Translations under genes and position numbers: made by a program
DNA from: Bdellovibrio sp. SKB1291214
GTDB lineage: Bacteria; Bdellovibrionota; Bdellovibrionia; Bdellovibrionales; Bdellovibrionaceae
Length of the DNA: 64,000 bases
Assembly: GCF_002209355.2 (NCBI RefSeq)
Contig: NZ_CP106855.1
Span: forward strand, 3,596,001-3,660,000
Reading direction: 5' to 3'
Notes under the pieces: generated by a model
What the model was told of the DNA's origin: nothing
Seen by the model: only the letters and a program-made list of their open reading frames with translations
Databases searched by the model: none
Shown: in pieces, positions 1-64,000 of the stretch
Numbering within the stretch: the first letter of the stretch is position 1
How the letters are laid out: every line of letters begins with the position of its first letter

Positions 1-597
1 TTTCCATCTTTGCAGTGCTTGCACCGTCATACTGGGGAGGGCGACAACTCGCTCTTTATTTCCCTTACCCATCACGCGCAAAGTTTTCTGTGGAATCTGC
101 ACGGAATCCCAGCGCAAGTTGCAAGCCTCGCTAATACGCAGTCCGCCTCCGTACAAGAGCAAGAACAAAACTTTCTCTTTCAAGGGGGCTGCATCCTTAC
201 CATCAAATGTGTGCAGCACCGCTAACGCTTCATCAACACTTAGAAAGTGGGGGAGTTTTCGGGGTACTTTCGGGCAAGTCACCTGCAGGGAAAGGTCTCT
301 TTCCAGAAGGTCTTCCACGACGTAGGCCCAGTGAAAAAAGCTCTTCAGAGTCGCTGCTTTTCGGTTCCTTGAGGCCAAGGAAAGTGTTGCCCAGCGGTTG
401 AATGCAGCCCTAACTGCCCCCATCAACTCGGCCTCTGAATATGAGGTTTGCTTCGATTGTGAGGATTTATCCAATTCGAAAGCCTGCTGCAAATCGAGGG
501 TATAGTGCTTGATTGTGAGGGGGGAGGCTGACTTTATAAAAGTCATATATTTCAGATATTTATCTATGTTTTCGGAGAGCTTAAACAACTTGCTCAT
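1..597 (-). CDS. Xer-family tyrosine recombinase, 3'-truncated by the window edge
   Basis: Translating the complement from an ATG at 597 gives 199 residues open to base 1. Residues 1-110 resemble the N-terminal SAM-like DNA-binding domain of XerC/XerD. The catalytic domain begins near residue 115 and contains the LLYGGGLRISEA block with the first catalytic Arg, then the MGKGNKER block with the catalytic Lys. The HxxR and Tyr motifs would lie beyond the window. A GGGTG ribosome site sits just upstream of the ATG. Xer enzymes resolve chromosome dimers at dif, but an integrase of a mobile element is also possible. Family assignment is firm; exact role is inferred. Confidence 0.9.
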   Translation of the reverse strand, partial: MSKLFKLSENIDKYLKYMTFIKSASPLTIKHYTLDLQQAFELDKSSQSKQTSYSEAELMGAVRAAFNRWATLSLASRNRKAATLKSFFHWAYVVEDLLERDLSLQVTCPKVPRKLPHFLSVDEALAVLHTFDGKDAAPLKEKVLFLLLYGGGLRISEACNLRWDSVQIPQKTLRVMGKGNKERVVALPSMTVQALQRWK

Positions 598-664
598 AAG
601 CACCCTAAAGTACCGGCTCCGGTCATGGCGGATAAAAAAAATATAACGCCATGCATTTTTTTTA

Positions 665-693
665 TTGAAAAAGGTACAGGACTAAGGTTATAA
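665..693 (+). promoter_or_regulatory. Sigma-70-like promoter for the sigma-54 activator gene
   Basis: TTGAAA (665-670), a 17-base spacer and TTATAA (688-693) stand about 90 bases before the start codon at 784. A GTCTCA/TGAGAC inverted repeat at about 710-738 lies in the leader. Judged by eye only. Confidence 0.5.
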
Positions 694-783
694 CTCAATG
701 CGTCGGGAGCGTCTCACACTGAGTCATTCAAAATGAGACAGCGCCCAAAACTATTTAGAAGAACGTTACCGAAAGGTGGAGCC

Positions 784-1839
784 ATGAACGATAACAATTC
801 TACGATCCTGCCCTCTTCTCAGAATGCTAACCAAATCATGTGGAATACAAACACAACTTCCAAAGTGATGGAAAACAAGACCATCGTCTACCAATCCGAA
901 GTTATGGGTAACTTGATGAAGATGATCGACCGCGTAGCTCCTTCTGCGGCAAACATCTTGGTACTTGGTGAGTCAGGTACTGGTAAAGAGTTGATCGCTC
1001 GTTCAATCCACGAACGTTCAAACCGTAAAAACAAACCATTCATCGCGATCAACTGCGGCGCTCTTCGTGAAACTTTGCTTGAGTCTGAGTTGTTCGGTCA
1101 CGAAAAAGGTTCATTCACTGGTGCTTACAACCGTAAAATCGGTTTGGCTGAAGCAGCTAACGGCGGGACATTGTTCCTAGATGAAATCGGTGAACTTGAT
1201 CCAGCTATCCAAGCAAAACTTTTGCGCTTCATCCAAGAAGGCGAAATGTTCCGCGTAGGTGGCAAAGAGCCAATCAAAGTAGACATCCGTTTGATCTGTG
1301 CGACGAACCGTGAGTTGGACCAAGAAGTTGTTCGCGGTAACTTCCGTGAAGACTTGTTCTATCGTATCAACACGATCGTAGTAAGTGCTCCGCCACTTCG
1401 TCGTCGTAAGGAAGACATCCCTTCATTGGTGAATCACTTCCTTAATAACTCTCAACATGCATACTTGAACCGCGGTCGTTCAGTTTCTGAAGACGCGATG
1501 AAAGTTTTGATGAAATACGAATGGCCAGGTAACATCCGTGAACTTCAAAACGTATGTGAGCGCCTTCAGATTTTGTCTGACGGTCACATGATCATGTTGA
1601 ACGATCTTCCAGAGAACATCAGAAACCCTGAGACTCAAAAAGACGTGATCGAATACGATCCAAACATGACTTTGCATGATCTTGAAAAACGTTACATCTT
1701 GAAGGCTCTTCAGCACTTCGGTGGTAACAAAACTCAAGCTGCTAACAACTTGGGTATCACGATCAAGACACTTTATAACAAACTTCATGAGTACGGCGAG
1801 TTCGAAAAATTCGCAGTTCACACGAAACCAGTGAAGTAG
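784..1839 (+). CDS. Sigma-54-dependent transcriptional activator without receiver domain
   Basis: A 351-residue enhancer-binding protein. Residues 30-265 form the AAA+ domain: Walker A GESGTGKE at 62-69, sigma-54 contact loop at 109-114, Walker B FLDE at 131-134. A Fis-type helix-turn-helix lies near 305-335. The contact loop reads GSFTGA rather than GAFTGA. No N-terminal receiver or other sensor domain is seen, only about 30 polar residues, so control probably comes from a partner protein or expression level. The ATG at 784 is chosen because AAAGGTGGA precedes it at good spacing; the longer frame from 733 has no such site. Target genes are unknown; the flagellin nearby is a possible one. Confidence 0.88.
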   Translation: MNDNNSTILPSSQNANQIMWNTNTTSKVMENKTIVYQSEVMGNLMKMIDRVAPSAANILVLGESGTGKELIARSIHERSNRKNKPFIAINCGALRETLLESELFGHEKGSFTGAYNRKIGLAEAANGGTLFLDEIGELDPAIQAKLLRFIQEGEMFRVGGKEPIKVDIRLICATNRELDQEVVRGNFREDLFYRINTIVVSAPPLRRRKEDIPSLVNHFLNNSQHAYLNRGRSVSEDAMKVLMKYEWPGNIRELQNVCERLQILSDGHMIMLNDLPENIRNPETQKDVIEYDPNMTLHDLEKRYILKALQHFGGNKTQAANNLGITIKTLYNKLHEYGEFEKFAVHTKPVK

Positions 1840-1848
1840 TCTGTTTAC

Positions 1849-1867
1849 ACTCCGGCTCTGCCGGAGT
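1849..1867. repeat. Short perfect hairpin after the activator gene
   Basis: An 8-bp stem, ACTCCGGC/GCCGGAGT, with a 3-base loop lies 10 bases after the stop. No T-run follows, so it is more likely a 3'-end stabiliser than a terminator; the terminator follows at 1895. Confidence 0.5.
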
Positions 1868-1894
1868 AACTCTCCAAAATTCAAATAACGTTCT

Positions 1895-1943
1895 AAGGCC
1901 TGTCGGGGTTCCTCTCTCTTCCCTCGACAGGCCTTTTCTTTTT
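1895..1943 (+). terminator. Rho-independent terminator
   Basis: AAGGCCTGTCG (1895-1905) pairs perfectly with CGACAGGCCTT (1925-1935), followed by TTCTTTTT. It ends the transcript of the activator gene at 784-1839. Confidence 0.85.
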
Positions 1944-2046
1944 CCCTTAGGGAACTGTTGCCTGGCGGCGGAGATTGTCTCTGTTTAAGACATAGACACC
2001 TCGGTGTGAGTTTATTTCAATCTGAGGGTGGTCTGGATTCTGCTTT

Positions 2047-2087
2047 GTTAGTTGGTGTTGAAAAACTAACTTTTTGCCCCTGAGGGC
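2047..2087 (+). promoter_or_regulatory. Possible attenuator-like leader hairpins
   Basis: GTTAGTT (2047-2053) pairs with AACTAAC (2064-2070), directly followed by TTTTT. A second hairpin, GCCC/GGGC (2076-2087), stands just before the ribosome site of the secreted-protein gene. The first resembles a weak intrinsic terminator inside the leader. Confidence 0.3.
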
Positions 2088-2103
2088 GTAGCAAGGTGGA
2101 ATT

Positions 2104-2820
2104 ATGAAATCATTCAAAGTTATGATCGCTATGGCAGCTATCACTTTCTGTGGTTCAATCTCGATGGCGATTTCTGCAGAACAAAGAGAACAATGTCTTT
2201 CGATCATGTTGAGAGAATCACTTCCAACGACTCAAGGTATTTCTCAAGACCAAGTTGATATGCTTAGAAGAGCTTGTAACTCCAGTATGATGAACGACGG
2301 CCGCGAATACGCAGGTTGTATGCTTCAACTTCAACGTGCGGGTGTGCCAGTTGGAACCAATACAATTGTACCAAGCCAAAAAGCCGTGACGGGCGCAGCA
2401 CTTTGCTCTCAAGGCACTAACTTCGAATTGAACACTTGTATTGCAAATCAAGTTCAAGCGTATAAAGCTAGAGGTTATAGCTCTCAAAATTCAGCTTACC
2501 AAATTGCTCAGCAAGCTGCTCAGGACTGCCGCTCTTATTCTCCGGCTTTGATTTCTAATTTACTAACAAACGGCGCTTCATATTCTCAAACGAAATCAAA
2601 TGAACAAATCGTTCAAGAGTCTATTGAGGACCTAGCGAAATACACAAACGATCCATCATACCGTAAACCAATGGGCTACCAAGGTGGCAGCAGTGCTTCT
2701 TCCGTTTCGCAAGTTCCACAACGCCGTCATCAAGTAGCTGTTCCGGTGCAACAAGCTCAACCAGAGACAAGTTCTATGGGCACAACTTCTTCAATGACGG
2801 ATCTTCCAGAAGTTGAATAG
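2104..2820 (+). CDS. Secreted hypothetical protein with conserved-looking cysteines
   Basis: A 238-residue protein not assigned to a family. Residues 1-25 are a clear Sec signal peptide with a short basic start, a hydrophobic core and a cleavage site near SMAISA. The mature part has several Cys residues spaced through the first 150 positions, which suggests disulphides in the periplasm or outside. The last 50 residues are rich in Ser, Gln and Val and look disordered. AAGGTGGA precedes the ATG. Its stop codon abuts the stop codon of the convergent gene at 2821. A terminator for it appears to lie inside that opposite gene (2895-2934). Confidence 0.75.
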   Translation: MKSFKVMIAMAAITFCGSISMAISAEQREQCLSIMLRESLPTTQGISQDQVDMLRRACNSSMMNDGREYAGCMLQLQRAGVPVGTNTIVPSQKAVTGAALCSQGTNFELNTCIANQVQAYKARGYSSQNSAYQIAQQAAQDCRSYSPALISNLLTNGASYSQTKSNEQIVQESIEDLAKYTNDPSYRKPMGYQGGSSASSVSQVPQRRHQVAVPVQQAQPETSSMGTTSSMTDLPEVE

Positions 2821-3969
2821 TTAGATTTTCGCGACGGCCGCTTTGATGTCGGCAAGATCGTGATACAAGCCAAAACCGAATCTTAAACGTGAACCCCGGG
2901 AGTCTGTCAGAAGGCCCCGGGTTTTCATTTTTTTAACCAGATCCGTTGTAACTTCTGTCGATGGCAGATCAAATGTTAGAAAATGCCCATGATTTTTAAG
3001 GTCGGTCGCTATCAGGGTTTGGCGGTTCACCAGAGGGTGTCCTGACTTTTCGACCTCTTCCAAAAACCATTTTTGGCTTTGTTGCACGACTTCGTGAATT
3101 CTCGTGATCGTTAAGCCTTCGTCTTTGAACTTTTCCAACGTCGCGATCAATCGATACATCGCTGAAAAATCCATGGTGCTTCCAGCATACTGAAAGGCAT
3201 CTGTCGGATATCCAACTTCATTGCCGATTGCCGAAAGTTTGGAAAGCTCCGCAAACCAACCGGTGTACATAGGACGGTGTCGAGTCGCGGGTGGAACATA
3301 CAAAAAGCAGCAGCCCTCGCCACCCTGAGCATATTTGTAAGATCCGGCTACGTAAAAAACGCGATCTTGAATAGGCTTCAAATTCAAAGGTACGGCCATA
3401 AAGGAGTGATACCCATCAATCACGAACGGACATTCTGAAGGAGCATCTTTTACTAGTCTTTCAACATCGCAAACCAATCCTGAATTAAAAAACACATGAC
3501 TTACAAAGATCAAATTCCAATCGGCCGATTCCATCGCTTGTTCAAAACGTTCATGGAAAGTATCAAAGGGGAGAGTTGGAATTTTTACGACCTCAAATTG
3601 AGGAAGTTCGGACAGACGATTGATCTGACGATCGAAAGAATAAAATTCCGAGTCAGTCGTCAATACTCGAATTTTCTGATTCCAGTCCAGCGAACTTAAA
3701 AGGCGGAATACAATTTCATGAGTGTTGGGAGCAAATACCAGCTGCTGCGGGTGAGATATATTTAAAATCTCGGCAATAAGGCGTTGCGCCTGCGGTACTT
3801 TTACCGAAAAGATATGATTCCATTTATCATCAACGTGTTTTGCAGAATCGTCCCAATACTGAAGTTGAGCTTCGCGGCTAATATCTGCCCAATAATGGTG
3901 GCTATGGCAAGCAAAGTGGAGCAGGGTGGGGTTCGCTTCAATGAATCGACGGTAGAGATGTTTGTACAT
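2821..3969 (-). CDS. Kynureninase-like PLP-dependent aminotransferase-fold enzyme
   Basis: A 382-residue fold-type I PLP enzyme most like kynureninases and class V aminotransferases. The probable PLP lysine is K212 in GSYKYAQGGEG. The preceding DGYHS motif (D185, H188) fits the cofactor-binding Asp and His. N-terminal CHSHHYW (residues 21-27) resembles the substrate-contacting region of kynureninase. No other tryptophan-degradation gene is nearby, so the substrate is uncertain; a cysteine-desulphurase-like or other class V activity cannot be excluded. The gene faces the secreted-protein gene tail to tail with no bases between stops. Confidence 0.75.
   Translation of the reverse strand: MYKHLYRRFIEANPTLLHFACHSHHYWADISREAQLQYWDDSAKHVDDKWNHIFSVKVPQAQRLIAEILNISHPQQLVFAPNTHEIVFRLLSSLDWNQKIRVLTTDSEFYSFDRQINRLSELPQFEVVKIPTLPFDTFHERFEQAMESADWNLIFVSHVFFNSGLVCDVERLVKDAPSECPFVIDGYHSFMAVPLNLKPIQDRVFYVAGSYKYAQGGEGCCFLYVPPATRHRPMYTGWFAELSKLSAIGNEVGYPTDAFQYAGSTMDFSAMYRLIATLEKFKDEGLTITRIHEVVQQSQKWFLEEVEKSGHPLVNRQTLIATDLKNHGHFLTFDLPSTEVTTDLVKKMKTRGLLTDSRGSRLRFGFGLYHDLADIKAAVAKI
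2895..2934 (+). terminator. Terminator for the 2104-2820 transcript, embedded in the opposite gene
   Basis: CCCGGG (2895-2900) pairs with CCCGGG (2916-2921). With a bulged C, two more A-T pairs extend it. TTTTCATTTTTTT follows (2922-2934). It is oriented to stop plus-strand transcription and lies within the antisense CDS. Confidence 0.6.
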
Positions 3970-4035
3970 GAAGCGATGATAATAAAAAAGGGAGTCGTTG
4001 ACTCCCTTTTTTTGATTGCGATGTGCAATTAGATA

Positions 4036-4599
4036 CTAGAAGTAACCTTCGTCATCGCCTTCTTCGTCGTCTTCTTCATCATCTTCGTCTTCATCGTCAG
4101 ACTTGTCTTGCAGGTCGTCTTCAGATTCTTCGTCTTCCATGTCTTCGAAAGAGTCGTCAGAAGATTCACCTTCTTCAGATTCTTCGTCGTCATTCCACTC
4201 ATCATCAGAAGATACAGCTTCGTCTTCGATTTCAACCATTGAATCCATTTCTGCTTCGTCGTCGAAGTCAGAAGTCATTTCAACTGGAGCTACGGCTGCA
4301 ACTGGTTTTACTTCTTTTTCAGCTTTCGCCTTTGGAGCTGCGGCTTTTTTTGGAGCCGTTTTTTTTGCTGCAGGTTTTTTAGCGGCTTTTTTAGGAGCTG
4401 CTTTCTTTGCAGTCGCTTTTTTAGGAGCAGCTTTTTTAGCTGGTTTAGCAGCTTTCTTAGTTACTTTTTTAGCAGCTTTTTTTGGAGCCGCTTTTTTCGC
4501 TGGTTTAGCAGCAGCTTTTTTAACTGCTTTTTTAGCTGGCTTCGCAGCTTTTTTAGTTACTTTTTTTGCTGGTTTTGCTTTTGCTTTTTTCTTTGCCAT
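4036..4599 (-). CDS. Histone-H1-like Lys/Ala-rich protein with acidic C-terminal half
   Basis: A 187-residue protein of two opposite charge blocks. Residues 1-97 are almost only Lys, Ala and Pro in degenerate KKAAKPAKK-type repeats, like bacterial H1-like nucleoid proteins (AlgP, HctB type) and the eukaryotic H1 tail. Residues 108-187 are dominated by Asp, Glu and Ser. A basic tail of this kind usually binds DNA. The acidic half may shield it, recruit basic proteins or act like an HMGB acidic tail; this is inference. GAGGGAG precedes the ATG. No globular domain is visible. The repeats would make it prone to length change between strains. Confidence 0.8.
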   Translation of the reverse strand: MAKKKAKAKPAKKVTKKAAKPAKKAVKKAAAKPAKKAAPKKAAKKVTKKAAKPAKKAAPKKATAKKAAPKKAAKKPAAKKTAPKKAAAPKAKAEKEVKPVAAVAPVEMTSDFDDEAEMDSMVEIEDEAVSSDDEWNDDEESEEGESSDDSFEDMEDEESEDDLQDKSDDEDEDDEEDDEEGDDEGYF

Positions 4600-4854
4600 G
4601 GTGGTGCTCCCTCGAGGTAGTCGTCTATAGAAAATCCAATGCCTTCATAGACTAACTAGGTTTGGCAGGTCAGGCAATTCAAAATAGAATCTCCACATTT
4701 GGTCTGGTTTTCAGAGGGAAAACTGTCTTTCATTACGGAAAATAAAGGTCGAACAAAAGTTTTTATTCGAAGGACTCATGGGATTGAAGCGACGGAAGGT
4801 GCACGCCGGGGAGGGGTGCTTAGCAATCCTAAGTATATGAATTCATTATCGTAA
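4600..4854. other. Gap between H1-like gene and flagellin terminator
   Basis: About 255 bases without a supportable gene. It includes the ribosome site and presumably the promoter of the H1-like gene. A short inverted repeat, TCGAA/TTCGA, lies near 4752-4771. Confidence 0.4.
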
Positions 4855-4888
4855 AAGCAAAAACCCGGCAAGTTTCCTTACCGGGTTT
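4855..4888 (-). terminator. Rho-independent terminator of flagellin
   Basis: AAACCCGG (4861-4868) pairs with CCGGGTTT (4881-4888). On the minus strand the stem is followed by TTTTTGCTTTT. It sits 40 bases after the flagellin stop. Confidence 0.85.
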
Positions 4889-4928
4889 AAGTTGTTTAAG
4901 TAACTTCGTTCAGTCCGTTGATCCGAAA

Positions 4929-5762
4929 TTAACCGATTAGTTTCAAAGCCAATTGGTTAGTTTGGTTCGCTTGAGCCAAAGTTGAAGTACCAGCTTGCAA
5001 CAAGATGTTGTTACGAGTCATCTCTGAAGATGCTTGAGCTACGTCAGTATCACGGATACGTGAGTTAGCTGCAGACATGTTCTCAACTGTAACACCCAAG
5101 TTGTCTACTGTTGAAGTCAAACGATTTTGAAGAGCACCCAAGTTAGCGCGAGTACCGTTCACTGAAGTTTGAGCATCATCAAGCTTGTTAAGAGCTTCTT
5201 GAGCACCTTCTTTAGAAGAGAAATCAAGACCAGAAAGACCCAATGAATCCAAAGTTGCTACGTTTTCAGCTGCTTTGAAGGAGATACGATCTTCTTCAGC
5301 ATTATTGTGAATACCTACTTGGAAATCGAAGCTTGGTGAAGAACCATCCAACAATTTAGTAGTACCCCAAGTTGTAACGTTAGCGATACGTTGCATTTCG
5401 TCTTTAAGTTGAACAACCTCTTTATTCAACATGCCGCGCTCTTTGTCACCGATAGTGTCAGAAGAAGCTTGGATACCTAGCTCACGTAGACGTACGATGA
5501 TGTTACCGATTTCGTTCAAGCCGCCCTCAGCAGTTTGAACCATAGAGATACCATCGTTCGCATTGCGTTGTGCTTGTGAAGCAGAGCGGATCTGAGCTTT
5601 GAAGCTTTCAGAAATCGCCAAACCTGCAGCGTCATCAGCAGCTTTATTGATACGTGAACCAGAAGCTAGTTTCGCCATTGAGTCTTGAATAGTTCTTTGT
5701 GAACCAACCAAGTTTCTTTGAGCGTTAATAGCAGCCATGTTTGTTGTTACTCTCATTCCCAT
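4929..5762 (-). CDS. fliC: Flagellin
   Basis: A 277-residue flagellin, the filament subunit exported through the flagellar type III apparatus. The N-terminal D0/D1 region (residues 1-140, MRVTTNMAAINAQRNL type) and the C-terminal D1/D0 region (195-277, ending in ALKLIG) are well conserved. The variable D2/D3 part is nearly absent, as in other short flagellins including those of Bdellovibrio. CGGAGG stands 8 bases before the ATG. A long leader with mini-ORFs precedes it and a strong terminator follows, so it is transcribed alone. Bdellovibrio genomes usually carry several flagellin copies; which one this is cannot be told here. Confidence 0.97.
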   Translation of the reverse strand: MGMRVTTNMAAINAQRNLVGSQRTIQDSMAKLASGSRINKAADDAAGLAISESFKAQIRSASQAQRNANDGISMVQTAEGGLNEIGNIIVRLRELGIQASSDTIGDKERGMLNKEVVQLKDEMQRIANVTTWGTTKLLDGSSPSFDFQVGIHNNAEEDRISFKAAENVATLDSLGLSGLDFSSKEGAQEALNKLDDAQTSVNGTRANLGALQNRLTSTVDNLGVTVENMSAANSRIRDTDVAQASSEMTRNNILLQAGTSTLAQANQTNQLALKLIG

Positions 5763-5776
5763 TTTAAAATCCTCCG

Positions 5777-5794
5777 TTAAAATTTATTTTTCAT
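5777..5794 (-). other. Five-codon mini-ORF immediately before flagellin
   Basis: ATG at 5794 reads MKNKF then TAA (5777-5779). It has its own strong AGGAGGG site at 5804-5810 with 9-base spacing. One base after its stop comes the GGAGG of fliC (5771-5775). The arrangement SD, mini-ORF, SD, gene suggests ribosome loading or translational coupling. Translation is not shown. Confidence 0.4.
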
Positions 5795-5883
5795 AATTAA
5801 AAACCCTCCTTGATTGTTGTTTGGGTGAGCAGAACCTACTTCTGCTTGCCCGGCACTGACATCCGAGTCTGTGCTTTGGCCGT

Positions 5884-5973
5884 TTAGCCTTGTGGACCAT
5901 GCTGTGCTTTATGCTCATTCAGGTTTCTCAACCTCTTGTTCCGCCGCACAGCTTTGAACAATCTGTTGTTCAT
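5884..5973 (-). CDS. Possible 29-residue leader peptide in flagellin leader
   Basis: ATG at 5973 reads 29 residues, rich in Arg, Asn and Lys (MNNRLFKAVRRNKRL...), to TAA at 5884-5886. AAGG and AAGGAGG stretches lie 10-30 bases upstream. It starts close to the expected transcript start of the candidate promoter at 6009-6026. Short and of unproven coding status; it may be a regulatory leader ORF or chance. Confidence 0.25.
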   Translation of the reverse strand: MNNRLFKAVRRNKRLRNLNEHKAQHGPQG

Positions 5974-6008
5974 TTTTATTTCATCCTTGAAGGCCCTCCT
6001 TTCGGTAT

Positions 6009-6026
6009 TAGCAAGAGAGTGACCTT
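6009..6026 (-). promoter_or_regulatory. Candidate sigma-54 (-24/-12) promoter for flagellin
   Basis: On the minus strand GGTCACTCTCTTGC has the diagnostic GG (6024-6023) and GC (6012-6011) separated by exactly 10 bases, near the TGGCAC-N5-TTGC consensus. It would give a leader of about 240 bases. Sigma-54 control of flagellin is known in several flagellar systems and the window has two intact activators. Found by eye. Confidence 0.4.
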
Positions 6027-6385
6027 CTCTCTTGACTCCTTCTGAGTGAATCTTTGATGTGATTAAGATCGGGATTTGGTGGGCGCTCTTGACAGGACGT
6101 CAGACGGGTTTTGTCTTTTTTAAACAATACTGGTCAAAGGCCAGATCGAGGATTCAAGACGTAAGATTGTCCTGAATCACTAAGATACAATACTTTCAGA
6201 GGGAAAATCCGTGTTTTCCTAGACGAAGATAATGTCAAAGTTTCAGATCGGACATTGGTTAGAAAAATTCTCGGGTGTGTGAATTATTGACCGAGCGAAG
6301 GCGACTCCATCTGTGTTCACAGAGAATGAAGAAACGCTATTTCCGACTGAAAAAAGACAAAGCTTAGCTAAATTTTGCGCAGTGG
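6027..6385. other. Gap upstream of flagellin promoter
   Basis: About 360 bases with no supportable gene. A TCTGTG/CACAGA hairpin is at 6310-6323. The segment may hold activator sites for flagellin and the 3' end of the minus-strand transcript from 6646. No convincing terminator was seen. Confidence 0.35.
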
Positions 6386-6646
6386 TTAAACGATTTCGAT
6401 AAAGCGGCAGAATGCCATGTTTCCCGCCAATTCATACTGGTGGTTTTGTGTGGCCTTAAGGTGATGGCTCGTATCGTACCCAATAGTACAAAGGGTCTTA
6501 GTTTCGTCAAAATGAGTACAGTCTTCGCAGGAAAAGCGTGTGTCGTACTTCATATAATCAACAGGATTGACCCGGTCCTTGAACATGGAGGGACGGATGC
6601 GAGGTTTGGATTTACCTGGTCCTTTAGGATTAACGATACCTGGCAT
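6386..6646 (-). CDS. Small four-cysteine protein, probable metal-binding
   Basis: An 86-residue protein of unknown function. The first 35 residues are rich in Pro, Lys and Arg. A compact core then has CEDC near residue 40, a third Cys near 53 and a fourth near 80 (AFCRF), with two adjacent His residues. The CxxC-x12-C-xn-C layout suggests a zinc or iron-sulphur site. TAAGGA precedes the ATG. It is divergent from clpB with a 65-base gap, so the two may share a control region. Confidence 0.7.
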   Translation of the reverse strand: MPGIVNPKGPGKSKPRIRPSMFKDRVNPVDYMKYDTRFSCEDCTHFDETKTLCTIGYDTSHHLKATQNHQYELAGNMAFCRFIEIV

Positions 6647-6711
6647 TTTATAAATTCCTTAGAGTTGACAATGGCGAAATAGACCTCATCCTTTAATCAG
6701 ATGGAGGTGCT

Positions 6712-9294
6712 ATGAGCAACGATATTGAAAAAATGACGCGAAAGAGCCAGGAGGCCATGCAGGCTGCTGCAAAGCTGGCGGAACGCAAGTCAAACCCATC
6801 TGTTGAACCTGAACATCTTCTGATTGAACTGGTACAACAAAGCGAAGGTATTATTCCTCGTCTTTTGGATAAATTAAATGTCACTCAGGCCGATTTCCTG
6901 GGTGATCTCCGTAAGAAAATCGATCGTTTCCCAACAGTCACGGGCAGTGGACAAAAACAGTTCGCTAGCCCTCGCCTTGAAAAAATCTTTAGGGGCGCCG
7001 AGGTTGAGGCCGACGAATGGGGTGATGCTTACATTTCAACAGAGCACTTCTTTTTAGCGATGCTAAAAGGGACTGATTCGGAAATGAGTGCTTTCTTTAA
7101 AAAGTTTAATCTGAACACTGATAAAGTTAAAAATGCTTTGCGTGAAATGCGTGGCAATCAAAAGGTGACAGATGACGATCCTGAAAATAAGTACGAAGTT
7201 TTGACAAAGTATGCGCGAGATCTGACAGCGTTGGCGGCAGAAGGAAAGTTAGATCCTGTAGTAGGGCGTGACGAAGAAATTCGTCGGGTTGTCCAAGTTT
7301 TGTCCCGTCGTACTAAAAACAATCCTGTTCTAATTGGTGAACCGGGCGTCGGTAAAACGGCCATCGCCGAAGGGTTGGCTCTGCGTATTTTGAAACATGA
7401 TGTGCCAGATAATTTAATTGGCAAAAAATTGATGTCTTTGGATATGGGAGCTTTAATCGCGGGCGCAAAATACCGTGGTGAGTTTGAGGACCGCCTAAAA
7501 GCCGTTATCAAAGAAGTCACATCCAGCGAAGGTCAGATTATTTTATTTATCGATGAACTTCACACATTAGTCGGCGCTGGAAAAACAGACGGGGCTATGG
7601 ATGCGGGGCAATTGCTGAAACCAGCGTTGGCGCGCGGGGAACTTCGCTGTATCGGTGCCACAACTTTGGATGAGTATCGCAAGTATATCGAAAAAGATGC
7701 GGCCCTTGAGCGCCGCTTCCAAACGGTCATGGTGGAAGAACCTAGCGAAGAAGACGCGATTACAATTCTTCGCGGCTTGAAAGAAAAATACGAAGTCCAT
7801 CATGGTATTCGGATCACTGACTCGGCCTTGGTTTCTGCCGTGAAACTTTCTCGGCGCTATATTACCAACCGCTTTTTGCCAGACAAGGCGATCGATCTGA
7901 TCGACGAAGCTGCAAGTAAGCTAGGTATCGAAACTCGTTCTGTCCCTGAAGAAGTGGATAAAATTGAACGTGAATTGATGCAGCTTCGAATTGAAAAAGA
8001 AGCTTTGAAAAAAGAAAAAGAAGAAGGCGCGAAAGAGCGCATCACTGTGATCGATAAAGAGATTACAGGCTTAAGTGCAAAAAATCAGCTTCTGCGCGAG
8101 CAGTGGGAATTTGAAAAAGGTGGTATCACTCAAATCAAAAAACTCAAAGCAGACATAGAAGACTTGAAAGTCGCAGTCGCTAAAGCGGAACGTGAAGGTG
8201 ATTTAGGGAAAGCAGCAGAGCTTAAGTACGGCACGCTTCCAGAGACAGAGAAAAAACTGAAAACTTTGGAAGAGCGCAGTAAAGAGCAAAACGGCCACGA
8301 AAGCCGCATGCTGAAAGAGGAGGTCGGTCCTGAAGACGTGGCAGAAGTTGTTGCGAAATGGACGGGCGTTCCGGTCAGTAAAATGCTTGAAAGCGAAGGT
8401 CAAAAGCTGTTGCACATGGAAGATGAACTTAAAAAACGTGTCGTGGGTCAAGATCACGCGCTGTCAGTGGTGGCCGATGCCATTCGCAGAGCCCGCGCGG
8501 AAATCTCGGATCCAAATCGTCCCATTGGAACATTCATGTTCCTAGGGCCCACAGGAGTCGGTAAAACGGAAACTGTGAAGGCCCTGGCTGAATTCTTGTT
8601 TGATGATGAACAGGCAGTTGTTCGAATCGACATGAGTGAATACATGGAAAAACACGCCGTCTCTCGTCTAGTGGGAGCGCCTCCGGGATACGTTGGTTAC
8701 GAAGAGGGCGGCCAGTTGACTGAAGCCGTTCGTCGCAGACCATACAGTGTTGTGTTGTTGGATGAAGTTGAAAAGGCCCATCCGGATGTATTCAATATCT
8801 TGCTTCAGGTATTGGATGACGGTCGTCTAACAGATGGTCAAGGTCGCACCGTGGATTTCAAAAACACAGTGTTGATCATGACATCGAATGTAGGATCTCA
8901 TTCTATCCTTGATGCAAAAATGTCAGAGGACGCAAAACAAAAAGCTGTGACCGAGGCCTTGCGCGAACATTTCCGTCCTGAGTTCTTAAACCGTATCGAC
9001 GAAGTTGTGATCTATCACTCTTTAGGTCAGGAACAAATCGCGGGAATTGTACAAGTGCAGTTGGATTTGGTTGCACAAAGATTGAAAGGCAAAAAAATCG
9101 GTATATCTTTCAGTAAAGAGGCTGTCGATTTCTTAGCTCGAAAAGGTTACGACCCAATCTATGGTGCGCGCCCTTTAAAACGTGTGATTCAAACAGAGCT
9201 GTTAAATCCGCTCTCGAAACAGATTATCAGTTCGAGTGTTAAGGCGGGTGACACTGTTGAAGTAAAGACGGATGGTCATCATTTAACATTCTAA
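6712..9294 (+). CDS. clpB: ATP-dependent disaggregase ClpB
   Basis: An 860-residue Hsp100 chaperone that threads aggregated proteins through its hexameric pore with help from DnaK. Order: N-terminal Clp repeat domain (1-145), first AAA+ domain with Walker A GEPGVGKT near 208, long coiled-coil middle domain (about 400-535) rich in Glu and Lys, second AAA+ domain with Walker A GPTGVGKT near 611, and the small C-terminal domain. Pore-loop KYRG and GYVG motifs are present. The middle domain marks it as ClpB rather than ClpA or ClpC. Length matches E. coli ClpB (857). ATGGAGG precedes the ATG. TTGACA at about 6665 is a possible -35, but no well-spaced -10 was seen. Confidence 0.98.
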
Positions 9295-9320
9295 GTCTGG
9301 CACAAGTTTCGCTTAACTCC

Positions 9321-9352
9321 AAGATAGGCAGGCAATGATGCTTGCCTATCTT
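9321..9352 (+). repeat. Perfect hairpin abutting the ribosome site of the next gene
   Basis: AAGATAGGCA (9321-9330) pairs with TGCCTATCTT (9343-9352). The AAGGAG site of the next gene begins within two bases. It could end clpB messages weakly or block translation of the small gene. Confidence 0.5.
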
Positions 9353-9366
9353 TAAGGAGTCCTAAA

Positions 9367-9549
9367 ATGGGAACAGACAAATTCAACCAGCAAAATTCAT
9401 CATCCTCATCAGATAAATCTGGCAACAGAGCTGAAGATCAAAGAAGAGAATCTTCAAATTCATCTAATCGCAACGAAAGCTCAAAAGATTCGCAAAGATC
9501 ATCAAGCCAAACGGGCTCTGACAGAAATTCTTCTTCTGGCAGAAGATAA
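9367..9549 (+). CDS. Small disordered Ser/Asn/Arg-rich protein
   Basis: Sixty residues, nearly all Ser, Asn, Arg, Gln, Asp and Gly, with no hydrophobic core, signal peptide or known domain. AAGGAGT stands 7 bases before the ATG and a strong terminator follows at 9579, so it looks like a real expressed gene. Function unknown. Such hydrophilic disordered microproteins are often stress or desiccation proteins, but nothing here proves that. It follows clpB by 72 bases. Confidence 0.65.
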   Translation: MGTDKFNQQNSSSSSDKSGNRAEDQRRESSNSSNRNESSKDSQRSSSQTGSDRNSSSGRR

Positions 9550-9578
9550 CTAGAATTTAAAATTTATGATTATGAAAA

Positions 9579-9607
9579 GGGCTTCTGAAATAGAAGCCCT
9601 CCTTTTT
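9579..9607 (+). terminator. Rho-independent terminator
   Basis: GGGCTTCT (9579-9586) pairs with AGAAGCCC (9592-9599), then TCCTTTTT. Confidence 0.9.
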
Positions 9608-9647
9608 GTGGAATAAGACAGAGTCAAATACTCTTGAGGAGTCAAAC

Positions 9648-9680
9648 TGCCCCGGGGAAAGTTTCCCATCGGTTGGGGCA
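9648..9680 (-). terminator. Possible terminator of the DUF1328 gene
   Basis: TGCCCC/GGGGCA enclose GGGAAA/TTTCCC, giving a two-part stem just after the minus-strand stop. Only a weak T-stretch follows. Confidence 0.4.
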
Positions 9681-9698
9681 ATTTGCCTCTGTAAATAT

Positions 9699-9872
9699 CT
9701 ACCTAGGTCCGCGACGTCCAATCATATTCACGAAGAAACTGATAACTGCCAGTACCAGGAAGACGATTAACAGAAGACGACCCACTTCCATTGAAAGGCC
9801 GGCGATGCCATTTGCCCCTAAAACGAAAGCCACGATCGCTAGAATGAAAAATGCTATTGCTGCACGTAACAT
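9699..9872 (-). CDS. DUF1328 (YtjA-type) small membrane protein
   Basis: A 57-residue protein from ATG 9872, beginning MLRAAIAFFILAIVAFVLG and ending GRRGPR. Two hydrophobic helices (about 3-25 and 32-52) are joined by a Gly-rich turn with NGIAGLSMEVGR. This is the layout of the DUF1328/UPF0391 family of inner-membrane microproteins, often linked to stress in proteobacteria, with no known biochemical role. GAGGAGG precedes the ATG. It follows the sigma-54 activator gene on the same strand by 57 bases and may share its transcript. Confidence 0.85.
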   Translation of the reverse strand: MLRAAIAFFILAIVAFVLGANGIAGLSMEVGRLLLIVFLVLAVISFFVNMIGRRGPR

Positions 9873-9929
9873 TTATTACCTCCTCAGTAGTTGTTACGAA
9901 CTCTTGATAAGCAAACCCGATGCCAGCCA

Positions 9930-10901
9930 TTATAAAGTAGGGTGTCGTTTCCCAAGTTTTCGATAAAGTGTCTTACGGTCTATTCCCAGATCCCGCGCGG
10001 TCTTCTCTTTAGCCCCCTTGTTCAATGACAAGGCGTATTCAATATATAGCTGCGTCATCTCTTCCATGGAAAGTATCTTCGAAGACTCGTCGACCTTGCC
10101 GTTTATGAAATTCAACGTGTTTTGTTTTTGCAAAGTCAGTGCGCCCACTTGTGGATGCAGGTCATCCATTTCGATATGCGAGTTCATTGACAAAACTACG
10201 GCGCGTTCAATCCGATTTTCCAGTTCACGAACGTTGCCTGGCCACTGTTGCTGCATGAGGAATTCGTTCGCAGCCGGGGTGAACCCTAAAATCTTCTTCT
10301 CATTGGTTATGGAAAATTTCTGCACGAAATGGTTGGCGAGCGGCAAAATGTCTTCTCGGCGATCTCGCAGCGACGGAACATTGATACTAATGACGTTTAA
10401 TCTAAAAAATAAATCCTCGCGAAACTTTTTGGTCTGGACAGCACGATGAAGGTTCTCATGGGTCGCCGCAATCACTCGGATGTTAATCGGGCGTAAAGTG
10501 TTTTCCCCCAGACGCTTAATTTTGCGTTCTTGCAAGACTCGCAAAATCTTAGCTTGCAGATTTAATTCAAGATCCGCAATTTCGTCTAAGAATAATGTTC
10601 CACCCTCGGCCTCTTCAAAAAGACCGATCTTGTTTGTGGTCGCTCCTGTAAAGGCGCCTCGAGCATATCCAAATAATTCTGATTCTAAAAGATGATCGGG
10701 GATGGCGGCACAGTTTAACGCAATAAAACCGCGACTGTTTCGGGGGCTTTGTTCGTGAATGAACTTGGCGACAACTTCTTTACCAGTTCCACTTTCGCCA
10801 GTGATCAAAACATTGGAGCAGCTCTCGGCCACTTTTCGAGCCATGGCCAGAGCCGAAAGGAAGGCGGGACTTTCTGCGATAATGTCTCGACCTTCTTTCA
10901 T
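9930..10901 (-). CDS. Sigma-54-dependent activator without receiver domain
   Basis: A 323-residue enhancer-binding protein reduced to an AAA+ core and DNA-binding end. Walker A GESGTGKE is at about 35-42, an intact GAFTGA loop at 82-87, Walker B FLDE at 104-107 and a Fis-type helix-turn-helix at about 290-318. There is no N-terminal sensor, so activity is probably set by expression or a partner. TAGGAG before the ATG overlaps the stop of the upstream barrel-like gene, giving an 11-base gap and likely translational coupling. The envelope protein upstream and the DUF1328 protein downstream suggest an envelope-stress unit; that is inference. Confidence 0.88.
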   Translation of the reverse strand: MKEGRDIIAESPAFLSALAMARKVAESCSNVLITGESGTGKEVVAKFIHEQSPRNSRGFIALNCAAIPDHLLESELFGYARGAFTGATTNKIGLFEEAEGGTLFLDEIADLELNLQAKILRVLQERKIKRLGENTLRPINIRVIAATHENLHRAVQTKKFREDLFFRLNVISINVPSLRDRREDILPLANHFVQKFSITNEKKILGFTPAANEFLMQQQWPGNVRELENRIERAVVLSMNSHIEMDDLHPQVGALTLQKQNTLNFINGKVDESSKILSMEEMTQLYIEYALSLNKGAKEKTARDLGIDRKTLYRKLGKRHPTL

Positions 10902-10912
10902 TTTGAATTCTC

Positions 10913-11419
10913 CTATAGGCTTCCGCCACCTGATAAGATGATGAAATATTGAACTTCCTCATCAGGCATTTTGTATCCATATTTGTCATGTCGTGATTGA
11001 TAGTACTTCGTCACTTGGGCGCCGCCACCAATACGCAGGCCTCCAATGGCAAAAATCAAACCGGCTTTTCCGAAATAGCCGCTGGCATCTTCGTTAGCAA
11101 AGCGAAGGCCGGGACCGGCAAACAGTTCGACCCCAGCGCCGCCACCCGAAGTGTAAAATCCCGTGCCAAAAATAGCAGCTGTGTCCAAACCATATGTTGT
11201 ATCGATGGAGGAGCCGAACTGAGTGAATACGGAGTTTCTCCAATTCAAATAGTTAGTAACATACCAGTTTAACCCGACATCGATTTCCGTGTAAGTGTTT
11301 CCATTGTAAGTGCCTACTCCCCCCGAGAGGTCATAGGACATGTCAGAGCTTTGCGCCGCCCAAGCTGAAGTGGAAATAAGGCCGCTAAGGATCGTAAAAA
11401 CAGTAATAAGTTTTTTCAT
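10913..11419 (-). CDS. Secreted Gly-rich protein, probable small outer-membrane barrel
   Basis: 168 residues from ATG 11419. A Sec signal peptide (residues 1-20, ending in SAWA) precedes a mature part rich in Gly, Tyr and alternating hydrophobic residues, with repeated short beta-strand-like stretches typical of 8-stranded outer-membrane barrels. It ends in a Gly/Ser-rich segment rather than the usual terminal Phe or Tyr. The longer reading frame to 11617 is rejected because it lacks a ribosome site and puts the signal peptide inside. GGAAG precedes the chosen ATG. It is the first gene of a unit with the sigma-54 activator. Confidence 0.7.
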   Translation of the reverse strand: MKKLITVFTILSGLISTSAWAAQSSDMSYDLSGGVGTYNGNTYTEIDVGLNWYVTNYLNWRNSVFTQFGSSIDTTYGLDTAAIFGTGFYTSGGGAGVELFAGPGLRFANEDASGYFGKAGLIFAIGGLRIGGGAQVTKYYQSRHDKYGYKMPDEEVQYFIILSGGGSL

Positions 11420-11507
11420 AAAATCATCTTCCAAACCGCTGTCGCGCGGGTCAACGATTTTGGGCCGATATCCAGCTTTCAACACAGGGAAAATAGGGAT
11501 GCTTTTC

Positions 11508-11536
11508 TTGCCATTTCCTCGGTGTAAGTGTAGTTT
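11508..11536 (+). promoter_or_regulatory. Candidate promoter of the riboflavin genes
   Basis: TTGCCA (11508-11513), 17 bases, TAGTTT (11531-11536), 24 bases before the ribE start. No room exists for an FMN riboswitch, and none was seen. Confidence 0.4.
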
Positions 11537-11560
11537 CCAGCCATTCAAGCAGAGGCCCCT

Positions 11561-12160
11561 ATGTTTTCTGGAATCGTCGAATCCGTTATGCCGATTGAAA
11601 GCTCCGAAGAGCTTCAAAATGCCTATCGCATCAAAATTAAAAAACCTTCTGAATTCAATGATTTAAAGCTTGGCGACAGTATCGCATGCGATGGTGTTTG
11701 CCTGACGGTGGAAGCCTTTGACGACAAACACATGACGTTTGCGTTGGCGGCAGAAACCATCAAAGTCCTTGATTGGAACCCAGGCAGCTGGCTTGGCAAA
11801 AAGGTCAATTTAGAAAGATCTTTGCGTTTCGGCGATAGAATCCATGGTCATTTGGTGACGGGGCACGTTGATAGTTTGGGCTCCGTGACAAGAGCTGAGC
11901 TTATTGGTGAGTCGTTTTTTTTGGACGTAAAAGTCCAAGATACGATCCTGCCGTATGTATGGAAAAAGGGCAGCATTACGCTTAATGGTGTGAGTCTGAC
12001 GGTTAACGAACTGGATAAAAACACGGTTTCTGTATGCCTCATTCCCGAAACAATTAAACGCACGAACTTGGGTGACTTAAAACCTGGTAGCAAAATCAAT
12101 GTGGAGCCTGATTACATGGCTCGCGCGATCCAACGTTCTCTTGAAGTTAAAAAGGACTAA
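11561..12160 (+). CDS. ribE: Riboflavin synthase, alpha chain
   Basis: A 199-residue enzyme that converts two 6,7-dimethyl-8-ribityllumazines to riboflavin and a pyrimidinedione. It opens with MFSGIVESV, the family signature, and consists of two homologous lumazine-binding barrels (1-95 and 96-190), the second introduced by GHLVTGHVD. A C-terminal helix for trimer formation follows. Length fits the family. GAGG precedes the ATG. It is first of three tightly packed riboflavin genes; ribBX begins 3 bases after its stop. Confidence 0.97.
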   Translation: MFSGIVESVMPIESSEELQNAYRIKIKKPSEFNDLKLGDSIACDGVCLTVEAFDDKHMTFALAAETIKVLDWNPGSWLGKKVNLERSLRFGDRIHGHLVTGHVDSLGSVTRAELIGESFFLDVKVQDTILPYVWKKGSITLNGVSLTVNELDKNTVSVCLIPETIKRTNLGDLKPGSKINVEPDYMARAIQRSLEVKKD

Positions 12161-12163
12161 GCA

Positions 12164-13294
12164 ATGTCATTCAATACAATCTCTGAAATTCTTGATGATG
12201 TAAGAGCCGGTAAAATGGTTATCCTGGTGGATGACGAGGATCGCGAGAACGAAGGCGATCTGATCATGGCTACGGATCATATCAACGCTCAAGGGATCAA
12301 CTTCATGATTTCTGAAGCGCGCGGTTTGGTTTGCTTGTGCATGACTCCGCAACAAATGGATCGGCTGCAATTGCCATTAATGGTTCGTGACGAGTACAAC
12401 TATGCCCCAAATAAAACGGCATTTACTGTTTCCATCGAAGCAGCTGAAGGAATCTCGACAGGTATATCTGCTGCAGACCGTGCTCATACTTGTAAAGTGG
12501 CGGCAAATCCTCATGCGAAGCCGACAGACGTGCACATGCCAGGTCATATCTTCCCAATTCGCGCCCAACAAGGTGGCGTATTGAAACGCGCTGGTCACAC
12601 CGAAGCGTCAGTTGATTTGGCTCGCTTGGCGGGCTTGAATCCTGCGGCAGTGATTTGTGAGGTGATGAATCCAGATGGTTCCATGGCCCGCGTTCCTGAC
12701 CTAAAAGAATTCGCCAAAAAACATAATATTAAGATCGGAACGATCGTTGATTTGATCGCTTACCGTTTGGCCAATGAAACATTGGTCGAAGAGCTAGCGA
12801 ATATTCCTCTTCCAGCCTCTTTTGGCGAAGGTTACAAGGCCCGCGTATTCCGTTCCACAGTGGACGGTCTTGAGCACCTGGTGATTCAAAAAGGCGAGAT
12901 CAAAAAAGATCATCCGTCGTTAATTCGTGTTCATGTCGACAACTTCACTCGTGATTTCATGGCTATCGTACACGGAGGAGCTTCCTCTGTTGTCGAAAGC
13001 TTGAAAATGATCGAGGAAGCGGGCAGTGGCGCCTTCGTTCTTCTTCGCGGTAACAATCGTACGATCGGACTGACGCAAGAACTTCACGCCTTAGTAGGTA
13101 TGGAAGATCTTCGTCCTTCAACGCCATTGATGGACGAGCGTGATTACGGTATCGGTGCACAGATTTTGCGCGAGATCGGAGCGAATAAAATCCGTTTGAT
13201 CACAAACAAGCCCGAGAAAAAAGTCGGCTTGAAAGCATTTGATTTAGAAATCGTTGAAATTGTAGCAATTGAAAATCTTAAAGGGGCTCACTAA
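12164..13294 (+). CDS. ribBX: DHBP synthase with degenerate GTP cyclohydrolase II domain (RibBX type)
   Basis: 376 residues. The N-terminal half (1-200) is a 3,4-dihydroxy-2-butanone-4-phosphate synthase with the acidic DDEDRENEGDL motif near 23-34 and the HTEASVDLARLAGL block; it makes the four-carbon unit of lumazine from ribulose 5-phosphate. The C-terminal half has the GTP cyclohydrolase II fold, with DERDYGIGAQILREIG conserved. The three zinc Cys are absent: the usual SLRCDCG region reads MAIVHGGASS. This matches the proteobacterial RibBX variant, whose second domain lacks cyclohydrolase activity. A separate RibA would then be needed elsewhere. Its TAA overlaps the ribH ATG (TAATG). Confidence 0.92.
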   Translation: MSFNTISEILDDVRAGKMVILVDDEDRENEGDLIMATDHINAQGINFMISEARGLVCLCMTPQQMDRLQLPLMVRDEYNYAPNKTAFTVSIEAAEGISTGISAADRAHTCKVAANPHAKPTDVHMPGHIFPIRAQQGGVLKRAGHTEASVDLARLAGLNPAAVICEVMNPDGSMARVPDLKEFAKKHNIKIGTIVDLIAYRLANETLVEELANIPLPASFGEGYKARVFRSTVDGLEHLVIQKGEIKKDHPSLIRVHVDNFTRDFMAIVHGGASSVVESLKMIEEAGSGAFVLLRGNNRTIGLTQELHALVGMEDLRPSTPLMDERDYGIGAQILREIGANKIRLITNKPEKKVGLKAFDLEIVEIVAIENLKGAH

Positions 13295-13857
13295 TGGGTA
13301 ACATCAAAGTTGGCGTTGTCACTGCACGCTGGAATTCAGAAATCACTCAAAAATTGGAAGAGGGAGCAATCTCTTACCTTGAGTCTTGTGAAGGCGTTGA
13401 AATCTTCGCAGCTCTTGTTCCTGGTGCGGTAGAAGTTCCATTGGCGTGCCAAGCTTTCTTAGATGCCGGTTGTGATGGTGTGGTTGCTTTGGGTGCTGTT
13501 ATTCGTGGGGAAACTTCTCACTACGATTATGTCTGCAATTCAGTGACTGATGGTATCACTCGCTTGATGCTTGATTATAAAAAACCAATCGGTTTTGGTA
13601 TTTTGACAACTGAAAACGAAGAGCAAGCTATCGCTCGTACGGGCTCCGCGGAACACATGAATAAAGGTGAGGAAGCGGCTCAAGTGGTTATGGAAATGAT
13701 TGGCTTGGTGGGTGAAATCCCGGCAACGATGAAAACAGCTCAGCAAATGGCATTGGCGCCAGCTCCAAAAGCTAAAGCGAAAGGTCCCAAGGCGGCAAAG
13801 GCAGCTAAGAAAGCTCCTGCGAAAGCAAAAAAATCCGCGAAAAAAGGAAAAAAGTAA
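13294..13857 (+). CDS. ribH: Lumazine synthase with Lys/Ala-rich C-terminal tail
   Basis: 187 residues. The first 150 form 6,7-dimethyl-8-ribityllumazine synthase, which joins the ribityl pyrimidine and the four-carbon phosphate. The GAVEVPLA and GAVIRGETSHYDYV motifs are intact, including the active-site His. Residues about 153-187 are an extra tail of Lys, Ala and Pro resembling histone H1. Most RibH proteins stop near 155-160 residues. The enzyme usually forms pentamers or 60-mers, so the tail could coat a large particle with positive charge. Start codon overlaps the ribBX stop. Confidence 0.95.
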   Translation: MGNIKVGVVTARWNSEITQKLEEGAISYLESCEGVEIFAALVPGAVEVPLACQAFLDAGCDGVVALGAVIRGETSHYDYVCNSVTDGITRLMLDYKKPIGFGILTTENEEQAIARTGSAEHMNKGEEAAQVVMEMIGLVGEIPATMKTAQQMALAPAPKAKAKGPKAAKAAKKAPAKAKKSAKKGKK

Positions 13858-13870
13858 TTTAGCATTGGAG

Positions 13871-13898
13871 GTCGCAAGGTCCGACGGGACTTTGCGAC
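13871..13898 (+). repeat. Strong hairpin between ribH and ntrY
   Basis: GTCGCAAgGTCC pairs with GGACtTTGCGAC around a GACG loop. No T-run follows, so it is a processing or stability hairpin, or a factor-aided terminator. Confidence 0.5.
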
Positions 13899-13921
13899 AC
13901 TCAAACAAAGGGAATAACTAA

Positions 13922-16123
13922 GTGAGCGAAACTTCAAGGGATGAATTTCTACCACATGGTCCACAGGAGTTTAAAAAAAGAAGACGCGAGATCTTTATCG
14001 TGCTTGTCGTCTCTTTCATGTTCGTTCTGCTGACTTGGTTTGAAATCCGCCTGTTCGCAACCAGCCAACAACTTCCTTTTGTTCACTCCATCTTCTTTTT
14101 TGGTCTCGTAAATTTTAATATCGTCCTGTTGTTGCTTTTGCTGTTCATGATCTTCCGAAATATCGTGAAGGTCTTCGTTGAACGTCAGGGCAAAATCTTC
14201 GGTAGCAGTCTTAAAGCAAAACTTGTCGCCGCATTCGTTGCGTTCAGCTTTATCCCGACTGTGCTGATGTTCATCATTTCCGTATTCTATATCAACTCCA
14301 GCTTCGACAAATGGTTCAGTGCAAAAATGGCAGGAGTTCTAAAAAGCTCCATCGAAGTCACGAATGCTTACTATTTCAATGCCAAGAAAAAGAACTATCA
14401 CTTTGCCCATCAGATTGCTGATTCGGTTCGTCCGCTCAATAACTCTGCAGATATCAAACGTAAGGTTGAACAACTTCGCAAAGAGTTCAGTCTTGATGCG
14501 GTTGAATATTATCCCTCTTTGTTTGGTAAGCGCGTTGTCGTTTCTGCCGAGGATGACACGGTTCCTACGGTTCCCGCCGTATCGTTAGAGTTCCTGCAAA
14601 AAGGTATTAAGGTTCAAGCGGAAGCTTCCATCATCCATCAATTTGGGGATGGGAATCTCGTGCGTGTGATCGTTCCAGTGAAAGAAGGCGCTGATCGCGG
14701 AGCCATCGTGGTTTCCAGTTTTTTACCGCTTTCTCTGGTTAGTAAGATGGATGATATTTCAACGGCCTATGATGAATTCCGAGACATCAATCCCCTAGAG
14801 TATCCTCTTAAGTCTATATATTTGATCATTTTGGTTCTAATGACTTTTGTGATCTTGCTAGCAGCGACTTGGTTCGGATTCTACTTGGCTCGACAGCTTT
14901 CAATTCCTATTGTGCAACTGGGGCGCGCGACTCGTCGAATTGCAGGCGGGGATTATACACCGCTTGAGATTAAATCAGGTTCTGAAGAAATCACGGATCT
15001 TATTTCAAGTTTCAATCAGATGACCGTGACTCTAGAAAATACATTAGAAGAACTAGATCAGCATGCTCGTTACACGGACACCGTTCTTCGTAACGTGAAC
15101 ACCGGGGTGATCTCGGTTGATCAGGCTGGGCGTGTTTCAACGATCAATCGTCACGCAGCTCAGCTGCTTAAAATTGATCCTGAACGCTATATCGGTAAAT
15201 CCGTGCGAGATTTATTAACTTTAGAGTATTTCAGAACCTTCGCGGATCTTTTAAAGACGATGCAGGATCATAAGATCGAAAGTATTCAAAAAGAGTTCCG
15301 CCTGAACGTGCAAGGGGAGGCAATTCCTTTGCAAATGAGTCTTTCAATCCTAAAGGATGAAAAAGGCGAAGCAGTCGGTAAGGTCCTGGTATTTGACGAC
15401 ATGACTCCCATCGTGAACGCGCAACGTTCAGCAGCTTGGACCGAAGTGGCACGTCGTATCGCCCATGAAATTAAAAATCCTCTGACGCCTATTAAACTTT
15501 CAGCAGAACGCCTGCAAAGAAAGTTCGGTGCTTCGATCACTGATCCAGCCTTCAGCGAATGTACGACGATGATCGTAAAACAGGTGGATGGTCTGAAAAA
15601 CTTGGTGAACGAGTTCAGTAATTTTGCTCGCTTGCCCCAGGCTCGTCCTGTCGTTGCAAACTTTAACAGTGTGGTTGAGGAATCCTTAGGGCTTTATCGC
15701 CAAGCTCATCCGAATGTAATTTTCGATTTCAAACCGGATCGTGATTTGCCAGAGTTCAAATTTGACCCCGATCAATTCCGCCGAGTTTTGGTCAATCTTG
15801 TGGATAACGCTGTGGCTGCTGTGGCTAAAGAACCACAACCAAATGTCCAAATAGCCACACTTTACTCCAAAGATATTAAAACCATGCGCATGACAGTGGC
15901 TGACAATGGAGACGGAGTGTCAGCCGAGCAAAGAAACCGTATTTTTGAACCGTACTACTCTACAAAAGAGGGCGGAACTGGTTTAGGCTTACCTATCGTG
16001 AAAAGAATCATCGAAGACCACAACGGATTCATTCGCGCGACGGCCAATGAACCAAAAGGTCTGAAATTGGTGATCGAGATCCCTGTAAACGAAGTGGGCG
16101 CCTGGAAGCCCGCTGAAGAATAG
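13922..16123 (+). CDS. ntrY: NtrY-like membrane sensor histidine kinase
   Basis: 733 residues. Membrane helices lie near 24-44, 57-78, 100-125 and 300-325, with a periplasmic sensing segment of about 170 residues between the last two. Then come HAMP (326-378), PAS (about 385-490), HisKA with the phospho-acceptor in RRIAHEIKNPLTPIKLS near 514, and HATPase with DNGDGVS and GGTGLGLPI boxes. This order is the NtrY signature. The GTG at 13922 follows AGGGAA and is preferred. ntrX follows 14 bases after the stop. NtrY/NtrX respond to nitrogen or redox state in proteobacteria; the signal here is unknown. Confidence 0.92.
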   Translation: MSETSRDEFLPHGPQEFKKRRREIFIVLVVSFMFVLLTWFEIRLFATSQQLPFVHSIFFFGLVNFNIVLLLLLLFMIFRNIVKVFVERQGKIFGSSLKAKLVAAFVAFSFIPTVLMFIISVFYINSSFDKWFSAKMAGVLKSSIEVTNAYYFNAKKKNYHFAHQIADSVRPLNNSADIKRKVEQLRKEFSLDAVEYYPSLFGKRVVVSAEDDTVPTVPAVSLEFLQKGIKVQAEASIIHQFGDGNLVRVIVPVKEGADRGAIVVSSFLPLSLVSKMDDISTAYDEFRDINPLEYPLKSIYLIILVLMTFVILLAATWFGFYLARQLSIPIVQLGRATRRIAGGDYTPLEIKSGSEEITDLISSFNQMTVTLENTLEELDQHARYTDTVLRNVNTGVISVDQAGRVSTINRHAAQLLKIDPERYIGKSVRDLLTLEYFRTFADLLKTMQDHKIESIQKEFRLNVQGEAIPLQMSLSILKDEKGEAVGKVLVFDDMTPIVNAQRSAAWTEVARRIAHEIKNPLTPIKLSAERLQRKFGASITDPAFSECTTMIVKQVDGLKNLVNEFSNFARLPQARPVVANFNSVVEESLGLYRQAHPNVIFDFKPDRDLPEFKFDPDQFRRVLVNLVDNAVAAVAKEPQPNVQIATLYSKDIKTMRMTVADNGDGVSAEQRNRIFEPYYSTKEGGTGLGLPIVKRIIEDHNGFIRATANEPKGLKLVIEIPVNEVGAWKPAEE

Positions 16124-16137
16124 AAAGAAGGTCCGTG

Positions 16138-17514
16138 ATGACGGCTCTATCGACTAAAATTCTGATTATTGATGACGAAGCACCGATTCGTGATGTGCTT
16201 TCAGCCTCTTTAAAGGATGAAGGTTATCAAGTATTTCTAGCACACGACGGAGAGTCGGGTTTGCAAGCCATCAAGGACGTACAACCTGATATCGTTTTCC
16301 AAGACATCTGGATGCCAGGTAAATTTGATGGTATCGAAGTTCTAACTCGTGCTCGTAAAGAACACCCGAATGTCGAATTCGTGATGATCTCTGGTCACGG
16401 AACAATCGAAACAGCAGTTAAAGCTACAAAATTGGGTGCTTGGGATTTTATTGAAAAACCACTTTCTATGGATAAGATCCTGATCGTGATTTCAAACATC
16501 TTAAGCTTCCAACAAGCTAAAGAAGAAAAATCACTTTTATTGAACAAGCTTCGTAAGTCCATCGCTTTAGTGGGCGAGGCTCCCTCGATTGTAGCTACAA
16601 AACAAGTGATCGCACGAGTTGCTCCGACAAACTCTTGGATTTTAATTCAAGGTGAAGCGGGTACAGGTAAGGAACTTGTCGCGCAAAACATTCACTACCT
16701 AAGTGGTCGTGCCAGCCGTCCGTTTGTTGAAATTAACTGCGGCGGCATCCCCGAAGACCTTCTTGAATCAGAAATTTTCGGTATCGAAAAAGGTGCCATG
16801 CCAGGTGTGGACCGTGCGAAAAAAGGCAAGTTGGATCTGGCACAAGGCGGAACTTTGTACATCGCTGAAATCAGCGAAATGAACAAAGACGCGCAAGCAA
16901 AACTTCTTACATATTTGGATGAAAAAAAATATCGTCGCGTCGGTGGATCTGAAACTATCGAAAACGATGTTCGCGTGATCGCGGCGTCTTCTAAAGACTT
17001 AGACAAAGAAGTTAAGGAAGGCCGTTTCCGCGAAGATCTATACTATCGCCTGAACGTGATTCCATTCCGTGTGCCAGCTCTTCGCGAGCACCCGGAGGAC
17101 ATCCCAGTTCTAGTCTCATACTTCTCTGATAATGTAGCCCGCGAAAGCGGTTTCCCGAAAAAAGCTATCAGCGAGCAAGCAATGAATAAAATGCTTTCTC
17201 ACGCGTGGACGGGGAACGTGCGCGAGCTAAAAAACTTTATCGAACGCGTTTACATCCTTACTCCCGGTGAGTTTGTCGACGTTCACGACCTGCGTTTCGC
17301 AGGTTTGATCGACAAGGACGATGAAAAGGGCTTCGAAATGCAAGACCTGTCCACGTTCCGCGATGCTCGCGCGCAATTCGAGAAAGAATACCTTCTTCGC
17401 AAGATCAACGAAAACGGCGGCAACATCTCTAAAACTGCCGAAGTGATCGGTCTTGAAAGAAGTTACCTGCACAGAAAAATTAAAGCTTACGGTATAGACA
17501 CTAAAGACATTTAA
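16138..17514 (+). CDS. ntrX: NtrX-like response regulator with degenerate sigma-54 activator domain
   Basis: 458 residues. Receiver domain (6-122) with acidic pair D12/D13, phospho-acceptor D56 and K107. The central AAA+ domain keeps Walker A GEAGTGKE (172-179), but the GAFTGA loop reads GAMPGV (219-224) and Walker B reads YIAE instead of FLDE (241-244). A Fis-type helix-turn-helix ends the protein. Losing both features should prevent sigma-54 remodelling, so it probably acts on sigma-70 promoters or as a repressor. ATG 16138 is preferred over GTG 16135 for its spacing to AAGG. It lies in an operon with ntrY; proS follows by 9 bases. Confidence 0.9.
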   Translation: MTALSTKILIIDDEAPIRDVLSASLKDEGYQVFLAHDGESGLQAIKDVQPDIVFQDIWMPGKFDGIEVLTRARKEHPNVEFVMISGHGTIETAVKATKLGAWDFIEKPLSMDKILIVISNILSFQQAKEEKSLLLNKLRKSIALVGEAPSIVATKQVIARVAPTNSWILIQGEAGTGKELVAQNIHYLSGRASRPFVEINCGGIPEDLLESEIFGIEKGAMPGVDRAKKGKLDLAQGGTLYIAEISEMNKDAQAKLLTYLDEKKYRRVGGSETIENDVRVIAASSKDLDKEVKEGRFREDLYYRLNVIPFRVPALREHPEDIPVLVSYFSDNVARESGFPKKAISEQAMNKMLSHAWTGNVRELKNFIERVYILTPGEFVDVHDLRFAGLIDKDDEKGFEMQDLSTFRDARAQFEKEYLLRKINENGGNISKTAEVIGLERSYLHRKIKAYGIDTKDI

Positions 17515-17523
17515 GGATTAGAC

Positions 17524-19023
17524 ATGTCAGATACAGCGATTAAACCAACACGTTCTGAAAATTACCCTGAGTGGTACCAACAAGTTATCACAGCAGCTGA
17601 TATGGCCGAAAACTCTCCCGTCCGTGGTTGCATGGTGATTAAACCTTGGGGCTACGCTGTATGGGAAAACATGCAAGCGGTCTTGGATCGCATGTTCAAA
17701 GATACGGGTCACGTAAATGCCTACTTCCCATTGTTAATTCCGCTCAGCTTCTTGGAAAAAGAGGCTGAACACGTCGAAGGCTTTGCCAAAGAATGTGCTG
17801 TCGTGACTCATCACCGCTTAAAGGGTGATGGAAACGGCAAACTCGTTCCAGACGGTGAACTTGAAGAACCACTTATCATTCGTCCAACATCTGAAACAAT
17901 CATCGGTCACCAATTCGCAAAATGGGTAAAGTCCTATCGTGACCTTCCTGTTTTGATTAACCAGTGGTGTAACGTGATGAGATGGGAAATGCGCACGCGC
18001 ATGTTCCTCAGAACTGCAGAGTTCTTGTGGCAAGAGGGTCATACAGTTCATGCGACTGCCAAAGAAGCCCAAGAAGAAACTTTGCAGATGCTGGACGTGT
18101 ATGCTGACTTCGCAGAAAACTACATGGCGATGCCAGTGATCAAGGGGATGAAAACGTCAGACGAGCGTTTCCCAGGTGCGGTTGATACCTATACGATCGA
18201 AGCCCTTATGCAGGATAAAAAGGCTCTTCAAGCAGGGACATCTCACTTCTTGGGTCAAAACTTTGCTAAGGCTTCCGGCATCAAATATTTGAGCGCTGAG
18301 GGTAAAGAAGAAACAGCATGGACAACTTCATGGGGTGTTTCCACTCGTCTTATCGGGGGCTTGATCATGACCCATTCTGATGACAACGGTTTTGTGGTTC
18401 CACCAAGAATCGCTCCATTGCACGTTGTGATCGTGCCAATCTACCGTAACGACGCCGAAAAAGCGCAAGTTCTTGAATACGTAAACAGCTTGGCTAAAGA
18501 AGTTAAAGCGCAAAGCTATAACGGTGGCTCGATCCGCGTAAAAGTCGACGACCGCGATATCCGTGGCGGTGATAAAGCATGGCAATACATTAAACAAGGT
18601 GTTCCAGTGCGCGTGGAAGTGGGTCCTCGTGACATGGCAAAAGGCGAAGTATTCGTCGGCCGTCGTGACAAAGGCCCGAAAGAAAAAGCCGGCCAAGCCC
18701 GCGATGCATTTGTTCAAGGCATCAGTGCATTGTTGCAAGAAATCCAAGATGGTTTGTTCGAAAAAGCGAAAGCTTTCCGCGACAGCAATATCAAAAAAAT
18801 CACAGACCTTAAAGAGTTCGAAGCGTATTTCAAAGGCGAAGAAAGCTCTGCCCCGGGGTTCGCACTGGTTCCATGGTGTGAAGATGGTATTGGTCATGAT
18901 TTGCTGGGCCAGCTGAAAGTCACTCCACGTTGCGCACCGTTGAAGCAAGAGCCAATCTCGGGCAACTGTATTTTCTCTGGTAAGCCAGCAACAAAATGGG
19001 TGTTGTTCGCTAAATCATACTAA
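17524..19023 (+). CDS. proS: Prolyl-tRNA synthetase, archaeal/eukaryotic-like type
   Basis: A 499-residue class II synthetase charging tRNA-Pro. Motif 2 region MRWEMRTRMFLRTAEFLWQEGHT and motif 3 region STRLIGGLIMTHSDDNG are visible. The editing insertion of the longer bacterial enzymes is missing, and a C-terminal domain ending in a near-terminal Tyr (AKSY) is present, as in the archaeal-type (ProS type 3) family. Such an enzyme lacks the cis editing domain for mischarged Ala. AAGGA precedes the ATG. It is co-directional and close behind ntrX and ends at a strong terminator. Confidence 0.96.
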   Translation: MSDTAIKPTRSENYPEWYQQVITAADMAENSPVRGCMVIKPWGYAVWENMQAVLDRMFKDTGHVNAYFPLLIPLSFLEKEAEHVEGFAKECAVVTHHRLKGDGNGKLVPDGELEEPLIIRPTSETIIGHQFAKWVKSYRDLPVLINQWCNVMRWEMRTRMFLRTAEFLWQEGHTVHATAKEAQEETLQMLDVYADFAENYMAMPVIKGMKTSDERFPGAVDTYTIEALMQDKKALQAGTSHFLGQNFAKASGIKYLSAEGKEETAWTTSWGVSTRLIGGLIMTHSDDNGFVVPPRIAPLHVVIVPIYRNDAEKAQVLEYVNSLAKEVKAQSYNGGSIRVKVDDRDIRGGDKAWQYIKQGVPVRVEVGPRDMAKGEVFVGRRDKGPKEKAGQARDAFVQGISALLQEIQDGLFEKAKAFRDSNIKKITDLKEFEAYFKGEESSAPGFALVPWCEDGIGHDLLGQLKVTPRCAPLKQEPISGNCIFSGKPATKWVLFAKSY

Positions 19024-19067
19024 GCAATTAGCCAAACGCTTTTTTCAAAAAACTGAGCAAGTTTGTC

Positions 19068-19097
19068 AAACGGAGGTAAATCACCTCCGTTTTTTTA
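19068..19097 (+). terminator. Rho-independent terminator of ntrYX-proS
   Basis: AAACGGAGGT (19068-19077) pairs with ACCTCCGTTT (19083-19092) and runs into TTTT. Confidence 0.92.
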
Positions 19098-19211
19098 TTT
19101 CGTTTTGACCGCAGTCGACCCATGGATAATTCTTCCGGCGAGGGTCTTTTAGGAAATTTGGTGCGATGACCCTCAAATTTCTTAGTTTTGCGCCAATAGC
19201 AGGAGGGCTTG

Positions 19212-19949
19212 ATGAAAGCTTTAATTTTATCCTCGTTGTTGATGGTTTCAACGTTTTCAACCCATGTGTTCGCCGAAGACTCAGAAAAAGCTTCGTCTCC
19301 ACCCGAACAAAGTTCAAATAAAAGTCTGGCACTTGATGACTTAATGACTCCGCAAGAAATTTCTCAGGAACTAGGTTTTTCTCTCCGTGACCCAATGTGG
19401 GCAGGCGTGGTGGACCCGGAAGTGATCGCCGCTAAAGATGGCATCGATGTGTATCGCGAATATCCAATTGTCTTAAAAATTAACAAAGCTGCAAAAGGTC
19501 GTGGCGCTCAGCAAATGCAAGTTATCGAAAATGGAAAACTAATCGCGACATGGCCTGTTTCTACGGGCAGGGAACAGCATGAGAAAGCCAAGAGTGGTCG
19601 TTGGTATCAAACCACGACTCCTACAGGAACATTTTCACCCTACCGATTGGTGCGTGATCACTACTCAAACACTTGGAAAGCACAGATGGAGTTTGCAGTA
19701 TTCTTTATTGGAGGTATCGCCGTTCACGCAACGACACCGGATCACTATAGTGAGTTAGGTCAAAGAGCTTCAGGTGGCTGTGTTCGTATCCATAGGGACA
19801 ACGCGAAACTTTTATGGAGTAAAATAAACTCCTACCCAGAAAAGCTGGTCCCTTTGTTCAATAAAAAGGGTCGAGTGTCCCGTGATAAGAATGGAAATCC
19901 TATTCGTGCTATCGGTTGGGGCACGCTTATTATCGTCGAAAATAAATGA
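19212..19949 (+). CDS. L,D-transpeptidase (YkuD family), exported
   Basis: 245 residues. A signal peptide (1-21, ending in HVFAE) exports it. The YkuD catalytic domain occupies about 85-245 with HATTPDHYSELGQ and the nucleophile motif SGGCVRIH (Cys near residue 190). These enzymes make 3-3 cross-links in peptidoglycan or attach lipoproteins to it, via a Cys thioester. Predatory Bdellovibrio carry many and use some to modify prey wall; whether this one acts on self or prey cannot be told. AGGAGG stands 5 bases before ATG 19212, so the TTG codon just before is not used. Confidence 0.92.
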   Translation: MKALILSSLLMVSTFSTHVFAEDSEKASSPPEQSSNKSLALDDLMTPQEISQELGFSLRDPMWAGVVDPEVIAAKDGIDVYREYPIVLKINKAAKGRGAQQMQVIENGKLIATWPVSTGREQHEKAKSGRWYQTTTPTGTFSPYRLVRDHYSNTWKAQMEFAVFFIGGIAVHATTPDHYSELGQRASGGCVRIHRDNAKLLWSKINSYPEKLVPLFNKKGRVSRDKNGNPIRAIGWGTLIIVENK

Positions 19950-19993
19950 CCTAACACACCCTTTATGAGAAGGTGGAGCGCAGGAGTTATTCC

Positions 19994-20701
19994 ATGAATA
20001 AAAACCTGCGCGCCCATCCGATGAAAAATCCCATAATCCTCGCTCTTGATGTCGATACTCGCGATCAAGCCTTAAAAATTGCCGATGAAATCGGTGATAT
20101 TGTTGGCGGCATTAAGCTCGGGCCTCGCCTGTGTCTACGCTACGGCTTAGAGTTCGTGCAGGAAATGGCACAAAGAGCTCCTATTTTCATGGACAATAAG
20201 CACTTCGACATACCATCCACAATGGAGGCCGCCGTTCGAGCAAGCTTTGATGCTGGCGCTTCATTAGTCACGGTACATGCCTTAAGTGGATCAGAGGCTT
20301 TAAAGCGTATGGCTTCCGTGGAGGTAGAACTCAGCCAGCACCGTCCTTTTAAAATCCTCGCAGTGACGATCCTCACGTCTTGGGATCAAAACTCCTTGCC
20401 TCCGGTGATGAACCCTCAGCCGATCGCTCATCATGTGACTGAATTGGCGAGTTTGGTTCAAAATTCCGGGCTAACGGGCCTTGTTTGCTCTCCTCACGAG
20501 TTAGACCTTTTACAAAATAAAGGCCTCTATCTTGTCACGCCGGGAATTCGCTTTAGTATGAACGACTCTGGCGATCAAAAGCGTATCATGGGCCCGAAAG
20601 AAGCACTTGAAAAAGGTGCCTCTGCTCTAGTCGTGGGTCGTCCGATTTTAGAAGCAAAAGATATCAAAGAAGCTGCAAAACAATTTGTGATGGCGATGTA
20701 G
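19994..20701 (+). CDS. pyrF: Orotidine 5'-phosphate decarboxylase
   Basis: 235 residues forming a TIM barrel that converts OMP to UMP, the last step of de novo pyrimidine synthesis. ALDVD near residue 15, GIKLG with its Lys, and the catalytic DNKHFDIP block (DxKxxD pattern) are present. VTPGIR and a terminal VVGRPI phosphate-binding segment follow. ATG 19994 has AGGAG 7 bases upstream; the GTG at 19973 lacks a site. The stop is one base before the ATG of the RNA methyltransferase, indicating coupling. Confidence 0.95.
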   Translation: MNKNLRAHPMKNPIILALDVDTRDQALKIADEIGDIVGGIKLGPRLCLRYGLEFVQEMAQRAPIFMDNKHFDIPSTMEAAVRASFDAGASLVTVHALSGSEALKRMASVEVELSQHRPFKILAVTILTSWDQNSLPPVMNPQPIAHHVTELASLVQNSGLTGLVCSPHELDLLQNKGLYLVTPGIRFSMNDSGDQKRIMGPKEALEKGASALVVGRPILEAKDIKEAAKQFVMAM

Positions 20702-20702
20702 A

Positions 20703-21623
20703 ATGAAGAAAAATAATTTCCGCTCTAGTGGCGGCTCTAAAAACAACTCTCATAAATCTTCTCAAGGTGGTCGCTCTCAGGGTGGTCGTCCTCAGCAGAG
20801 TGGTCGCTCACAAGGTGGCGGTCGAGCGTCCCAACAGGGCGGTTCTCGCTCTGAAAATTCCATTCCTCGCGAGTGGAGAATCGTCGTGGGAAATCATGCT
20901 ATAAAAGAAGCTCTTTACATGCGCCCTAAGAAGGTGAAAGGCATGTGGCTTAAGAATGGTTGGGAGTCTTCTGCAGACTTGCGCGAACTTGAAGAAATGG
21001 CTCGCAAGCATAAAATCACTCCAGATGTTCGCCAGGAAGCGGTGATCGATAAATTTGGTTCTTCTCACCAAGGTGCAGCACTATTTGTTGAGGGTGCCCC
21101 GGGGATGGACCTAGACCATCTTGGAAATTTAGATACGTCTATTTTGTTGATGTTGGACGGTATCGAAGACCCTCATAATCTGGGAGCTATCCTAAGAACG
21201 TCGTGGTTAACGGACGTGAAGGGTGTATTAATTCCAGAGGATCGCGCGGTGGGTCTAACTCCAACAGTTCATAAAGTAGCCTGCGGTGGCGTCGAGCACG
21301 TGGCCGTTGAGGCGACGACTAACTTTAGTAAGTATGCGGAAACATTGAAAGAAAAAGGCTATTGGATTTACGGGCTTAGTCCGCGCGGTAAAAAATCCAT
21401 TTTCGAACTCGATTTGCCAGAGAAAGTAATTTGGGCAATTGGAGCCGAAGATAAAGGTTTGAGAGTGACAACAGAACGTCTATGTGATGAATTAGTCTTC
21501 ATTCCGCAAACGAGTGCATCAGCCTCTTATAATGCGTCTGTCGCGACAGCAATGGCACTGACAGAAACACTAAGGCAGCACGCGCAGCGCGGAAAGTCTA
21601 AAAAATCGCATTCTGACAGATAA
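20703..21623 (+). CDS. TrmH/SpoU-family RNA 2'-O-methyltransferase, RlmB-like
   Basis: 306 residues. The first 55 are a disordered Gly, Ser, Gln and Arg-rich extension with GGRSQGG-type repeats. Residues 60-140 match the substrate-binding domain with VVGNHAIKEAL, and 145-300 are the knotted SPOUT domain: motif 1 DGIEDPHNLGAILRT, motif 2 IGAEDKGLR, motif 3 SASYNASVATAMAL. It most resembles RlmB, which methylates G2251 of 23S rRNA. The RNA-binding-like N-terminal tail is unusual. No separate ribosome site is seen; coupling to pyrF is likely. Confidence 0.9.
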   Translation: MKKNNFRSSGGSKNNSHKSSQGGRSQGGRPQQSGRSQGGGRASQQGGSRSENSIPREWRIVVGNHAIKEALYMRPKKVKGMWLKNGWESSADLRELEEMARKHKITPDVRQEAVIDKFGSSHQGAALFVEGAPGMDLDHLGNLDTSILLMLDGIEDPHNLGAILRTSWLTDVKGVLIPEDRAVGLTPTVHKVACGGVEHVAVEATTNFSKYAETLKEKGYWIYGLSPRGKKSIFELDLPEKVIWAIGAEDKGLRVTTERLCDELVFIPQTSASASYNASVATAMALTETLRQHAQRGKSKKSHSDR

Positions 21624-21629
21624 TTATCT

Positions 21630-21659
21630 TTGACGAATGTAGATTTTTTCCACTATAAC
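21630..21659 (+). promoter_or_regulatory. Sigma-70-like promoter of tRNA-tuf cluster
   Basis: TTGACG (21630-21635), 18-base spacer, TATAAC (21654-21659), 21 bases before tRNA-Thr. Confidence 0.65.
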
Positions 21660-21680
21660 TCTTTCGGTTATCTCAGTGAT

Positions 21681-21756
21681 GCTGGTTTAGCTCAATTGGT
21701 AGAGCAGCTGATTTGTAATCAGCAGGTTGCGGGTTCGAGTCCCATAACCAGCTCCA
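21681..21756 (+). tRNA. tRNA-Thr (anticodon TGT)
   Basis: Acceptor GCTGGTT/AACCAGC, anticodon stem CTGAT/ATCAG around TTTGTAA giving TGT, T-arm with GGTTCGAGTCC, CCA encoded. First of the cluster. Confidence 0.96.
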
Positions 21757-21785
21757 TATTTCTCTGAGTAAGTATTTAAAAAAAT

Positions 21786-21871
21786 GGGTAGGTGCCCGAG
21801 TGGCTAAAGGGGACGGACTGTAAATCCGTTAGCTTGCGCTTACGAAGGTTCGAATCCTTCCCTGCCCACCA
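21786..21871 (+). tRNA. tRNA-Tyr (anticodon GTA)
   Basis: Acceptor GGGTAGG/CCTGCCC, anticodon GTA, long variable arm of a class II tRNA, T-arm GGTTCGAATCC, CCA encoded. Confidence 0.96.
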
Positions 21872-21920
21872 TTTTTTAAATATTTTCTCGGGGAAATATG
21901 GAAGACTTCTGATCGATAGG

Positions 21921-21997
21921 GCGGGAATAGCTCAATTGGCTAGAGTATCTGCCTTCCAAGCAGAGGGTTGCGGGTTCGAGACCCGTTTCCCGCTCCA
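21921..21997 (+). tRNA. tRNA-Gly (anticodon TCC)
   Basis: Acceptor GCGGGAA/TTCCCGC, anticodon loop CTTCCAA giving TCC, T-arm GGTTCGAGACC, CCA encoded. Confidence 0.96.
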
Positions 21998-22006
21998 AAT
22001 TTCGAC

Positions 22007-22081
22007 GCCCATGTAGCTCAGTGGTAGAGCACACCCTTGGTAAGGGTGAGGTCGTCGGTTCGGCTCCGATCATGGGCTCCA
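22007..22081 (+). tRNA. tRNA-Thr (anticodon GGT)
   Basis: Acceptor GCCCATG/CATGGGC, anticodon loop CTTGGTA giving GGT, T-arm GGTTCGGCTCC, CCA encoded. The order Thr-Tyr-Gly-Thr-tuf equals that of the E. coli thrU-tufB operon. Confidence 0.96.
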
Positions 22082-22154
22082 CTTAGTTTTCACTTGAATT
22101 AAAAAAATTTGGCTTTAAGTTAGATAAAAATAAAAAATCTCTGCAGGAGGACTA

Positions 22155-23345
22155 ATGTCTAAAGAGAAATTCACCCGTACGAAACCGCATGTTAACATCG
22201 GTACAATCGGTCACGTCGACCATGGTAAAACAACTTTGACTGCTGCTATCACTACTACTCTTGCAGCGGCTGGTAAAGCTCAAGCGATGTCTTACGATCA
22301 AATCGATAAGTCTCCAGAAGAGCGCGAGCGTGGTATCACTATCTCTACTACTCACGTTGAGTATGAAACTGAAAACCGCCACTACGCACACGTTGACTGC
22401 CCAGGACATGCTGACTACGTAAAAAACATGATCACTGGTGCTGCTCAAATGGACGGCGCTATCCTAGTTGTTTCTTCTGCTGACGGTCCTATGCCACAAA
22501 CTCGTGAACACATCCTTTTGGGTCGCCAAGTTGGTATCCCTGCAATGGTTGTTTTCATGAACAAAGTTGACATGGTTGACGATAAAGAACTTCTTGAGCT
22601 TGTTGAGCTTGAAATCCGCGAACTTCTTTCTAAGTACGAATACCCAGGCGACGAAATCCCTGTAGTAAAAGGTTCTGCTTTGAAAGCTTTGGAAGGCGAT
22701 GCTTCTGAAATCGGTCGTCCAGCTATCATGAAATTGATGGAAGCTTGCGACGCTTACATCCCACAACCAGCTCGTGCTACTGACAAAACTTTCTTGATGC
22801 CAGTAGAGGACGTATTCTCTATCTCTGGTCGTGGTACAGTTGTTACTGGCCGTGTTGAGCGTGGTATCGTAAAAGTTGGTGACGAGATCGAAATCATCGG
22901 TATCCGTCCAACTCAAAAAACTACAGTTACTGGTATCGAAATGTTCCGTAAACTTCTTGATGAAGGTCAAGCAGGGGACAACTGTGGTGTTCTTCTTCGT
23001 GGTACTAAAAAAGAAGACGTTGAACGTGGTCAAGTTTTGGCTAAACCAGGTTCAGTTAAACCTCACAAAAAATTCAAAGCAGAAGCGTACATCCTTACTA
23101 AAGAAGAAGGCGGACGTCATACTCCATTCTTCAACGGTTACCGTCCACAGTTCTACTTCCGTACAACTGACGTAACTGGTGTTTGTACTTTGAAAGCTGG
23201 CACTGAAATGGTTATGCCAGGTGACCGCGTTGAATTGTCTGTTGAGTTGATCGCTCCAATCGCAATGGAAAAAGAATTGCGTTTCGCTATCCGCGAAGGT
23301 GGCCGTACAGTTGGCGCCGGCGTTGTTATCGATATCCTTGAGTAG
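22155..23345 (+). CDS. tuf: Elongation factor Tu
   Basis: 396 residues. The GTPase that carries aminoacyl-tRNA to the ribosomal A site. P-loop GHVDHGKT (about 19-26), [12 protein letters not shown] and the effector region with RGITI are intact, followed by the two beta-barrel domains. GCAGGAGG precedes the ATG. It is the terminal gene of a tRNA-tuf transcript, and tRNA-Trp and secE follow. Only one tuf copy lies in this window; the str cluster at 36-39 kb ends with fusA and has no second tuf. Confidence 0.99.
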
Positions 23346-23374
23346 GATTAACGCAGCATAGGCTGAAATAAAAT

Positions 23375-23416
23375 CACCCGGGGGACTCCTTGACAAAAGG
23401 GTCCCCCTCGGTGTTT
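23375..23416 (+). terminator. Probable terminator of tuf
   Basis: GGGGGAC (23380-23386) pairs with GTCCCCC (23401-23407), extended by CACC/GGTG. A short TTTCTT follows. Confidence 0.65.
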
Positions 23417-23494
23417 CTTGGCACTTCCAAAATAGTTATTATTTTTTGGTCGTTTTCCGTCATCGAAGTCTCCAGACGATGTAAAACCGGGAGA

Positions 23495-23597
23495 TTATTG
23501 ATGAGAATTGATTGAATACGAGGCGCAAGGAGGAGGCCCTACTGATAGGTAGGCCGACGACGAAGCAACGAAGTAGGCAATCGATTATCATCAATAA
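23495..23597 (+). repeat. Long imperfect hairpin before tRNA-Trp
   Basis: Twenty bases at 23495-23514 (TTATTGATGA...TTG) pair with 23578-23597, with two mismatches. Inside, GGCCcTAC (23535-23542) pairs with GTAGGCC (23549-23555), and a GGAGGAGG purine tract lies at 23529-23536. It ends 8 bases before the tRNA. Role unknown: a processing stem, repeat element or structured leader. Confidence 0.6.
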
Positions 23598-23605
23598 GAT
23601 CGTGC

Positions 23606-23681
23606 AGGGGTGTAGCTCTAGCGGTAGAGCGAACGACTCCAAATCGTTAGGTCGTGGGTTCGAATCCCTCCGCCCCTGCCA
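23606..23681 (+). tRNA. tRNA-Trp (anticodon CCA)
   Basis: Acceptor AGGGGTG/CGCCCCT, anticodon loop CTCCAAA giving CCA, T-arm GGTTCGAATCC, encoded CCA. It stands directly before secE, a common bacterial arrangement. Confidence 0.97.
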
Positions 23682-23717
23682 ATTTCTACACAAATATTTC
23701 AACAGGAATGAGGTATC

Positions 23718-24095
23718 GTGGAAAAAACTAATTCTAAGATTATGACTCTTAGTTTTGCAATTGCGGGTGCTTTGGTTGGATTGACCGTGCACTTCCTTAT
23801 CAAAGCATTCTCTGGTGCTTTTGGCGTAATTGCGAAGATGGCTGACAACGACCTATTTAAACATGGTCTTCCAGTTGGCTTGGGTATTCTTGTGTTTGTG
23901 GCACTTCAGTTCAATCCTAAAGTTCAGGCTTGGGGCGAAGAAGTGGTATCTGAAATTCGTAAGGTTGTATGGCCTTCACGTAAAGATACAACTGCAATGA
24001 CTATCGTTTGTGTTGTAATGGTTCTTATCTCAAGCGTAATTATCAGCTCATTCGACTTGCTATCTGGCTTCTTTATCAATTTCCTAATGAAGTAA
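23718..24095 (+). CDS. secE: Preprotein translocase subunit SecE
   Basis: 125 residues. The small clamp subunit of the SecYEG channel. Three membrane helices are apparent (about 12-35, 52-70, 92-122); the last two enclose the conserved cytoplasmic stretch [17 protein letters not shown]. The three-helix form resembles E. coli SecE (127). It starts with GTG at 23718 after a TGAGGT site. nusG follows 10 bases downstream, the classic secE-nusG pair. Confidence 0.95.
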
Positions 24096-24105
24096 GGATC
24101 GGACC

Positions 24106-24639
24106 ATGGAAAAAAAGTGGTACATCGTAAACGTTCAGACTAGTTGTGAAAATACGGCTAAAAAAGCGATCGAAGAAAAGATCAAAACTTCTAAAATGGA
24201 AGAATTGTTCGGCGAAATCTTGATCCCAGCTGAAAACGTTGTGGAGCTAGTAAAAGGCCAAAAGCAAACTAGATCGCGTAAATTTTTCCCGGGTTATATC
24301 TTCGTTCAAATGTTTTTGAATGATGAGACTTGGCATTTGGTAAGAAATGCGTCAAAAGTAACAGGCTTCGTGGGTGGCACTAAAACTCGTCCTCCAGAAG
24401 TACCTGAAGCAGAGGTTTTCCGCGTAACTCAGCAAATGGCTGGCGTTGCAGAAAAGCCGAAAATGAAGGTGAAGTTCTCTGTGGGTGAAAATGTGACTGT
24501 TGTTGACGGTCCATTTGCTAACTTCCAAGGAACTGTAGAAGAGATCAACGAGGACAAAGCTAAGCTTAAAGTTCTTGTGAGCATCTTCGGTCGTCCGACT
24601 CCAGTTGAGTTGGACTACATTCAAGTAGAAAAGCACTAA
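24106..24639 (+). CDS. nusG: Transcription termination/antitermination factor NusG
   Basis: 177 residues. N-terminal NGN domain (1-120, opening with [11 protein letters not shown]) binds the RNA polymerase clamp; the C-terminal KOW domain (about 124-177, with [15 protein letters not shown]) contacts Rho or ribosomal S10. It couples transcription, Rho action and translation. AAGGATC precedes the ATG. Length is close to E. coli (181). Confidence 0.97.
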
Positions 24640-24699
24640 ATCCAAAGCCGCATAGGGCGGTTAGGAATTAATTAACACAACCTCTTGCAGGAGTGGGTC

Positions 24700-25122
24700 A
24701 TGGCAAAAAAAGTTACAGGAATGATCAAGCTGCAAATACCGGCAGGGAAAGCTAATCCAGCTCCACCCGTTGGACCGGCACTTGGACAGCACGGGGTAAA
24801 CATCATGGAATTCTGTAAGCAGTTCAACGCTCGTACACAAGCGTTGGGTGATAGCATCATCCCTATCATCATCACTGTTTACCAAGACAGATCGTTTACT
24901 TTCATCACAAAAACACCACCGGTGTCTTCTTTGATTAAAAAGGCGTTGAAATTGGAATCTGGTTCCAAAATGCCTCAAAAAGACAAAGTTGGTAAAATCA
25001 ATAACGATCAAATCAAGCAAATCGCTACAACGAAATTGCCTGACTTGAACTGCTTGAAAGTTGAATCAGCAATGGCACAAGTCGCTGGTACAGCTAAGAG
25101 CATGGGCATCGACATCGCGTAG
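24700..25122 (+). CDS. rplK: 50S ribosomal protein L11
   Basis: 140 residues from ATG 24700 ([16 protein letters not shown]); GCAGGAG stands 7 bases upstream, whereas the frame from 24685 has none. L11 binds the GTPase centre of 23S rRNA and carries the [14 protein letters not shown] loop. Length matches E. coli (142). rplA follows after 9 bases. Confidence 0.98.
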
Positions 25123-25131
25123 GAGTGAACA

Positions 25132-25839
25132 ATGGCAGGTAAAAAGTTCGCAGCTGCTTCTAAAAAAGTAGATTCTGCAAAAAAATACTCTGTTGAAGAA
25201 GCATTCAAACTCGTTGTTGAGACAGCTCCAGCGAAATTTGATGAATCTATCGACGTAGCATTGCGTTTGGGTATCGACCCTAAGCAATCTGATCAACAAG
25301 TTCGTGGCGCAATCGCATTGCCTCACGGTTTGGGTAAAGAAGTAAAAGTAGTTGTTTTCGCAAAAGGTCCTAAAGAGACTGAGGCGAAAAACGCTGGCGC
25401 AGACTTTGTTGGCGCTGACGACCTTGTGGCTAAAATCCAAGCTGGCTGGTTGGACTTCGATAAATGTATCGCGACTCCAGATATGATGGCGACTGTTTCT
25501 AAAGTTGCTAAAATTCTAGGGCCTCGTGGTTTGATGCCGAATCCAAAAATCGGTACTGTAACTATGAACGTTGGCGAAGCCGTAACTGCTGAGAAAAAAG
25601 GTAAGTTGGATTTCCGCGTTGATAAAGCAGGTATCGTACATGCTGGTATCGGTAAGAAATCTATGGGCGATGCTAAACTTCGTGATAACTTCATGGTCCT
25701 TTTGGCCGCTCTAGTTAAAGCGAAACCAGCATCTTCTAAAGGTATCTACCTTCGCTCTATCTCCGTAGCATCTACTATGGGTCCAGGCGTGAAGATCGAG
25801 CCAAATGCGGCAGCAGCTGCAACTGGCGCACTAGCGTAG
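25132..25839 (+). CDS. rplA: 50S ribosomal protein L1
   Basis: 235 residues. Forms the mobile L1 stalk at the tRNA exit site and in many bacteria represses its own L11-L1 message. The signature block PRGLMPNPKIGTV lies near 127-139. TAGGAG precedes the ATG. A terminator follows at 25846, separating L11-L1 from L10-L7/L12. Confidence 0.98.
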   Translation: MAGKKFAAASKKVDSAKKYSVEEAFKLVVETAPAKFDESIDVALRLGIDPKQSDQQVRGAIALPHGLGKEVKVVVFAKGPKETEAKNAGADFVGADDLVAKIQAGWLDFDKCIATPDMMATVSKVAKILGPRGLMPNPKIGTVTMNVGEAVTAEKKGKLDFRVDKAGIVHAGIGKKSMGDAKLRDNFMVLLAALVKAKPASSKGIYLRSISVASTMGPGVKIEPNAAAAATGALA

Positions 25840-25845
25840 TTTTAT

Positions 25846-25872
25846 AAAGCTCCGACTTGTTCGGGGCTTTTT
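25846..25872 (+). terminator. Rho-independent terminator between rplA and rplJ
   Basis: AAAGCTCCGA (25846-25855) pairs with TCGGGGCTTT (25861-25870) allowing one G-U, followed by further T. Confidence 0.85.
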
Positions 25873-26053
25873 GTATTTTTATATTAAGTATTTATTGCGA
25901 TCAGAGACAGTAGGTTTTCGTTTGTGGATGTAATCCCGCGATTGTGTGGGGCCTACCGAGATAAGGCAAAAGGTTATTCTGACCTCCAAACCGACCTGAT
26001 TCGCACACACCCCTTCGCAAGAAGGGAAAAGTCTAATGAAAGGAGGCTCACTT
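25873..26053 (+). promoter_or_regulatory. Leader of the L10-L7/L12 operon, possible L10-binding leader
   Basis: A 180-base leader precedes rplJ. In many bacteria this segment folds to bind the L10-L7/L12 complex and represses translation. A CCCTTC-GCAA-GAAGGG hairpin (26011-26026) lies just before the ribosome site. The L10 site itself was not proven. Confidence 0.5.
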
Positions 26054-26584
26054 ATGATCACTCGCGCAGATAAAGAGCAAGAGATTAAGCTTATCACTGA
26101 GAAATTCGGTAAAGCTAAAGGAGCTTTCATCGTCGACTTCAAAGGCATCAAGGTTGAGCAAGTAACTAACTTGCGTAAAAAATTGAATGCTGCTGATTCT
26201 GAGATGAAAGTTGTCCGTAATACTCTAGCAAAAAGAGCGTTCAAAGATCACCCATCAATTGAAAAAGCATTTACGACTTCAATGAAGGGTACTAACGCCA
26301 TCGTATTCTCATACGGTGAAGTGAACGCAACTGCAAAAACATTGGCTGATTTCGCTAAGGACGTAGAAGTTCTTCAAATCAAGTCTGGTGTTATGGATGG
26401 CGAAGCTTTGGATGATGCTAAGATTAAATTCTTGGCGACACTTCCAGGGAAAGACCAACTCCGCGCTATGTTCCTTGGTACGCTATTGGCTTCAGGCTCT
26501 GCACTTGCACGCTGCTTGAACGCTTACGCCGAGAAACTTGGTGGTGGTGCTACTGCTGGTACTGAAGAAGCTCCACAAGCATAA
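26054..26584 (+). CDS. rplJ: 50S ribosomal protein L10
   Basis: 176 residues from ATG 26054 ([11 protein letters not shown]), chosen because AAAGGAGG stands 7 bases upstream; the ATG at 26036 would read through that site. L10 anchors L7/L12 dimers to 23S rRNA. The N-terminal RNA-binding domain and the C-terminal helix that holds L7/L12 ([13 protein letters not shown]) are present. Somewhat longer than E. coli L10 (165), with a short Gly/Thr/Ala tail. Confidence 0.97.
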
Positions 26585-26669
26585 TGCTTGCGCACCGATG
26601 ATTCGGTGTTAATGGTTGCTGATATAAATTGAATTTTTAAATAATTTTTTAAATCCCTGGAGGATTAAA

Positions 26670-27035
26670 ATGTCTCTAACTAACGATCAACTTGTTGACG
26701 CATTGTCTGCGAAAACAGTTCTTGAAATCGCTGAACTTGTAAAAATGCTTGAAGAAAAATGGGGCGTTTCTGCTGCTGCTCCTGTAGCTGCTGCAGCTGG
26801 TCCTGCTGCTGCTGTTGAAGAAAAAACTGCATTCGACGTAATCTTGGTTGATGCTGGCGCGAACAAAATCAACGTAATCAAAGAAGTACGTGGTTTGACT
26901 GGTTTGGGTCTTGCTGAAGCTAAAGCACTAGTTGAAGCTGGTGGCAAAGCTGTTAAAGAAGGCGCGACTAAAGAAGACGCTGAAAAAATCAAAAAAGCTC
27001 TTGAAGCTGCAGGCGCGAAAGTTACTGTTAAGTAG
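26670..27035 (+). CDS. rplL: 50S ribosomal protein L7/L12
   Basis: 121 residues, the length of E. coli L7/L12. N-terminal dimer domain (1-35), Ala/Pro hinge (38-52) and the C-terminal factor-binding domain with [16 protein letters not shown] and [17 protein letters not shown]. It recruits and stimulates translation GTPases. CTGGAGG precedes the ATG; terminator at 27070. Confidence 0.98.
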
Positions 27036-27069
27036 TCTTTCGAACCAATTCTTGGTTTTGAAAATGCCG

Positions 27070-27097
27070 AAAGCCTCGTGGAAACACGGGGCTTTTT
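27070..27097 (+). terminator. Terminator or attenuator after rplL
   Basis: AAAGCCTCGTG (27070-27080), GAAA loop, CACGGGGCTTT (27085-27095), then TT. If rpoBC lacks its own promoter, this is where read-through would be set. Confidence 0.88.
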
Positions 27098-27134
27098 GCT
27101 TTTTAGCCCTCGTAAATAAAGTCGACCGCCTTGT

Positions 27135-27263
27135 CTTTCGAAAATCCGTGGTCTGCCTCGGCTATTTTCGACCCGCGCATCCATGCGCTCGCCGGGCTTG
27201 GGTACCGCATCCTGCGGGCCCGGAGGTCGAAAATATCCAAGTCAGCCCCCGGATTTCCGAAAG
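27135..27263. repeat. Palindromic element 1 in rplL-rpoB gap
   Basis: Arms of 39 bases, 27135-27173 and 27225-27263, pair with about 6 mismatches; the inner 11 bp (TATTTTCGACC/GGTCGAAAATA) are perfect. They enclose two hairpins: GCGCAT/ATGCGC (27175-27188) and CCGGGC/GCCCGG (27192-27223) with CCGCA/TGCGG inside. The result is a three-way junction. Its reverse complement shares motifs and layout with element 2. Confidence 0.8.
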
Positions 27264-27458
27264 CCAATGCTGACGCGTTAAATCATGGTGTCTAAAAACA
27301 ACAAGCCCCGCGTTTCTTAGATCTCCAAATCGGAGAATCACGTTCAATAAAATAAAAAATCTGACACCGAACTACTTTTTGTAACCAAGAAGTCGGTTTT
27401 ACGGCGATTTCGGTTCTTTATTTTCTTTCAAAACTCCTTATTTGACGTTGAACGAGCG
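27264..27458. other. Spacer between the two palindromic elements
   Basis: 195 bases with no supportable gene. TTTTCTTTCAAAA at 27421-27433 is nearly complementary to 27611-27624 and may extend element 2 outward. Confidence 0.4.
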
Positions 27459-27580
27459 TTTTGGGGAGGAGGCAGGGACGTATATTTTGAGGCCTCCGCC
27501 CCCGCACGATGCGGTATCAAGGGGCGGTTGAGGGCCGGAAGCCCGTGCCCAAAATATACGTCCCTGCCTCCTCCCCAAAA
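27459..27580. repeat. Palindromic element 2 with perfect 31-bp stem
   Basis: 27459-27489 and 27550-27580 are perfectly complementary over 31 bases. Inside are CCGCCCC/GGGGCGG (27496-27502, 27521-27527), which encloses CGCA/TGCG, and GGGC/GCCC (27532-27544), again a three-way junction. The shared segment CCGCAcGATGCGGTA differs by one base from the reverse complement of element 1. Confidence 0.9.
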
Positions 27581-27767
27581 TGCGTCGCTCCGAAGCCAAA
27601 AAAACCGCAATTTTTGAAAGAAAGTAAAGAAGCGAAAGTGCTGATAATTGCTTGATTTTTTGGAAACCCGGACGTAGTTTGGTTCCTTGCGTTTAGATTT
27701 TATTTAATGTGGTTCTTGATTCTTCCGCCCGAAGTGAAGTTTCGATTTTCTTATCACGGAGAGTACA
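27581..27767. other. Gap between element 2 and rpoB
   Basis: 187 bases holding the rpoB leader. The ribosome site ACGGAGAG lies at 27756-27763. No clear promoter was found, though one is likely somewhere in the gap given the terminator after rplL. Confidence 0.4.
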
Positions 27768-30700
27768 TTGGAAAAAACTCCAGTTACGGCTTCTAACATT
27801 CGAGTTAGAAAGTCTTTCGCGAAAAATAAGCAAGTCATTGATATCCCTAACTTGATTGAATTGCAGAAGTCTTCTTACGAAGCTTTCATTCAAAAAGATA
27901 TGGATCCAGATCGCCGTGGCGAAGCTGGTCTTAATGGCGTTTTCAAATCTGTTTTCCCAATCACAGATTTCAACAACACTGCAAGCCTAGAGTTTGTATC
28001 TTACACTCTTGAGCCAGCAAAATACGACGTAGATGAATGTCGTCAGCGCGGAATGACTTTCGCTGCTCCGATCAAAGTTACTCTTCGTCTTATCGTGTTT
28101 GATGTTGATGAAGAAACTGAAGCACGTTCTATCCGTGACGTAAAAGAACAAGAAGTTTACTTGGGCGAAATCCCATTGATGACTGCTAACGGTTCTTTCA
28201 TCATCAACGGTACTGAGCGCGTTGTTGTATCTCAGTTGCATCGTTCTCCGGGCGTGTTCTTCGATCACGACGGTGGTAAAAACAATGCTTCTGGTAAATT
28301 GATCTACTCTGCACGTGTAATTCCTTACCGTGGTTCTTGGTTGGATGCTGAATTCGATCAAAAAGATTTGATCCACGTTCGTATCGATCGTCGTCGTAAA
28401 TTCCCAGTGACAATCTTGTTGAAAGCATTGGGTTACAACGCTGAACAACTTCTTGAATACTTCTACGACCTTGACGAAGTTTACGTTAAAGGCGGCAAGT
28501 TGTTCCGTAAGTTGGACATCGAAAGAATGTCAGGCCAAAGAGCATTGACTGATATCGTTGATCCAAAAGGTGGTGAGGCACTAGTTAAAGCTGGTCGTCG
28601 TATCACTCGCGCGATCGTTAAGAAAATCAAAGACCTTAACATCACTGAGCTTGAAGTTGAACCAAACGACCTTGATGGTAAAGTTTTGGCGAAACCTCTT
28701 ATCGATGAATCTACTGGTGAGATCATCGCGGATGCGAATGCTGAGTTGAACTCTGCGATCATCAAACGCGCGATCGAAGCTGGCATCGAAAGCTTCTACA
28801 TGATCTTCTTCGACGGTTTGACTGTTGGACCTTACCTACGTAACACATTGTTGGTAGATAAAGTTTCTAACAAAGACGAATCTTTGATCGAGATCTACAA
28901 ACGTCTTCGTCCAGGTGAGCCTCCAACTTTGGAAGCTGCTACGACGTTCTTCGGTCGTTTGTTCTTCGATCCAGAGACTTATGATCTTTCTGAAGTTGGT
29001 CGTATCAAGATCAATCACAGATTCGGTATCTCTATGGAAGAGTGCCCGCCGTCTCACAGAACACTGACTCACAAAGATATCTTAAGCACTATCAAAACGC
29101 TTATCGATCTTAAAAACGGTCGTGGTGTTATCGACGATATCGATCACTTGGGTAACCGTCGTGTTCGTTCCGTAGGTGAGTTGCTAGAAAACCAATACCG
29201 TATCGGTTTGGTTCGTATGGAACGCGCTATCCGTGAACGTATGTCTCTACAAGACGTAGAAACAATGATGCCTCACGATCTAGTAAACGCTAAACCTGTA
29301 AATGCAGTTGTTAAAGAATTCTTCGGTTCTTCTCAATTGTCACAGTTCATGGACCAAACAAATCCATTGTCTGAGATCACTCACAAACGTCGTTTGTCAG
29401 CTCTTGGACCTGGTGGTTTGACTCGTGACCGTGCCGGATTCGAAGTACGTGACGTACATCCAACGCATTACGGTCGTATCTGTCCAATCGAAACTCCAGA
29501 GGGACCAAACATCGGTTTGATCGCTTCCTTGGCAACATACGCTCGTATCAACAACTACGGTTTCATCGAGACTCCGTACCGCAAAGTTGAACAAGGCGCA
29601 GTTTCTAAAGACATCAATTACTTGTCTGCATTGGAAGAAGCGGGTCACTACATCGCTCCAGCAGCTCGTGACGAAGCTGGTAACAAAGCTATCCAAACAC
29701 CAACTACTATCACTCGTCGTGATGGTGAGTATGAAATCGTTGATAAAGATAAAGTTGCTTTGATGGACGTTTCTCCATCTCAGCTAGTATCTATCGCGGC
29801 ATCTTTGATCCCGTTCCTAGAACATGACGACGCCAACCGTGCGTTGATGGGATCGAACATGCAACGTCAAGCGGTTCCATTGTTGCGTTCTCGCGCACCA
29901 CTTGTTGGTACAGGCGTAGAGCGTTTGGTTGCTCGTGACTCTGGTACATCTGTCGTTGTTCAAAACGACGGTATCGTTGAAGAAGTAGATGCATCTCGTA
30001 TCGTTATCCGTCGTTTCGCTAAAGGCGGCGAGTTGGGTGCGAACGTTGATATCTACAATTTGACTAAGTACCAACGTACGAACCAAAACACATGCTTCAA
30101 TCAAAAACCAATCGTAACTGTTGGTGACAAGGTTTCTAAAGGCGACATCGTTGCTGACGGACCTTCAACTGAGCTTGGTGAGTTGGCTCTAGGTCAAAAC
30201 ATCCTAGTAGCGTTCACTCCTTGGCAAGGTTACAACTTCGAGGACTCCATCCTTATTTCTGAGCGTTTGTTGAAAGACGACGTTTACACATCTATCCACA
30301 TCGAAGAATTCGAGTGCGTAGCGCGTGACACGAAACTAGGTAAAGAAGAGATCACTCGCGATATCGCAAACGTTGGTGAAGAAGCACTTAAAGACCTTGA
30401 TAGCTCTGGTATTATCCGCATCGGTGCGGAAGTTCGCCCTGGCTTCATCTTGGTTGGTAAAGTGACTCCTAAGGGTGAAACTCAACTTTCTCCTGAAGAA
30501 AAACTTTTGAGAGCGATCTTCGGTGAAAAAGCTGGTGACGTACGTGATACATCACTTCGCGCACCATCTGGCGTTTACGGTACAGTTATCGATGCTCAAG
30601 TTTACTCTCGTGAAGGCGCAGACCGCGATGAGCGTTTGTCTTCCATCATCGAAGAGAAAAAACGCAAGCTTGAAAAAGACTTGGCTGTTGAGCAAAACGT

Positions 30701-31967
30701 TATCAAAAATAACTCCATCACGAAACTTCGCGATATCTTGGTAGGCAAAATTACTACTGGCGTATTGTTGAATGAAGATGGATCTCAAAAACTTTTGAAC
30801 AAAGGTCAATCGATCACAGTTGCGGATATCGAAACAATTCCATTTGAATTGTTGAACTATATCCCTCTTGAACAAGACCTTGAGTTCCAAGTTAACAAAA
30901 TCATCGACAACGCTCGTAACCAACTTGACGCAGTTAAATTGGTATTCAACGAGAAGATCGATCGCCTTCGTAAAGGTGACGAGCTTCCTCCAGGCGTTAT
31001 CAAAATGGTTAAAGTTTACGTTGCGATTAAACGTAAAATGCAAGTCGGCGATAAATTTGCCGGCCGTCACGGAAATAAAGGTGTCGTTTCTAAAGTATTG
31101 CCTGTTGAAGACATGCCTTACCTTGCAGACGGTTCTCCGGTTGACATGGTCTTGAATCCACTGGGCGTACCTTCACGTATGAACATCGGTCAGGTCCTTG
31201 AGGTTCACTTGGGTTGGGCAGCGCACAACTTGGGTAAACAAATCGGTTCTCACCTTGAAAAGTGGAATGCAGAAAACGCACGTAAAGAAATGAAAGATAT
31301 CTTCAATGACTCTGATATCAGCGCAAAACTTGATGGCGCTGATGAAGGTTCTTTGAAATCAATGGTAACTCGTATGAAGAACGGTATCCACGTTGGAACG
31401 CCGGTATTCGACGGTGCTCGTGAATCAGATGTTAAGAACTTGCTTGCGAAAGCAGAAGTTCCACTTTCTGGTAAGTCCATCCTATTCGATGGTCGTACTG
31501 GCGAGCCGTTCACGAACCCAGTTACTGTGGGTATCATGTACATGCTTAAACTTCACCATCTGGTTGAAGAGAAGATCCATGCTCGTTCTATCGGACCTTA
31601 TTCTCTCGTTTCGCAACAGCCATTGGGCGGTAAAGCTCAATTCGGTGGTCAGCGTCTAGGGGAGATGGAAGTTTGGGCGATCGAAGCATACGGTGCTGCA
31701 TACTCTCTACAAGAGTTCCTAACTGTTAAGTCAGATGACGTAGCTGGTAGAACTCGTATGTACGAAAGTATCGTTAAGGGTGAAAACATCCTTGAGCCGG
31801 GTCTTCCTGAATCGTTCAACGTTCTAGTGAAAGAGCTTCAGTCTCTTGCATTGAATGTTGAGTTGATGGAGTCCGACATCCTACGCGATCAAGATGAAGA
31901 TCTTGATAACGGTGGCGATGTTATTGAAGCAACTGTTGTGGCTCCTACTGAGCCAGAGCAGCACTAA
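27768..31967 (+). CDS. rpoB: DNA-directed RNA polymerase beta subunit
   Basis: 1399 residues. Forms one pincer of RNA polymerase and part of the active site. The rifampicin-pocket stretch [23 protein letters not shown] is present in wild-type form, with [19 protein letters not shown] after it; the catalytic Lys regions [10 protein letters not shown] and the C-terminal [18 protein letters not shown] follow. The start is TTG at 27768 after ACGGAGAG, with no in-frame ATG in a better place. rpoC follows 27 bases on. The subunit is longer than in E. coli (1342). Confidence 0.98.
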
Positions 31968-31994
31968 TTAAAACTTTAACAACAGGGGTGTTCT

Positions 31995-34900
31995 TTGAGA
32001 GACTTGTTGAATTTTTTCGATAAACCAAAAGATCCACTTTCGTTTGACGCCGTACGAGTATCGTTGGCGTCACCTGAAATGATTCGTGATTGGTCATTTG
32101 GTGAAGTTAAGAAGCCAGAAACTATCAACTATCGTACATTCAAGCCTGAACGGGACGGCTTGTTCTGTGCGAAAATCTTCGGTCCTATTAAGGATTACGA
32201 GTGCTTGTGCGGTAAGTATAAACGTATGAAGTACCGTGGCGTCGTCTGTGAAAAGTGCGGCGTTGAAGTAACACAAACTAAAGTTCGTCGTGAACGTTTA
32301 GGCCACATTGAGCTTGCAACTCCGGTTGCGCACATCTGGTTCTTGCGCTCATTGCCTTCTCGTATCGGTAACTTGCTCAACCTATCACTTAAGGATGTTG
32401 AGAAAGTTTTGTATTGTGAAGCACACGTGGTTATCGATCCAATGGAAACTACATTGGAAGAAGGCCAAGTATTGACTGAAGAAGCTTTGAACGCAGCTTT
32501 GAATGAATTCGGTCCTTCATTCAAATACGGCATGGGCGGCGAGGCTGTTCGTGACCTTTTGAGAAAAATCGATCCTGAATACTTGTCTCGCAAGCTTCGT
32601 ATGGAAGCTAAAGACGTTAAGTCTGAAGCGGGTATGAAAAAGATCACTAAACGTCTTAAGGTTGTTGAGGCTTTCAAAGGCTCTATCAACAAACCTGAAT
32701 GGATGATGTTGGAAGCACTTCCAGTGTTGCCACCAGATCTACGTCCTCTAGTTCCACTAGATGGCGGTCGTTTCGCGACTTCAGATCTAAATGATCTTTA
32801 CCGTCGTGTGATCAACCGTAATAACCGTTTGAAACGTCTTCAAGAGCTTAACGCTCCAGACATCATCATCCGCAATGAAAAACGTATGTTGCAAGAAGCA
32901 GTAGACGCATTGTTGGATAATGGTCGTCGCGGTAAAACTTTCACTGGTCCAAATAAACGTCCTCTTCGCTCTCTTTCAGATATGTTGAAAGGTAAGCAAG
33001 GTCGTTTCCGTCAAAATCTACTTGGTAAACGTGTGGACTACTCTGGTCGTTCCGTTATCGTTGTAGGTCCGACGTTGAAATTGCACCAATGCGGTCTTCC
33101 TAAGAAAATGGCTTTGGAGCTATTCAAACCATTCGTTTACAACAAACTTGAAGAAAAAGGCCTAGCAGCAACTATCAAGCAAGCTAAGAAATTGGTTGAG
33201 CAAGAGACAGTTGAAGTTTGGGATATCTTGGCTGACGTAGTTAAAGAACATCCAGTTCTTCTAAACCGTGCGCCAACTCTTCACAGACTTGGTATCCAAG
33301 CCTTCGAACCTGTACTTCACGAAGGTAAAGCGATCCAATTGCACCCGCTAGTGTGCGGTGCCTTTAATGCCGACTTCGACGGTGACCAAATGGCGGTTCA
33401 CGTTCCACTTTCTGTGGAATCTCAAGTTGAAGCTCGTGTTTTGATGATGTCTACGAACAACGTTCTTTCTCCAGCCTCTGGTAAGCCAATCATCAATCCA
33501 TCACAAGATATCGTGTTGGGCCTGTACTGGTTGACTCGTAACCGTTTGGGCGCAAAAGGAACTGGCAAAATCTTCTCAACTGTTCAAGAAGCTCAATACG
33601 CTTACGAAACAGGTTTGGTGGACTTGCAAGCAGTTTGTAAAGTACGTATCAACGGTAAGTTGCAAGAAACAACTGTAGGTCGCGCGATCCTTTCAGACAG
33701 CGTTCCTAAAGAAGTTCCTTTCAACGACGTGAACGTAATCATGACTAAGAAACAAATCGCTGCTTTGATCGACAAGACTTTCCGTCTTGCGGGTGCAAAA
33801 GCGACTTGTATCTTGGCTGATAAAATCATGGAACTTGGTTTCAAATATTCAACGTCTGCAGGTATGTCTATCGGTATCGATGACATGGTTATCCCAGCTG
33901 CCAAAGCTCCGATGATCGCTGACGCTGAAAAACAAGTTACTGAAATCCAAACTCAGTACGATGAAGGTTTGATCACAGATGGTGAGCGCTACAATAAGGT
34001 AGTGGATATCTGGGCACAAACTGCAGATAAGATCGCTAAAGAAGGTATGAACGCGATCGAAAAACAAACGTACGTAATTGATGGCAAAGAAGTAGTAGGA
34101 CCTTCATTCAATCCTATCTACATCATGGCTGAATCCGGAGCCCGTGGTTCCGCGACTCAGATCCGTCAGTTGGGTGGTATGCGTGGTTTGATGGCGAAAC
34201 CTTCTGGTGAGATCATCGAAACGCCGATCACTGCAAACTTCCGTGAAGGTTTGACAGTTATCCAGTACTTCATCTCTACGCACGGTGCTCGTAAAGGTTT
34301 GGCCGATACAGCATTGAAAACAGCGAACTCTGGTTACTTGACTCGTCGTTTAGTTGACGTTGCTCAAGACGTAGTAGTTTCTGAATTGGATTGCGGAATT
34401 GACGACGGTTTGGAAATCACTCCAGTTTACGAAGCTGGTGAGATCATCCAAAACATCGGTGATCGTATCCTTGGTCGTACAACATTGAGAGATGTTGTTG
34501 ATCCTCAAACTAACAACGTAGTTGTTAGAGCGAACCAAGAGATCTCTGAGACTGACGTTAAAACTATCGAAGGCTTGGGTATCGATAAAGTCGACATCCG
34601 TTCAGCCCTAGTGTGCCAATCTAAACGTGGCGTTTGTGTGAAGTGTTACGGCCGTGACTTGTCTCGTGGTGCGACTGTGAACCTTGGTGAAACAGTTGGT
34701 ATCATCGCCGCTCAATCTATCGGTGAGCCGGGTACTCAGTTGACGATGCGTACGTTCCACTTGGGTGGTGCGGCTTCTCGTTCAGTTGAGCAATCTGTTC
34801 ATACAACTCGTTATGACGGTACAATCAAACTTCAAAACGTTCATGCTGTTACGAACCGTAACGGTAAATTGACTGTAATGAATCGTAACGGTTCTGCACT

Positions 34901-36125
34901 AGTTGTGGACGAATCAGGTCGTGAACGCGAGAATTTCAAACTCGTTTACGGTGCTGTTTTGAACTTTAAAGAAGGTGACAAAGTTGCCAAAGGGCAAACA
35001 GTTGTCGAGTGGGATCCATATTCGAATCCAATCATCGCAGAGGTATCTGCGAAGATCCAATATCAGGATATCGAAGAAGGTTCTACAATGCAGGAGCAAG
35101 TGGATGCGGTAACTGGTTTCGCGACTAAAGTTATCATGGAATCTAAATCTTCTGACATTAAACCAACTGTGTTCCTAGTTGATGGCAATGGTAAGACATT
35201 GAATCTTCCTGGTCGTGACATCCCTGCGAGATATTTGATCCCAGTGGGTGCTCAGCTTCTAGCAGCTGACGGTCAAGAAATTCATGCCGGTGACGTTATC
35301 GCGAAAATGCATCGTGAGACTTCGAAAACGAAGGATATCACGGGCGGTCTTCCGCGCGTTGCCGAATTGTTTGAAGCTCGTAAACCGAAAGAAGCAGCAA
35401 TCATCTCTGAAATTGATGGTTATGTGACATTCGGTAAAGACGTTAAAGGTAAACAACGTGTGATCGTAACTCCTGAAGTGGGTGAGCAAAAAGAATATCT
35501 TATCCCTAAAGGTAAGCACGTTGCTGTAAGAGAAGGTGAGTACGTAAGAGCCGGTGAGGCGTTGATGGACGGTCCAACAAATCCTCATGACATTCTGGCG
35601 GTTCTAGGTGCTAAAGCCCTATCTGCATACCTTGTTGATGAAATCCAAGAAGTTTACCGACTTCAAGGTGTTGCTATCAATGACAAGCATATCGAAGTCA
35701 TCGTTCGCCAAATGCTACGTAAAGTAGAAATCAAGGACGCTGGTGACAGCCGCTTCTTGGCTGGTGAACAAGCTGAAAGATATGCTTTCGACGAAGAAAA
35801 TGCTCGTTTGAGCCGTGAAGGTGGACAACTTGCTACATGCAATCCACTTCTTCTTGGTATCACGAAAGTTTCTTTGAGCACTGATAGCTGGATCTCAGCA
35901 GCGTCATTCCAAGAAACAACAAAAGTACTTACGGAAGCGGCGATCAATTCTCGTACAGACCATTTGCGTGGTTTGAAAGAGAATATCATCATGGGTCGTT
36001 TGATCCCTGCAGGTACTGGCTTAACTTCTTACAAACGTTGGAAAGTGTCTGTAGCAGAGGACGACGATGTAAATTACGTGGCATCTTTGCCAGGTATGTC
36101 GGCTTCCGCTCAGCCTCAAGGTTAG
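31995..36125 (+). CDS. rpoC: DNA-directed RNA polymerase beta' subunit
   Basis: 1376 residues. Holds the catalytic magnesium in [12 protein letters not shown]. The N-terminal zinc site (CLCGKYK...CEKCG) and the second zinc site ([15 protein letters not shown]) are intact, as are the bridge helix and trigger loop region ([15 protein letters not shown]). Starts with TTG at 31995 after AGGGGTG; rpoB also starts with TTG. The 3' end is followed by a hairpin at 36149. Confidence 0.98.
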
Positions 36126-36148
36126 TAGAGTTGCAGCGCTTCATGAAT

Positions 36149-36179
36149 CCTCAAAGCCGCTTCACTGGCGGTTTTGAGG
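36149..36179 (+). terminator. Hairpin after rpoC, possible terminator
   Basis: CCTCAAAGCCGC (36149-36160) pairs over 12 bp with GCGGTTTTGAGG (36168-36179) with one G-U. No T-run follows. A second short hairpin (GGCTT/AAGCC) could form next to it. Confidence 0.45.
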
Positions 36180-36271
36180 GCTTAAAGCCTCGATTCTCGT
36201 AAGAAAAATGTAAAAAACTCAAAAAGTGGAACTCACGCCAGTTTTTGGGAACTAAAAATAACAACAATGTC

Positions 36272-36299
36272 TTGACCCGGATACTTTCGACAATGTAAG
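36272..36299 (+). promoter_or_regulatory. Candidate promoter of the str operon
   Basis: TTGACC (36272-36277), 16-base spacer, TGTAAG (36294-36299), 45 bases before rpsL. Confidence 0.5.
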
Positions 36300-36343
36300 T
36301 TCCAGCGTCTTGAATTCGAATAAATTGTTTAAGGGGTTTATAA

Positions 36344-36718
36344 GTGCCTACAATTAACCAGCTCATCAAAAGTGAGCGTAAAGTTCAAAAAAACCAAACT
36401 AAATCACCTGCTTTGGTGTCATGCCCTCAGCGTCGTGGTGTTTGTACTCGTGTTTATACAACAACTCCAAAGAAGCCGAACTCCGCTCTACGTAAAGTAG
36501 CAAAAGTCCGTCTATCTAACGGTTTTGAAGTTATCTCTTACATCCCAGGTATCGGTCACAATCTTCAAGAGCACAGCGTTGTCTTGATTCGTGGCGGCCG
36601 TGTTAAAGACTTGCCGGGTGTTCGTTACCACATCGTTCGCGGTGTTCTAGATCTTCAAGGTGTTAACGGTCGCCTACGCAGCCGTTCTAAATACGGTACT
36701 AAGAGACCTAAGAAATAA
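36344..36718 (+). CDS. rpsL: 30S ribosomal protein S12
   Basis: 124 residues, same as E. coli. Sits in the decoding centre and affects accuracy. The [16 protein letters not shown] and [13 protein letters not shown] loops, where streptomycin-resistance changes arise, have wild-type Lys. The GTG start at 36344 follows AAGGGG. First gene of rpsL-rpsG-fusA. Confidence 0.98.
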
Positions 36719-36728
36719 GGATTGAGAA

Positions 36729-37202
36729 ATGTCACGTCGTAAAAAGACCTTTAAAAGAGAAATCATTCCTGATCCAGTTTTCAAGGATCTAACTATCGCT
36801 AAGTTCGTCAATAAAATGATGATCCAAGGTAAGAAAGCTACTGCACAGAAGCTTTTCTACGGAGCGTTGGCTGAACTTGAAGGCAAAATTCAAGGTGAAG
36901 AACCTATCGCTATTTTCAAAAAAGCTCTTGAGAACGTAAAGCCTTCTATCGAAGTTCGTTCTCGCCGTGTAGGTGGAGCTACTTACCAAGTTCCTATCGA
37001 TGTTCGTCCATCTCGTCGTCTAGCTTTGGCTATGCGTTGGTTGGTAGAATACTCTCGTGAACGTGGTGAAAAAGACCATGCTAAGCGTTTGGCTGGCGAA
37101 TTCATCGATGCTTACAACAATAGAGGTAACTCTATTAAGAAGAAAGATGACGTTCACCGTATGGCTGAAGCAAATAAGGCTTTCTCTCACTACAATTGGT
37201 AA
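36729..37202 (+). CDS. rpsG: 30S ribosomal protein S7
   Basis: 157 residues. Primary binder that nucleates the 30S head. Opens [16 protein letters not shown] and has [14 protein letters not shown] near 80. TAAGG precedes the ATG. fusA begins 9 bases after the stop. Confidence 0.98.
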
Positions 37203-37211
37203 TCTATTTAC

Positions 37212-39317
37212 ATGTCAGCTAAAGATCCTAAAGTTGTAGCTGATCTCAAGTATACTCGTAATATCGGCATCATGGCTCACATTGATGCCGGTAAAACGAC
37301 GACCACCGAGCGCATTCTTTACTACACTGGAAAAAGTCATAAAATTGGTGAAGTTCACGACGGCCAGGCCACTATGGACTGGATGGTTCAAGAACAAGAG
37401 CGTGGTATTACTATCACGTCTGCTGCCACTATGGCGTTCTGGAAAGACCACCGTATTAATATCATCGATACTCCAGGGCACGTTGACTTCACTATTGAAG
37501 TTGAGCGTTCTTTGCGCGTTCTTGACGGTGCTGTAGCTGTATTCGACGGCGTTAACGGTGTTGAGCCTCAGTCTGAAACTGTTTGGAAGCAAGCTGACAA
37601 GTATAAAGTCCCAAGAATTTGCTTTATCAATAAAATGGACCGCGTGGGCGCTGATTTTGTGATGTCTTACGGGACAATCAAAGATCGTCTTCAAGCGAAT
37701 CCAATCCCTGTTCAAGTTCCAATCGGCATGGAAGATTCCTTCCGTGGTGTTGTCGATTTGTTGGAAAATCGCGCTTACATTTGGACGACATCCGGGATGG
37801 GCGACAATTTCGAAGTTACCGATGTTCCTAACGACATGAAGGAAGAAATCAATCGCTTCCGCACAGAAGTCGTTGAGAAGATCGTTGAGTTTGACGATGT
37901 TCTTCTTGAGAAATATCTCAATGGAGAAGAGGTGACTGTGCCAGAGCTAAAAGCAGCTCTTCGTAAAGGCACTCTAGAGCTTAAAGCGTTCCCAGTGTTC
38001 TGTGGGGCTGCTTTCAAAAACAAAGGTATTCAACCTTTGCTTGATGGTGTGATTGATTATCTTCCATCTCCTATCGAAGTTCCGGATATCGTGGGGCACG
38101 ATCCAGAACGTCCTGAAAAAGAAATCGTATGTAAAACTGATTTCGACGCTCATGTGGCGGCGCTGGCATTCAAAATTGCCAATGATCCTTTCGCGGGGAC
38201 TTTGACTTACATCCGCGTTTATTCAGGCGAGGTCAAAGTCGGCGATCAGCTTTTGAATCCTCGTACTCAAAAGAAAGAGCGTATTCAAAAGCTCGTAAAA
38301 ATGCATGCGAACTCCCGCGAGGAAGTTGGCGGTCTTAAAGCGGGGGATATCGGTGCCGTTATCGGTCTGAAATTCACGGGGACCGGCGATACCCTGTGTG
38401 AGACGTCTCATGCTGTTGTTCTTGAATCTATTACTTTCCCAGAGCCTGTTATCGCCGTGGCGATCGAAGCTAAATCTTCTGCTGATCAAGAGAAGATGCT
38501 GGCAGGCTTGGATAAGCTTCAAAAAGAAGACCCTTCTTGTAAGCTAAGAAATGACCCAGAAACTGGTCAAATCTTGCTATCAGGTATGGGGGAGCTTCAT
38601 TTGGATATCTTGGTGGACCGTCTACTTCGTGAGCACAAGGTGCAAGCGAATGTTGGTAAGCCACAGGTTTCATACCGCGAAACCATTACGTCTGCGGGGT
38701 CCGCATCTCATGTTTATGAGCGTGAAATCGCTGGCGATATGAACTTCGCATCCGTTACCTTGACGATTGAGCCGATCTCTCAAGCAGATCACATTCAATT
38801 TGTTAGCAAGGTATCCACGTCTAAAGAGTTTACACCGACGATGCTAAAAGCAGTTGAAATGGGCTTCCGTGAAGCTGCTGAAGTTGGTCCGTTGGCAAGC
38901 TATTCTATGCTCGGTATTAAGGGGACTTTAACAGCTGTTGAAGCTCGCCCAGAAACGTCTACGGAAATGGCCTTCAAAGCGGCTACTTCCCTGGCTTTCA
39001 GAGATGCCGTTAAAAATGCTCAAGTTGAGCTTATGGAGCCAATCTTTAAGCTTGAGGTGACTTGCCCTGATGAATTCGTGGGCAATATCGTGGGCGACTT
39101 GAACTCGCGTCGTGGAAAAATTCTCACGATGAACGTGAAGCCAGGGGGCGGGCAGGTTATCTTTGCCGAGGCTCCATTGGCCACTCTATTTGGTTATGCG
39201 ACGGATGTGCGCAGTTTGAGCCAGGGTAGAGCAAGTTTCAGCATGGAATTCTTAGAATACGCTGTGGTCCCTGCAAAGGTGAAAACGGAAATTCTACATA
39301 AAATGGGAAGATATTAA
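37212..39317 (+). CDS. fusA: Elongation factor G
   Basis: 701 residues, five domains. Translocates tRNA-mRNA after peptide transfer and works with RRF in recycling. P-loop [28 protein letters not shown] and NKMD motifs, and the RGITI switch, are intact. Little or no Shine-Dalgarno is visible before the ATG (the 9-base gap is TCTATTTAC), so initiation probably depends on coupling to rpsG. The gene ends the str operon; no tuf follows. Confidence 0.98.
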
Positions 39318-39335
39318 TTATTTAATAATTTCCCT

Positions 39336-39364
39336 TTGACAAAGATTTTTTAAATGCGCATACT
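39336..39364 (+). promoter_or_regulatory. Promoter of the S10 operon
   Basis: Consensus TTGACA (39336-39341), 17-base spacer, CATACT (39359-39364). The leader to rpsJ would be about 155 bases, long enough for an L4-type attenuation leader, though none was recognised. Confidence 0.55.
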
Positions 39365-39528
39365 CGCGCACTCGTGACATCTATATTTACAAAAAACCCC
39401 CCGCGTTTGGTGGACTTATCTAGGCCGCAAGGGCTAATTCGGGGCAAGTTTTCGATGGGATTTGATGTTCAGTTATTAACATTTTTGCTAGTAATTACGC
39501 TACCTTACAAAAGAAGAGAAGTGTCCTT

Positions 39529-39846
39529 ATGCAAAGTCAGAAGATTAGAATCAGATTGAAGGCATTCGATCATAAATTGCTTGATCAGTCGACGAAAGAA
39601 ATCGTTGAGACTGCTCGTCGCACAGGCGCAAAAGTTGCGGGTCCAATTCCCTTGCCTACTCGCATCAACCGCTACACAGTACTTCGTTCTCCGCACGTAG
39701 ATAAAAAATCTCGTGAACAATTCGAAGTAAGAACTCACAAGCGTATGCTTGATATCCTTGAACCTACTCAACAAACAGTAGATCAACTTATGAAGTTGGA
39801 TCTTTCTGCTGGTGTTGACGTCGAAATCAAACTATCAGCGGTTTAG
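39529..39846 (+). CDS. rpsJ: 30S ribosomal protein S10 / NusE
   Basis: 105 residues. Part of the 30S head and also binds NusB and NusG. Begins [16 protein letters not shown] and has [29 protein letters not shown]-type loop, the Nus contact. First gene of the S10 operon. The upstream purine-rich AGAAGAGAAG is a weak ribosome site. Confidence 0.98.
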
Positions 39847-39855
39847 GAGTAAGAC

Positions 39856-40521
39856 GTGAGCGAAACTACAGAAAACACACAAACGTCAACAGGCCTAAAA
39901 CTTGATGGCTTGTTCGCATTCAAAGAAGGTATGGCTACCATCTACAATGAACAAGGTGAAGCCGTTCCTGTTACAGTTCTTCGTTATGAGCCTTGGTTTG
40001 TTTCTCAAATCAAAACTAACGAAGCTGATGGTTACGAAGCTATCCAAGTAGCTTGCGAACCTAAAAAAGCTAAAAATTCAAACAAAGCTGAACAAGGCCA
40101 CCTTAAAGGTGCTGGCTTCGAAAATGGCGCGCGTTTCGTAAAAGAAATTCGTCAAGCTATTCCAGAAGGTCTTACAGTAGGCGCCCAAGTATCTATCGAC
40201 TCTTTGGCTAAAGGTGACACTGTTAAAATGACAGCGAAATCTAAAGGTAAAGGTTTCGCGGGCGTTATGAAGCGTTGGAACTTCGCCGGTGGACCTGGTT
40301 CACACGGTTCTAAATTCCACCGTCGTCCGGGTTCATCTGGTAACAGAACATGGCCAGGCCGTGTAATGCCAGGTAAGAAATTCCCAGGTCATCTTGGTAA
40401 CGAAACAGTAACTGTTAAGAACGTTGAAATCGTAGAGATCATCCACGCTGAAAACGTTGTTTTGGTTAAGGGTCCAGTTCCAGGTGCGAAAAACACTTTG
40501 GTGAAATTGGTGAGAGTGTAA
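39856..40521 (+). CDS. rplC: 50S ribosomal protein L3
   Basis: 221 residues. Organises the peptidyl-transferase region. Core motif [23 protein letters not shown] and the W/P-rich loop are present. A 13-residue Thr/Glu-rich N-terminal extension precedes the family core. GTG start at 39856 after AGGAGT. Confidence 0.97.
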
Positions 40522-40522
40522 T

Positions 40523-41152
40523 ATGGCAACAGTAAATGTACTTAACTGGAAAAAAGAAAAAGTAGGATCAATCGATCTTGCAGCTGATGTTTTCGAAACT
40601 CCTATTAAAAAAGAAGTTTTGCACACAGTAGTTCAATGGCAATTGGCTAGCCGTCGCCAAGGTACTCATATGACTAAAACAAAAGGTCTTGTGAGCGGTG
40701 GTGGTAAGAAGCCTTTCAAACAAAAAGGTACTGGTGGAGCTCGTCAAGGTTCTAGCCGTTCTATCTTGATGCCTGGTGGTGGTACTGCTTTCGGTCCTCA
40801 ACCTCGCAGCTACGCGTTCGTACTTCCTAAAAAAGTTCGTCGCTTAGGTTTGAGCATGGCACTTTCTCACCTTCAAAAAGAAGGCAAGTTGTTCGTAGTA
40901 GACAGCATGCAATCTGAAGGTAAAACAGCTGAGTTGAGCAAACGTCTTAAAGCGTTTGGCTTGAAAAAAGCAGTTTTGATCGATGCAAATGTTAACGACA
41001 AGTTCAATCAAGCTTCAAAAAATCTTCCAACATTCAAATACTTCCCAGTTGAAGGTTTGAACGTGTTTGATCTTTTGAAATACGATGCTGCAGTTATCAC
41101 TAAAGAATCTGTAGCTAAAATCGTAGATCGCTGCTCAATGGAGAAAGCGTAA
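40523..41152 (+). CDS. rplD: 50S ribosomal protein L4
   Basis: 209 residues. Its long loop (residues about 45-100, GTHMTKTKGLVSGGGKKPFKQKGTG type) lines the exit tunnel. In E. coli L4 also represses the S10 operon. The gene starts one base after the rplC stop. Rhodanese-like core fold and usual length. Confidence 0.97.
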   Translation: MATVNVLNWKKEKVGSIDLAADVFETPIKKEVLHTVVQWQLASRRQGTHMTKTKGLVSGGGKKPFKQKGTGGARQGSSRSILMPGGGTAFGPQPRSYAFVLPKKVRRLGLSMALSHLQKEGKLFVVDSMQSEGKTAELSKRLKAFGLKKAVLIDANVNDKFNQASKNLPTFKYFPVEGLNVFDLLKYDAAVITKESVAKIVDRCSMEKA

Positions 41153-41153
41153 G

Positions 41154-41432
41154 ATGAAACAAGTAATTAAAACTCCACTAATCACGGAGAAAAACACATA
41201 CCACAACGCAGCTGGCGTTTACGTGTTCGAAGTAGATATGAAATCTACTAAAACAGAAGTAAAAGCAGCAGTAGAAAAGAACTTCAAAGTTAAAGTAGAC
41301 AGCGTTAGAACTAGCGTTTGCCGCGGTCACTCTAAAAACACGAAGTTTGGTGCAACTAAGGTCCCTTACTGGAAAAAAGCTTACGTTAAGCTTGTTGAAG
41401 GTGAGAAGATCGCTCTTTTTGAGGGAGTATAG
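41154..41432 (+). CDS. rplW: 50S ribosomal protein L23
   Basis: 92 residues. Located at the tunnel exit, where trigger factor and SRP dock. Family start [11 protein letters not shown] and [16 protein letters not shown] are seen. One base after rplD. Confidence 0.97.
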
Positions 41433-41434
41433 AG

Positions 41435-42253
41435 ATGGGTATCAAGACGTTCGCCCCGCGCTCTCATGGTCGTAGAGGAATGACTGGTTTCGATTTTAAA
41501 GAAATCACAAAGACAACTCCAGAGAAGTCTTTGCTTGCTCCTCTAAAGAAACAAGCAGCTCGTAACAATCACGGTCAAATTACTATTCGTCACCAAGGTG
41601 GCGGTCATAAACGTAAATACCGTTTGGTTGATTTCAAACGTATGAAACTAGAAGTGCCAGCGAAAGTTGCTGCGATCGAATACGATCCGAACAGAACTTG
41701 CCGTATCGCTCTTCTTAACTATGTAGACGGTCAGAAAGCATACATCATCGCGCCAGTTGGCTTGAATGTAGGCGACACTGTACTTTCTTCAGACAAAGCC
41801 GACATCAAACCAGGTAACTCTTTGTCTTTGTCCGCTATCCCTGTTGGTACAGTAATTCACAATATCGAATTGCGCCCAGGTAAAGGTGGTCAAATTTGCA
41901 GAGGTGCAGGTGCGAGCGCGACTTTGGCTGGTAAAGGTGATATGTACTGCCAAGTACGTATGCCATCTGGTGAGTTGAAGCAGGTTCTTTCAGTATGCCG
42001 CGCTTCAATCGGTCAAGTTGGTAACACTGATAACGAAAACATTAATCTGGGTAAAGCTGGTCGCTCTCGTTGGAGAGGTATCCGTCCTTCAGTTCGTGGT
42101 ATGCACATGAATCCAGTAGACCATCCATTGGGTGGTGGTGAAGGTGTGGGTAAAGGTCATCATCCTGTAACTCCATGGGGTCAACCATGTAAAGGTTACA
42201 AGACAAGACATAACAAGAGAACTGACTCTTCAATCATCAAGAGACGTAAGTAG
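41435..42253 (+). CDS. rplB: 50S ribosomal protein L2
   Basis: 272 residues (E. coli 273). Close to the peptidyl-transferase centre and needed for subunit joining. Conserved C-terminal [16 protein letters not shown] with its functional His is intact. GGGAG precedes the ATG. Confidence 0.98.
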
Positions 42254-42262
42254 GAGTAAACT

Positions 42263-42553
42263 GTGGCACGCTCGATTAAAAAAGGTCCATTTGTTGATCT
42301 TCACCTTCAAAAGAAGGTCGACCACGCAATCGAAAAAAACGACAAGAAAGTTATCAAAACTTGGTCTCGTCGTTCAACAATTCTTCCAGAAGCTATCGGA
42401 CTTACGTTCGCGGTTCACAATGGTAGAAAGTTCGTTCCAGTGTACATCACTGAGAACATGATCGGTCACAAACTAGGTGAGTTTGCTCCGACAAGAACTT
42501 TCCAAGGCCACGCTGAGAAGAAAGCTGCAGCTCCAGCTGCTGCTAAGAAGTAG
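42263..42553 (+). CDS. rpsS: 30S ribosomal protein S19 with short Ala/Lys tail
   Basis: 96 residues. Forms a complex with S13 in the 30S head. Core [12 protein letters not shown] to [13 protein letters not shown] is normal; the last 14 residues ([14 protein letters not shown]) are an Ala/Lys extension. GTG start at 42263 after TAGGAG. Confidence 0.97.
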
Positions 42554-42565
42554 TAGGTAGAGATT

Positions 42566-42898
42566 ATGGAAGTTAAAGCTAGTCTAAAATACGCAAGAGT
42601 AGGTGCTCAAAAGGCAAGACTTGTTGCAGACCTAGTTCGCGGTAAAGACGTGAATGAAGCTGTTAAAACTCTTACTTTCTTGAACAAAAAAACTGCAGGT
42701 ATGGTAAAGAAACTTATCGAATCTGCTGTTGCTAACGCTGAATACAAAAAAGTTATGGACATTGATAACTTGGTTGTTAAAGCCATCTGGGTTGATCAAG
42801 GTCCAGTTCTTAAGAGATTCCGTCCACGCGCTCAAGGCCGTGCTTTCGGTGTTCGTAAGAAAACAAGCCACATCAACGTAGTACTTGAGGAGAAATAA
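42566..42898 (+). CDS. rplV: 50S ribosomal protein L22
   Basis: 110 residues, same as E. coli. Its beta hairpin (about 80-100, [19 protein letters not shown]) reaches into the exit tunnel, the site of some macrolide-resistance changes. AGGTAGAG precedes the ATG. Confidence 0.97.
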
Positions 42899-42900
42899 TC

Positions 42901-43566
42901 GTGGGACAAAAGGTTCATCCAATTGGTTTACGCGTTGGTGTTATTAGAACTTGGGACTCTCGCTGGTATGCGAAGGGTAACCAATATTTCGAAAATCTAC
43001 ATGAAGACATCCGCTTGAGAAAATACCTAAAAGGTAAACTTAAGCATGCTGGTGTAGCTAAAATCGAAATGGAACGTGCAGCGAAGAAGATCAAAATCAT
43101 CATCTCTACTGCTCGCCCAGGTGTTGTTATTGGTAAAAAAGGTACTGGTATTGACGCTCTTAAAGCGGAAGTTCAAAAACTTACACCCAACGAAGTTTTC
43201 TTGAGCATCCAAGAAGTGCGCAAACCAGACCTCGATGCTCAGCTCGTTGCTGAGAGCATTGCTCAACAACTTGAGAAACGTATCTCTTGGAGAAGAGCTC
43301 TTAAAAAATCTATTGCAGCTGCGATCAAAGGCGGCGTGAGAGGTATCAAGATCCGTGTTTCTGGTCGTCTTGATGGTGCAGAGATTGCTCGTTCAGAGTG
43401 GTACAATGAGAAGAGTGTTCCTCTTCATACATTGCGTGCAGATATCGACTACGGTACTGCTGAAGCTCTAACTGCATACGGTATCATCGGATTGAAAGTA
43501 TGGATCTATAAAGGCGATATCTTATCTGCTCGCGAAGTTGAGGAGGCAGGTCGTGTTAAGTCCTAA
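42901..43566 (+). CDS. rpsC: 30S ribosomal protein S3
   Basis: 221 residues. Part of the mRNA entry helicase. N-terminal domain [15 protein letters not shown] domain with [12 protein letters not shown], and the C-terminal domain up to [11 protein letters not shown] start at 42901, two bases after rplV. The end overlaps rplP by 14 bases. Confidence 0.97.
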
Positions 43567-43960
43567 AAGAGTAAAATGGCGTAAACAATTTGTAGGCCGC
43601 GCAACTGGTTTTGCGTACAGAGGTTCTAACCTTGATTTTGGAGATTTCGGTCTTCAAGCAGTTGAGGAAGGACGTCTTACAGCACGTCAGTTGGAAGCAG
43701 GTCGTATTGCTATCTCCCGTTCAGTTAAGCGTGGTGGTAAAATCTGGTGCCGTGTATTCCCAAATACACCGGTAACAAAAAAACCAGCTGAAACTCGTAT
43801 GGGTAGCGGTAAAGGTAACCCGGAGCTATGGGTAGCCCGTGTTCTTCCTGGAAAAGTTCTTTTCGAAATGAACGGTGTGACTCGTGAACAAGCTAAAGAG
43901 GCTTTCGAACGCGCAGCTCACAAACTTCCTTTCAAAACTCGTTTCTTGGTTAGGGAGTAG
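43553..43960 (+). CDS. rplP: 50S ribosomal protein L16
   Basis: 135 residues from GTG 43553 ([15 protein letters not shown]), preceded by AGGAGG at 43541-43546. The reading from 43538 would add residues foreign to the family and swallow the ribosome site. L16 lies near the A-site tRNA elbow. The start is inside the rpsC 3' end. Confidence 0.97.
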
Positions 43961-43962
43961 TT

Positions 43963-44154
43963 ATGAAGTTCGTAGAGATTAAAGATCTTTCTGTAACTGA
44001 ATTGAAAAAGAAAAGAGCAGCTCTTTCTGAAGAGTTGTTCCAAGCTCGTATCAAGAACTCAATTGGTCAACTTTCTAATCCAATTGAAATTCGTGATCTT
44101 CGTCGTTCAATCGCGAAAATCAATACAGCAATCGTAAAGAAAGTAGCGAGGTAG
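43963..44154 (+). CDS. rpmC: 50S ribosomal protein L29
   Basis: 63 residues, two helices, located next to L23 at the tunnel exit. ELKKKRAALSEELFQARIKNSIGQL is the family core. GGGAG precedes the ATG; 2 bases after rplP. Confidence 0.96.
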   Translation: MKFVEIKDLSVTELKKKRAALSEELFQARIKNSIGQLSNPIEIRDLRRSIAKINTAIVKKVAR

Positions 44155-44157
44155 TAA

Positions 44158-44430
44158 ATGACAACTGAAACAAATACTCGTGGTCGTAAAATCGAAGTAG
44201 TTGGTGAGGTTATCAGCGACAAGATGGATAAAACTATCTCTGTCCTAATCTACCGCATGGTTAAACACGCTAAATACGGTAAGTACGTTAAGAAAACTTC
44301 TGTGTTCAAAGCTCATGACGAAAAAAACCAAGCTAAAATTGGTGATATCGTTAAGATCCGTGAGACACGTCCTCTTAGCAAAACTAAACGTTGGGCTCTT
44401 TCTGAAGTCGTAGAGACGGCGAAAGCGTAG
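44158..44430 (+). CDS. rpsQ: 30S ribosomal protein S17
   Basis: 90 residues, OB fold, early 16S binder. Contains [16 protein letters not shown], the family start, and [11 protein letters not shown] near the end. GAGG precedes the ATG. Confidence 0.97.
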
Positions 44431-44440
44431 GAGTGTTGTC

Positions 44441-44809
44441 ATGATTCAAATGCAAACTAGACTAAATGTAGCTGATAACTCTGGCGCAAAAGAAGTTATG
44501 TGCGTAAAGGTTCTTGGTGGTTCTAAACGTCGTGTAGCATCTATCGGTGATGTTATCGTTGTTTCTATCAAAGAAGCTTTGCCAAACGCTAAAGTTAAAA
44601 AAGGTGACGTTGCTAAAGCAGTAGTAGTTAGAACTGTTCAAAAACTTCGTCGTCCAGACGGTTCTTATATCCGTTTCGATGATAACTCTGCAGTTTTGAT
44701 CAACGCCAATAAAGAACCAATTGGAACTCGTATCTTTGGCCCAGTTGCCAGAGAGTTGAGAGCGAAGTCGTTCGTTAAGATCGTATCTTTGGCTCCGGAA
44801 GTTCTGTAA
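44441..44809 (+). CDS. rplN: 50S ribosomal protein L14
   Basis: 122 residues. Forms an inter-subunit bridge with L19 and 16S. Core [28 protein letters not shown] is typical. The next gene is rplE after 10 bases; rplX, which normally lies between, is absent. Confidence 0.98.
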
Positions 44810-44819
44810 GGGGTATGAG

Positions 44820-45359
44820 ATGAATCGCTTAAAAGCTAAATACAATAAAGAGATCGCTCCTGCTCTTAAAAAACAATTGGGAGTTGAAAATGTAATGCAA
44901 GTTCCTCGCTTGGAGAAAATCACTCTTAGCGTGTGCTTGAGCGAAGCAGTTCAAAATCCAAAAATTTTGAACACTGTTGTTGACGAGATCACTGCGATCT
45001 CTGGTCAAAAAGCCGTTATCACTAAAGCTAAAAAAGCTATCTCTAACTTCAAATTGCGTGCTGGCATCCCATTGGGTGTTCGCGTAACTTTGAGAAAAGA
45101 GAGAATGTGGTCATTCCTTGATCGTCTAAACACATTGGCACTACCTCGCGTACGTGACTTCCGTGGTTTGCCGAACAAAGGTTTTGACGGCCGTGGTAAC
45201 TACAACATGGGTCTTAAGGAACAAATCGTGTTCCCTGAGATCAACTTCGATAAAGTTGATAAAACTCGTGGTATGAACATCACAATCTGTACAACAGCTA
45301 AAAACGATACTGAAGGCAGAGCGCTTCTTGAAGCACTTGGCATGCCTTTCAGAAAGTAG
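44820..45359 (+). CDS. rplE: 50S ribosomal protein L5
   Basis: 179 residues, same as E. coli. Binds 5S rRNA and P-site t[21 protein letters not shown] and IFPEI-like [11 protein letters not shown] blocks are present. AAGGGG precedes the ATG. Confidence 0.98.
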
Positions 45360-45367
45360 GATGAACG

Positions 45368-45673
45368 ATGGCACGTAAATCAAGTATTGTTAAAAACAAT
45401 AAAAGAAAAGCAATTGCTAAGCGCTACACTGAATACAGAACAGAGCTTAGAAATAAAGCCGTTGACATGAAACTTTCTGATGACGAAAGAGCTGAAGCTC
45501 GTAAAAAGCTTCAATCTCTTCCGCAAAAGACAAACATCAACCGTGTTATTACACGTTGTGAACTTTCTGGTCGCCCTCGTGGTAACTACAGAAAATTCGG
45601 TTTGTCTCGTATCGCCTTCAGACAACTTGCGCTTGATGGTAAATTGCCTGGCGTAACGAAAGCTAGCTGGTAA
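45368..45673 (+). CDS. rpsN: 30S ribosomal protein S14, zinc-free form
   Basis: 101 residues. The long form without paired CxxC motifs; only one Cys in [10 protein letters not shown]. Needed for 30S head assembly. TAGGA precedes the ATG. Confidence 0.97.
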
Positions 45674-45683
45674 GAGGAAAACT

Positions 45684-46073
45684 ATGGATACAATTTCTCA
45701 GTTCCTTACAATCATTAGAAATGCTGGAGCAGCAAAACACGAAAAAGTGGATTTGCCTGCTTCTAAAGTTCGCGCTGGTATCGCTCAGATCCTTGTTAAT
45801 GAAGGTCTTATCCGCAGCTTCAAAGTTGCGAAAGATTCTAAACAAGGCATCATGCGTGTTTACTTGAAGTACGATGAAGCTGGTGGCCACGCTATCAACT
45901 CTATCGACCGTGTAAGCCGTCCAGGCAGACGTGTATATGTTAAATCAGATAAAATTCCTCAAGTTCGTTCTGGTATGGGTATGTCCATCATCAGCACAAG
46001 CAAAGGGATCTTGAGCGGTAAGCAAGCAGCTGAGCAAAATCTCGGCGGCGAATTGCTTGCAACACTTTGGTAG
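45684..46073 (+). CDS. rpsH: 30S ribosomal protein S8
   Basis: 129 residues. Binds helix 21 of 16S rRNA and in E. coli also represses the spc operon message. C-terminal GILSGKQAAEQNLGGELLATLW fits the family. AGAGGA precedes the ATG. Confidence 0.97.
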   Translation: MDTISQFLTIIRNAGAAKHEKVDLPASKVRAGIAQILVNEGLIRSFKVAKDSKQGIMRVYLKYDEAGGHAINSIDRVSRPGRRVYVKSDKIPQVRSGMGMSIISTSKGILSGKQAAEQNLGGELLATLW

Positions 46074-46080
46074 GTGAAAC

Positions 46081-46623
46081 ATGTCTCGTATTGGTAAAGC
46101 ACCCGTTATTTTTGATAACACAGTAAAAGTAGATGTTACACCTGCTAACGAAGTAGTAATTAAAGGCGCTAAATCTTCATTGAAGATTGGTATGCAACCT
46201 CAAGTTACTGCTAAAGTTGATGGCAATAAAGTAGTGTTGACTCGTAAAGATGACTCTAAAGAAGCTCGTGCATTGCACGGCCTTTACAGAGCTTTGGTTC
46301 AAAACGCAGTAACTGGCGTTACTAAAGGCTTCACTAAAGGTCTTGAGCTTCAAGGTGTCGGATACCGTGCAAACGTTGCAGGGAAAAAATTGGAGCTTTC
46401 TTTGGGCTTCTCTCATCCTGTAATCTTCGACATTCCAGAAGGCATCGAAATTAAAGTTGAAAAACAAACAGCACTTTCAATCACTGGCGCGAGCAGAGAA
46501 CTTGTTGGTCAAGTAGCTGCTAAAATCCGTTCGTTCCGTCCACCAGAGCCATACTTGGGTAAAGGTGTTCGTTACGCTGGTGAGCATATCCGTCGTAAAG
46601 CCGGTAAGTCTGCTGGTAAATAG
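46081..46623 (+). CDS. rplF: 50S ribosomal protein L6
   Basis: 180 residues, two repeated domains near the factor-binding site. Family end RRPPEPYLGKGVRY-type block is present as FRPPEPYLGKGVRYAGEHI. AGGTG precedes the ATG. Confidence 0.97.
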   Translation: MSRIGKAPVIFDNTVKVDVTPANEVVIKGAKSSLKIGMQPQVTAKVDGNKVVLTRKDDSKEARALHGLYRALVQNAVTGVTKGFTKGLELQGVGYRANVAGKKLELSLGFSHPVIFDIPEGIEIKVEKQTALSITGASRELVGQVAAKIRSFRPPEPYLGKGVRYAGEHIRRKAGKSAGK

Positions 46624-46632
46624 AGGTAATGT

Positions 46633-46998
46633 ATGAAACTTAAAATGAATAAACATACAAGCGAAAGAAAAGTTAATCGCCTCAAAAAGAAAATCAGAAT
46701 CCGCAAAACTGTTAGCGGTACTGATGAAAGACCTCGTCTTTGCGTATACCGTAGCGGTAAGCACGTTTACGCAAGCGTTATCAACGACGTTACTGGTCAC
46801 ACTATCGTGTCAGTTTCTTCTCTTGGTAAAGAGGACAAATCTGGTGTTGAGATGGCTAAACTTGTTGGTATGGAAGTAGCGAAAGCTGCTAACGCTAAAA
46901 ACATCAAGAGCGTGGTATTTGACCGTAATGGTTACTTGTATCACGGTCGTGTTAAATCTCTAGCTGATGGCGCTCGTGAGGGCGGCCTCAATTTCTAA
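46633..46998 (+). CDS. rplR: 50S ribosomal protein L18
   Basis: 121 residues. Carries 5S rRNA into the central protuberance with L5. [22 protein letters not shown] and a C-terminal [17 protein letters not shown] are typical. Basic N-terminus. Confidence 0.97.
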
Positions 46999-47007
46999 GG
47001 AGTGAAT

Positions 47008-47469
47008 GTGGAGAAAGTTCAAGCTCAAGCAGCTGAATTGGAAGAGCGTGTAGTAGCGATCAACCGCGTAACAAAAGTTGTTAAGGGTGGTCGTCGTTTC
47101 ACTTTCGCAGCTCTAGTAGTTGTTGGTAACAAAGCTGGTGATGTTGGTTTCGGTACTGGTAAATCTCAGGAAGTTCCTGAAGCTATCGGTAAAGCTAGCC
47201 GCGCAGCTAAGAAATCAGCTAAAGGCGTGACTCTTAAAGAAGGTCGTACGATTCCTCACGAAGTAGTCGGTAAATTTGGTGCAGCTAAGGTTATTATGAA
47301 ACCAGCAGCTCCAGGTACTGGTGTTATCGCGGGTGGTGCAGTTCGTGCCGTTCTTGAATCAGTTGGCGTAAAAGACATTCTTACTAAATGTGTTGGTACT
47401 CGTAACCCGCACAATGCAGTAAGAGCAACACTCGATGGTTTGGCTCAACTTAAAGAGTTGACTAAATAG
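47008..47469 (+). CDS. rpsE: 30S ribosomal protein S5
   Basis: 153 residues from GTG 47008. The SD AAGGAG at 46997-47002 overlaps an earlier in-frame GTG at 47002, so the later GTG is the likely start. S5 acts in mRNA unwinding and accuracy. [28 protein letters not shown] is the RNA-binding core. Its SD overlaps the rplR stop. Confidence 0.97.
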
Positions 47470-47481
47470 TCGGAGGGTAAA

Positions 47482-47667
47482 ATGGCTAAAAAATTCGTAG
47501 TAACTTTGAAAAAATCGACTATCGGCTGCACTCAAGATCAAAAGGATGCAGTTCGTTGCCTAGGTTTGAAGAAGCTTCATTCAACTGCAGAAGTTAATGA
47601 TACTCCAGCAAACCGTGGTCAAATCATGAAAGTTCAACATCTAGTAAATGTTGAAGTTAAGGGGTAA
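47482..47667 (+). CDS. rpmD: 50S ribosomal protein L30
   Basis: 61 residues. VTLKKSTIGCTQDQKDAVRCLGLKK is the family signature. L30 is missing in some bacterial lineages but present here. CGGAGG precedes the ATG. Confidence 0.96.
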   Translation: MAKKFVVTLKKSTIGCTQDQKDAVRCLGLKKLHSTAEVNDTPANRGQIMKVQHLVNVEVKG

Positions 47668-47670
47668 TCC

Positions 47671-48108
47671 ATGAGCTTGCTTAATCAACTAGCTCCTAAA
47701 GCTGGATCAAAACACGCTCCAAAAAGAATCGGTCGTGGTATCGGTTCTGGTATGGGTGGTACATCTACTAAAGGTCACAAGGGTCAATTGGCTCGTACTG
47801 GCGGTACTGTGCGTCGTGGTTTTGAAGGTGGTCAAACACCTATGCACCGTCGTTTGCCTAAATTTGGTTTTAGCAACGTCGCGTTCGCTAACAATTTTGA
47901 GATTGTTAATATCGGACAACTTGCTAAATTTTCTGGAGAAGTAACTCCCGAAACTCTTTTCACTGCTGGACTTGTTAATAAAGGCGCGGTTAAGATTTTG
48001 GGGAATGGCGAGCTAAAAACAGCTTTGACTGTAAAAGCTCACAAATTTTCAGAAAGCGCTAAGAAAGCTATTGAAGCTGCTGGCGGCAAAGTCGAGGTAA
48101 TTAAGTAG
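47671..48108 (+). CDS. rplO: 50S ribosomal protein L15
   Basis: 145 residues. Gly-rich, basic N-terminal extension ([22 protein letters not shown]) threads rRNA. AAGGGG precedes the ATG. The stop overlaps the secY GTG by one base. Confidence 0.97.
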
Positions 48109-49436
48109 TGTCTGCAATTGAAAGCATCGCAAAGAATTCGGATCTTCGTAAACGTATATTCTTCACGTTGGCCTTATTGGCCGTCTACAGAATCGGAGTT
48201 CATGTTCCAACGCCTGGCGTGGATGGAACTGCGGTGCTTTCATTTTTCCAAGCTCAAGCGCGTGGAATTTTCGGCCTATTTAACACCTTCACTGGTGGTG
48301 CACTTTCCCAGTTCAGCGTGTTTGCACTGGGAATCATGCCTTACATCTCTGCTTCGATCATTTTCCAACTTCTGACTTCAGCGGTTCCAATGTTGGAATC
48401 TTTGAAAAAAGAAGGTGAAGCTGGTCGTCGCAAAATCAATCAATACACTCGCTATGCGACTGTGGCTTTGGCAATCGTTCAAGGTTACGGAATCTCTACT
48501 TGGTTGATGAACTCTACAAGCCCAGATGGTCGTTCACTTGTGATCGCTCCGACTGTGGCATTCCTTCCTTTCCAATTGATGACAATCATTACGTTGACAG
48601 CAGGTACTTGCTTCATCATGTGGTTGGGTGAGCAAATCACTGAAAGAGGTATCGGTAACGGTTCTTCTTTGATCATCTTTACTGGTATCGCTGCTGCTAT
48701 TCCTCAGGGCGCTCAACGTCTATGGGAACTTGTTGCTTCTGGCGAAATGAAATTTGCAGTTGTATTGCTTCTGTTAGTTCTAATGGTTGCTATCATCGCT
48801 GCGGTTATCTATATGGAAGTCGCTCAACGTAGAATCACTGTTCAGTATTCTCAACGTGCGGGTGGCGGCGGTATGCAGTCTATGCAGACTCCTACAAGCC
48901 ATCTTCCAATCAAAATTAACTTCTCTGGGGTTATCCCACCAATCTTCGCGAGCTCGTTGCTAATGTTCCCAGCGACAATGGCTCAGTTCGTTCACACGCC
49001 ATGGTTGAAAGCGCTTCAGGAATCTTTGAATCCTTCAGGCACAATCTTCAATATCATGTTCGTGGCTTTGATCGTTTTCTTCTCTTTCTTCTACACAGAG
49101 ATCGTGTTCAACCCGAATGAAGTTGCTGATAACTTGAAAAAGTACGGCGGTTTCATCCCTGGTGTTCGCGCGGGTAAAAGCACTGCGGATTATATCCAAA
49201 AAGTACTTGAGCGCGTAAACGTATTGGGTTGCGTATACTTGTCTACGATCTGCGTAATGCCGGGTATCTTGGCTTCTGGTTTGAATCTTCCGTTCTACTT
49301 CGGTGGTACGTCTCTTTTGATCTTGGTCGGTGTTGCTTTGGATACTGCTCAGCAAATCCAATCCCACATGATCACTCAAAAATACGAAGGTTTCATGAAG
49401 GGTGCAAAAATCCGTAGCAGAAGGGTTCAGTTTTAA
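48108..49436 (+). CDS. secY: Preprotein translocase subunit SecY
   Basis: 442 residues, ten membrane helices forming the protein-conducting channel. Signature [14 protein letters not shown], the QYSQRAGGG loop and [17 protein letters not shown] cytoplasmic loop are visible. GTG start overlaps the rplO stop (TAGTG), implying coupling; its TAA overlaps the adk ATG. Confidence 0.98.
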
Positions 49437-50071
49437 TGAACGTTATTCTGTTTGGAGCTCCTGGAGCTGGTAAAGGTACACAATCTGAGTTGTTGATCAA
49501 ACACTTGGGTATGACTCAAATCAGCACTGGAGATTTGTTCCGAGCTGCCATCAAAGGTCAAACAGACCTTGGCAAAAAAGCCCAAGAGTACATGGATAAA
49601 GGTCAATTGGTACCAGATAGCATTGTTATCGGTATGGTTGAGGAAGTACTTCAAAAAGGCGTAAAAAACTTTATCCTTGATGGTTTTCCAAGAACTGTGG
49701 CGCAAGCTGAGGCTTTGGATAACCTTTTGAATAAGATGACACTTTCTATTGGGAAAGCCATTTTTTTGGAAGTTCCAATGGAAATTTTGATGGATCGTTT
49801 AACTGGTAGACGCGTATGTAAAAATTGCGGGGCAGTCTACCACATCGTCAGCAAGCCTACCAAGACGGAAGGCAAATGTGATAACTGCGGCGGCGAAGTC
49901 ATTCAACGTAATGACGACAAAGCTGATGTGATTGAGACTCGTCTTAAGAACTATCAGGAATTCACAAGCCCACTTAAAGAGTTTTATAAAAAATCAGGAA
50001 AATACATCGAAGTCGACGGTAATAGGGACACAGCGCAGGTCTATAAAGAGATCGAAAAAATAATAGGCTAA
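49436..50071 (+). CDS. adk: Adenylate kinase, zinc-lid type
   Basis: 211 residues. Interconverts ATP, AMP and ADP. P-loop [10 protein letters not shown] at 7-16, DGFPRT, and a LID with CKNC...CDNC, four Cys likely binding zinc. Start overlaps the secY stop (TAATG). map and infA, often found next, are absent. Confidence 0.98.
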
Positions 50072-50152
50072 CCACTTTTATTATTTTTTACTCTAGACAT
50101 TAAAACTGCTCGGTGATAGCGTCCGACTCCTCGTTTGTATTTTTGCTGTGTA

Positions 50153-50177
50153 TTTTTGGTCATTTTTCGACCAAAAA
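50153..50177 (+). repeat. Hairpin before rpmJ
   Basis: TTTTTGGTC (50153-50161) pairs with GACCAAAAA (50169-50177), 22 bases before the rpmJ ATG. Possibly a leader or processing structure. Confidence 0.4.
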
Positions 50178-50199
50178 AATAGCAAGTATGGGAAGAAAT

Positions 50200-50313
50200 A
50201 TGAAAGTAAGACCATCAGTAAAAGCAATCTGCAATAAGTGCAAAGTTATTAAAAGAAAAGGCGTTATTCGCGTAATCTGCGAAAACCCTAAACATAAGCA
50301 AAGGCAGGGTTAA
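50200..50313 (+). CDS. rpmJ: 50S ribosomal protein L36, zinc form
   Basis: 37 residues from ATG 50200 ([16 protein letters not shown]). CNKC, a later Cys and the His in NPKHKQRQG make the zinc site. A longer frame from 50113 adds unrelated residues and is rejected. GGGAAG precedes the ATG. Directly before rpsM as in other bacteria. Confidence 0.97.
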
Positions 50314-50315
50314 TC

Positions 50316-50690
50316 ATGGCACGTATTCTTGGTGTCGACTTACCTAGAAATAAGCGCGTTGAAATCGCGTTGACATACATCTACGGCATTGGACGTCCTC
50401 GTGCGGCTATGATTTGCAAGCAAGTAGGCATTCCTTCAACTCTTAGAACTGAAGGTTTGACAGACGAGCACATCGCAAAAATCCGTGGCATCATCGAACA
50501 AAACTTTAAAGTTGAGGGTGACCTTCGTCGTGAGGTTGGCCAATTCATTAAACGTTTGATGGATCTAAATTGTTATCGCGGTATCCGCCATCGTAAAGGC
50601 TTGCCAGTTCGTGGTCAGAACACTCGTTCTAATGCACGTACTCGTAAAGGTCCTAAGAAGACGGTAGCTAACAAGAAAAAAGCAGTCTAG
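50316..50690 (+). CDS. rpsM: 30S ribosomal protein S13
   Basis: 124 residues. Contacts P-site tRNA and forms bridges to 50[26 protein letters not shown] and [17 protein letters not shown] are typical. AGGG precedes the ATG; 2 bases after rpmJ. Confidence 0.98.
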
Positions 50691-50706
50691 TTAAAGGACA
50701 TTAGCG

Positions 50707-51105
50707 ATGAACACTGAAAATAAAAACAAAACAGTAGCTAAGAAAAAAGTTAAAAGAAACGTTCCTCAAGGGAATTGCTACATTCAAGCTGGCTTCGGTA
50801 ACGTTATCGTAACGATGACTGATCCATCTGGCGCGACTGTATCATGGTCCTCTGCTGGTCACCTTGGTTTCAAAGGTAGCCGTAAAGGTACTCCATTCGC
50901 AGCTCAAGTAGCAGCGGAAGACGCAGCGAAAAAAGCTATGGAAGCGGGCATGAAAGCCGTGGACGTTTATCTTAAAGGTCCTGGCGCAGGCCGTGAACCA
51001 GCTATCCGTGCGTTGGCTGCAACTGGTATGAGAATCTTGACTCTTAAAGATATCACTCCAGTTCCACACAACGGTTGCCGTCCTCCTAAGCGCAGAAGAA
51101 TCTAA
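50707..51105 (+). CDS. rpsK: 30S ribosomal protein S11
   Basis: 132 residues. Part of the 30S platform. [21 protein letters not shown] and [15 protein letters not shown] are conserved. AAAGGA precedes the ATG. rpsD, usually next, is absent; a terminator follows. Confidence 0.98.
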
Positions 51106-51114
51106 TACTTAATA

Positions 51115-51141
51115 GGCGACTTTTTAAAAAGTCGCCTGTTT
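51115..51141 (+). terminator. Terminator-like hairpin after rpsK
   Basis: GGCGACTTTTT (51115-51125) and AAAAAGTCGCC (51126-51136) form a perfect palindrome, followed by TGTTT. Confidence 0.7.
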
Positions 51142-51284
51142 GGTTTGAAGTTCTTGGGTTTTTCAACGACTGCGTGATTCGATTCATGCAGTTCGATTCA
51201 AAAACCGTGCCGCGAAGCAAGACAGCTTGTTAAAAACTTCCTTTTCTTGTTGAATGGGGAGTTGCTAACAAAAGGGGTGTCTTA

Positions 51285-51352
51285 TTCAAGTTTAACGAAC
51301 ACATAGTTTCGTTGAATCTTGAAGCGAACATGAATCCTTTGGAGCATGTTCG
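51285..51352 (+). promoter_or_regulatory. Two-hairpin leader of rpoA
   Basis: TTCAAG-TTTAACGAA (51285-51299) pairs with 51307-51323 with small bulges, and CGAACATG (51325-51332) pairs with CATGTTCG (51345-51352). They lie 40 bases before the rpoA ribosome site. May be a ribosomal-protein or processing target. The 51142-51284 part holds no gene. Confidence 0.45.
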
Positions 51353-51392
51353 TCGATAAACTACTCAGATAAATTAACCTCTCGGGGGATCC

Positions 51393-52424
51393 ATGCAAGA
51401 GCATTATTATAAGTTTTGGAGAGAAATGATCAAACCAAAGGGATTTGAGGTTGATCGTGATACTCTTCGTGATGACTACGCAAAATTCATTATCCGTCCG
51501 CTTGAAAGAGGTTTCGGCGTTACTCTTGGTAACTCCCTAAGAAGAATTCTTCTTAGCTCTATGATGGGTTCTGCAATCACTGCGGTTAAATTCGAAGGTG
51601 TATTGCACGAGTTCACTACGATCCCAGACGTTCTTGAAGATGTTACTGACATTATCTTGAACCTTAAAGAAGTACGTTTCAAACAGTACACTTCTGACTC
51701 TTTGACTTTGAAGATCTCTAAAAAAGGTCCAGGCAAAGTAACTGCAGCAGACATCCAAGTTTCTGATAAGATCGAAGTTTTGAACCCAGATCTTCATATC
51801 GCTACTTTGGGTGCGAACGGTAACTTCAGCGCTGAAATCGTTGTAAGTTTCGGTCGTGGTTATGTTCCTGTTGAAAACAGAGAAACAGATCTTCCAGTTG
51901 GCTTCATCGGTGTTGACGCTCTTTACAGCCCAATCCGTAAAGTTAACTACAATGTTTCTAATGCGCGTGTTGGTCAAAGAACTGACTACGATGCATTGAC
52001 TTTGGAAGTATGGACTGATGGTTCATTGAAACCGGACGAAGCAGTTGCTCTTTCTTCTAAAATCATGAAAGAACAACTTCAAATCTTCCTTACTTTCGAT
52101 GAAAGCATGGAGCCAGTTGAAGAATCTCGCGAGCTAGGTTCGCCTTCATTGAACGAGAACTTGTTCCGTTCAGTTGACGATCTTGAGCTTTCTGTTCGTT
52201 CTGCGAACTGCTTGAAAAACGCTAACATCCGTTACATCGGTGAGTTGGTTGTTCGTTCTGAAGCAGAGATGCTTAAAACAAAAAACTTTGGACGCAAGTC
52301 TTTGAACGAGATCAAAGAGATCTTGGGCGAGATGGGTCTTGGCCTTGGTATGAAAATCGAAGGTTGGCCGCCTCCAGGTTGGGATCCTTCTCAACCACCA
52401 GTAAAAAGAGAAACACAACAATAG
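51393..52424 (+). CDS. rpoA: DNA-directed RNA polymerase alpha subunit
   Basis: 343 residues. N-terminal domain (about 20-245; [17 protein letters not shown]) makes the dimer that assembles beta and beta'; a linker leads to the C-terminal domain (about 260-325; [34 protein letters not shown]), which binds UP elements and activators. A 14-residue aromatic N-terminal extension and a Pro-rich tail are additions to the E. coli length (329). GGGGGA precedes the ATG. Confidence 0.98.
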
Positions 52425-52440
52425 TCACAAGCTGTGATGA

Positions 52441-52477
52441 CACCAACTCCCTGAGGAGTTGGTGAGGGCTGGAGCCC
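52441..52477 (+). repeat. Tandem hairpins between rpoA and rplQ
   Basis: CACCAACTCC/GGAGTTGGTG (52441-52464) is a perfect 10-bp stem with a 4-base loop; GGGC/GCCC (52466-52477) follows. Probably a processing or stability structure, since no T-run follows. A weaker AACAC/GTGTT pairing is downstream. Confidence 0.5.
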
Positions 52478-52560
52478 GAAAAAGAAACACCGAGCAATCA
52501 AGCGCGAGTGTTCTTCGTGAGGATACCTAATACGGTCCCCACGTTTTAACCGGAGAACAT

Positions 52561-53088
52561 ATGAGTTCACACAGAAGAAGAGTAAAGCATTTCGATCGTA
52601 AATCTGGCCCTAGAAAAGCGTTGTTGCGTGGTTTGGTGGAGTCTCTAGTAGAGCACGGCCGTATCACTACAACTGTTGACCGTGCGAAAGAAACTCGCCG
52701 TCACGTTGAGCGCGCTATCACTTTGGGTAAAAAAGGTGACTTGAACACAACTCGTTTGTTGTTGTCTCGCTACCCAAATAAAAACGTAGTAAGCATCATC
52801 ATGAAGGACTTGGCTCCTCGTTTTGCTTCTCGTCCAGGTGGTTACACTCGTATCATCAAAATCGGTCGTCGCCCTGGTGACACTGCTGAGATGGCTTTCC
52901 TTGAGTTCGTAGACTACGATTTCGAAGCTAAAACAGCTGCTAAAGAAGAAAAAACTGCTAAAGCTGACGCTAAGCCAGCTAAAAAAGTAGCTTCTAAAGC
53001 TAAAAAAGCAGGTACTAAAACTGTAGCTGCTAAAAAGAAAACTGTTAAGAAAACTCAAAAGAAAGCTCGTGCTAAATCACGCGCTTAA
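52561..53088 (+). CDS. rplQ: 50S ribosomal protein L17 with Lys/Ala tail
   Basis: 175 residues. The first 120 match L17 (MSSHRRRVKHFDRKSGPRKALLRGLVESL), located near the tunnel exit. Residues about 122-175 are an extra Lys, Ala and Thr-rich tail of H1 character, absent from E. coli L17 (127). CGGAG precedes the ATG. Last gene of the ribosomal cluster. Confidence 0.97.
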   Translation: MSSHRRRVKHFDRKSGPRKALLRGLVESLVEHGRITTTVDRAKETRRHVERAITLGKKGDLNTTRLLLSRYPNKNVVSIIMKDLAPRFASRPGGYTRIIKIGRRPGDTAEMAFLEFVDYDFEAKTAAKEEKTAKADAKPAKKVASKAKKAGTKTVAAKKKTVKKTQKKARAKSRA

Positions 53089-53112
53089 TTTAGAGAATCA
53101 AAATTGATTTTC

Positions 53113-53143
53113 AAAAAACCCAGGGCAACCTGGGTTTTTTTTT
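53113..53143 (+). terminator. Rho-independent terminator of the alpha operon
   Basis: AAAAAACCCAGG, GCAA loop, CCTGGG and nine T. Strong. Confidence 0.95.
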
Positions 53144-53170
53144 GGTATTTTCTGATCTGGAGGCACTTCA

Positions 53171-53737
53171 ATGAAGCAACATCTAAAAGCACTCGCACTG
53201 GTTATCATCGTCGGAGCATTGGGATACTGGGCATTTAATCACTATATGTTGAGCCGGGTGTCTGAGTCGCCGTCGAACCTGACTTCGATCGAAAAGATGG
53301 AAACCGAAGGCGTTCCAAACTTCACGGCAAAATCCTTGGATGGGCAGTCCTTTGATCTAAATCAAATGAAGGGGAAAGTCGTCATCCTGAATTTTTGGGC
53401 GTCCTGGTGCGGTCCCTGTGTTGAGGAAGTACCTTCTTTAATCAAGTTGATAAAAGAGTACAAGGGCGACATTCAATTGATCGCTGTTTCCGGAGATAGC
53501 AATGAACAAGACATTCACGTGTTCTTGAAATCCTTCCCGGAGCTTAAAGCTGAAAACATCAAAATTGTTTACGATCAGGATCGCAGTCTTATGAAAATGT
53601 TTGATGTTTCTCGTCTGCCGGAATCGCTGGTTCTAAACAAAGAGCAAAAGCTAGTTAAGAAACTTGTGGGCTCCATTGACTGGCATACCAAAGACTCTGT
53701 TGAGTATATGGATACTTTGTTAGGCAAAAAGAAATAG
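53171..53737 (+). CDS. Membrane-anchored TlpA/ResA-like thioredoxin
   Basis: 188 residues. Residues 6-27 are a signal anchor placing the domain in the periplasm. The thioredoxin fold (about 47-185) has the active site WASWCGPC near residues 76-83 and a cis-Pro region RLPESLVL. Such proteins reduce disulphides for cytochrome c maturation or other exported proteins; no ccm gene is nearby to say which. TGGAGG precedes the ATG. A lone gene after the alpha-operon terminator. Confidence 0.9.
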   Translation: MKQHLKALALVIIVGALGYWAFNHYMLSRVSESPSNLTSIEKMETEGVPNFTAKSLDGQSFDLNQMKGKVVILNFWASWCGPCVEEVPSLIKLIKEYKGDIQLIAVSGDSNEQDIHVFLKSFPELKAENIKIVYDQDRSLMKMFDVSRLPESLVLNKEQKLVKKLVGSIDWHTKDSVEYMDTLLGKKK

Positions 53738-53890
53738 CCGACATATAGCTGGTAGAGGCAAACGGCGAGCACAGGAGAAAACGGTTAGTGTTATAGCTAA
53801 GCGGATACCTGTCGCCTACCGAGTATGGTCGATAAATTGTTGGTTCAAGTAGTATATCGATTAGAAATATAAAAACCGAATTCGTACATC
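53738..53890. other. Gap after the TlpA-like gene
   Basis: About 150 bases with no supportable gene and no clear terminator for the thioredoxin-like gene. Confidence 0.35.
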
Positions 53891-53965
53891 GCTTTGTAAG
53901 CTAAGAATAAGAAAATGCTAAGACAATGCTTTGTAAGCTAAAAATAAGAAAATGCTAGAGACAAT
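53891..53965. repeat. Tandem 37/38-base direct repeat
   Basis: Unit 1 (53891-53927) and unit 2 (53928-53965) begin GCTTTGTAAGCTAA and end in GACAAT, with few differences. Unit 2 overlaps the terminator of the minus-strand lipoprotein gene. Only two units, so not a CRISPR. Confidence 0.75.
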
Positions 53966-53980
53966 TCCTATGTCTCTAGC
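53938..53980 (-). terminator. Terminator of the von Willebrand-like lipoprotein gene
   Basis: GCTAGAGACA (53954-53963) pairs perfectly with TGTCTCTAGC (53971-53980). On the minus strand ATTTTCTTATTTTT follows the stem. Confidence 0.75.
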
Positions 53981-54061
53981 TAATTCCAAGATTATCTTTA
54001 CGTTCAAAATTAATCTCTATCTTGCCGGGGTTCGAGGCCACGGCGATCGTATCAAAATCAA

Positions 54062-55126
54062 TTACGGGCAATCGAAAGCTAGGTCGATTTTAGTTCCTTC
54101 AACCAGAGCAGAGTTGAATTTCAAGATATTGCCTTCAACTTTGAATTGAGTGAAGTTTGCACCGTTGATTCCAATTTTTACGGAGCCCGCAACTGGAACA
54201 CATTGCAAAGTCATGTGAGTCATTGAGTTGACGATTTTATCGCGGAAAGTATTAAGTGTCGTAGCAAAGCTGGAATCACAGATGCTTCCCACTCCACCTT
54301 CTGTTTTGACAGACAATTGATCGTAGATCACGCCTTCGTGGCTGGGAGAAGCTGAAGCAGCGTCTTGCATAGCTTCGCAGGACTTGTCGTTGGGTTTTAC
54401 GATGATGCTGTTGAAAGTGAAGCGAATATCATTACCAAACTTTTGTTTCGCCATTGCGATTACATTGTCTGGCATGTCTTCAGCTTCTAATGGCAGCAAG
54501 CTTCCAGCGGCGTCACCAGCTTTCATTTTTGAAGCATCACCACCAACAGATCTTTCATCTTCATTAGAGACAAGGATAACTGACACCGCGGCACCCGCAC
54601 GATAGCAACCATTTGAATTAGCCAACGCAAAGTGGTTATAAGTCGCCTTTAAGCCACGTTCATCAGCGGACCCTGTACCGCCGATGGCCATTGCGTTCAC
54701 AGTGTTTTCAAAGATGCTTGTTAGATTGGCAGTACCTTTCTTAAGTAGATACGCCGGAGTCCCTGATGGCGGTGTGTATCCTGTCCAATCAGCAGAAAAG
54801 CCCCATTGGTTGTTCATCGCACGAGTCGTCGTCATGCACATTTGCCAGTCGATTCCTGAGGTCTCCAAGGAGCCTACAAAGTCACCCAAGCTTGCCGCTA
54901 GTTTTTTTAGATCGGGCAACATGGAGTTTGAGTCGTCAAACACGACCAAGAAGTCGACCTGTTTATTACCGTATCCGACTACTTGTGAGAAACTGACTGC
55001 ATTAGTAGGAGCGGATGAAGCTGCTTCTGTCGTCACCACTGGTGTGAAAGTCATTTTCGAACAAGCTGCAGAGAAGCTTGTCATCACAGTTAGGATCAGC
55101 AGATTTTTTAGATTCATCGTTTTCAT
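54062..55126 (-). CDS. Lipoprotein with von Willebrand factor A-like domain
   Basis: 354 residues. A signal peptide with a lipobox-like SAAC at about 19-22 suggests lipid attachment at Cys 22. The domain from about 55 to 250 begins VDFLVVFDDSNSM, a MIDAS-like DxSxS, as in VWA domains that bind metal and ligand proteins. Several Cys lie in the mature part. The C-terminal 60 residues look beta-rich. Function unknown; such proteins in predators often serve adhesion, but that is inference. GAGGTAG precedes the ATG at 55126. It is transcribed alone and ends at the terminator near 53954. Confidence 0.75.
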   Translation of the reverse strand: MKTMNLKNLLILTVMTSFSAACSKMTFTPVVTTEAASSAPTNAVSFSQVVGYGNKQVDFLVVFDDSNSMLPDLKKLAASLGDFVGSLETSGIDWQMCMTTTRAMNNQWGFSADWTGYTPPSGTPAYLLKKGTANLTSIFENTVNAMAIGGTGSADERGLKATYNHFALANSNGCYRAGAAVSVILVSNEDERSVGGDASKMKAGDAAGSLLPLEAEDMPDNVIAMAKQKFGNDIRFTFNSIIVKPNDKSCEAMQDAASASPSHEGVIYDQLSVKTEGGVGSICDSSFATTLNTFRDKIVNSMTHMTLQCVPVAGSVKIGINGANFTQFKVEGNILKFNSALVEGTKIDLAFDCP

Positions 55127-55350
55127 AGTTTTCTACCTCGACTATTAAAGACTAGCATCAGATCCGGCCTCAAAAAAAGTGTAAACAGCAAATGCGAGTC
55201 AAAATGACTAATGATTTCGATAATTTACGAGATACCGTCAAACTTGTATGCAGGACCTGATTAGAAGCTCGACGAAACTTCTGAAATAAAAACAAAACGG
55301 GTCGCGGAATAAAACAAATTCCGTCACTTTTAAAAATTGAGAGTGACCTC
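55127..55350. other. Divergent gap between lipoprotein and kinase genes
   Basis: About 225 bases expected to hold both promoters. CGGAAT/ATTCCG hairpin at 55305-55323. No confident promoter boxes. Confidence 0.35.
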
Positions 55351-55473
55351 ATGTCACATATCTTGCGTTTGAATTTCGAAGAACAAGTTCTTCATTACAA
55401 ATCTGTGACCCCATTGAAAAACGAGGAGTGTGTTGATAGATCAGGCGTCCATGGCGAAGTTGTCTTCATTTAA
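55351..55473 (+). CDS. Possible 40-residue ORF overlapping the kinase start
   Basis: ATG 55351 after GAGAGTGA reads 40 residues, MSHILRLNFEEQ..., to TAA at 55471, in another frame from the kinase and overlapping its start region. It may be a coupling leader ORF or chance. Confidence 0.25.
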   Translation: MSHILRLNFEEQVLHYKSVTPLKNEECVDRSGVHGEVVFI

Positions 55474-57574
55474 TCCACTCTCTAAATATGTCACTACCGA
55501 GAGCCTTGATTTTAAAATCAGAAAGCTTGATTTGATTTATCAAGAGCATCTTAAGGGCGCGTTCGCTATTCTTGGAAATGGCGGTGCATATCTTTGGGTG
55601 GCTTGGGATCACGTCCCGCACTCATTGTTGGTCGTATGGATGTCAGCGATGGCGATGACCGTGACCATTCGAATGATATCGCTGTGGCAGTGGAATAAGA
55701 AAAAGCAATCAATTACCAACAGACGCAGTCTGCAGTTTTGGCAATATCTGCTTTACTCCCAGCTGTTGATTTCGGGACTTGGCTGGGGAACTTTGGGGAT
55801 TATGTCGACGGCGACGACGGATAGCTCTGTTCAGATCCTGGCTTCGTTGATCATAGCTTCGATGACTGCAGGACCCCTGATTTATTATGTGTCCTCTAAA
55901 AAGGCCATGGCGTGTCTGACGGCCCCAGCGTTGATTGGATGGAGCTTTGGTTATCTGCTGCTTTCAGAAGTTCCCCATCATGAACTTTTAGGCGTCTTGA
56001 TTTTATTCTATTTAGTTTTGCTGTTCTTTATTGGTCGCAATTTAAATCGCGCCATCCTAAGAATGATTTCTTTAGACTATCAGTTAAAGAAAAATGAAGA
56101 GCATTTGCGTATGGCGATGGCCTCAAGTAATGCGCTGTCTTGGGATTGGTATGTGGAAACCAATCACTTGGATTATAACGGCAATATTGCTCTGTTTCCT
56201 CAAGGGCCCGTGCAGCTTCAGGATATCTTGAAGAAACATTTCGTAACACCGGGCGATCTGGATGCTGAAATTGAGTGTTTGGATCTAGAGGGGCGAAGCC
56301 GCTATATCGCTATTAAGGGCCGAGTTTCTAAAGATCCTAAGACGGCTTACCGTATGACAGGGATTGCTTGGGATATCACGACGAAAAAAAATGAAGATCT
56401 TTTGCGCCGTGAGCGTGACGTTCACGAAGCAGCCAATCGCGGTAAATCCGTGTTGTTAGCAAATGCCAGCCATGAGATTCGCACGCCTATTGCTTCGATT
56501 TTGGGTTATTCTGAAACCCTTTTAGGCAGTGCAAGCTTAGATGCACAAAACCGTAGTGATGTTGAGGCGATTCATCGTCAGGGCAAATTCATGGTGACAC
56601 TGGTGAATGACCTTTTGGATTTATCCAAGATTGAATCAAAAGGTTTGTTCTTTCAGTCCTGCACGATGAACCCTGCCATGGAGTTAGAAGACTCGATCGC
56701 AATGATTCGATCGACCTTGGATAGTTCAAAGCATCAGCTGTCTTTGAATTTTGAAACTCATTTTCCAGAGGTGATATCTTCGGATCCGGTTCGATTCCGA
56801 CAAGTTGTGATCAATCTGCTGTCGAATGCTGTGAAATACACTCTGCAAGGGGAGATCAAGGTCGTTGCACGTTTCTATCAGAATATTGAAGGTGAAGGTT
56901 TTATCGCTGTCACGGTGGTAGATACCGGTATGGGTATGGACTACCAAATGCAACGACAACTATTTGAACCATTTGTTCGCGGAGAGAATGCGGAAGTGCA
57001 ACGTGTTCCTGGTTCAGGCTTAGGTTTGGCACTGAGCCGTCAGCTGGCTCGTGGTATGAGTGGTGATTTGCGACTGATTCGGTCCATGCTGGGAAATGGA
57101 AGTACATTCGAATTTACCTTACCTGTGGGCAAGGCTTCAGAGCTAAAATTGGTATCTGCTCATGAGGCACGAATCGGGACTCGAGAGCGCATCCCTATTC
57201 CGCAAGAGTCGAATCATTTGAAAGATCGCGAAATTTTAGTTGTGGATGATTCGGATGATCTGCGTGCATTGATGGCGCGCTATTTAATGCGTGAGGGCGC
57301 TATTGTTGAGACCAGTGAAAACGGTCAGGCGGGTGTTGAGCGGGCCTTAAGCAAAAATTTTGATGTGATCTTGATGGATATCAAAATGCCGGTGATGGAT
57401 GGCTATCAGGCGGCGGCATTGCTGAGGGAAAATGGTTATGTGGGATTGATTGTCGCGGTCACGGCCCAGGCAACTGCTGAGGGCCGGATGGATTCTCGAA
57501 GCAACGGATTTGATGCTTACTTGAGCAAACCCGTTGATATTAATCTTTTAAAGGACATTCTGATTCAGGCTTAG
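55430..57574 (+). CDS. Hybrid sensor histidine kinase with membrane-embedded sensor
   Basis: 714 residues. About six membrane helices (40-205) with short loops form the sensor. A PAS-like segment (about 220-320) leads to HisKA with ANASHEIRTPIASILGY (His near 348), HATPase (450-570; VDTGMGM, GSGLGLALS) and a C-terminal receiver (600-714; DDSDDL, phospho-Asp near 649 in ILMDIKMP). The first GTG (55430) lies too close to GAGGAG; TTG 55433 or ATG 55451 are alternatives, so the exact start is uncertain. No partner regulator is adjacent; output likely passes by phosphotransfer. Confidence 0.9.
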   Translation: MLIDQASMAKLSSFNPLSKYVTTESLDFKIRKLDLIYQEHLKGAFAILGNGGAYLWVAWDHVPHSLLVVWMSAMAMTVTIRMISLWQWNKKKQSITNRRSLQFWQYLLYSQLLISGLGWGTLGIMSTATTDSSVQILASLIIASMTAGPLIYYVSSKKAMACLTAPALIGWSFGYLLLSEVPHHELLGVLILFYLVLLFFIGRNLNRAILRMISLDYQLKKNEEHLRMAMASSNALSWDWYVETNHLDYNGNIALFPQGPVQLQDILKKHFVTPGDLDAEIECLDLEGRSRYIAIKGRVSKDPKTAYRMTGIAWDITTKKNEDLLRRERDVHEAANRGKSVLLANASHEIRTPIASILGYSETLLGSASLDAQNRSDVEAIHRQGKFMVTLVNDLLDLSKIESKGLFFQSCTMNPAMELEDSIAMIRSTLDSSKHQLSLNFETHFPEVISSDPVRFRQVVINLLSNAVKYTLQGEIKVVARFYQNIEGEGFIAVTVVDTGMGMDYQMQRQLFEPFVRGENAEVQRVPGSGLGLALSRQLARGMSGDLRLIRSMLGNGSTFEFTLPVGKASELKLVSAHEARIGTRERIPIPQESNHLKDREILVVDDSDDLRALMARYLMREGAIVETSENGQAGVERALSKNFDVILMDIKMPVMDGYQAAALLRENGYVGLIVAVTAQATAEGRMDSRSNGFDAYLSKPVDINLLKDILIQA

Positions 57575-57586
57575 TTTTGTAAGTTA

Positions 57587-59557
57587 CTAAAAGCCAAATT
57601 TCTTTTTAAGGTCGTCGACAGCTTTTTGACCTTCTTTTTCAAGTTGCTTGCGACCTTGATTTTCAGCGTCCTTTTTGGCTGTTTCTACTTTTGCTTCGAC
57701 TTGCTTCTTTTGGGCATCCAATTGATCTTGGGCTTTCTTAACTTCTTTGTCGAATTGGCCTTTCAACTGATTTAGTTGGGCTTCCACTTGGGCTTTTTGT
57801 TTGCCAATTTCCTGGTCGACATAGGCTTGAATTTTCTTACGAGCTTCTTCGACCTTGGTTTGGATTTGTTTTTCGAATCCTTTGGATAGTTCGGGCCCCA
57901 AGTTTGAATTGATCGACAAAGGTACATTCGGTAAATCACCTTGGCCTTTGGCTGTCAAAGTAACTTGCGGAATTCCTGCGAAGACAGCTTTTAAAATCTC
58001 ATCAGCAATTTGGTTCGTTGATGAAACTGCATAGTCGATTTTTGTAAACTTATTATCGAAATCAATTGCCAAGTTTTTCAGCCCCACCAAAGACCCTTGG
58101 ATACCCATGGCGCCGTTGGCTTTGTTGAAAGCAATTTTGACGTCAGGGCTACTGACAAGGTCTTTGCCTTGAATCGCGTAGGAGTCGACTTTGAATTGAT
58201 AATCGATCACGGAGTCGTCCTTACGATTGTCGATTGATAGCTTTAGCAGGAAGCCCAGGATTTCCATCGCTGGAAAATCCCCCGCCAAGCTGGCGATCGT
58301 TGGACGACCCACCAGACGTTGATTGGAAGTAATATCTAAAATTTCCCCTTTGACGTTTCCTGAATTTGGCGTCACGCCAGCTTGCGAGCTAACGGCTGTG
58401 CGTTTGACCCAGAACATCGGATAGGAATTGGGGCGGCCAAATTCATAGGTGATACCTTTTTCACGTGGGTGAGGTTGAATTGCGACTTCTTCCTCTTCAG
58501 ATTTTTTGTCGCCTTTTTTCAGATATTTGGGCGGGATGTATTTTTCAGCCAATGTTTTGTATCTAAAGAATTTTGCTTTGTAAGGTTCAAGATAGCGATT
58601 GAAGACCGCCATCGTTAAAGCCTTGGCATCGACCTGCGGGATGCGGAAATGTTGTTCTAAAGATTTAACATCGATCTTAACTTGTTTTTCGATCTCGGCA
58701 TACTGAGCTTGAAGCGTTTTAAGATCATTGTTTAAGTCATTGCTGATAGCTTGGATCTGTTTGTATTTTCCGTCAGCATCTTTATAGATGCTGTCCATCT
58801 GTTGCAATGAAGTCTGTAACTCTTGCGGATTTTTAAAGTCTTTGTACTGTACCTTGTTCAGGCGGTCACTCAAGGCCTGGATGTCTTTACCTTGTGGGAG
58901 GGTTTTAAGACGCTCATCCCAGGCTTTTTGCTTTGCTTGTAGGTCTGTCTGGAACTTTTCAATCATTGCTTTACTTGGCAGAGATGATTGAAGCTTTTGC
59001 AGTTCGGAGTTTGGATCTGCTCCACCCAGCATGTTGATTACGTCACCTAATACGTTTTCTCCGTAGCGGTCTTGCAGTTCCTTTTCGGCTTGTGATTTCA
59101 GTTTACCACCCTCGGTGGCTAGTAGGCCCGGCTCATTAGAAACCTCTGGCGGTGGTGCTACTTTACCTGGGTAGGCTCTTTTCACGCCGAATTCAATTTG
59201 TTCGACAACGGCTTCATTGATGACGAACTTCACTCGAAGCAAAGCGTCCCATAACATACCAAAGCGGATCTCGCCAATTTTGACAGAGTCGTGAGTAGGT
59301 TTTTCTGCATCCGTAAGCTCGATACCTTTGATGCTGATGTTGGCATTAAAAAAGCTTGTTTTTAAATCCGCGATATTTACTTCAGCGCCAAGAGCTTTAT
59401 AGCCGGCCCATTCCATGCCTTTGCGAAGATGTAAATCAAAGAAAAAGTGGAAGTACAATCCGATCAGTGCGCAAACAATAACAAAAGGAATCAGCGCGCC
59501 CCAACGGACGATGCCTTTTTTCTTTTTAACGTTAGGTGTTGGTTGAGTATTTTCCAT
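57587..59557 (-). CDS. TIGR03545-like envelope protein with long coiled coil
   Basis: 656 residues. A short basic N-terminus, one membrane helix (about 20-42), then an AsmA-like beta segment (45-130), a coiled-coil region (about 150-310) and a further beta-rich part (360-555). The last 100 residues are again coiled coil, rich in Lys, Gln and Glu. This matches the TIGR03545 family, normally encoded beside TIGR03546, as here. The AsmA-like start hints at lipid transport or envelope assembly; function is not established. Starts 11 bases after the stop of its partner. Confidence 0.8.
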   Translation of the reverse strand: MENTQPTPNVKKKKGIVRWGALIPFVIVCALIGLYFHFFFDLHLRKGMEWAGYKALGAEVNIADLKTSFFNANISIKGIELTDAEKPTHDSVKIGEIRFGMLWDALLRVKFVINEAVVEQIEFGVKRAYPGKVAPPPEVSNEPGLLATEGGKLKSQAEKELQDRYGENVLGDVINMLGGADPNSELQKLQSSLPSKAMIEKFQTDLQAKQKAWDERLKTLPQGKDIQALSDRLNKVQYKDFKNPQELQTSLQQMDSIYKDADGKYKQIQAISNDLNNDLKTLQAQYAEIEKQVKIDVKSLEQHFRIPQVDAKALTMAVFNRYLEPYKAKFFRYKTLAEKYIPPKYLKKGDKKSEEEEVAIQPHPREKGITYEFGRPNSYPMFWVKRTAVSSQAGVTPNSGNVKGEILDITSNQRLVGRPTIASLAGDFPAMEILGFLLKLSIDNRKDDSVIDYQFKVDSYAIQGKDLVSSPDVKIAFNKANGAMGIQGSLVGLKNLAIDFDNKFTKIDYAVSSTNQIADEILKAVFAGIPQVTLTAKGQGDLPNVPLSINSNLGPELSKGFEKQIQTKVEEARKKIQAYVDQEIGKQKAQVEAQLNQLKGQFDKEVKKAQDQLDAQKKQVEAKVETAKKDAENQGRKQLEKEGQKAVDDLKKKFGF

Positions 59558-59568
59558 GCTATTAAACC

Positions 59569-60096
59569 CTAGTTTCCGTAAAGATCGTTGTACTTGTTAT
59601 ACCATTCGTAAAACTTTGTTGCCTTCAAAGCCTTCCAGAATTTTGTATTCTGAAAACGGGCAACCACGGCAACTCTGTAAGCTAAGATCAAAGATTTGAA
59701 TCCATAATACGCAAAGGGAAAAAGTAGAAGGGATACAATCATTGAGCCCATGATGATGCTGTTATTAAAACGAGTCATCGGAACGAACGGCATGTTGTAC
59801 ATGCTGACAAATAAAGGGCGCAGACTTTCTGTTTCCAAAACGGCTTTACCCAAGTGGTGCGCGGGAGTATCGAACAGGAATGCGATGAATTTGAAAAAGA
59901 ATGCAGAAATAAGGGCTGCACCCAATTGCACTCTGAATACAAACACGATCAAAAGGACGATCACTGTTTGAATTGAAAAGAACGGTGCAAATCCCAGAAG
60001 TAAACCTAAAGACAATCCAAATGCCAGTGGCATAGTGTCAGTATCGGAGTTCAAAAGCTTAATGAAATTGTACAGCTGTTTTAAAATTAACGTCAT
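59569..60096 (-). CDS. TIGR03546-like inner-membrane protein (DUF2062-related)
   Basis: 175 residues. Several membrane helices (about 22-55, 60-75, 110-140). The segment MPLAFGLSLGLLLGFAPFFSIQT is like DUF2062 proteins. First gene of a two-gene unit with the 656-residue protein; the pair is co-conserved in several gamma- and delta-type proteobacteria. Function unknown. Confidence 0.8.
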   Translation of the reverse strand: MTLILKQLYNFIKLLNSDTDTMPLAFGLSLGLLLGFAPFFSIQTVIVLLIVFVFRVQLGAALISAFFFKFIAFLFDTPAHHLGKAVLETESLRPLFVSMYNMPFVPMTRFNNSIIMGSMIVSLLLFPFAYYGFKSLILAYRVAVVARFQNTKFWKALKATKFYEWYNKYNDLYGN

Positions 60097-60216
60097 AGTC
60101 GTCCTTACAATTGATGTGCCGATGCAAAGGCAGAGCGAATTCGAAACTCCCTAAAGTTTATGACAAAAATGCGTGGCGGCAAGTGAAAAGCGAGGACACT
60201 GCACGCTGTTTGTCGT

Positions 60217-61212
60217 ATGTTTTTTTATATGAAATCTTGGGCGCAGTTAGTGGCAGACACAGTTCGTATGGGTGGAGTTTTGGTATTTATCAAAGACCAG
60301 GCTCCGCAGGATTTTCCAGAGTGGTTACAATCGTTGAATGATTCATTTGGAATGAAGATTCCTATCAGTGTACGTAACAAAAGTGATTTTGCTACTGGAC
60401 GTTTTCATACAGGAGCCCATGATTTGATATTCTTTTTCCAGGGACAAGAAAGTGTGTTAGCCGCTCTGGACTCCCATGTTCAAGGACAACGAGTTTGGAT
60501 TTCTTCACAGCCTCAAAATCTTAATATCATTGATTACAACTGGCATGTCGGCGATCTGGCAGCTTGGACTTCCTTTTGGAGCACATTGGCTTCGCAATTT
60601 GATGCTTTGGTTGAAAATTGGACGACCTCCGAAATGGATCATGCTCCCTGTTTGTTTCTGGATCGCGATGATGTGGTGGTTAAGAACGTTCCGTATAACA
60701 AAGATCCAGAGCAGGTCGAATTGATCCCAGAAATAGTACAGTTAATTCGCCAAGCCCACGAGCATGGCTATTGGGTTGCGCTGGTCACGAATCAATCGGG
60801 CATAGGCCGTGGGCGCATCTCATGGCAGGAGTATAAAAAGGTTCACCAACGCATGCTTAAACTTTTAAGTGAGCAGGGTGCGTGGATTGACGACTGTGTT
60901 TGGTCTTCGTTCATAGAAAATGAAGGAGTTCCGGAAGGACGATTGCTGGCGGGTCTTAGAAAGCCTCGCGCGGGAATGTTTCAGTTGGTCAAAGAAAAAC
61001 TTAAGGTAGACATGGCGAAATCCATCATGGTCGGAGACAGCGCAACGGATTTGATCGCTGCTTACTCGGCCGGTGTTGGAAGTTGTTATCTGTTTAAGTC
61101 TGTGAAATTCGATCAAGAGCGCGAAACATTAGAGAAGTTTCGCGCCGGGAACTCTAAGTTTTCTTATCAAGCCATATTGGCGGCTTCGGACATATCATTC
61201 GGGCGTTTGTAG
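60217..61212 (+). CDS. HAD-family phosphatase (GmhB-like) with extra N-terminal domain
   Basis: 331 residues. The C-terminal 190 are a HAD-IIIA phosphatase like D-glycero-heptose 1,7-bisphosphate phosphatase: nucleophile motif FLDRDD near 146-151, TNQSG, KPRAGM and the acidic VGDSATD. The first 140 residues form a separate domain I do not recognise. It might act in lipopolysaccharide heptose or other sugar-phosphate synthesis; the manC-like gene nearby supports surface sugar work. No ribosome site is visible; ATG 60229 is an alternative start. The 3' end overlaps the opposite gene by 46 bases. Confidence 0.8.
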   Translation: MFFYMKSWAQLVADTVRMGGVLVFIKDQAPQDFPEWLQSLNDSFGMKIPISVRNKSDFATGRFHTGAHDLIFFFQGQESVLAALDSHVQGQRVWISSQPQNLNIIDYNWHVGDLAAWTSFWSTLASQFDALVENWTTSEMDHAPCLFLDRDDVVVKNVPYNKDPEQVELIPEIVQLIRQAHEHGYWVALVTNQSGIGRGRISWQEYKKVHQRMLKLLSEQGAWIDDCVWSSFIENEGVPEGRLLAGLRKPRAGMFQLVKEKLKVDMAKSIMVGDSATDLIAAYSAGVGSCYLFKSVKFDQERETLEKFRAGNSKFSYQAILAASDISFGRL

Positions 61213-62162
61213 CGCATGTAAAAGAAGGCGCCCGTTAGGCTTACCACAAACGAGCTTACTTGGAATGCTGTGATTGTCGTCGGCCCTACTTCGCTGGAGT
61301 GCCCTGTATAAACATTAAACAAGAAATAGAACGCTGCTTGTCCCACGCCCACGCCGGCAGGGGAGATAGGGATCGCCGTCGCCATGAAGCCTAGCGGGGC
61401 CACTAAGAAATAAGTTTTAGCAGGGATATCTGAGAATCCTGAAACCAAGCCAACCATGTACAAGAAAAGAATTGCCGTAGATTGCGCAATCAAACTTAAC
61501 ACAATGACCTGTGCGATACGGGCATAGCTGTTGCCATACAAGTGCAGGCTTTCGTAGACCTTCATGAATTTTTCAGCCAAGGGAAGTTTACGAATGATAC
61601 GTTTCAACAGTTGAGTTTTGTAAATGTGAGACGAAAACACCAAGCCCAAAGAAACTGTGAAAACAACGAATAAGGCAATGATGAAATAGAACAGAGTTGT
61701 CAAAGTCGACACATGCAGAACGTGATTGATGTCGTAAATCATGACCATCAACGCCAAAAGAATCATGGCATAAAGACCGAGTACGCGGTCCATCAGGACG
61801 CTGGTTGCGGCCACCACTTTCGTGCCCGGGAATTCACGCGTGAAATAGTAGGCTTTGATAACATCTCCACCCACTCCACCTGGCATGGCAAAGTTAAAAA
61901 ATTGTCCGATCAACGTCAGCTTAAAGGAAGACCACATTTTTGCGGGAATGCCTTGAGATTTAACCAGAACGCGCCAACGTTCGCTTGCCAGGAAAAAGTT
62001 AAGCCCCACGATAAGAGCAGAAAGCAACAAAACGCCCGGTGTAAGAAGATTTTTAAGGGCCGTAAAGTTTAGTTTTCCGGACTGCACCAGCCAATAGATA
62101 ATACCTACGGCAAAAGCAATTTTAAGAAATTGAGTGGCAAACTTTTTGGTCTTTTTAAGCAT
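61167..62162 (-). CDS. Flippase-like membrane protein (lysylphosphatidylglycerol synthase TM family)
   Basis: 331 residues, about eight membrane helices, with the family block FFNFAMPGGVGGDVIKAYYF and DRVLGLYAM. This UPF0104/AglD-like family includes the membrane part of MprF and glycan or lipid flippases. No C-terminal synthase domain is present, so it is a stand-alone flippase-like protein. Divergent from manC-like gene; convergent and overlapping with the HAD gene. Confidence 0.87.
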   Translation of the reverse strand: MLKKTKKFATQFLKIAFAVGIIYWLVQSGKLNFTALKNLLTPGVLLLSALIVGLNFFLASERWRVLVKSQGIPAKMWSSFKLTLIGQFFNFAMPGGVGGDVIKAYYFTREFPGTKVVAATSVLMDRVLGLYAMILLALMVMIYDINHVLHVSTLTTLFYFIIALFVVFTVSLGLVFSSHIYKTQLLKRIIRKLPLAEKFMKVYESLHLYGNSYARIAQVIVLSLIAQSTAILFLYMVGLVSGFSDIPAKTYFLVAPLGFMATAIPISPAGVGVGQAAFYFLFNVYTGHSSEVGPTTITAFQVSSFVVSLTGAFFYMRYKRPNDMSEAANMA

Positions 62163-62300
62163 GAGTCATTCTTACTGTAAAACGGCGCCAAACACTACTG
62201 GCAGTTGGGATTAGTTTTGACTAGTTGAGCCAAAAAATGAGGTGGAAATACCCAGTTACTGGGGGGAGTGATAGGATCACTCTTCGACTCGGAGGATATA

Positions 62301-63677
62301 GTGATTCCTGTAGTATTATCTGGTGGTAGTGGGACTCGTTTGTGGCCTGTATCGCGCCAGCAAATGCCGAAACAATTCTGTACTATTTTTGAAAAGCCCT
62401 TACAGACCATGACTCTGGAAAGATGCCATAAAATGGGGACTCCATGGATTGTGACGTCAAAGGCTTTGCAGAATCTGACGGAGATCAACCTTAAAGATAA
62501 TAAAATGAGCGACGTGCAGGCTATTTACGAGCCGTACGGTAAAAACACGGCTCCGGCGATCGCTGTGTTGTGCAAGCTTTTGGATTCAAAAGGTTTAGGA
62601 CACGAAATCGTCGGGATTTTTCCCTCTGACCATCTTATTTCTAAAGAGCAGGCATTTTTGAATGTCGTGAAATTTGCGACATCTGTTGCTGAAAAAAATA
62701 AAGTCGTTACGTTAGGTATTACGCCTTCTTATCCAGAAACTGGTTATGGATATATTCAAACGCAAGCATCGCCTTTGTCAGAATCGGAAGGTTTCAAAGC
62801 TTATTCAGTAGTGAAGTTCCATGAAAAACCTGCTTTAGAAAAAGCGAAAGAGTTTTTAGCACAGGGAAGCTTTAGCTGGAATGCGGGAATCTTTGTTTTC
62901 AAAGTCTCCCATATGATTTCATTGTTTGAAAAACATCAGCCAGAGCTTTGGAAAACTGTTGCGGCCCTAAAGGCAGATGCTTCCAACTTGGATGATATCT
63001 ATTCCAAAGTTGCCAACATTTCCATCGACTATGCGATCATGGAAAAACTGGGTGGTGATGAGCTCGCTTGCATTCCTTCTGAATTCGGTTGGAACGACGT
63101 CGGTTCCTGGGATGCGGTCGCGTCTTTACAAAAAGGGCAGGATGTTACGAGTGTGAAGGGCCAGGGCAACTTTGTTTTCGGTGACTCCGCGAAACACTAC
63201 TCGACAGTGGGGTTGGATGACGTCATCGTGGTTGATACAAAAGATGCTTTGATGCTAGTAAAAAAAGGCCACTCTCAAGATGTAAAGCTTGTTGTGGAAT
63301 CTTTAGCACAAAGTAAACCCTTGTTGGCGAAAGAGCATGTATATGAATACCGTCCGTGGGGTTACTTTGAAATTTTGAAGGACACAGAGTTCTTTAAATC
63401 TAAAGTGATTCGCGTGAATCCACATTCTCAGCTTTCTTATCAAAGCCACGCGAAACGTGAAGAGCATTGGACCATTACGCAAGGAACTGGCGAAGTCGTA
63501 TTGAACGACCAAGTTATTTCTGTAAAGGCAGGGTCTCACGTTCATATCCCAACAGGTGCAAAGCATCGTATGCGCAATACTTCCAACGACATGTTGGAAT
63601 TCGTTGAGGTGCAATTGGGTTCGTACTTTGGCGAAGATGATATTGTTCGCTATCAAGACGATTATCAAAGAAAGTGA
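62301..63677 (+). CDS. manC: Mannose-1-phosphate guanylyltransferase / mannose-6-phosphate isomerase
   Basis: 458 residues from GTG 62301, chosen for GGAGG at 62291-62295. The N-terminal nucleotidyltransferase (1-280) has VVLSGGSGTRLWPVSRQQMPKQF and FVEKP-like FHEKP, and makes GDP-mannose from GTP and mannose-1-phosphate. The C-terminal cupin (about 345-458; RPWGYFEIL, QLSYQSHAKREEHW) is the phosphomannose isomerase type II domain. It supplies mannose or fucose for surface polysaccharide. A GAGTGAT/ATCACTC hairpin (62266-62282) lies before the SD. Confidence 0.95.
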   Translation: MIPVVLSGGSGTRLWPVSRQQMPKQFCTIFEKPLQTMTLERCHKMGTPWIVTSKALQNLTEINLKDNKMSDVQAIYEPYGKNTAPAIAVLCKLLDSKGLGHEIVGIFPSDHLISKEQAFLNVVKFATSVAEKNKVVTLGITPSYPETGYGYIQTQASPLSESEGFKAYSVVKFHEKPALEKAKEFLAQGSFSWNAGIFVFKVSHMISLFEKHQPELWKTVAALKADASNLDDIYSKVANISIDYAIMEKLGGDELACIPSEFGWNDVGSWDAVASLQKGQDVTSVKGQGNFVFGDSAKHYSTVGLDDVIVVDTKDALMLVKKGHSQDVKLVVESLAQSKPLLAKEHVYEYRPWGYFEILKDTEFFKSKVIRVNPHSQLSYQSHAKREEHWTITQGTGEVVLNDQVISVKAGSHVHIPTGAKHRMRNTSNDMLEFVEVQLGSYFGEDDIVRYQDDYQRK

Positions 63678-63727
63678 CATTCAAAAACGGATCTGCTGAG
63701 ATTTCGTTTATAAGAAAAGGAGTTTTT

Positions 63728-63982
63728 ATGAAATTGATTCTTGCATCACTTGTTTTGTTGAGTGCTTCTTACAGCTTTGCAGCGAAAACTTATCAAGTTA
63801 CGGGCCCTGTCCTGGAAGTTACTGATTCCAAAATTGTTGTCGAAAAAGGCAAAGAAAAATGGGAAGTAGAAAGAACTGCTGCTACTAAAGTGACTGGTGA
63901 TTTGAAAGTTGGCGAAAAAGTAACGATCGAGTACACAATGTCCGCAGCCACTGTTGAAGTTAAAGCGGCTAAAAAGAAATAG
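63728..63982 (+). CDS. Small periplasmic protein, beta-rich
   Basis: 84 residues from ATG 63728 after AAAGGAG. Signal peptide 1-18 (ending in SFAA), then a single small beta-rich domain with repeated Val and Glu/Lys (GPVLEVTDSKIVVEKGKEKWEVER) and a Lys tail. Resembles the OB-like DUF5666-type domains but is not assigned. Follows the manC-like gene by 50 bases, possibly same transcript. Confidence 0.7.
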   Translation: MKLILASLVLLSASYSFAAKTYQVTGPVLEVTDSKIVVEKGKEKWEVERTAATKVTGDLKVGEKVTIEYTMSAATVEVKAAKKK

Positions 63983-64000
63983 TCTGATACATTGCCGATT

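Follow-up and report, generated by a model that had tools for sequence, protein, structure and literature searches.

The rplL-rpoB locus

The window analysed here, the whole 64,000-nt stretch of DNA, belongs to a complete 3.68 Mb Bdellovibrio genome and includes rplL (26670-27035) and rpoB (27768-31967). Two palindromic elements occupy the gap between these genes: E1 (27135-27263), read on the minus strand, and E2 (27459-27580), read on the plus strand. A first-pass annotation had proposed two related palindromes in opposite orientation here; both lie where it placed them and fold better than all shuffled sequences, with folding-energy z values of -9.2 for E1 and -11.6 for E2 (0 of 200 shuffles as good). 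Alignment also confirms the common core that it described, CCTCCG and CCGCA-x-GATGCGGTA, together with an inner stem that differs in sequence yet stays paired, CCGGGC/GCCCGG in E1 versus CCGCCCC/GGGGCGG in E2. The proposed extent is right in its coordinates but too short for the arms, since inverted repeats continue beyond both ends.

In E1, a three-way-junction cap is predicted by folding at 27170..27228 (minus strand, GACCTCCGGG...GGGTC), and the covariance model R1, whose seed includes E1, matches at 27150-27248 with 94.2 bits. The cap holds two minus-strand hairpins. Folding, repeats and alignment support the first (27192..27223, CCGGGC-CCGCA-GGA-TGCGG-TACCCAA-GCCCGG), and the second is predicted by folding (27175..27188, GCGCA-TGGA-TGCGC), with a GGA loop that most family copies keep. 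The closing stem, also on the minus strand, joins a 3' (right) arm on the rplL side, identified from the fold (27135..27172), to a 5' (left) arm supported by the fold, the inverted repeat and arm composition (27226..27263). The right arm is probably the original, its decayed extension reaching the rplL terminator, and the left arm probably its inverted copy. This longer, decayed inverted repeat spans 85 nt, pairing 27089-27173 with 27225-27309 at 72%, and includes half of the rplL terminator; the outer end of its minus-strand copy at 27225..27309 resembles part of that terminator in inverse orientation.

The plus-strand element E2 has the same plan. Its predicted cap (27491..27549, GGCCTCCGCC...GTGCC) is matched by R1 at 27471-27568 with 88.5 bits, E2 being in the seed as well. 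Hairpin 1 (27496..27527, CCGCCCC-CGCA-CGA-TGCG-GTATCAA-GGGGCGG) is supported by folding and alignment, and hairpin 2 (27532..27544, GGGC-CGGAA-GCCC) is predicted by folding. The 5' (left) and 3' (right) closing arms, 27456..27489 and 27550..27583, form an inverted repeat of 34 nt at 97%, and an outer pair, 27408..27433 with 27612..27637, matches at 92%. The geometry of the divergent pair leaves a spacer at 27264..27458. Such inverted repeats are almost absent from control regions placed 500 nt away with matching geometry. At this locus neither element qualifies as an intrinsic terminator, that is, a GC hairpin with a T-tract on the mRNA strand. The rplL terminator is intact, separate and upstream of E1, and is the sole terminator-scoring site in 27036-27790.

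A dispersed family with a common cap

Genome searches establish E1 and E2 as two members of a large family of dispersed hairpins that occurs in Bdellovibrionales and some relatives. By blastn, the home genome contains additional copies, and 11 of 40 genomes give matches. R1, built from 19 copies (alignment A2) and rewarding long stems, matches 22 of 24 genomes in the genus and 37 of 99 in the order, covering 18 of its 54 genera; at E 1e-4 it matches 51 of 369 genomes in the phylum, mostly in the order, plus five elsewhere, the distant counts including weaker matches and loci of which a part was inspected individually. A second model of the cap, R3 (alignment A4), matches 23 of 24 genus genomes with up to 33 copies each, and merging the listed R1 and R3 matches gives 21 places in the home genome. 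Loci from distant families that were inspected directly share a skeleton of GACCTC..., an inner branched helix, CGAG or CAGAG, a GGA-loop hairpin and GTGTC. Covariance-model matches in this and related genomes thereby bear out the expectation of a family that is dispersed, lies mostly between genes and has strongly covarying stems.

The first-pass annotation recognised no known family, and Rfam agrees: in the window only tRNAs reach the gathering score, and family members give only sub-threshold matches, mostly to microRNA-precursor hairpin models. Phage and plasmid records contain no similar DNA. A pattern scan of genome contigs gave 22 matches, two of which R1 confirmed (E < 1e-10), both of Bdellovibrio type; one match on a viral contig failed R1 confirmation and was discarded. 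Open-licence papers hold no description of such elements in Bdellovibrio, so that the family is apparently undescribed, its novelty being unproven on this part of the literature. Eight attack-phase sRNAs have been reported in strain HD100 (PMC3627812).

Structurally, it is the cap that is conserved: about 55-75 nt forming a three-way junction, with CCTCC, two hairpins with NGA/GGA loops and GTC, which pairs with GAC. Private arms of about 20-85 bp close it, giving elements of 100-200 nt. E1 and E2 represent type A, which runs from the P1 arm through CT, P2 (CCGGCC/GGCCGG), P3 (CCGCA-GGA-TGCGG), TACCCAA, CGA, P4 (GCGC-CGGA-AGCGC) and GN to P1'. In type B, which occurs in the genus, an extra hairpin (CCGGC-GAA-GCCGG) replaces TACCCAA, and a third cap form lies upstream of an apparent SRP RNA that precedes dnaX. 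The AGGAT loops had suggested CsrA-type GGA sites, an idea that was dropped because many copies have CGA instead of GGA. Covariation is found in 14 of 24 cap pairs (score 0.282 versus 0.084 for shuffled alignments) and in 22 of 23 arm pairs; helices of both parts therefore covary in the way sought in structured noncoding RNAs, although covariation alone is no proof of a structured RNA.

Folding strand and private arms

Mismatches within the helices indicate which strand folds. Pairing of purely double-stranded DNA should leave G.T and A.C mismatches about equally frequent. Among well-paired stretches read on the CCTCC strand at independent loci, G.T outnumbers A.C by 50 to 16 (p 3e-5), and 35 elements carry only G.T mismatches against 8 with only A.C. 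Orthologue counts are 18 G.T and 2 A.C. The stricter rule behind the main test was adopted with these orthologue counts already known, so that the test was not blind and its result is somewhat weakened. A looser census gave 134 G.T and 102 A.C, with no clear asymmetry; it was set aside as evidence against single-strand selection, since poorly aligned outer arms dilute it. A.G and G.A mismatches are common too, many of them from one conserved internal loop and hence non-independent.

The G.T excess points to selection on single-strand folding, and it is the CCTCC strand that appears to fold. The excess is strongest where both neighbouring genes are antisense to that strand (28 G.T versus 4 A.C, orthologues included), so that host mRNA folding fails to account for it. 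The folded strand is possibly single-stranded DNA or an independently started RNA, and the excess could also come from RNA made off an unrecognised promoter.

The arms are copy-specific and nearly perfect, up to 85 bp long; within a genome the outer arms are mostly unrelated, with a few cross-matches somewhat above shuffles, while positions nearest the cap are partly common within subfamilies. The clearest case is locus L123, where the arms run 83 bp with zero mismatches. A convergent gene, named a permease from its sequence, supplies the right arm with its 3' end, the last 27 coding nucleotides included. The left arm is the inverted copy, beginning immediately behind the other gene's stop codon. 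Arms of such length and perfection, one of them taken from coding sequence, need an event at the DNA level.

Composition agrees with this direction of copying beyond L123. Among 82 independent elements, left arms differ from their flanks in G+T fraction (p 4e-8 in the genus and 6e-4 outside it), and right arms do not. Together with the decayed outer arm of E1 at the rplL terminator, this supports a reading of the right arm as the original and the left as a probable copy, for which L123 gives direct evidence. A DNA-level origin of arms, as read from sequence, is thus shown at a single locus, L123, with statistical support at others; selection instead of copying could also produce the left-arm departure. 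The DNA to the left of elements is itself G+T-poor on the CCTCC strand (0.39-0.42), and the right side is balanced.

Once present, arms change while keeping their pairing. Orthologous arms differ by 57 compensated double changes (27 of transversion type) versus 47 single changes, with comparisons taken as independent. Compensated change is gradual at L075/L081 and in E2 across three species, and at L076/L078/L111 nearly the whole arm has been replaced with its pairing kept. The earlier reading of such compensation as selection on structure is therefore incomplete: part of the arm pairing arises by inverted DNA duplication, and the G.T excess indicates selection on single-strand folding as well.

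No clean pair of empty and filled sites with both junctions was obtained. One candidate empty site, L072 compared with G022, is better explained as a secondary internal deletion of the cap, as the inner TGCATTCCGC of the element is retained. In G022 (L263/L269, G022:C1:2501682-2501720), a short palindrome resembles a cap-deleted element; its outer arms remain paired, with compensated changes separating them from the orthologue.

These findings bear on whether the family encodes a structured RNA, with the CCTCC strand transcribed from each copy, the junction and NGA/GGA loops binding a protein and the duplex being processed, for example by RNase III. One-strand G.T excess, junction nucleotides and loops kept across the order and covarying cap helices are all typical of RNA. 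Yet with the bias strongest where both neighbours are opposed, every copy would need its own promoter, and a sigma70 consensus test found no promoter enrichment in left flanks and no promoter site in the rplL-rpoB gap, a weak test that other promoter types could escape. The perfect arms and the coding-derived arm still demand a DNA-level event, and Rfam offers no match. We consider a structured RNA family rather unlikely.

A slightly favoured explanation is a REP-like dispersed family without RAYT, in which caps seed hairpins and arms are templated from flanking DNA. The cap would arrive next to the 3' ends of genes by insertion or copying. There its folded strand could allow a nascent strand or a DNA end to turn back and use the flank as template, which would produce an inverted repeat that is both long and perfect. 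Further rounds of fold-back copying would rewrite the arms, and selection for CCTCC-strand folding would help maintain their pairing. Such an element would be a non-autonomous, single-strand-hairpin repeat persisting at gene ends. In a bolder form of this proposal, held only tentatively, the family is a new kind of bacterial mobile repeat, whose inserted branched cap templates, and later rewrites, private arms from host DNA to give near-perfect local palindromes. Movement of the elements is inferred from their dispersal. The family supplies natural, replicated cases of DNA-level arm copying that would otherwise be read as RNA covariation.

Placement, machinery and known systems

Elements abut stop codons, and the right arm often ends 0-25 nt from one. 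Outside the genus, 29 of 37 right neighbours point their 3' end at the element, and within it the orientation is split 31 to 26; neighbour ORFs of at least 100 aa were called mechanically, so these tallies carry errors, such as a spurious ORF chosen over rplL at E1. Beyond a few coincidences, no neighbour gene family recurs across genera. Housekeeping sites with elements include rplL-rpoB, ssb and the region upstream of the apparent SRP RNA and dnaX. Six species (L062, L073, L105, L110, L116 and L118; G000:C1:1834723 and orthologues) carry an element immediately upstream of this RNA, which looks like SRP RNA by eye from its GGTCCGGAAGGAAGCA motif. Arms there vary between species, and the SRP region is conserved where aligned.

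This placement raises the possibility of a 3'-end device, a palindrome that replaces an intrinsic terminator or protects or insulates gene 3' ends, especially convergent ones. The proximity to stop codons fits, as does a site where an ordinary terminator is seen only in species that lack the element: L254 and L257 show a bidirectional one where L066 and L253 carry an element and show none. Against it, the G.T/A.C bias opposes mRNA-sense folding at loci whose two neighbours run antisense to the CCTCC strand, E1 sits behind the intact rplL terminator, and no T-tract follows the arms in the loci inspected. Taken together, these points make a 3'-end device improbable.

Close pairs are uniformly divergent (14 of 14, about eight independent loci by location), with 199-407 nt between the members. 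Some of these spacers contain terminators or short ORFs. Opposed pairs and dispersal are the parts of the suggested REP/BIME likeness that hold up; RAYT, GTAG tag and short conserved arms are the parts that fail. REPs are 20-40 bp long, have conserved arms, carry a GTAG tag and often neighbour RAYT genes (PMC2817692, PMC3733652). Of five features compared, the present family has two, being dispersed extragenic palindromes in many copies and forming opposed doublets. It lacks the other three: alignments A2-A4 hold no conserved GTAG foot, the elements are not short 20-40 bp hairpins with conserved arm sequence, and a RAYT partner is missing from some carriers.

Mobilisation by RAYT (Y1) transposases would account for dispersed extragenic palindromes, divergent doublets and the single-strand hairpin bias, and the home genome does have six Y1 matches. 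However, two genomes with 10 element copies each (G074 and G238) have no Y1 match, and none of 36 Y1 loci inspected has a confident element within about 1.5 kb. The missing tagged foot and the element size of 100-200 nt versus 20-40 bp add to the difficulty. The RAYT link suspected at the outset is largely refuted unless those assemblies miss Y1 genes, and we regard it as very improbable. Reverse transcriptase was also rejected as a required partner, with no match in five element-bearing genomes, the home genome included. No mobilising gene was found; under the favoured REP-like explanation, the mobilising or binding protein would be of a non-RAYT kind.

In E. coli without SbcCD and RecA, an interrupted palindrome folds to form an end capped by a hairpin, and an inverted duplication results when this end is replicated (PMC3315005). 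The SbcD model (TIGR00619) passes its curated cut-off in 1 of 19 phylum genomes tested, carriers and non-carriers alike, and gives matches in 13 of 14 control genomes, 8 over the cut-off. This palindrome nuclease may be absent from most of the order, whether or not elements are carried. Since SbcD is missing from element-free genomes too, this is context and not an explanation. A cap could seed fold-back in SbcD-poor hosts much as in E. coli (PMC3315005), and this would generate the arms. Elements at housekeeping loci of these SbcD-poor predatory bacteria allow the origin and persistence of long palindromes to be studied directly.

Several known systems share parts of this picture. Mitochondrial repetitive hairpin-forming elements (PMC2800124) are likewise dispersed intergenic hairpins, in other genomes. 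CGTC-tagged palindromic repeats (PMC3733652) are also palindromic and lack a dedicated transposase, but each is one short hairpin whose CGTC tag is unpaired, whereas the Bdellovibrio family has a branched cap, a paired GTC and copy-specific arms. Inverted duplication in sbcDC recA E. coli (PMC3315005), where a replicated hairpin end gives an inverted duplication centred on itself, provides a model for arm origin; that case is a kilobase-scale rearrangement from an engineered palindrome, whereas here the natural copies number in the tens and their arms measure tens of bp. REPs and BIMEs (PMC2817692, PMC3733652) are the nearest relatives in lifestyle, as dispersed extragenic palindromes, often in opposed pairs, that probably form single-strand hairpins and preserve paired changes. 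Unlike them, the Bdellovibrio family has a conserved cap, long private arms and a dispensable RAYT, and its combination of conserved cap and private arms inverts the usual anatomy of palindromic repeats.
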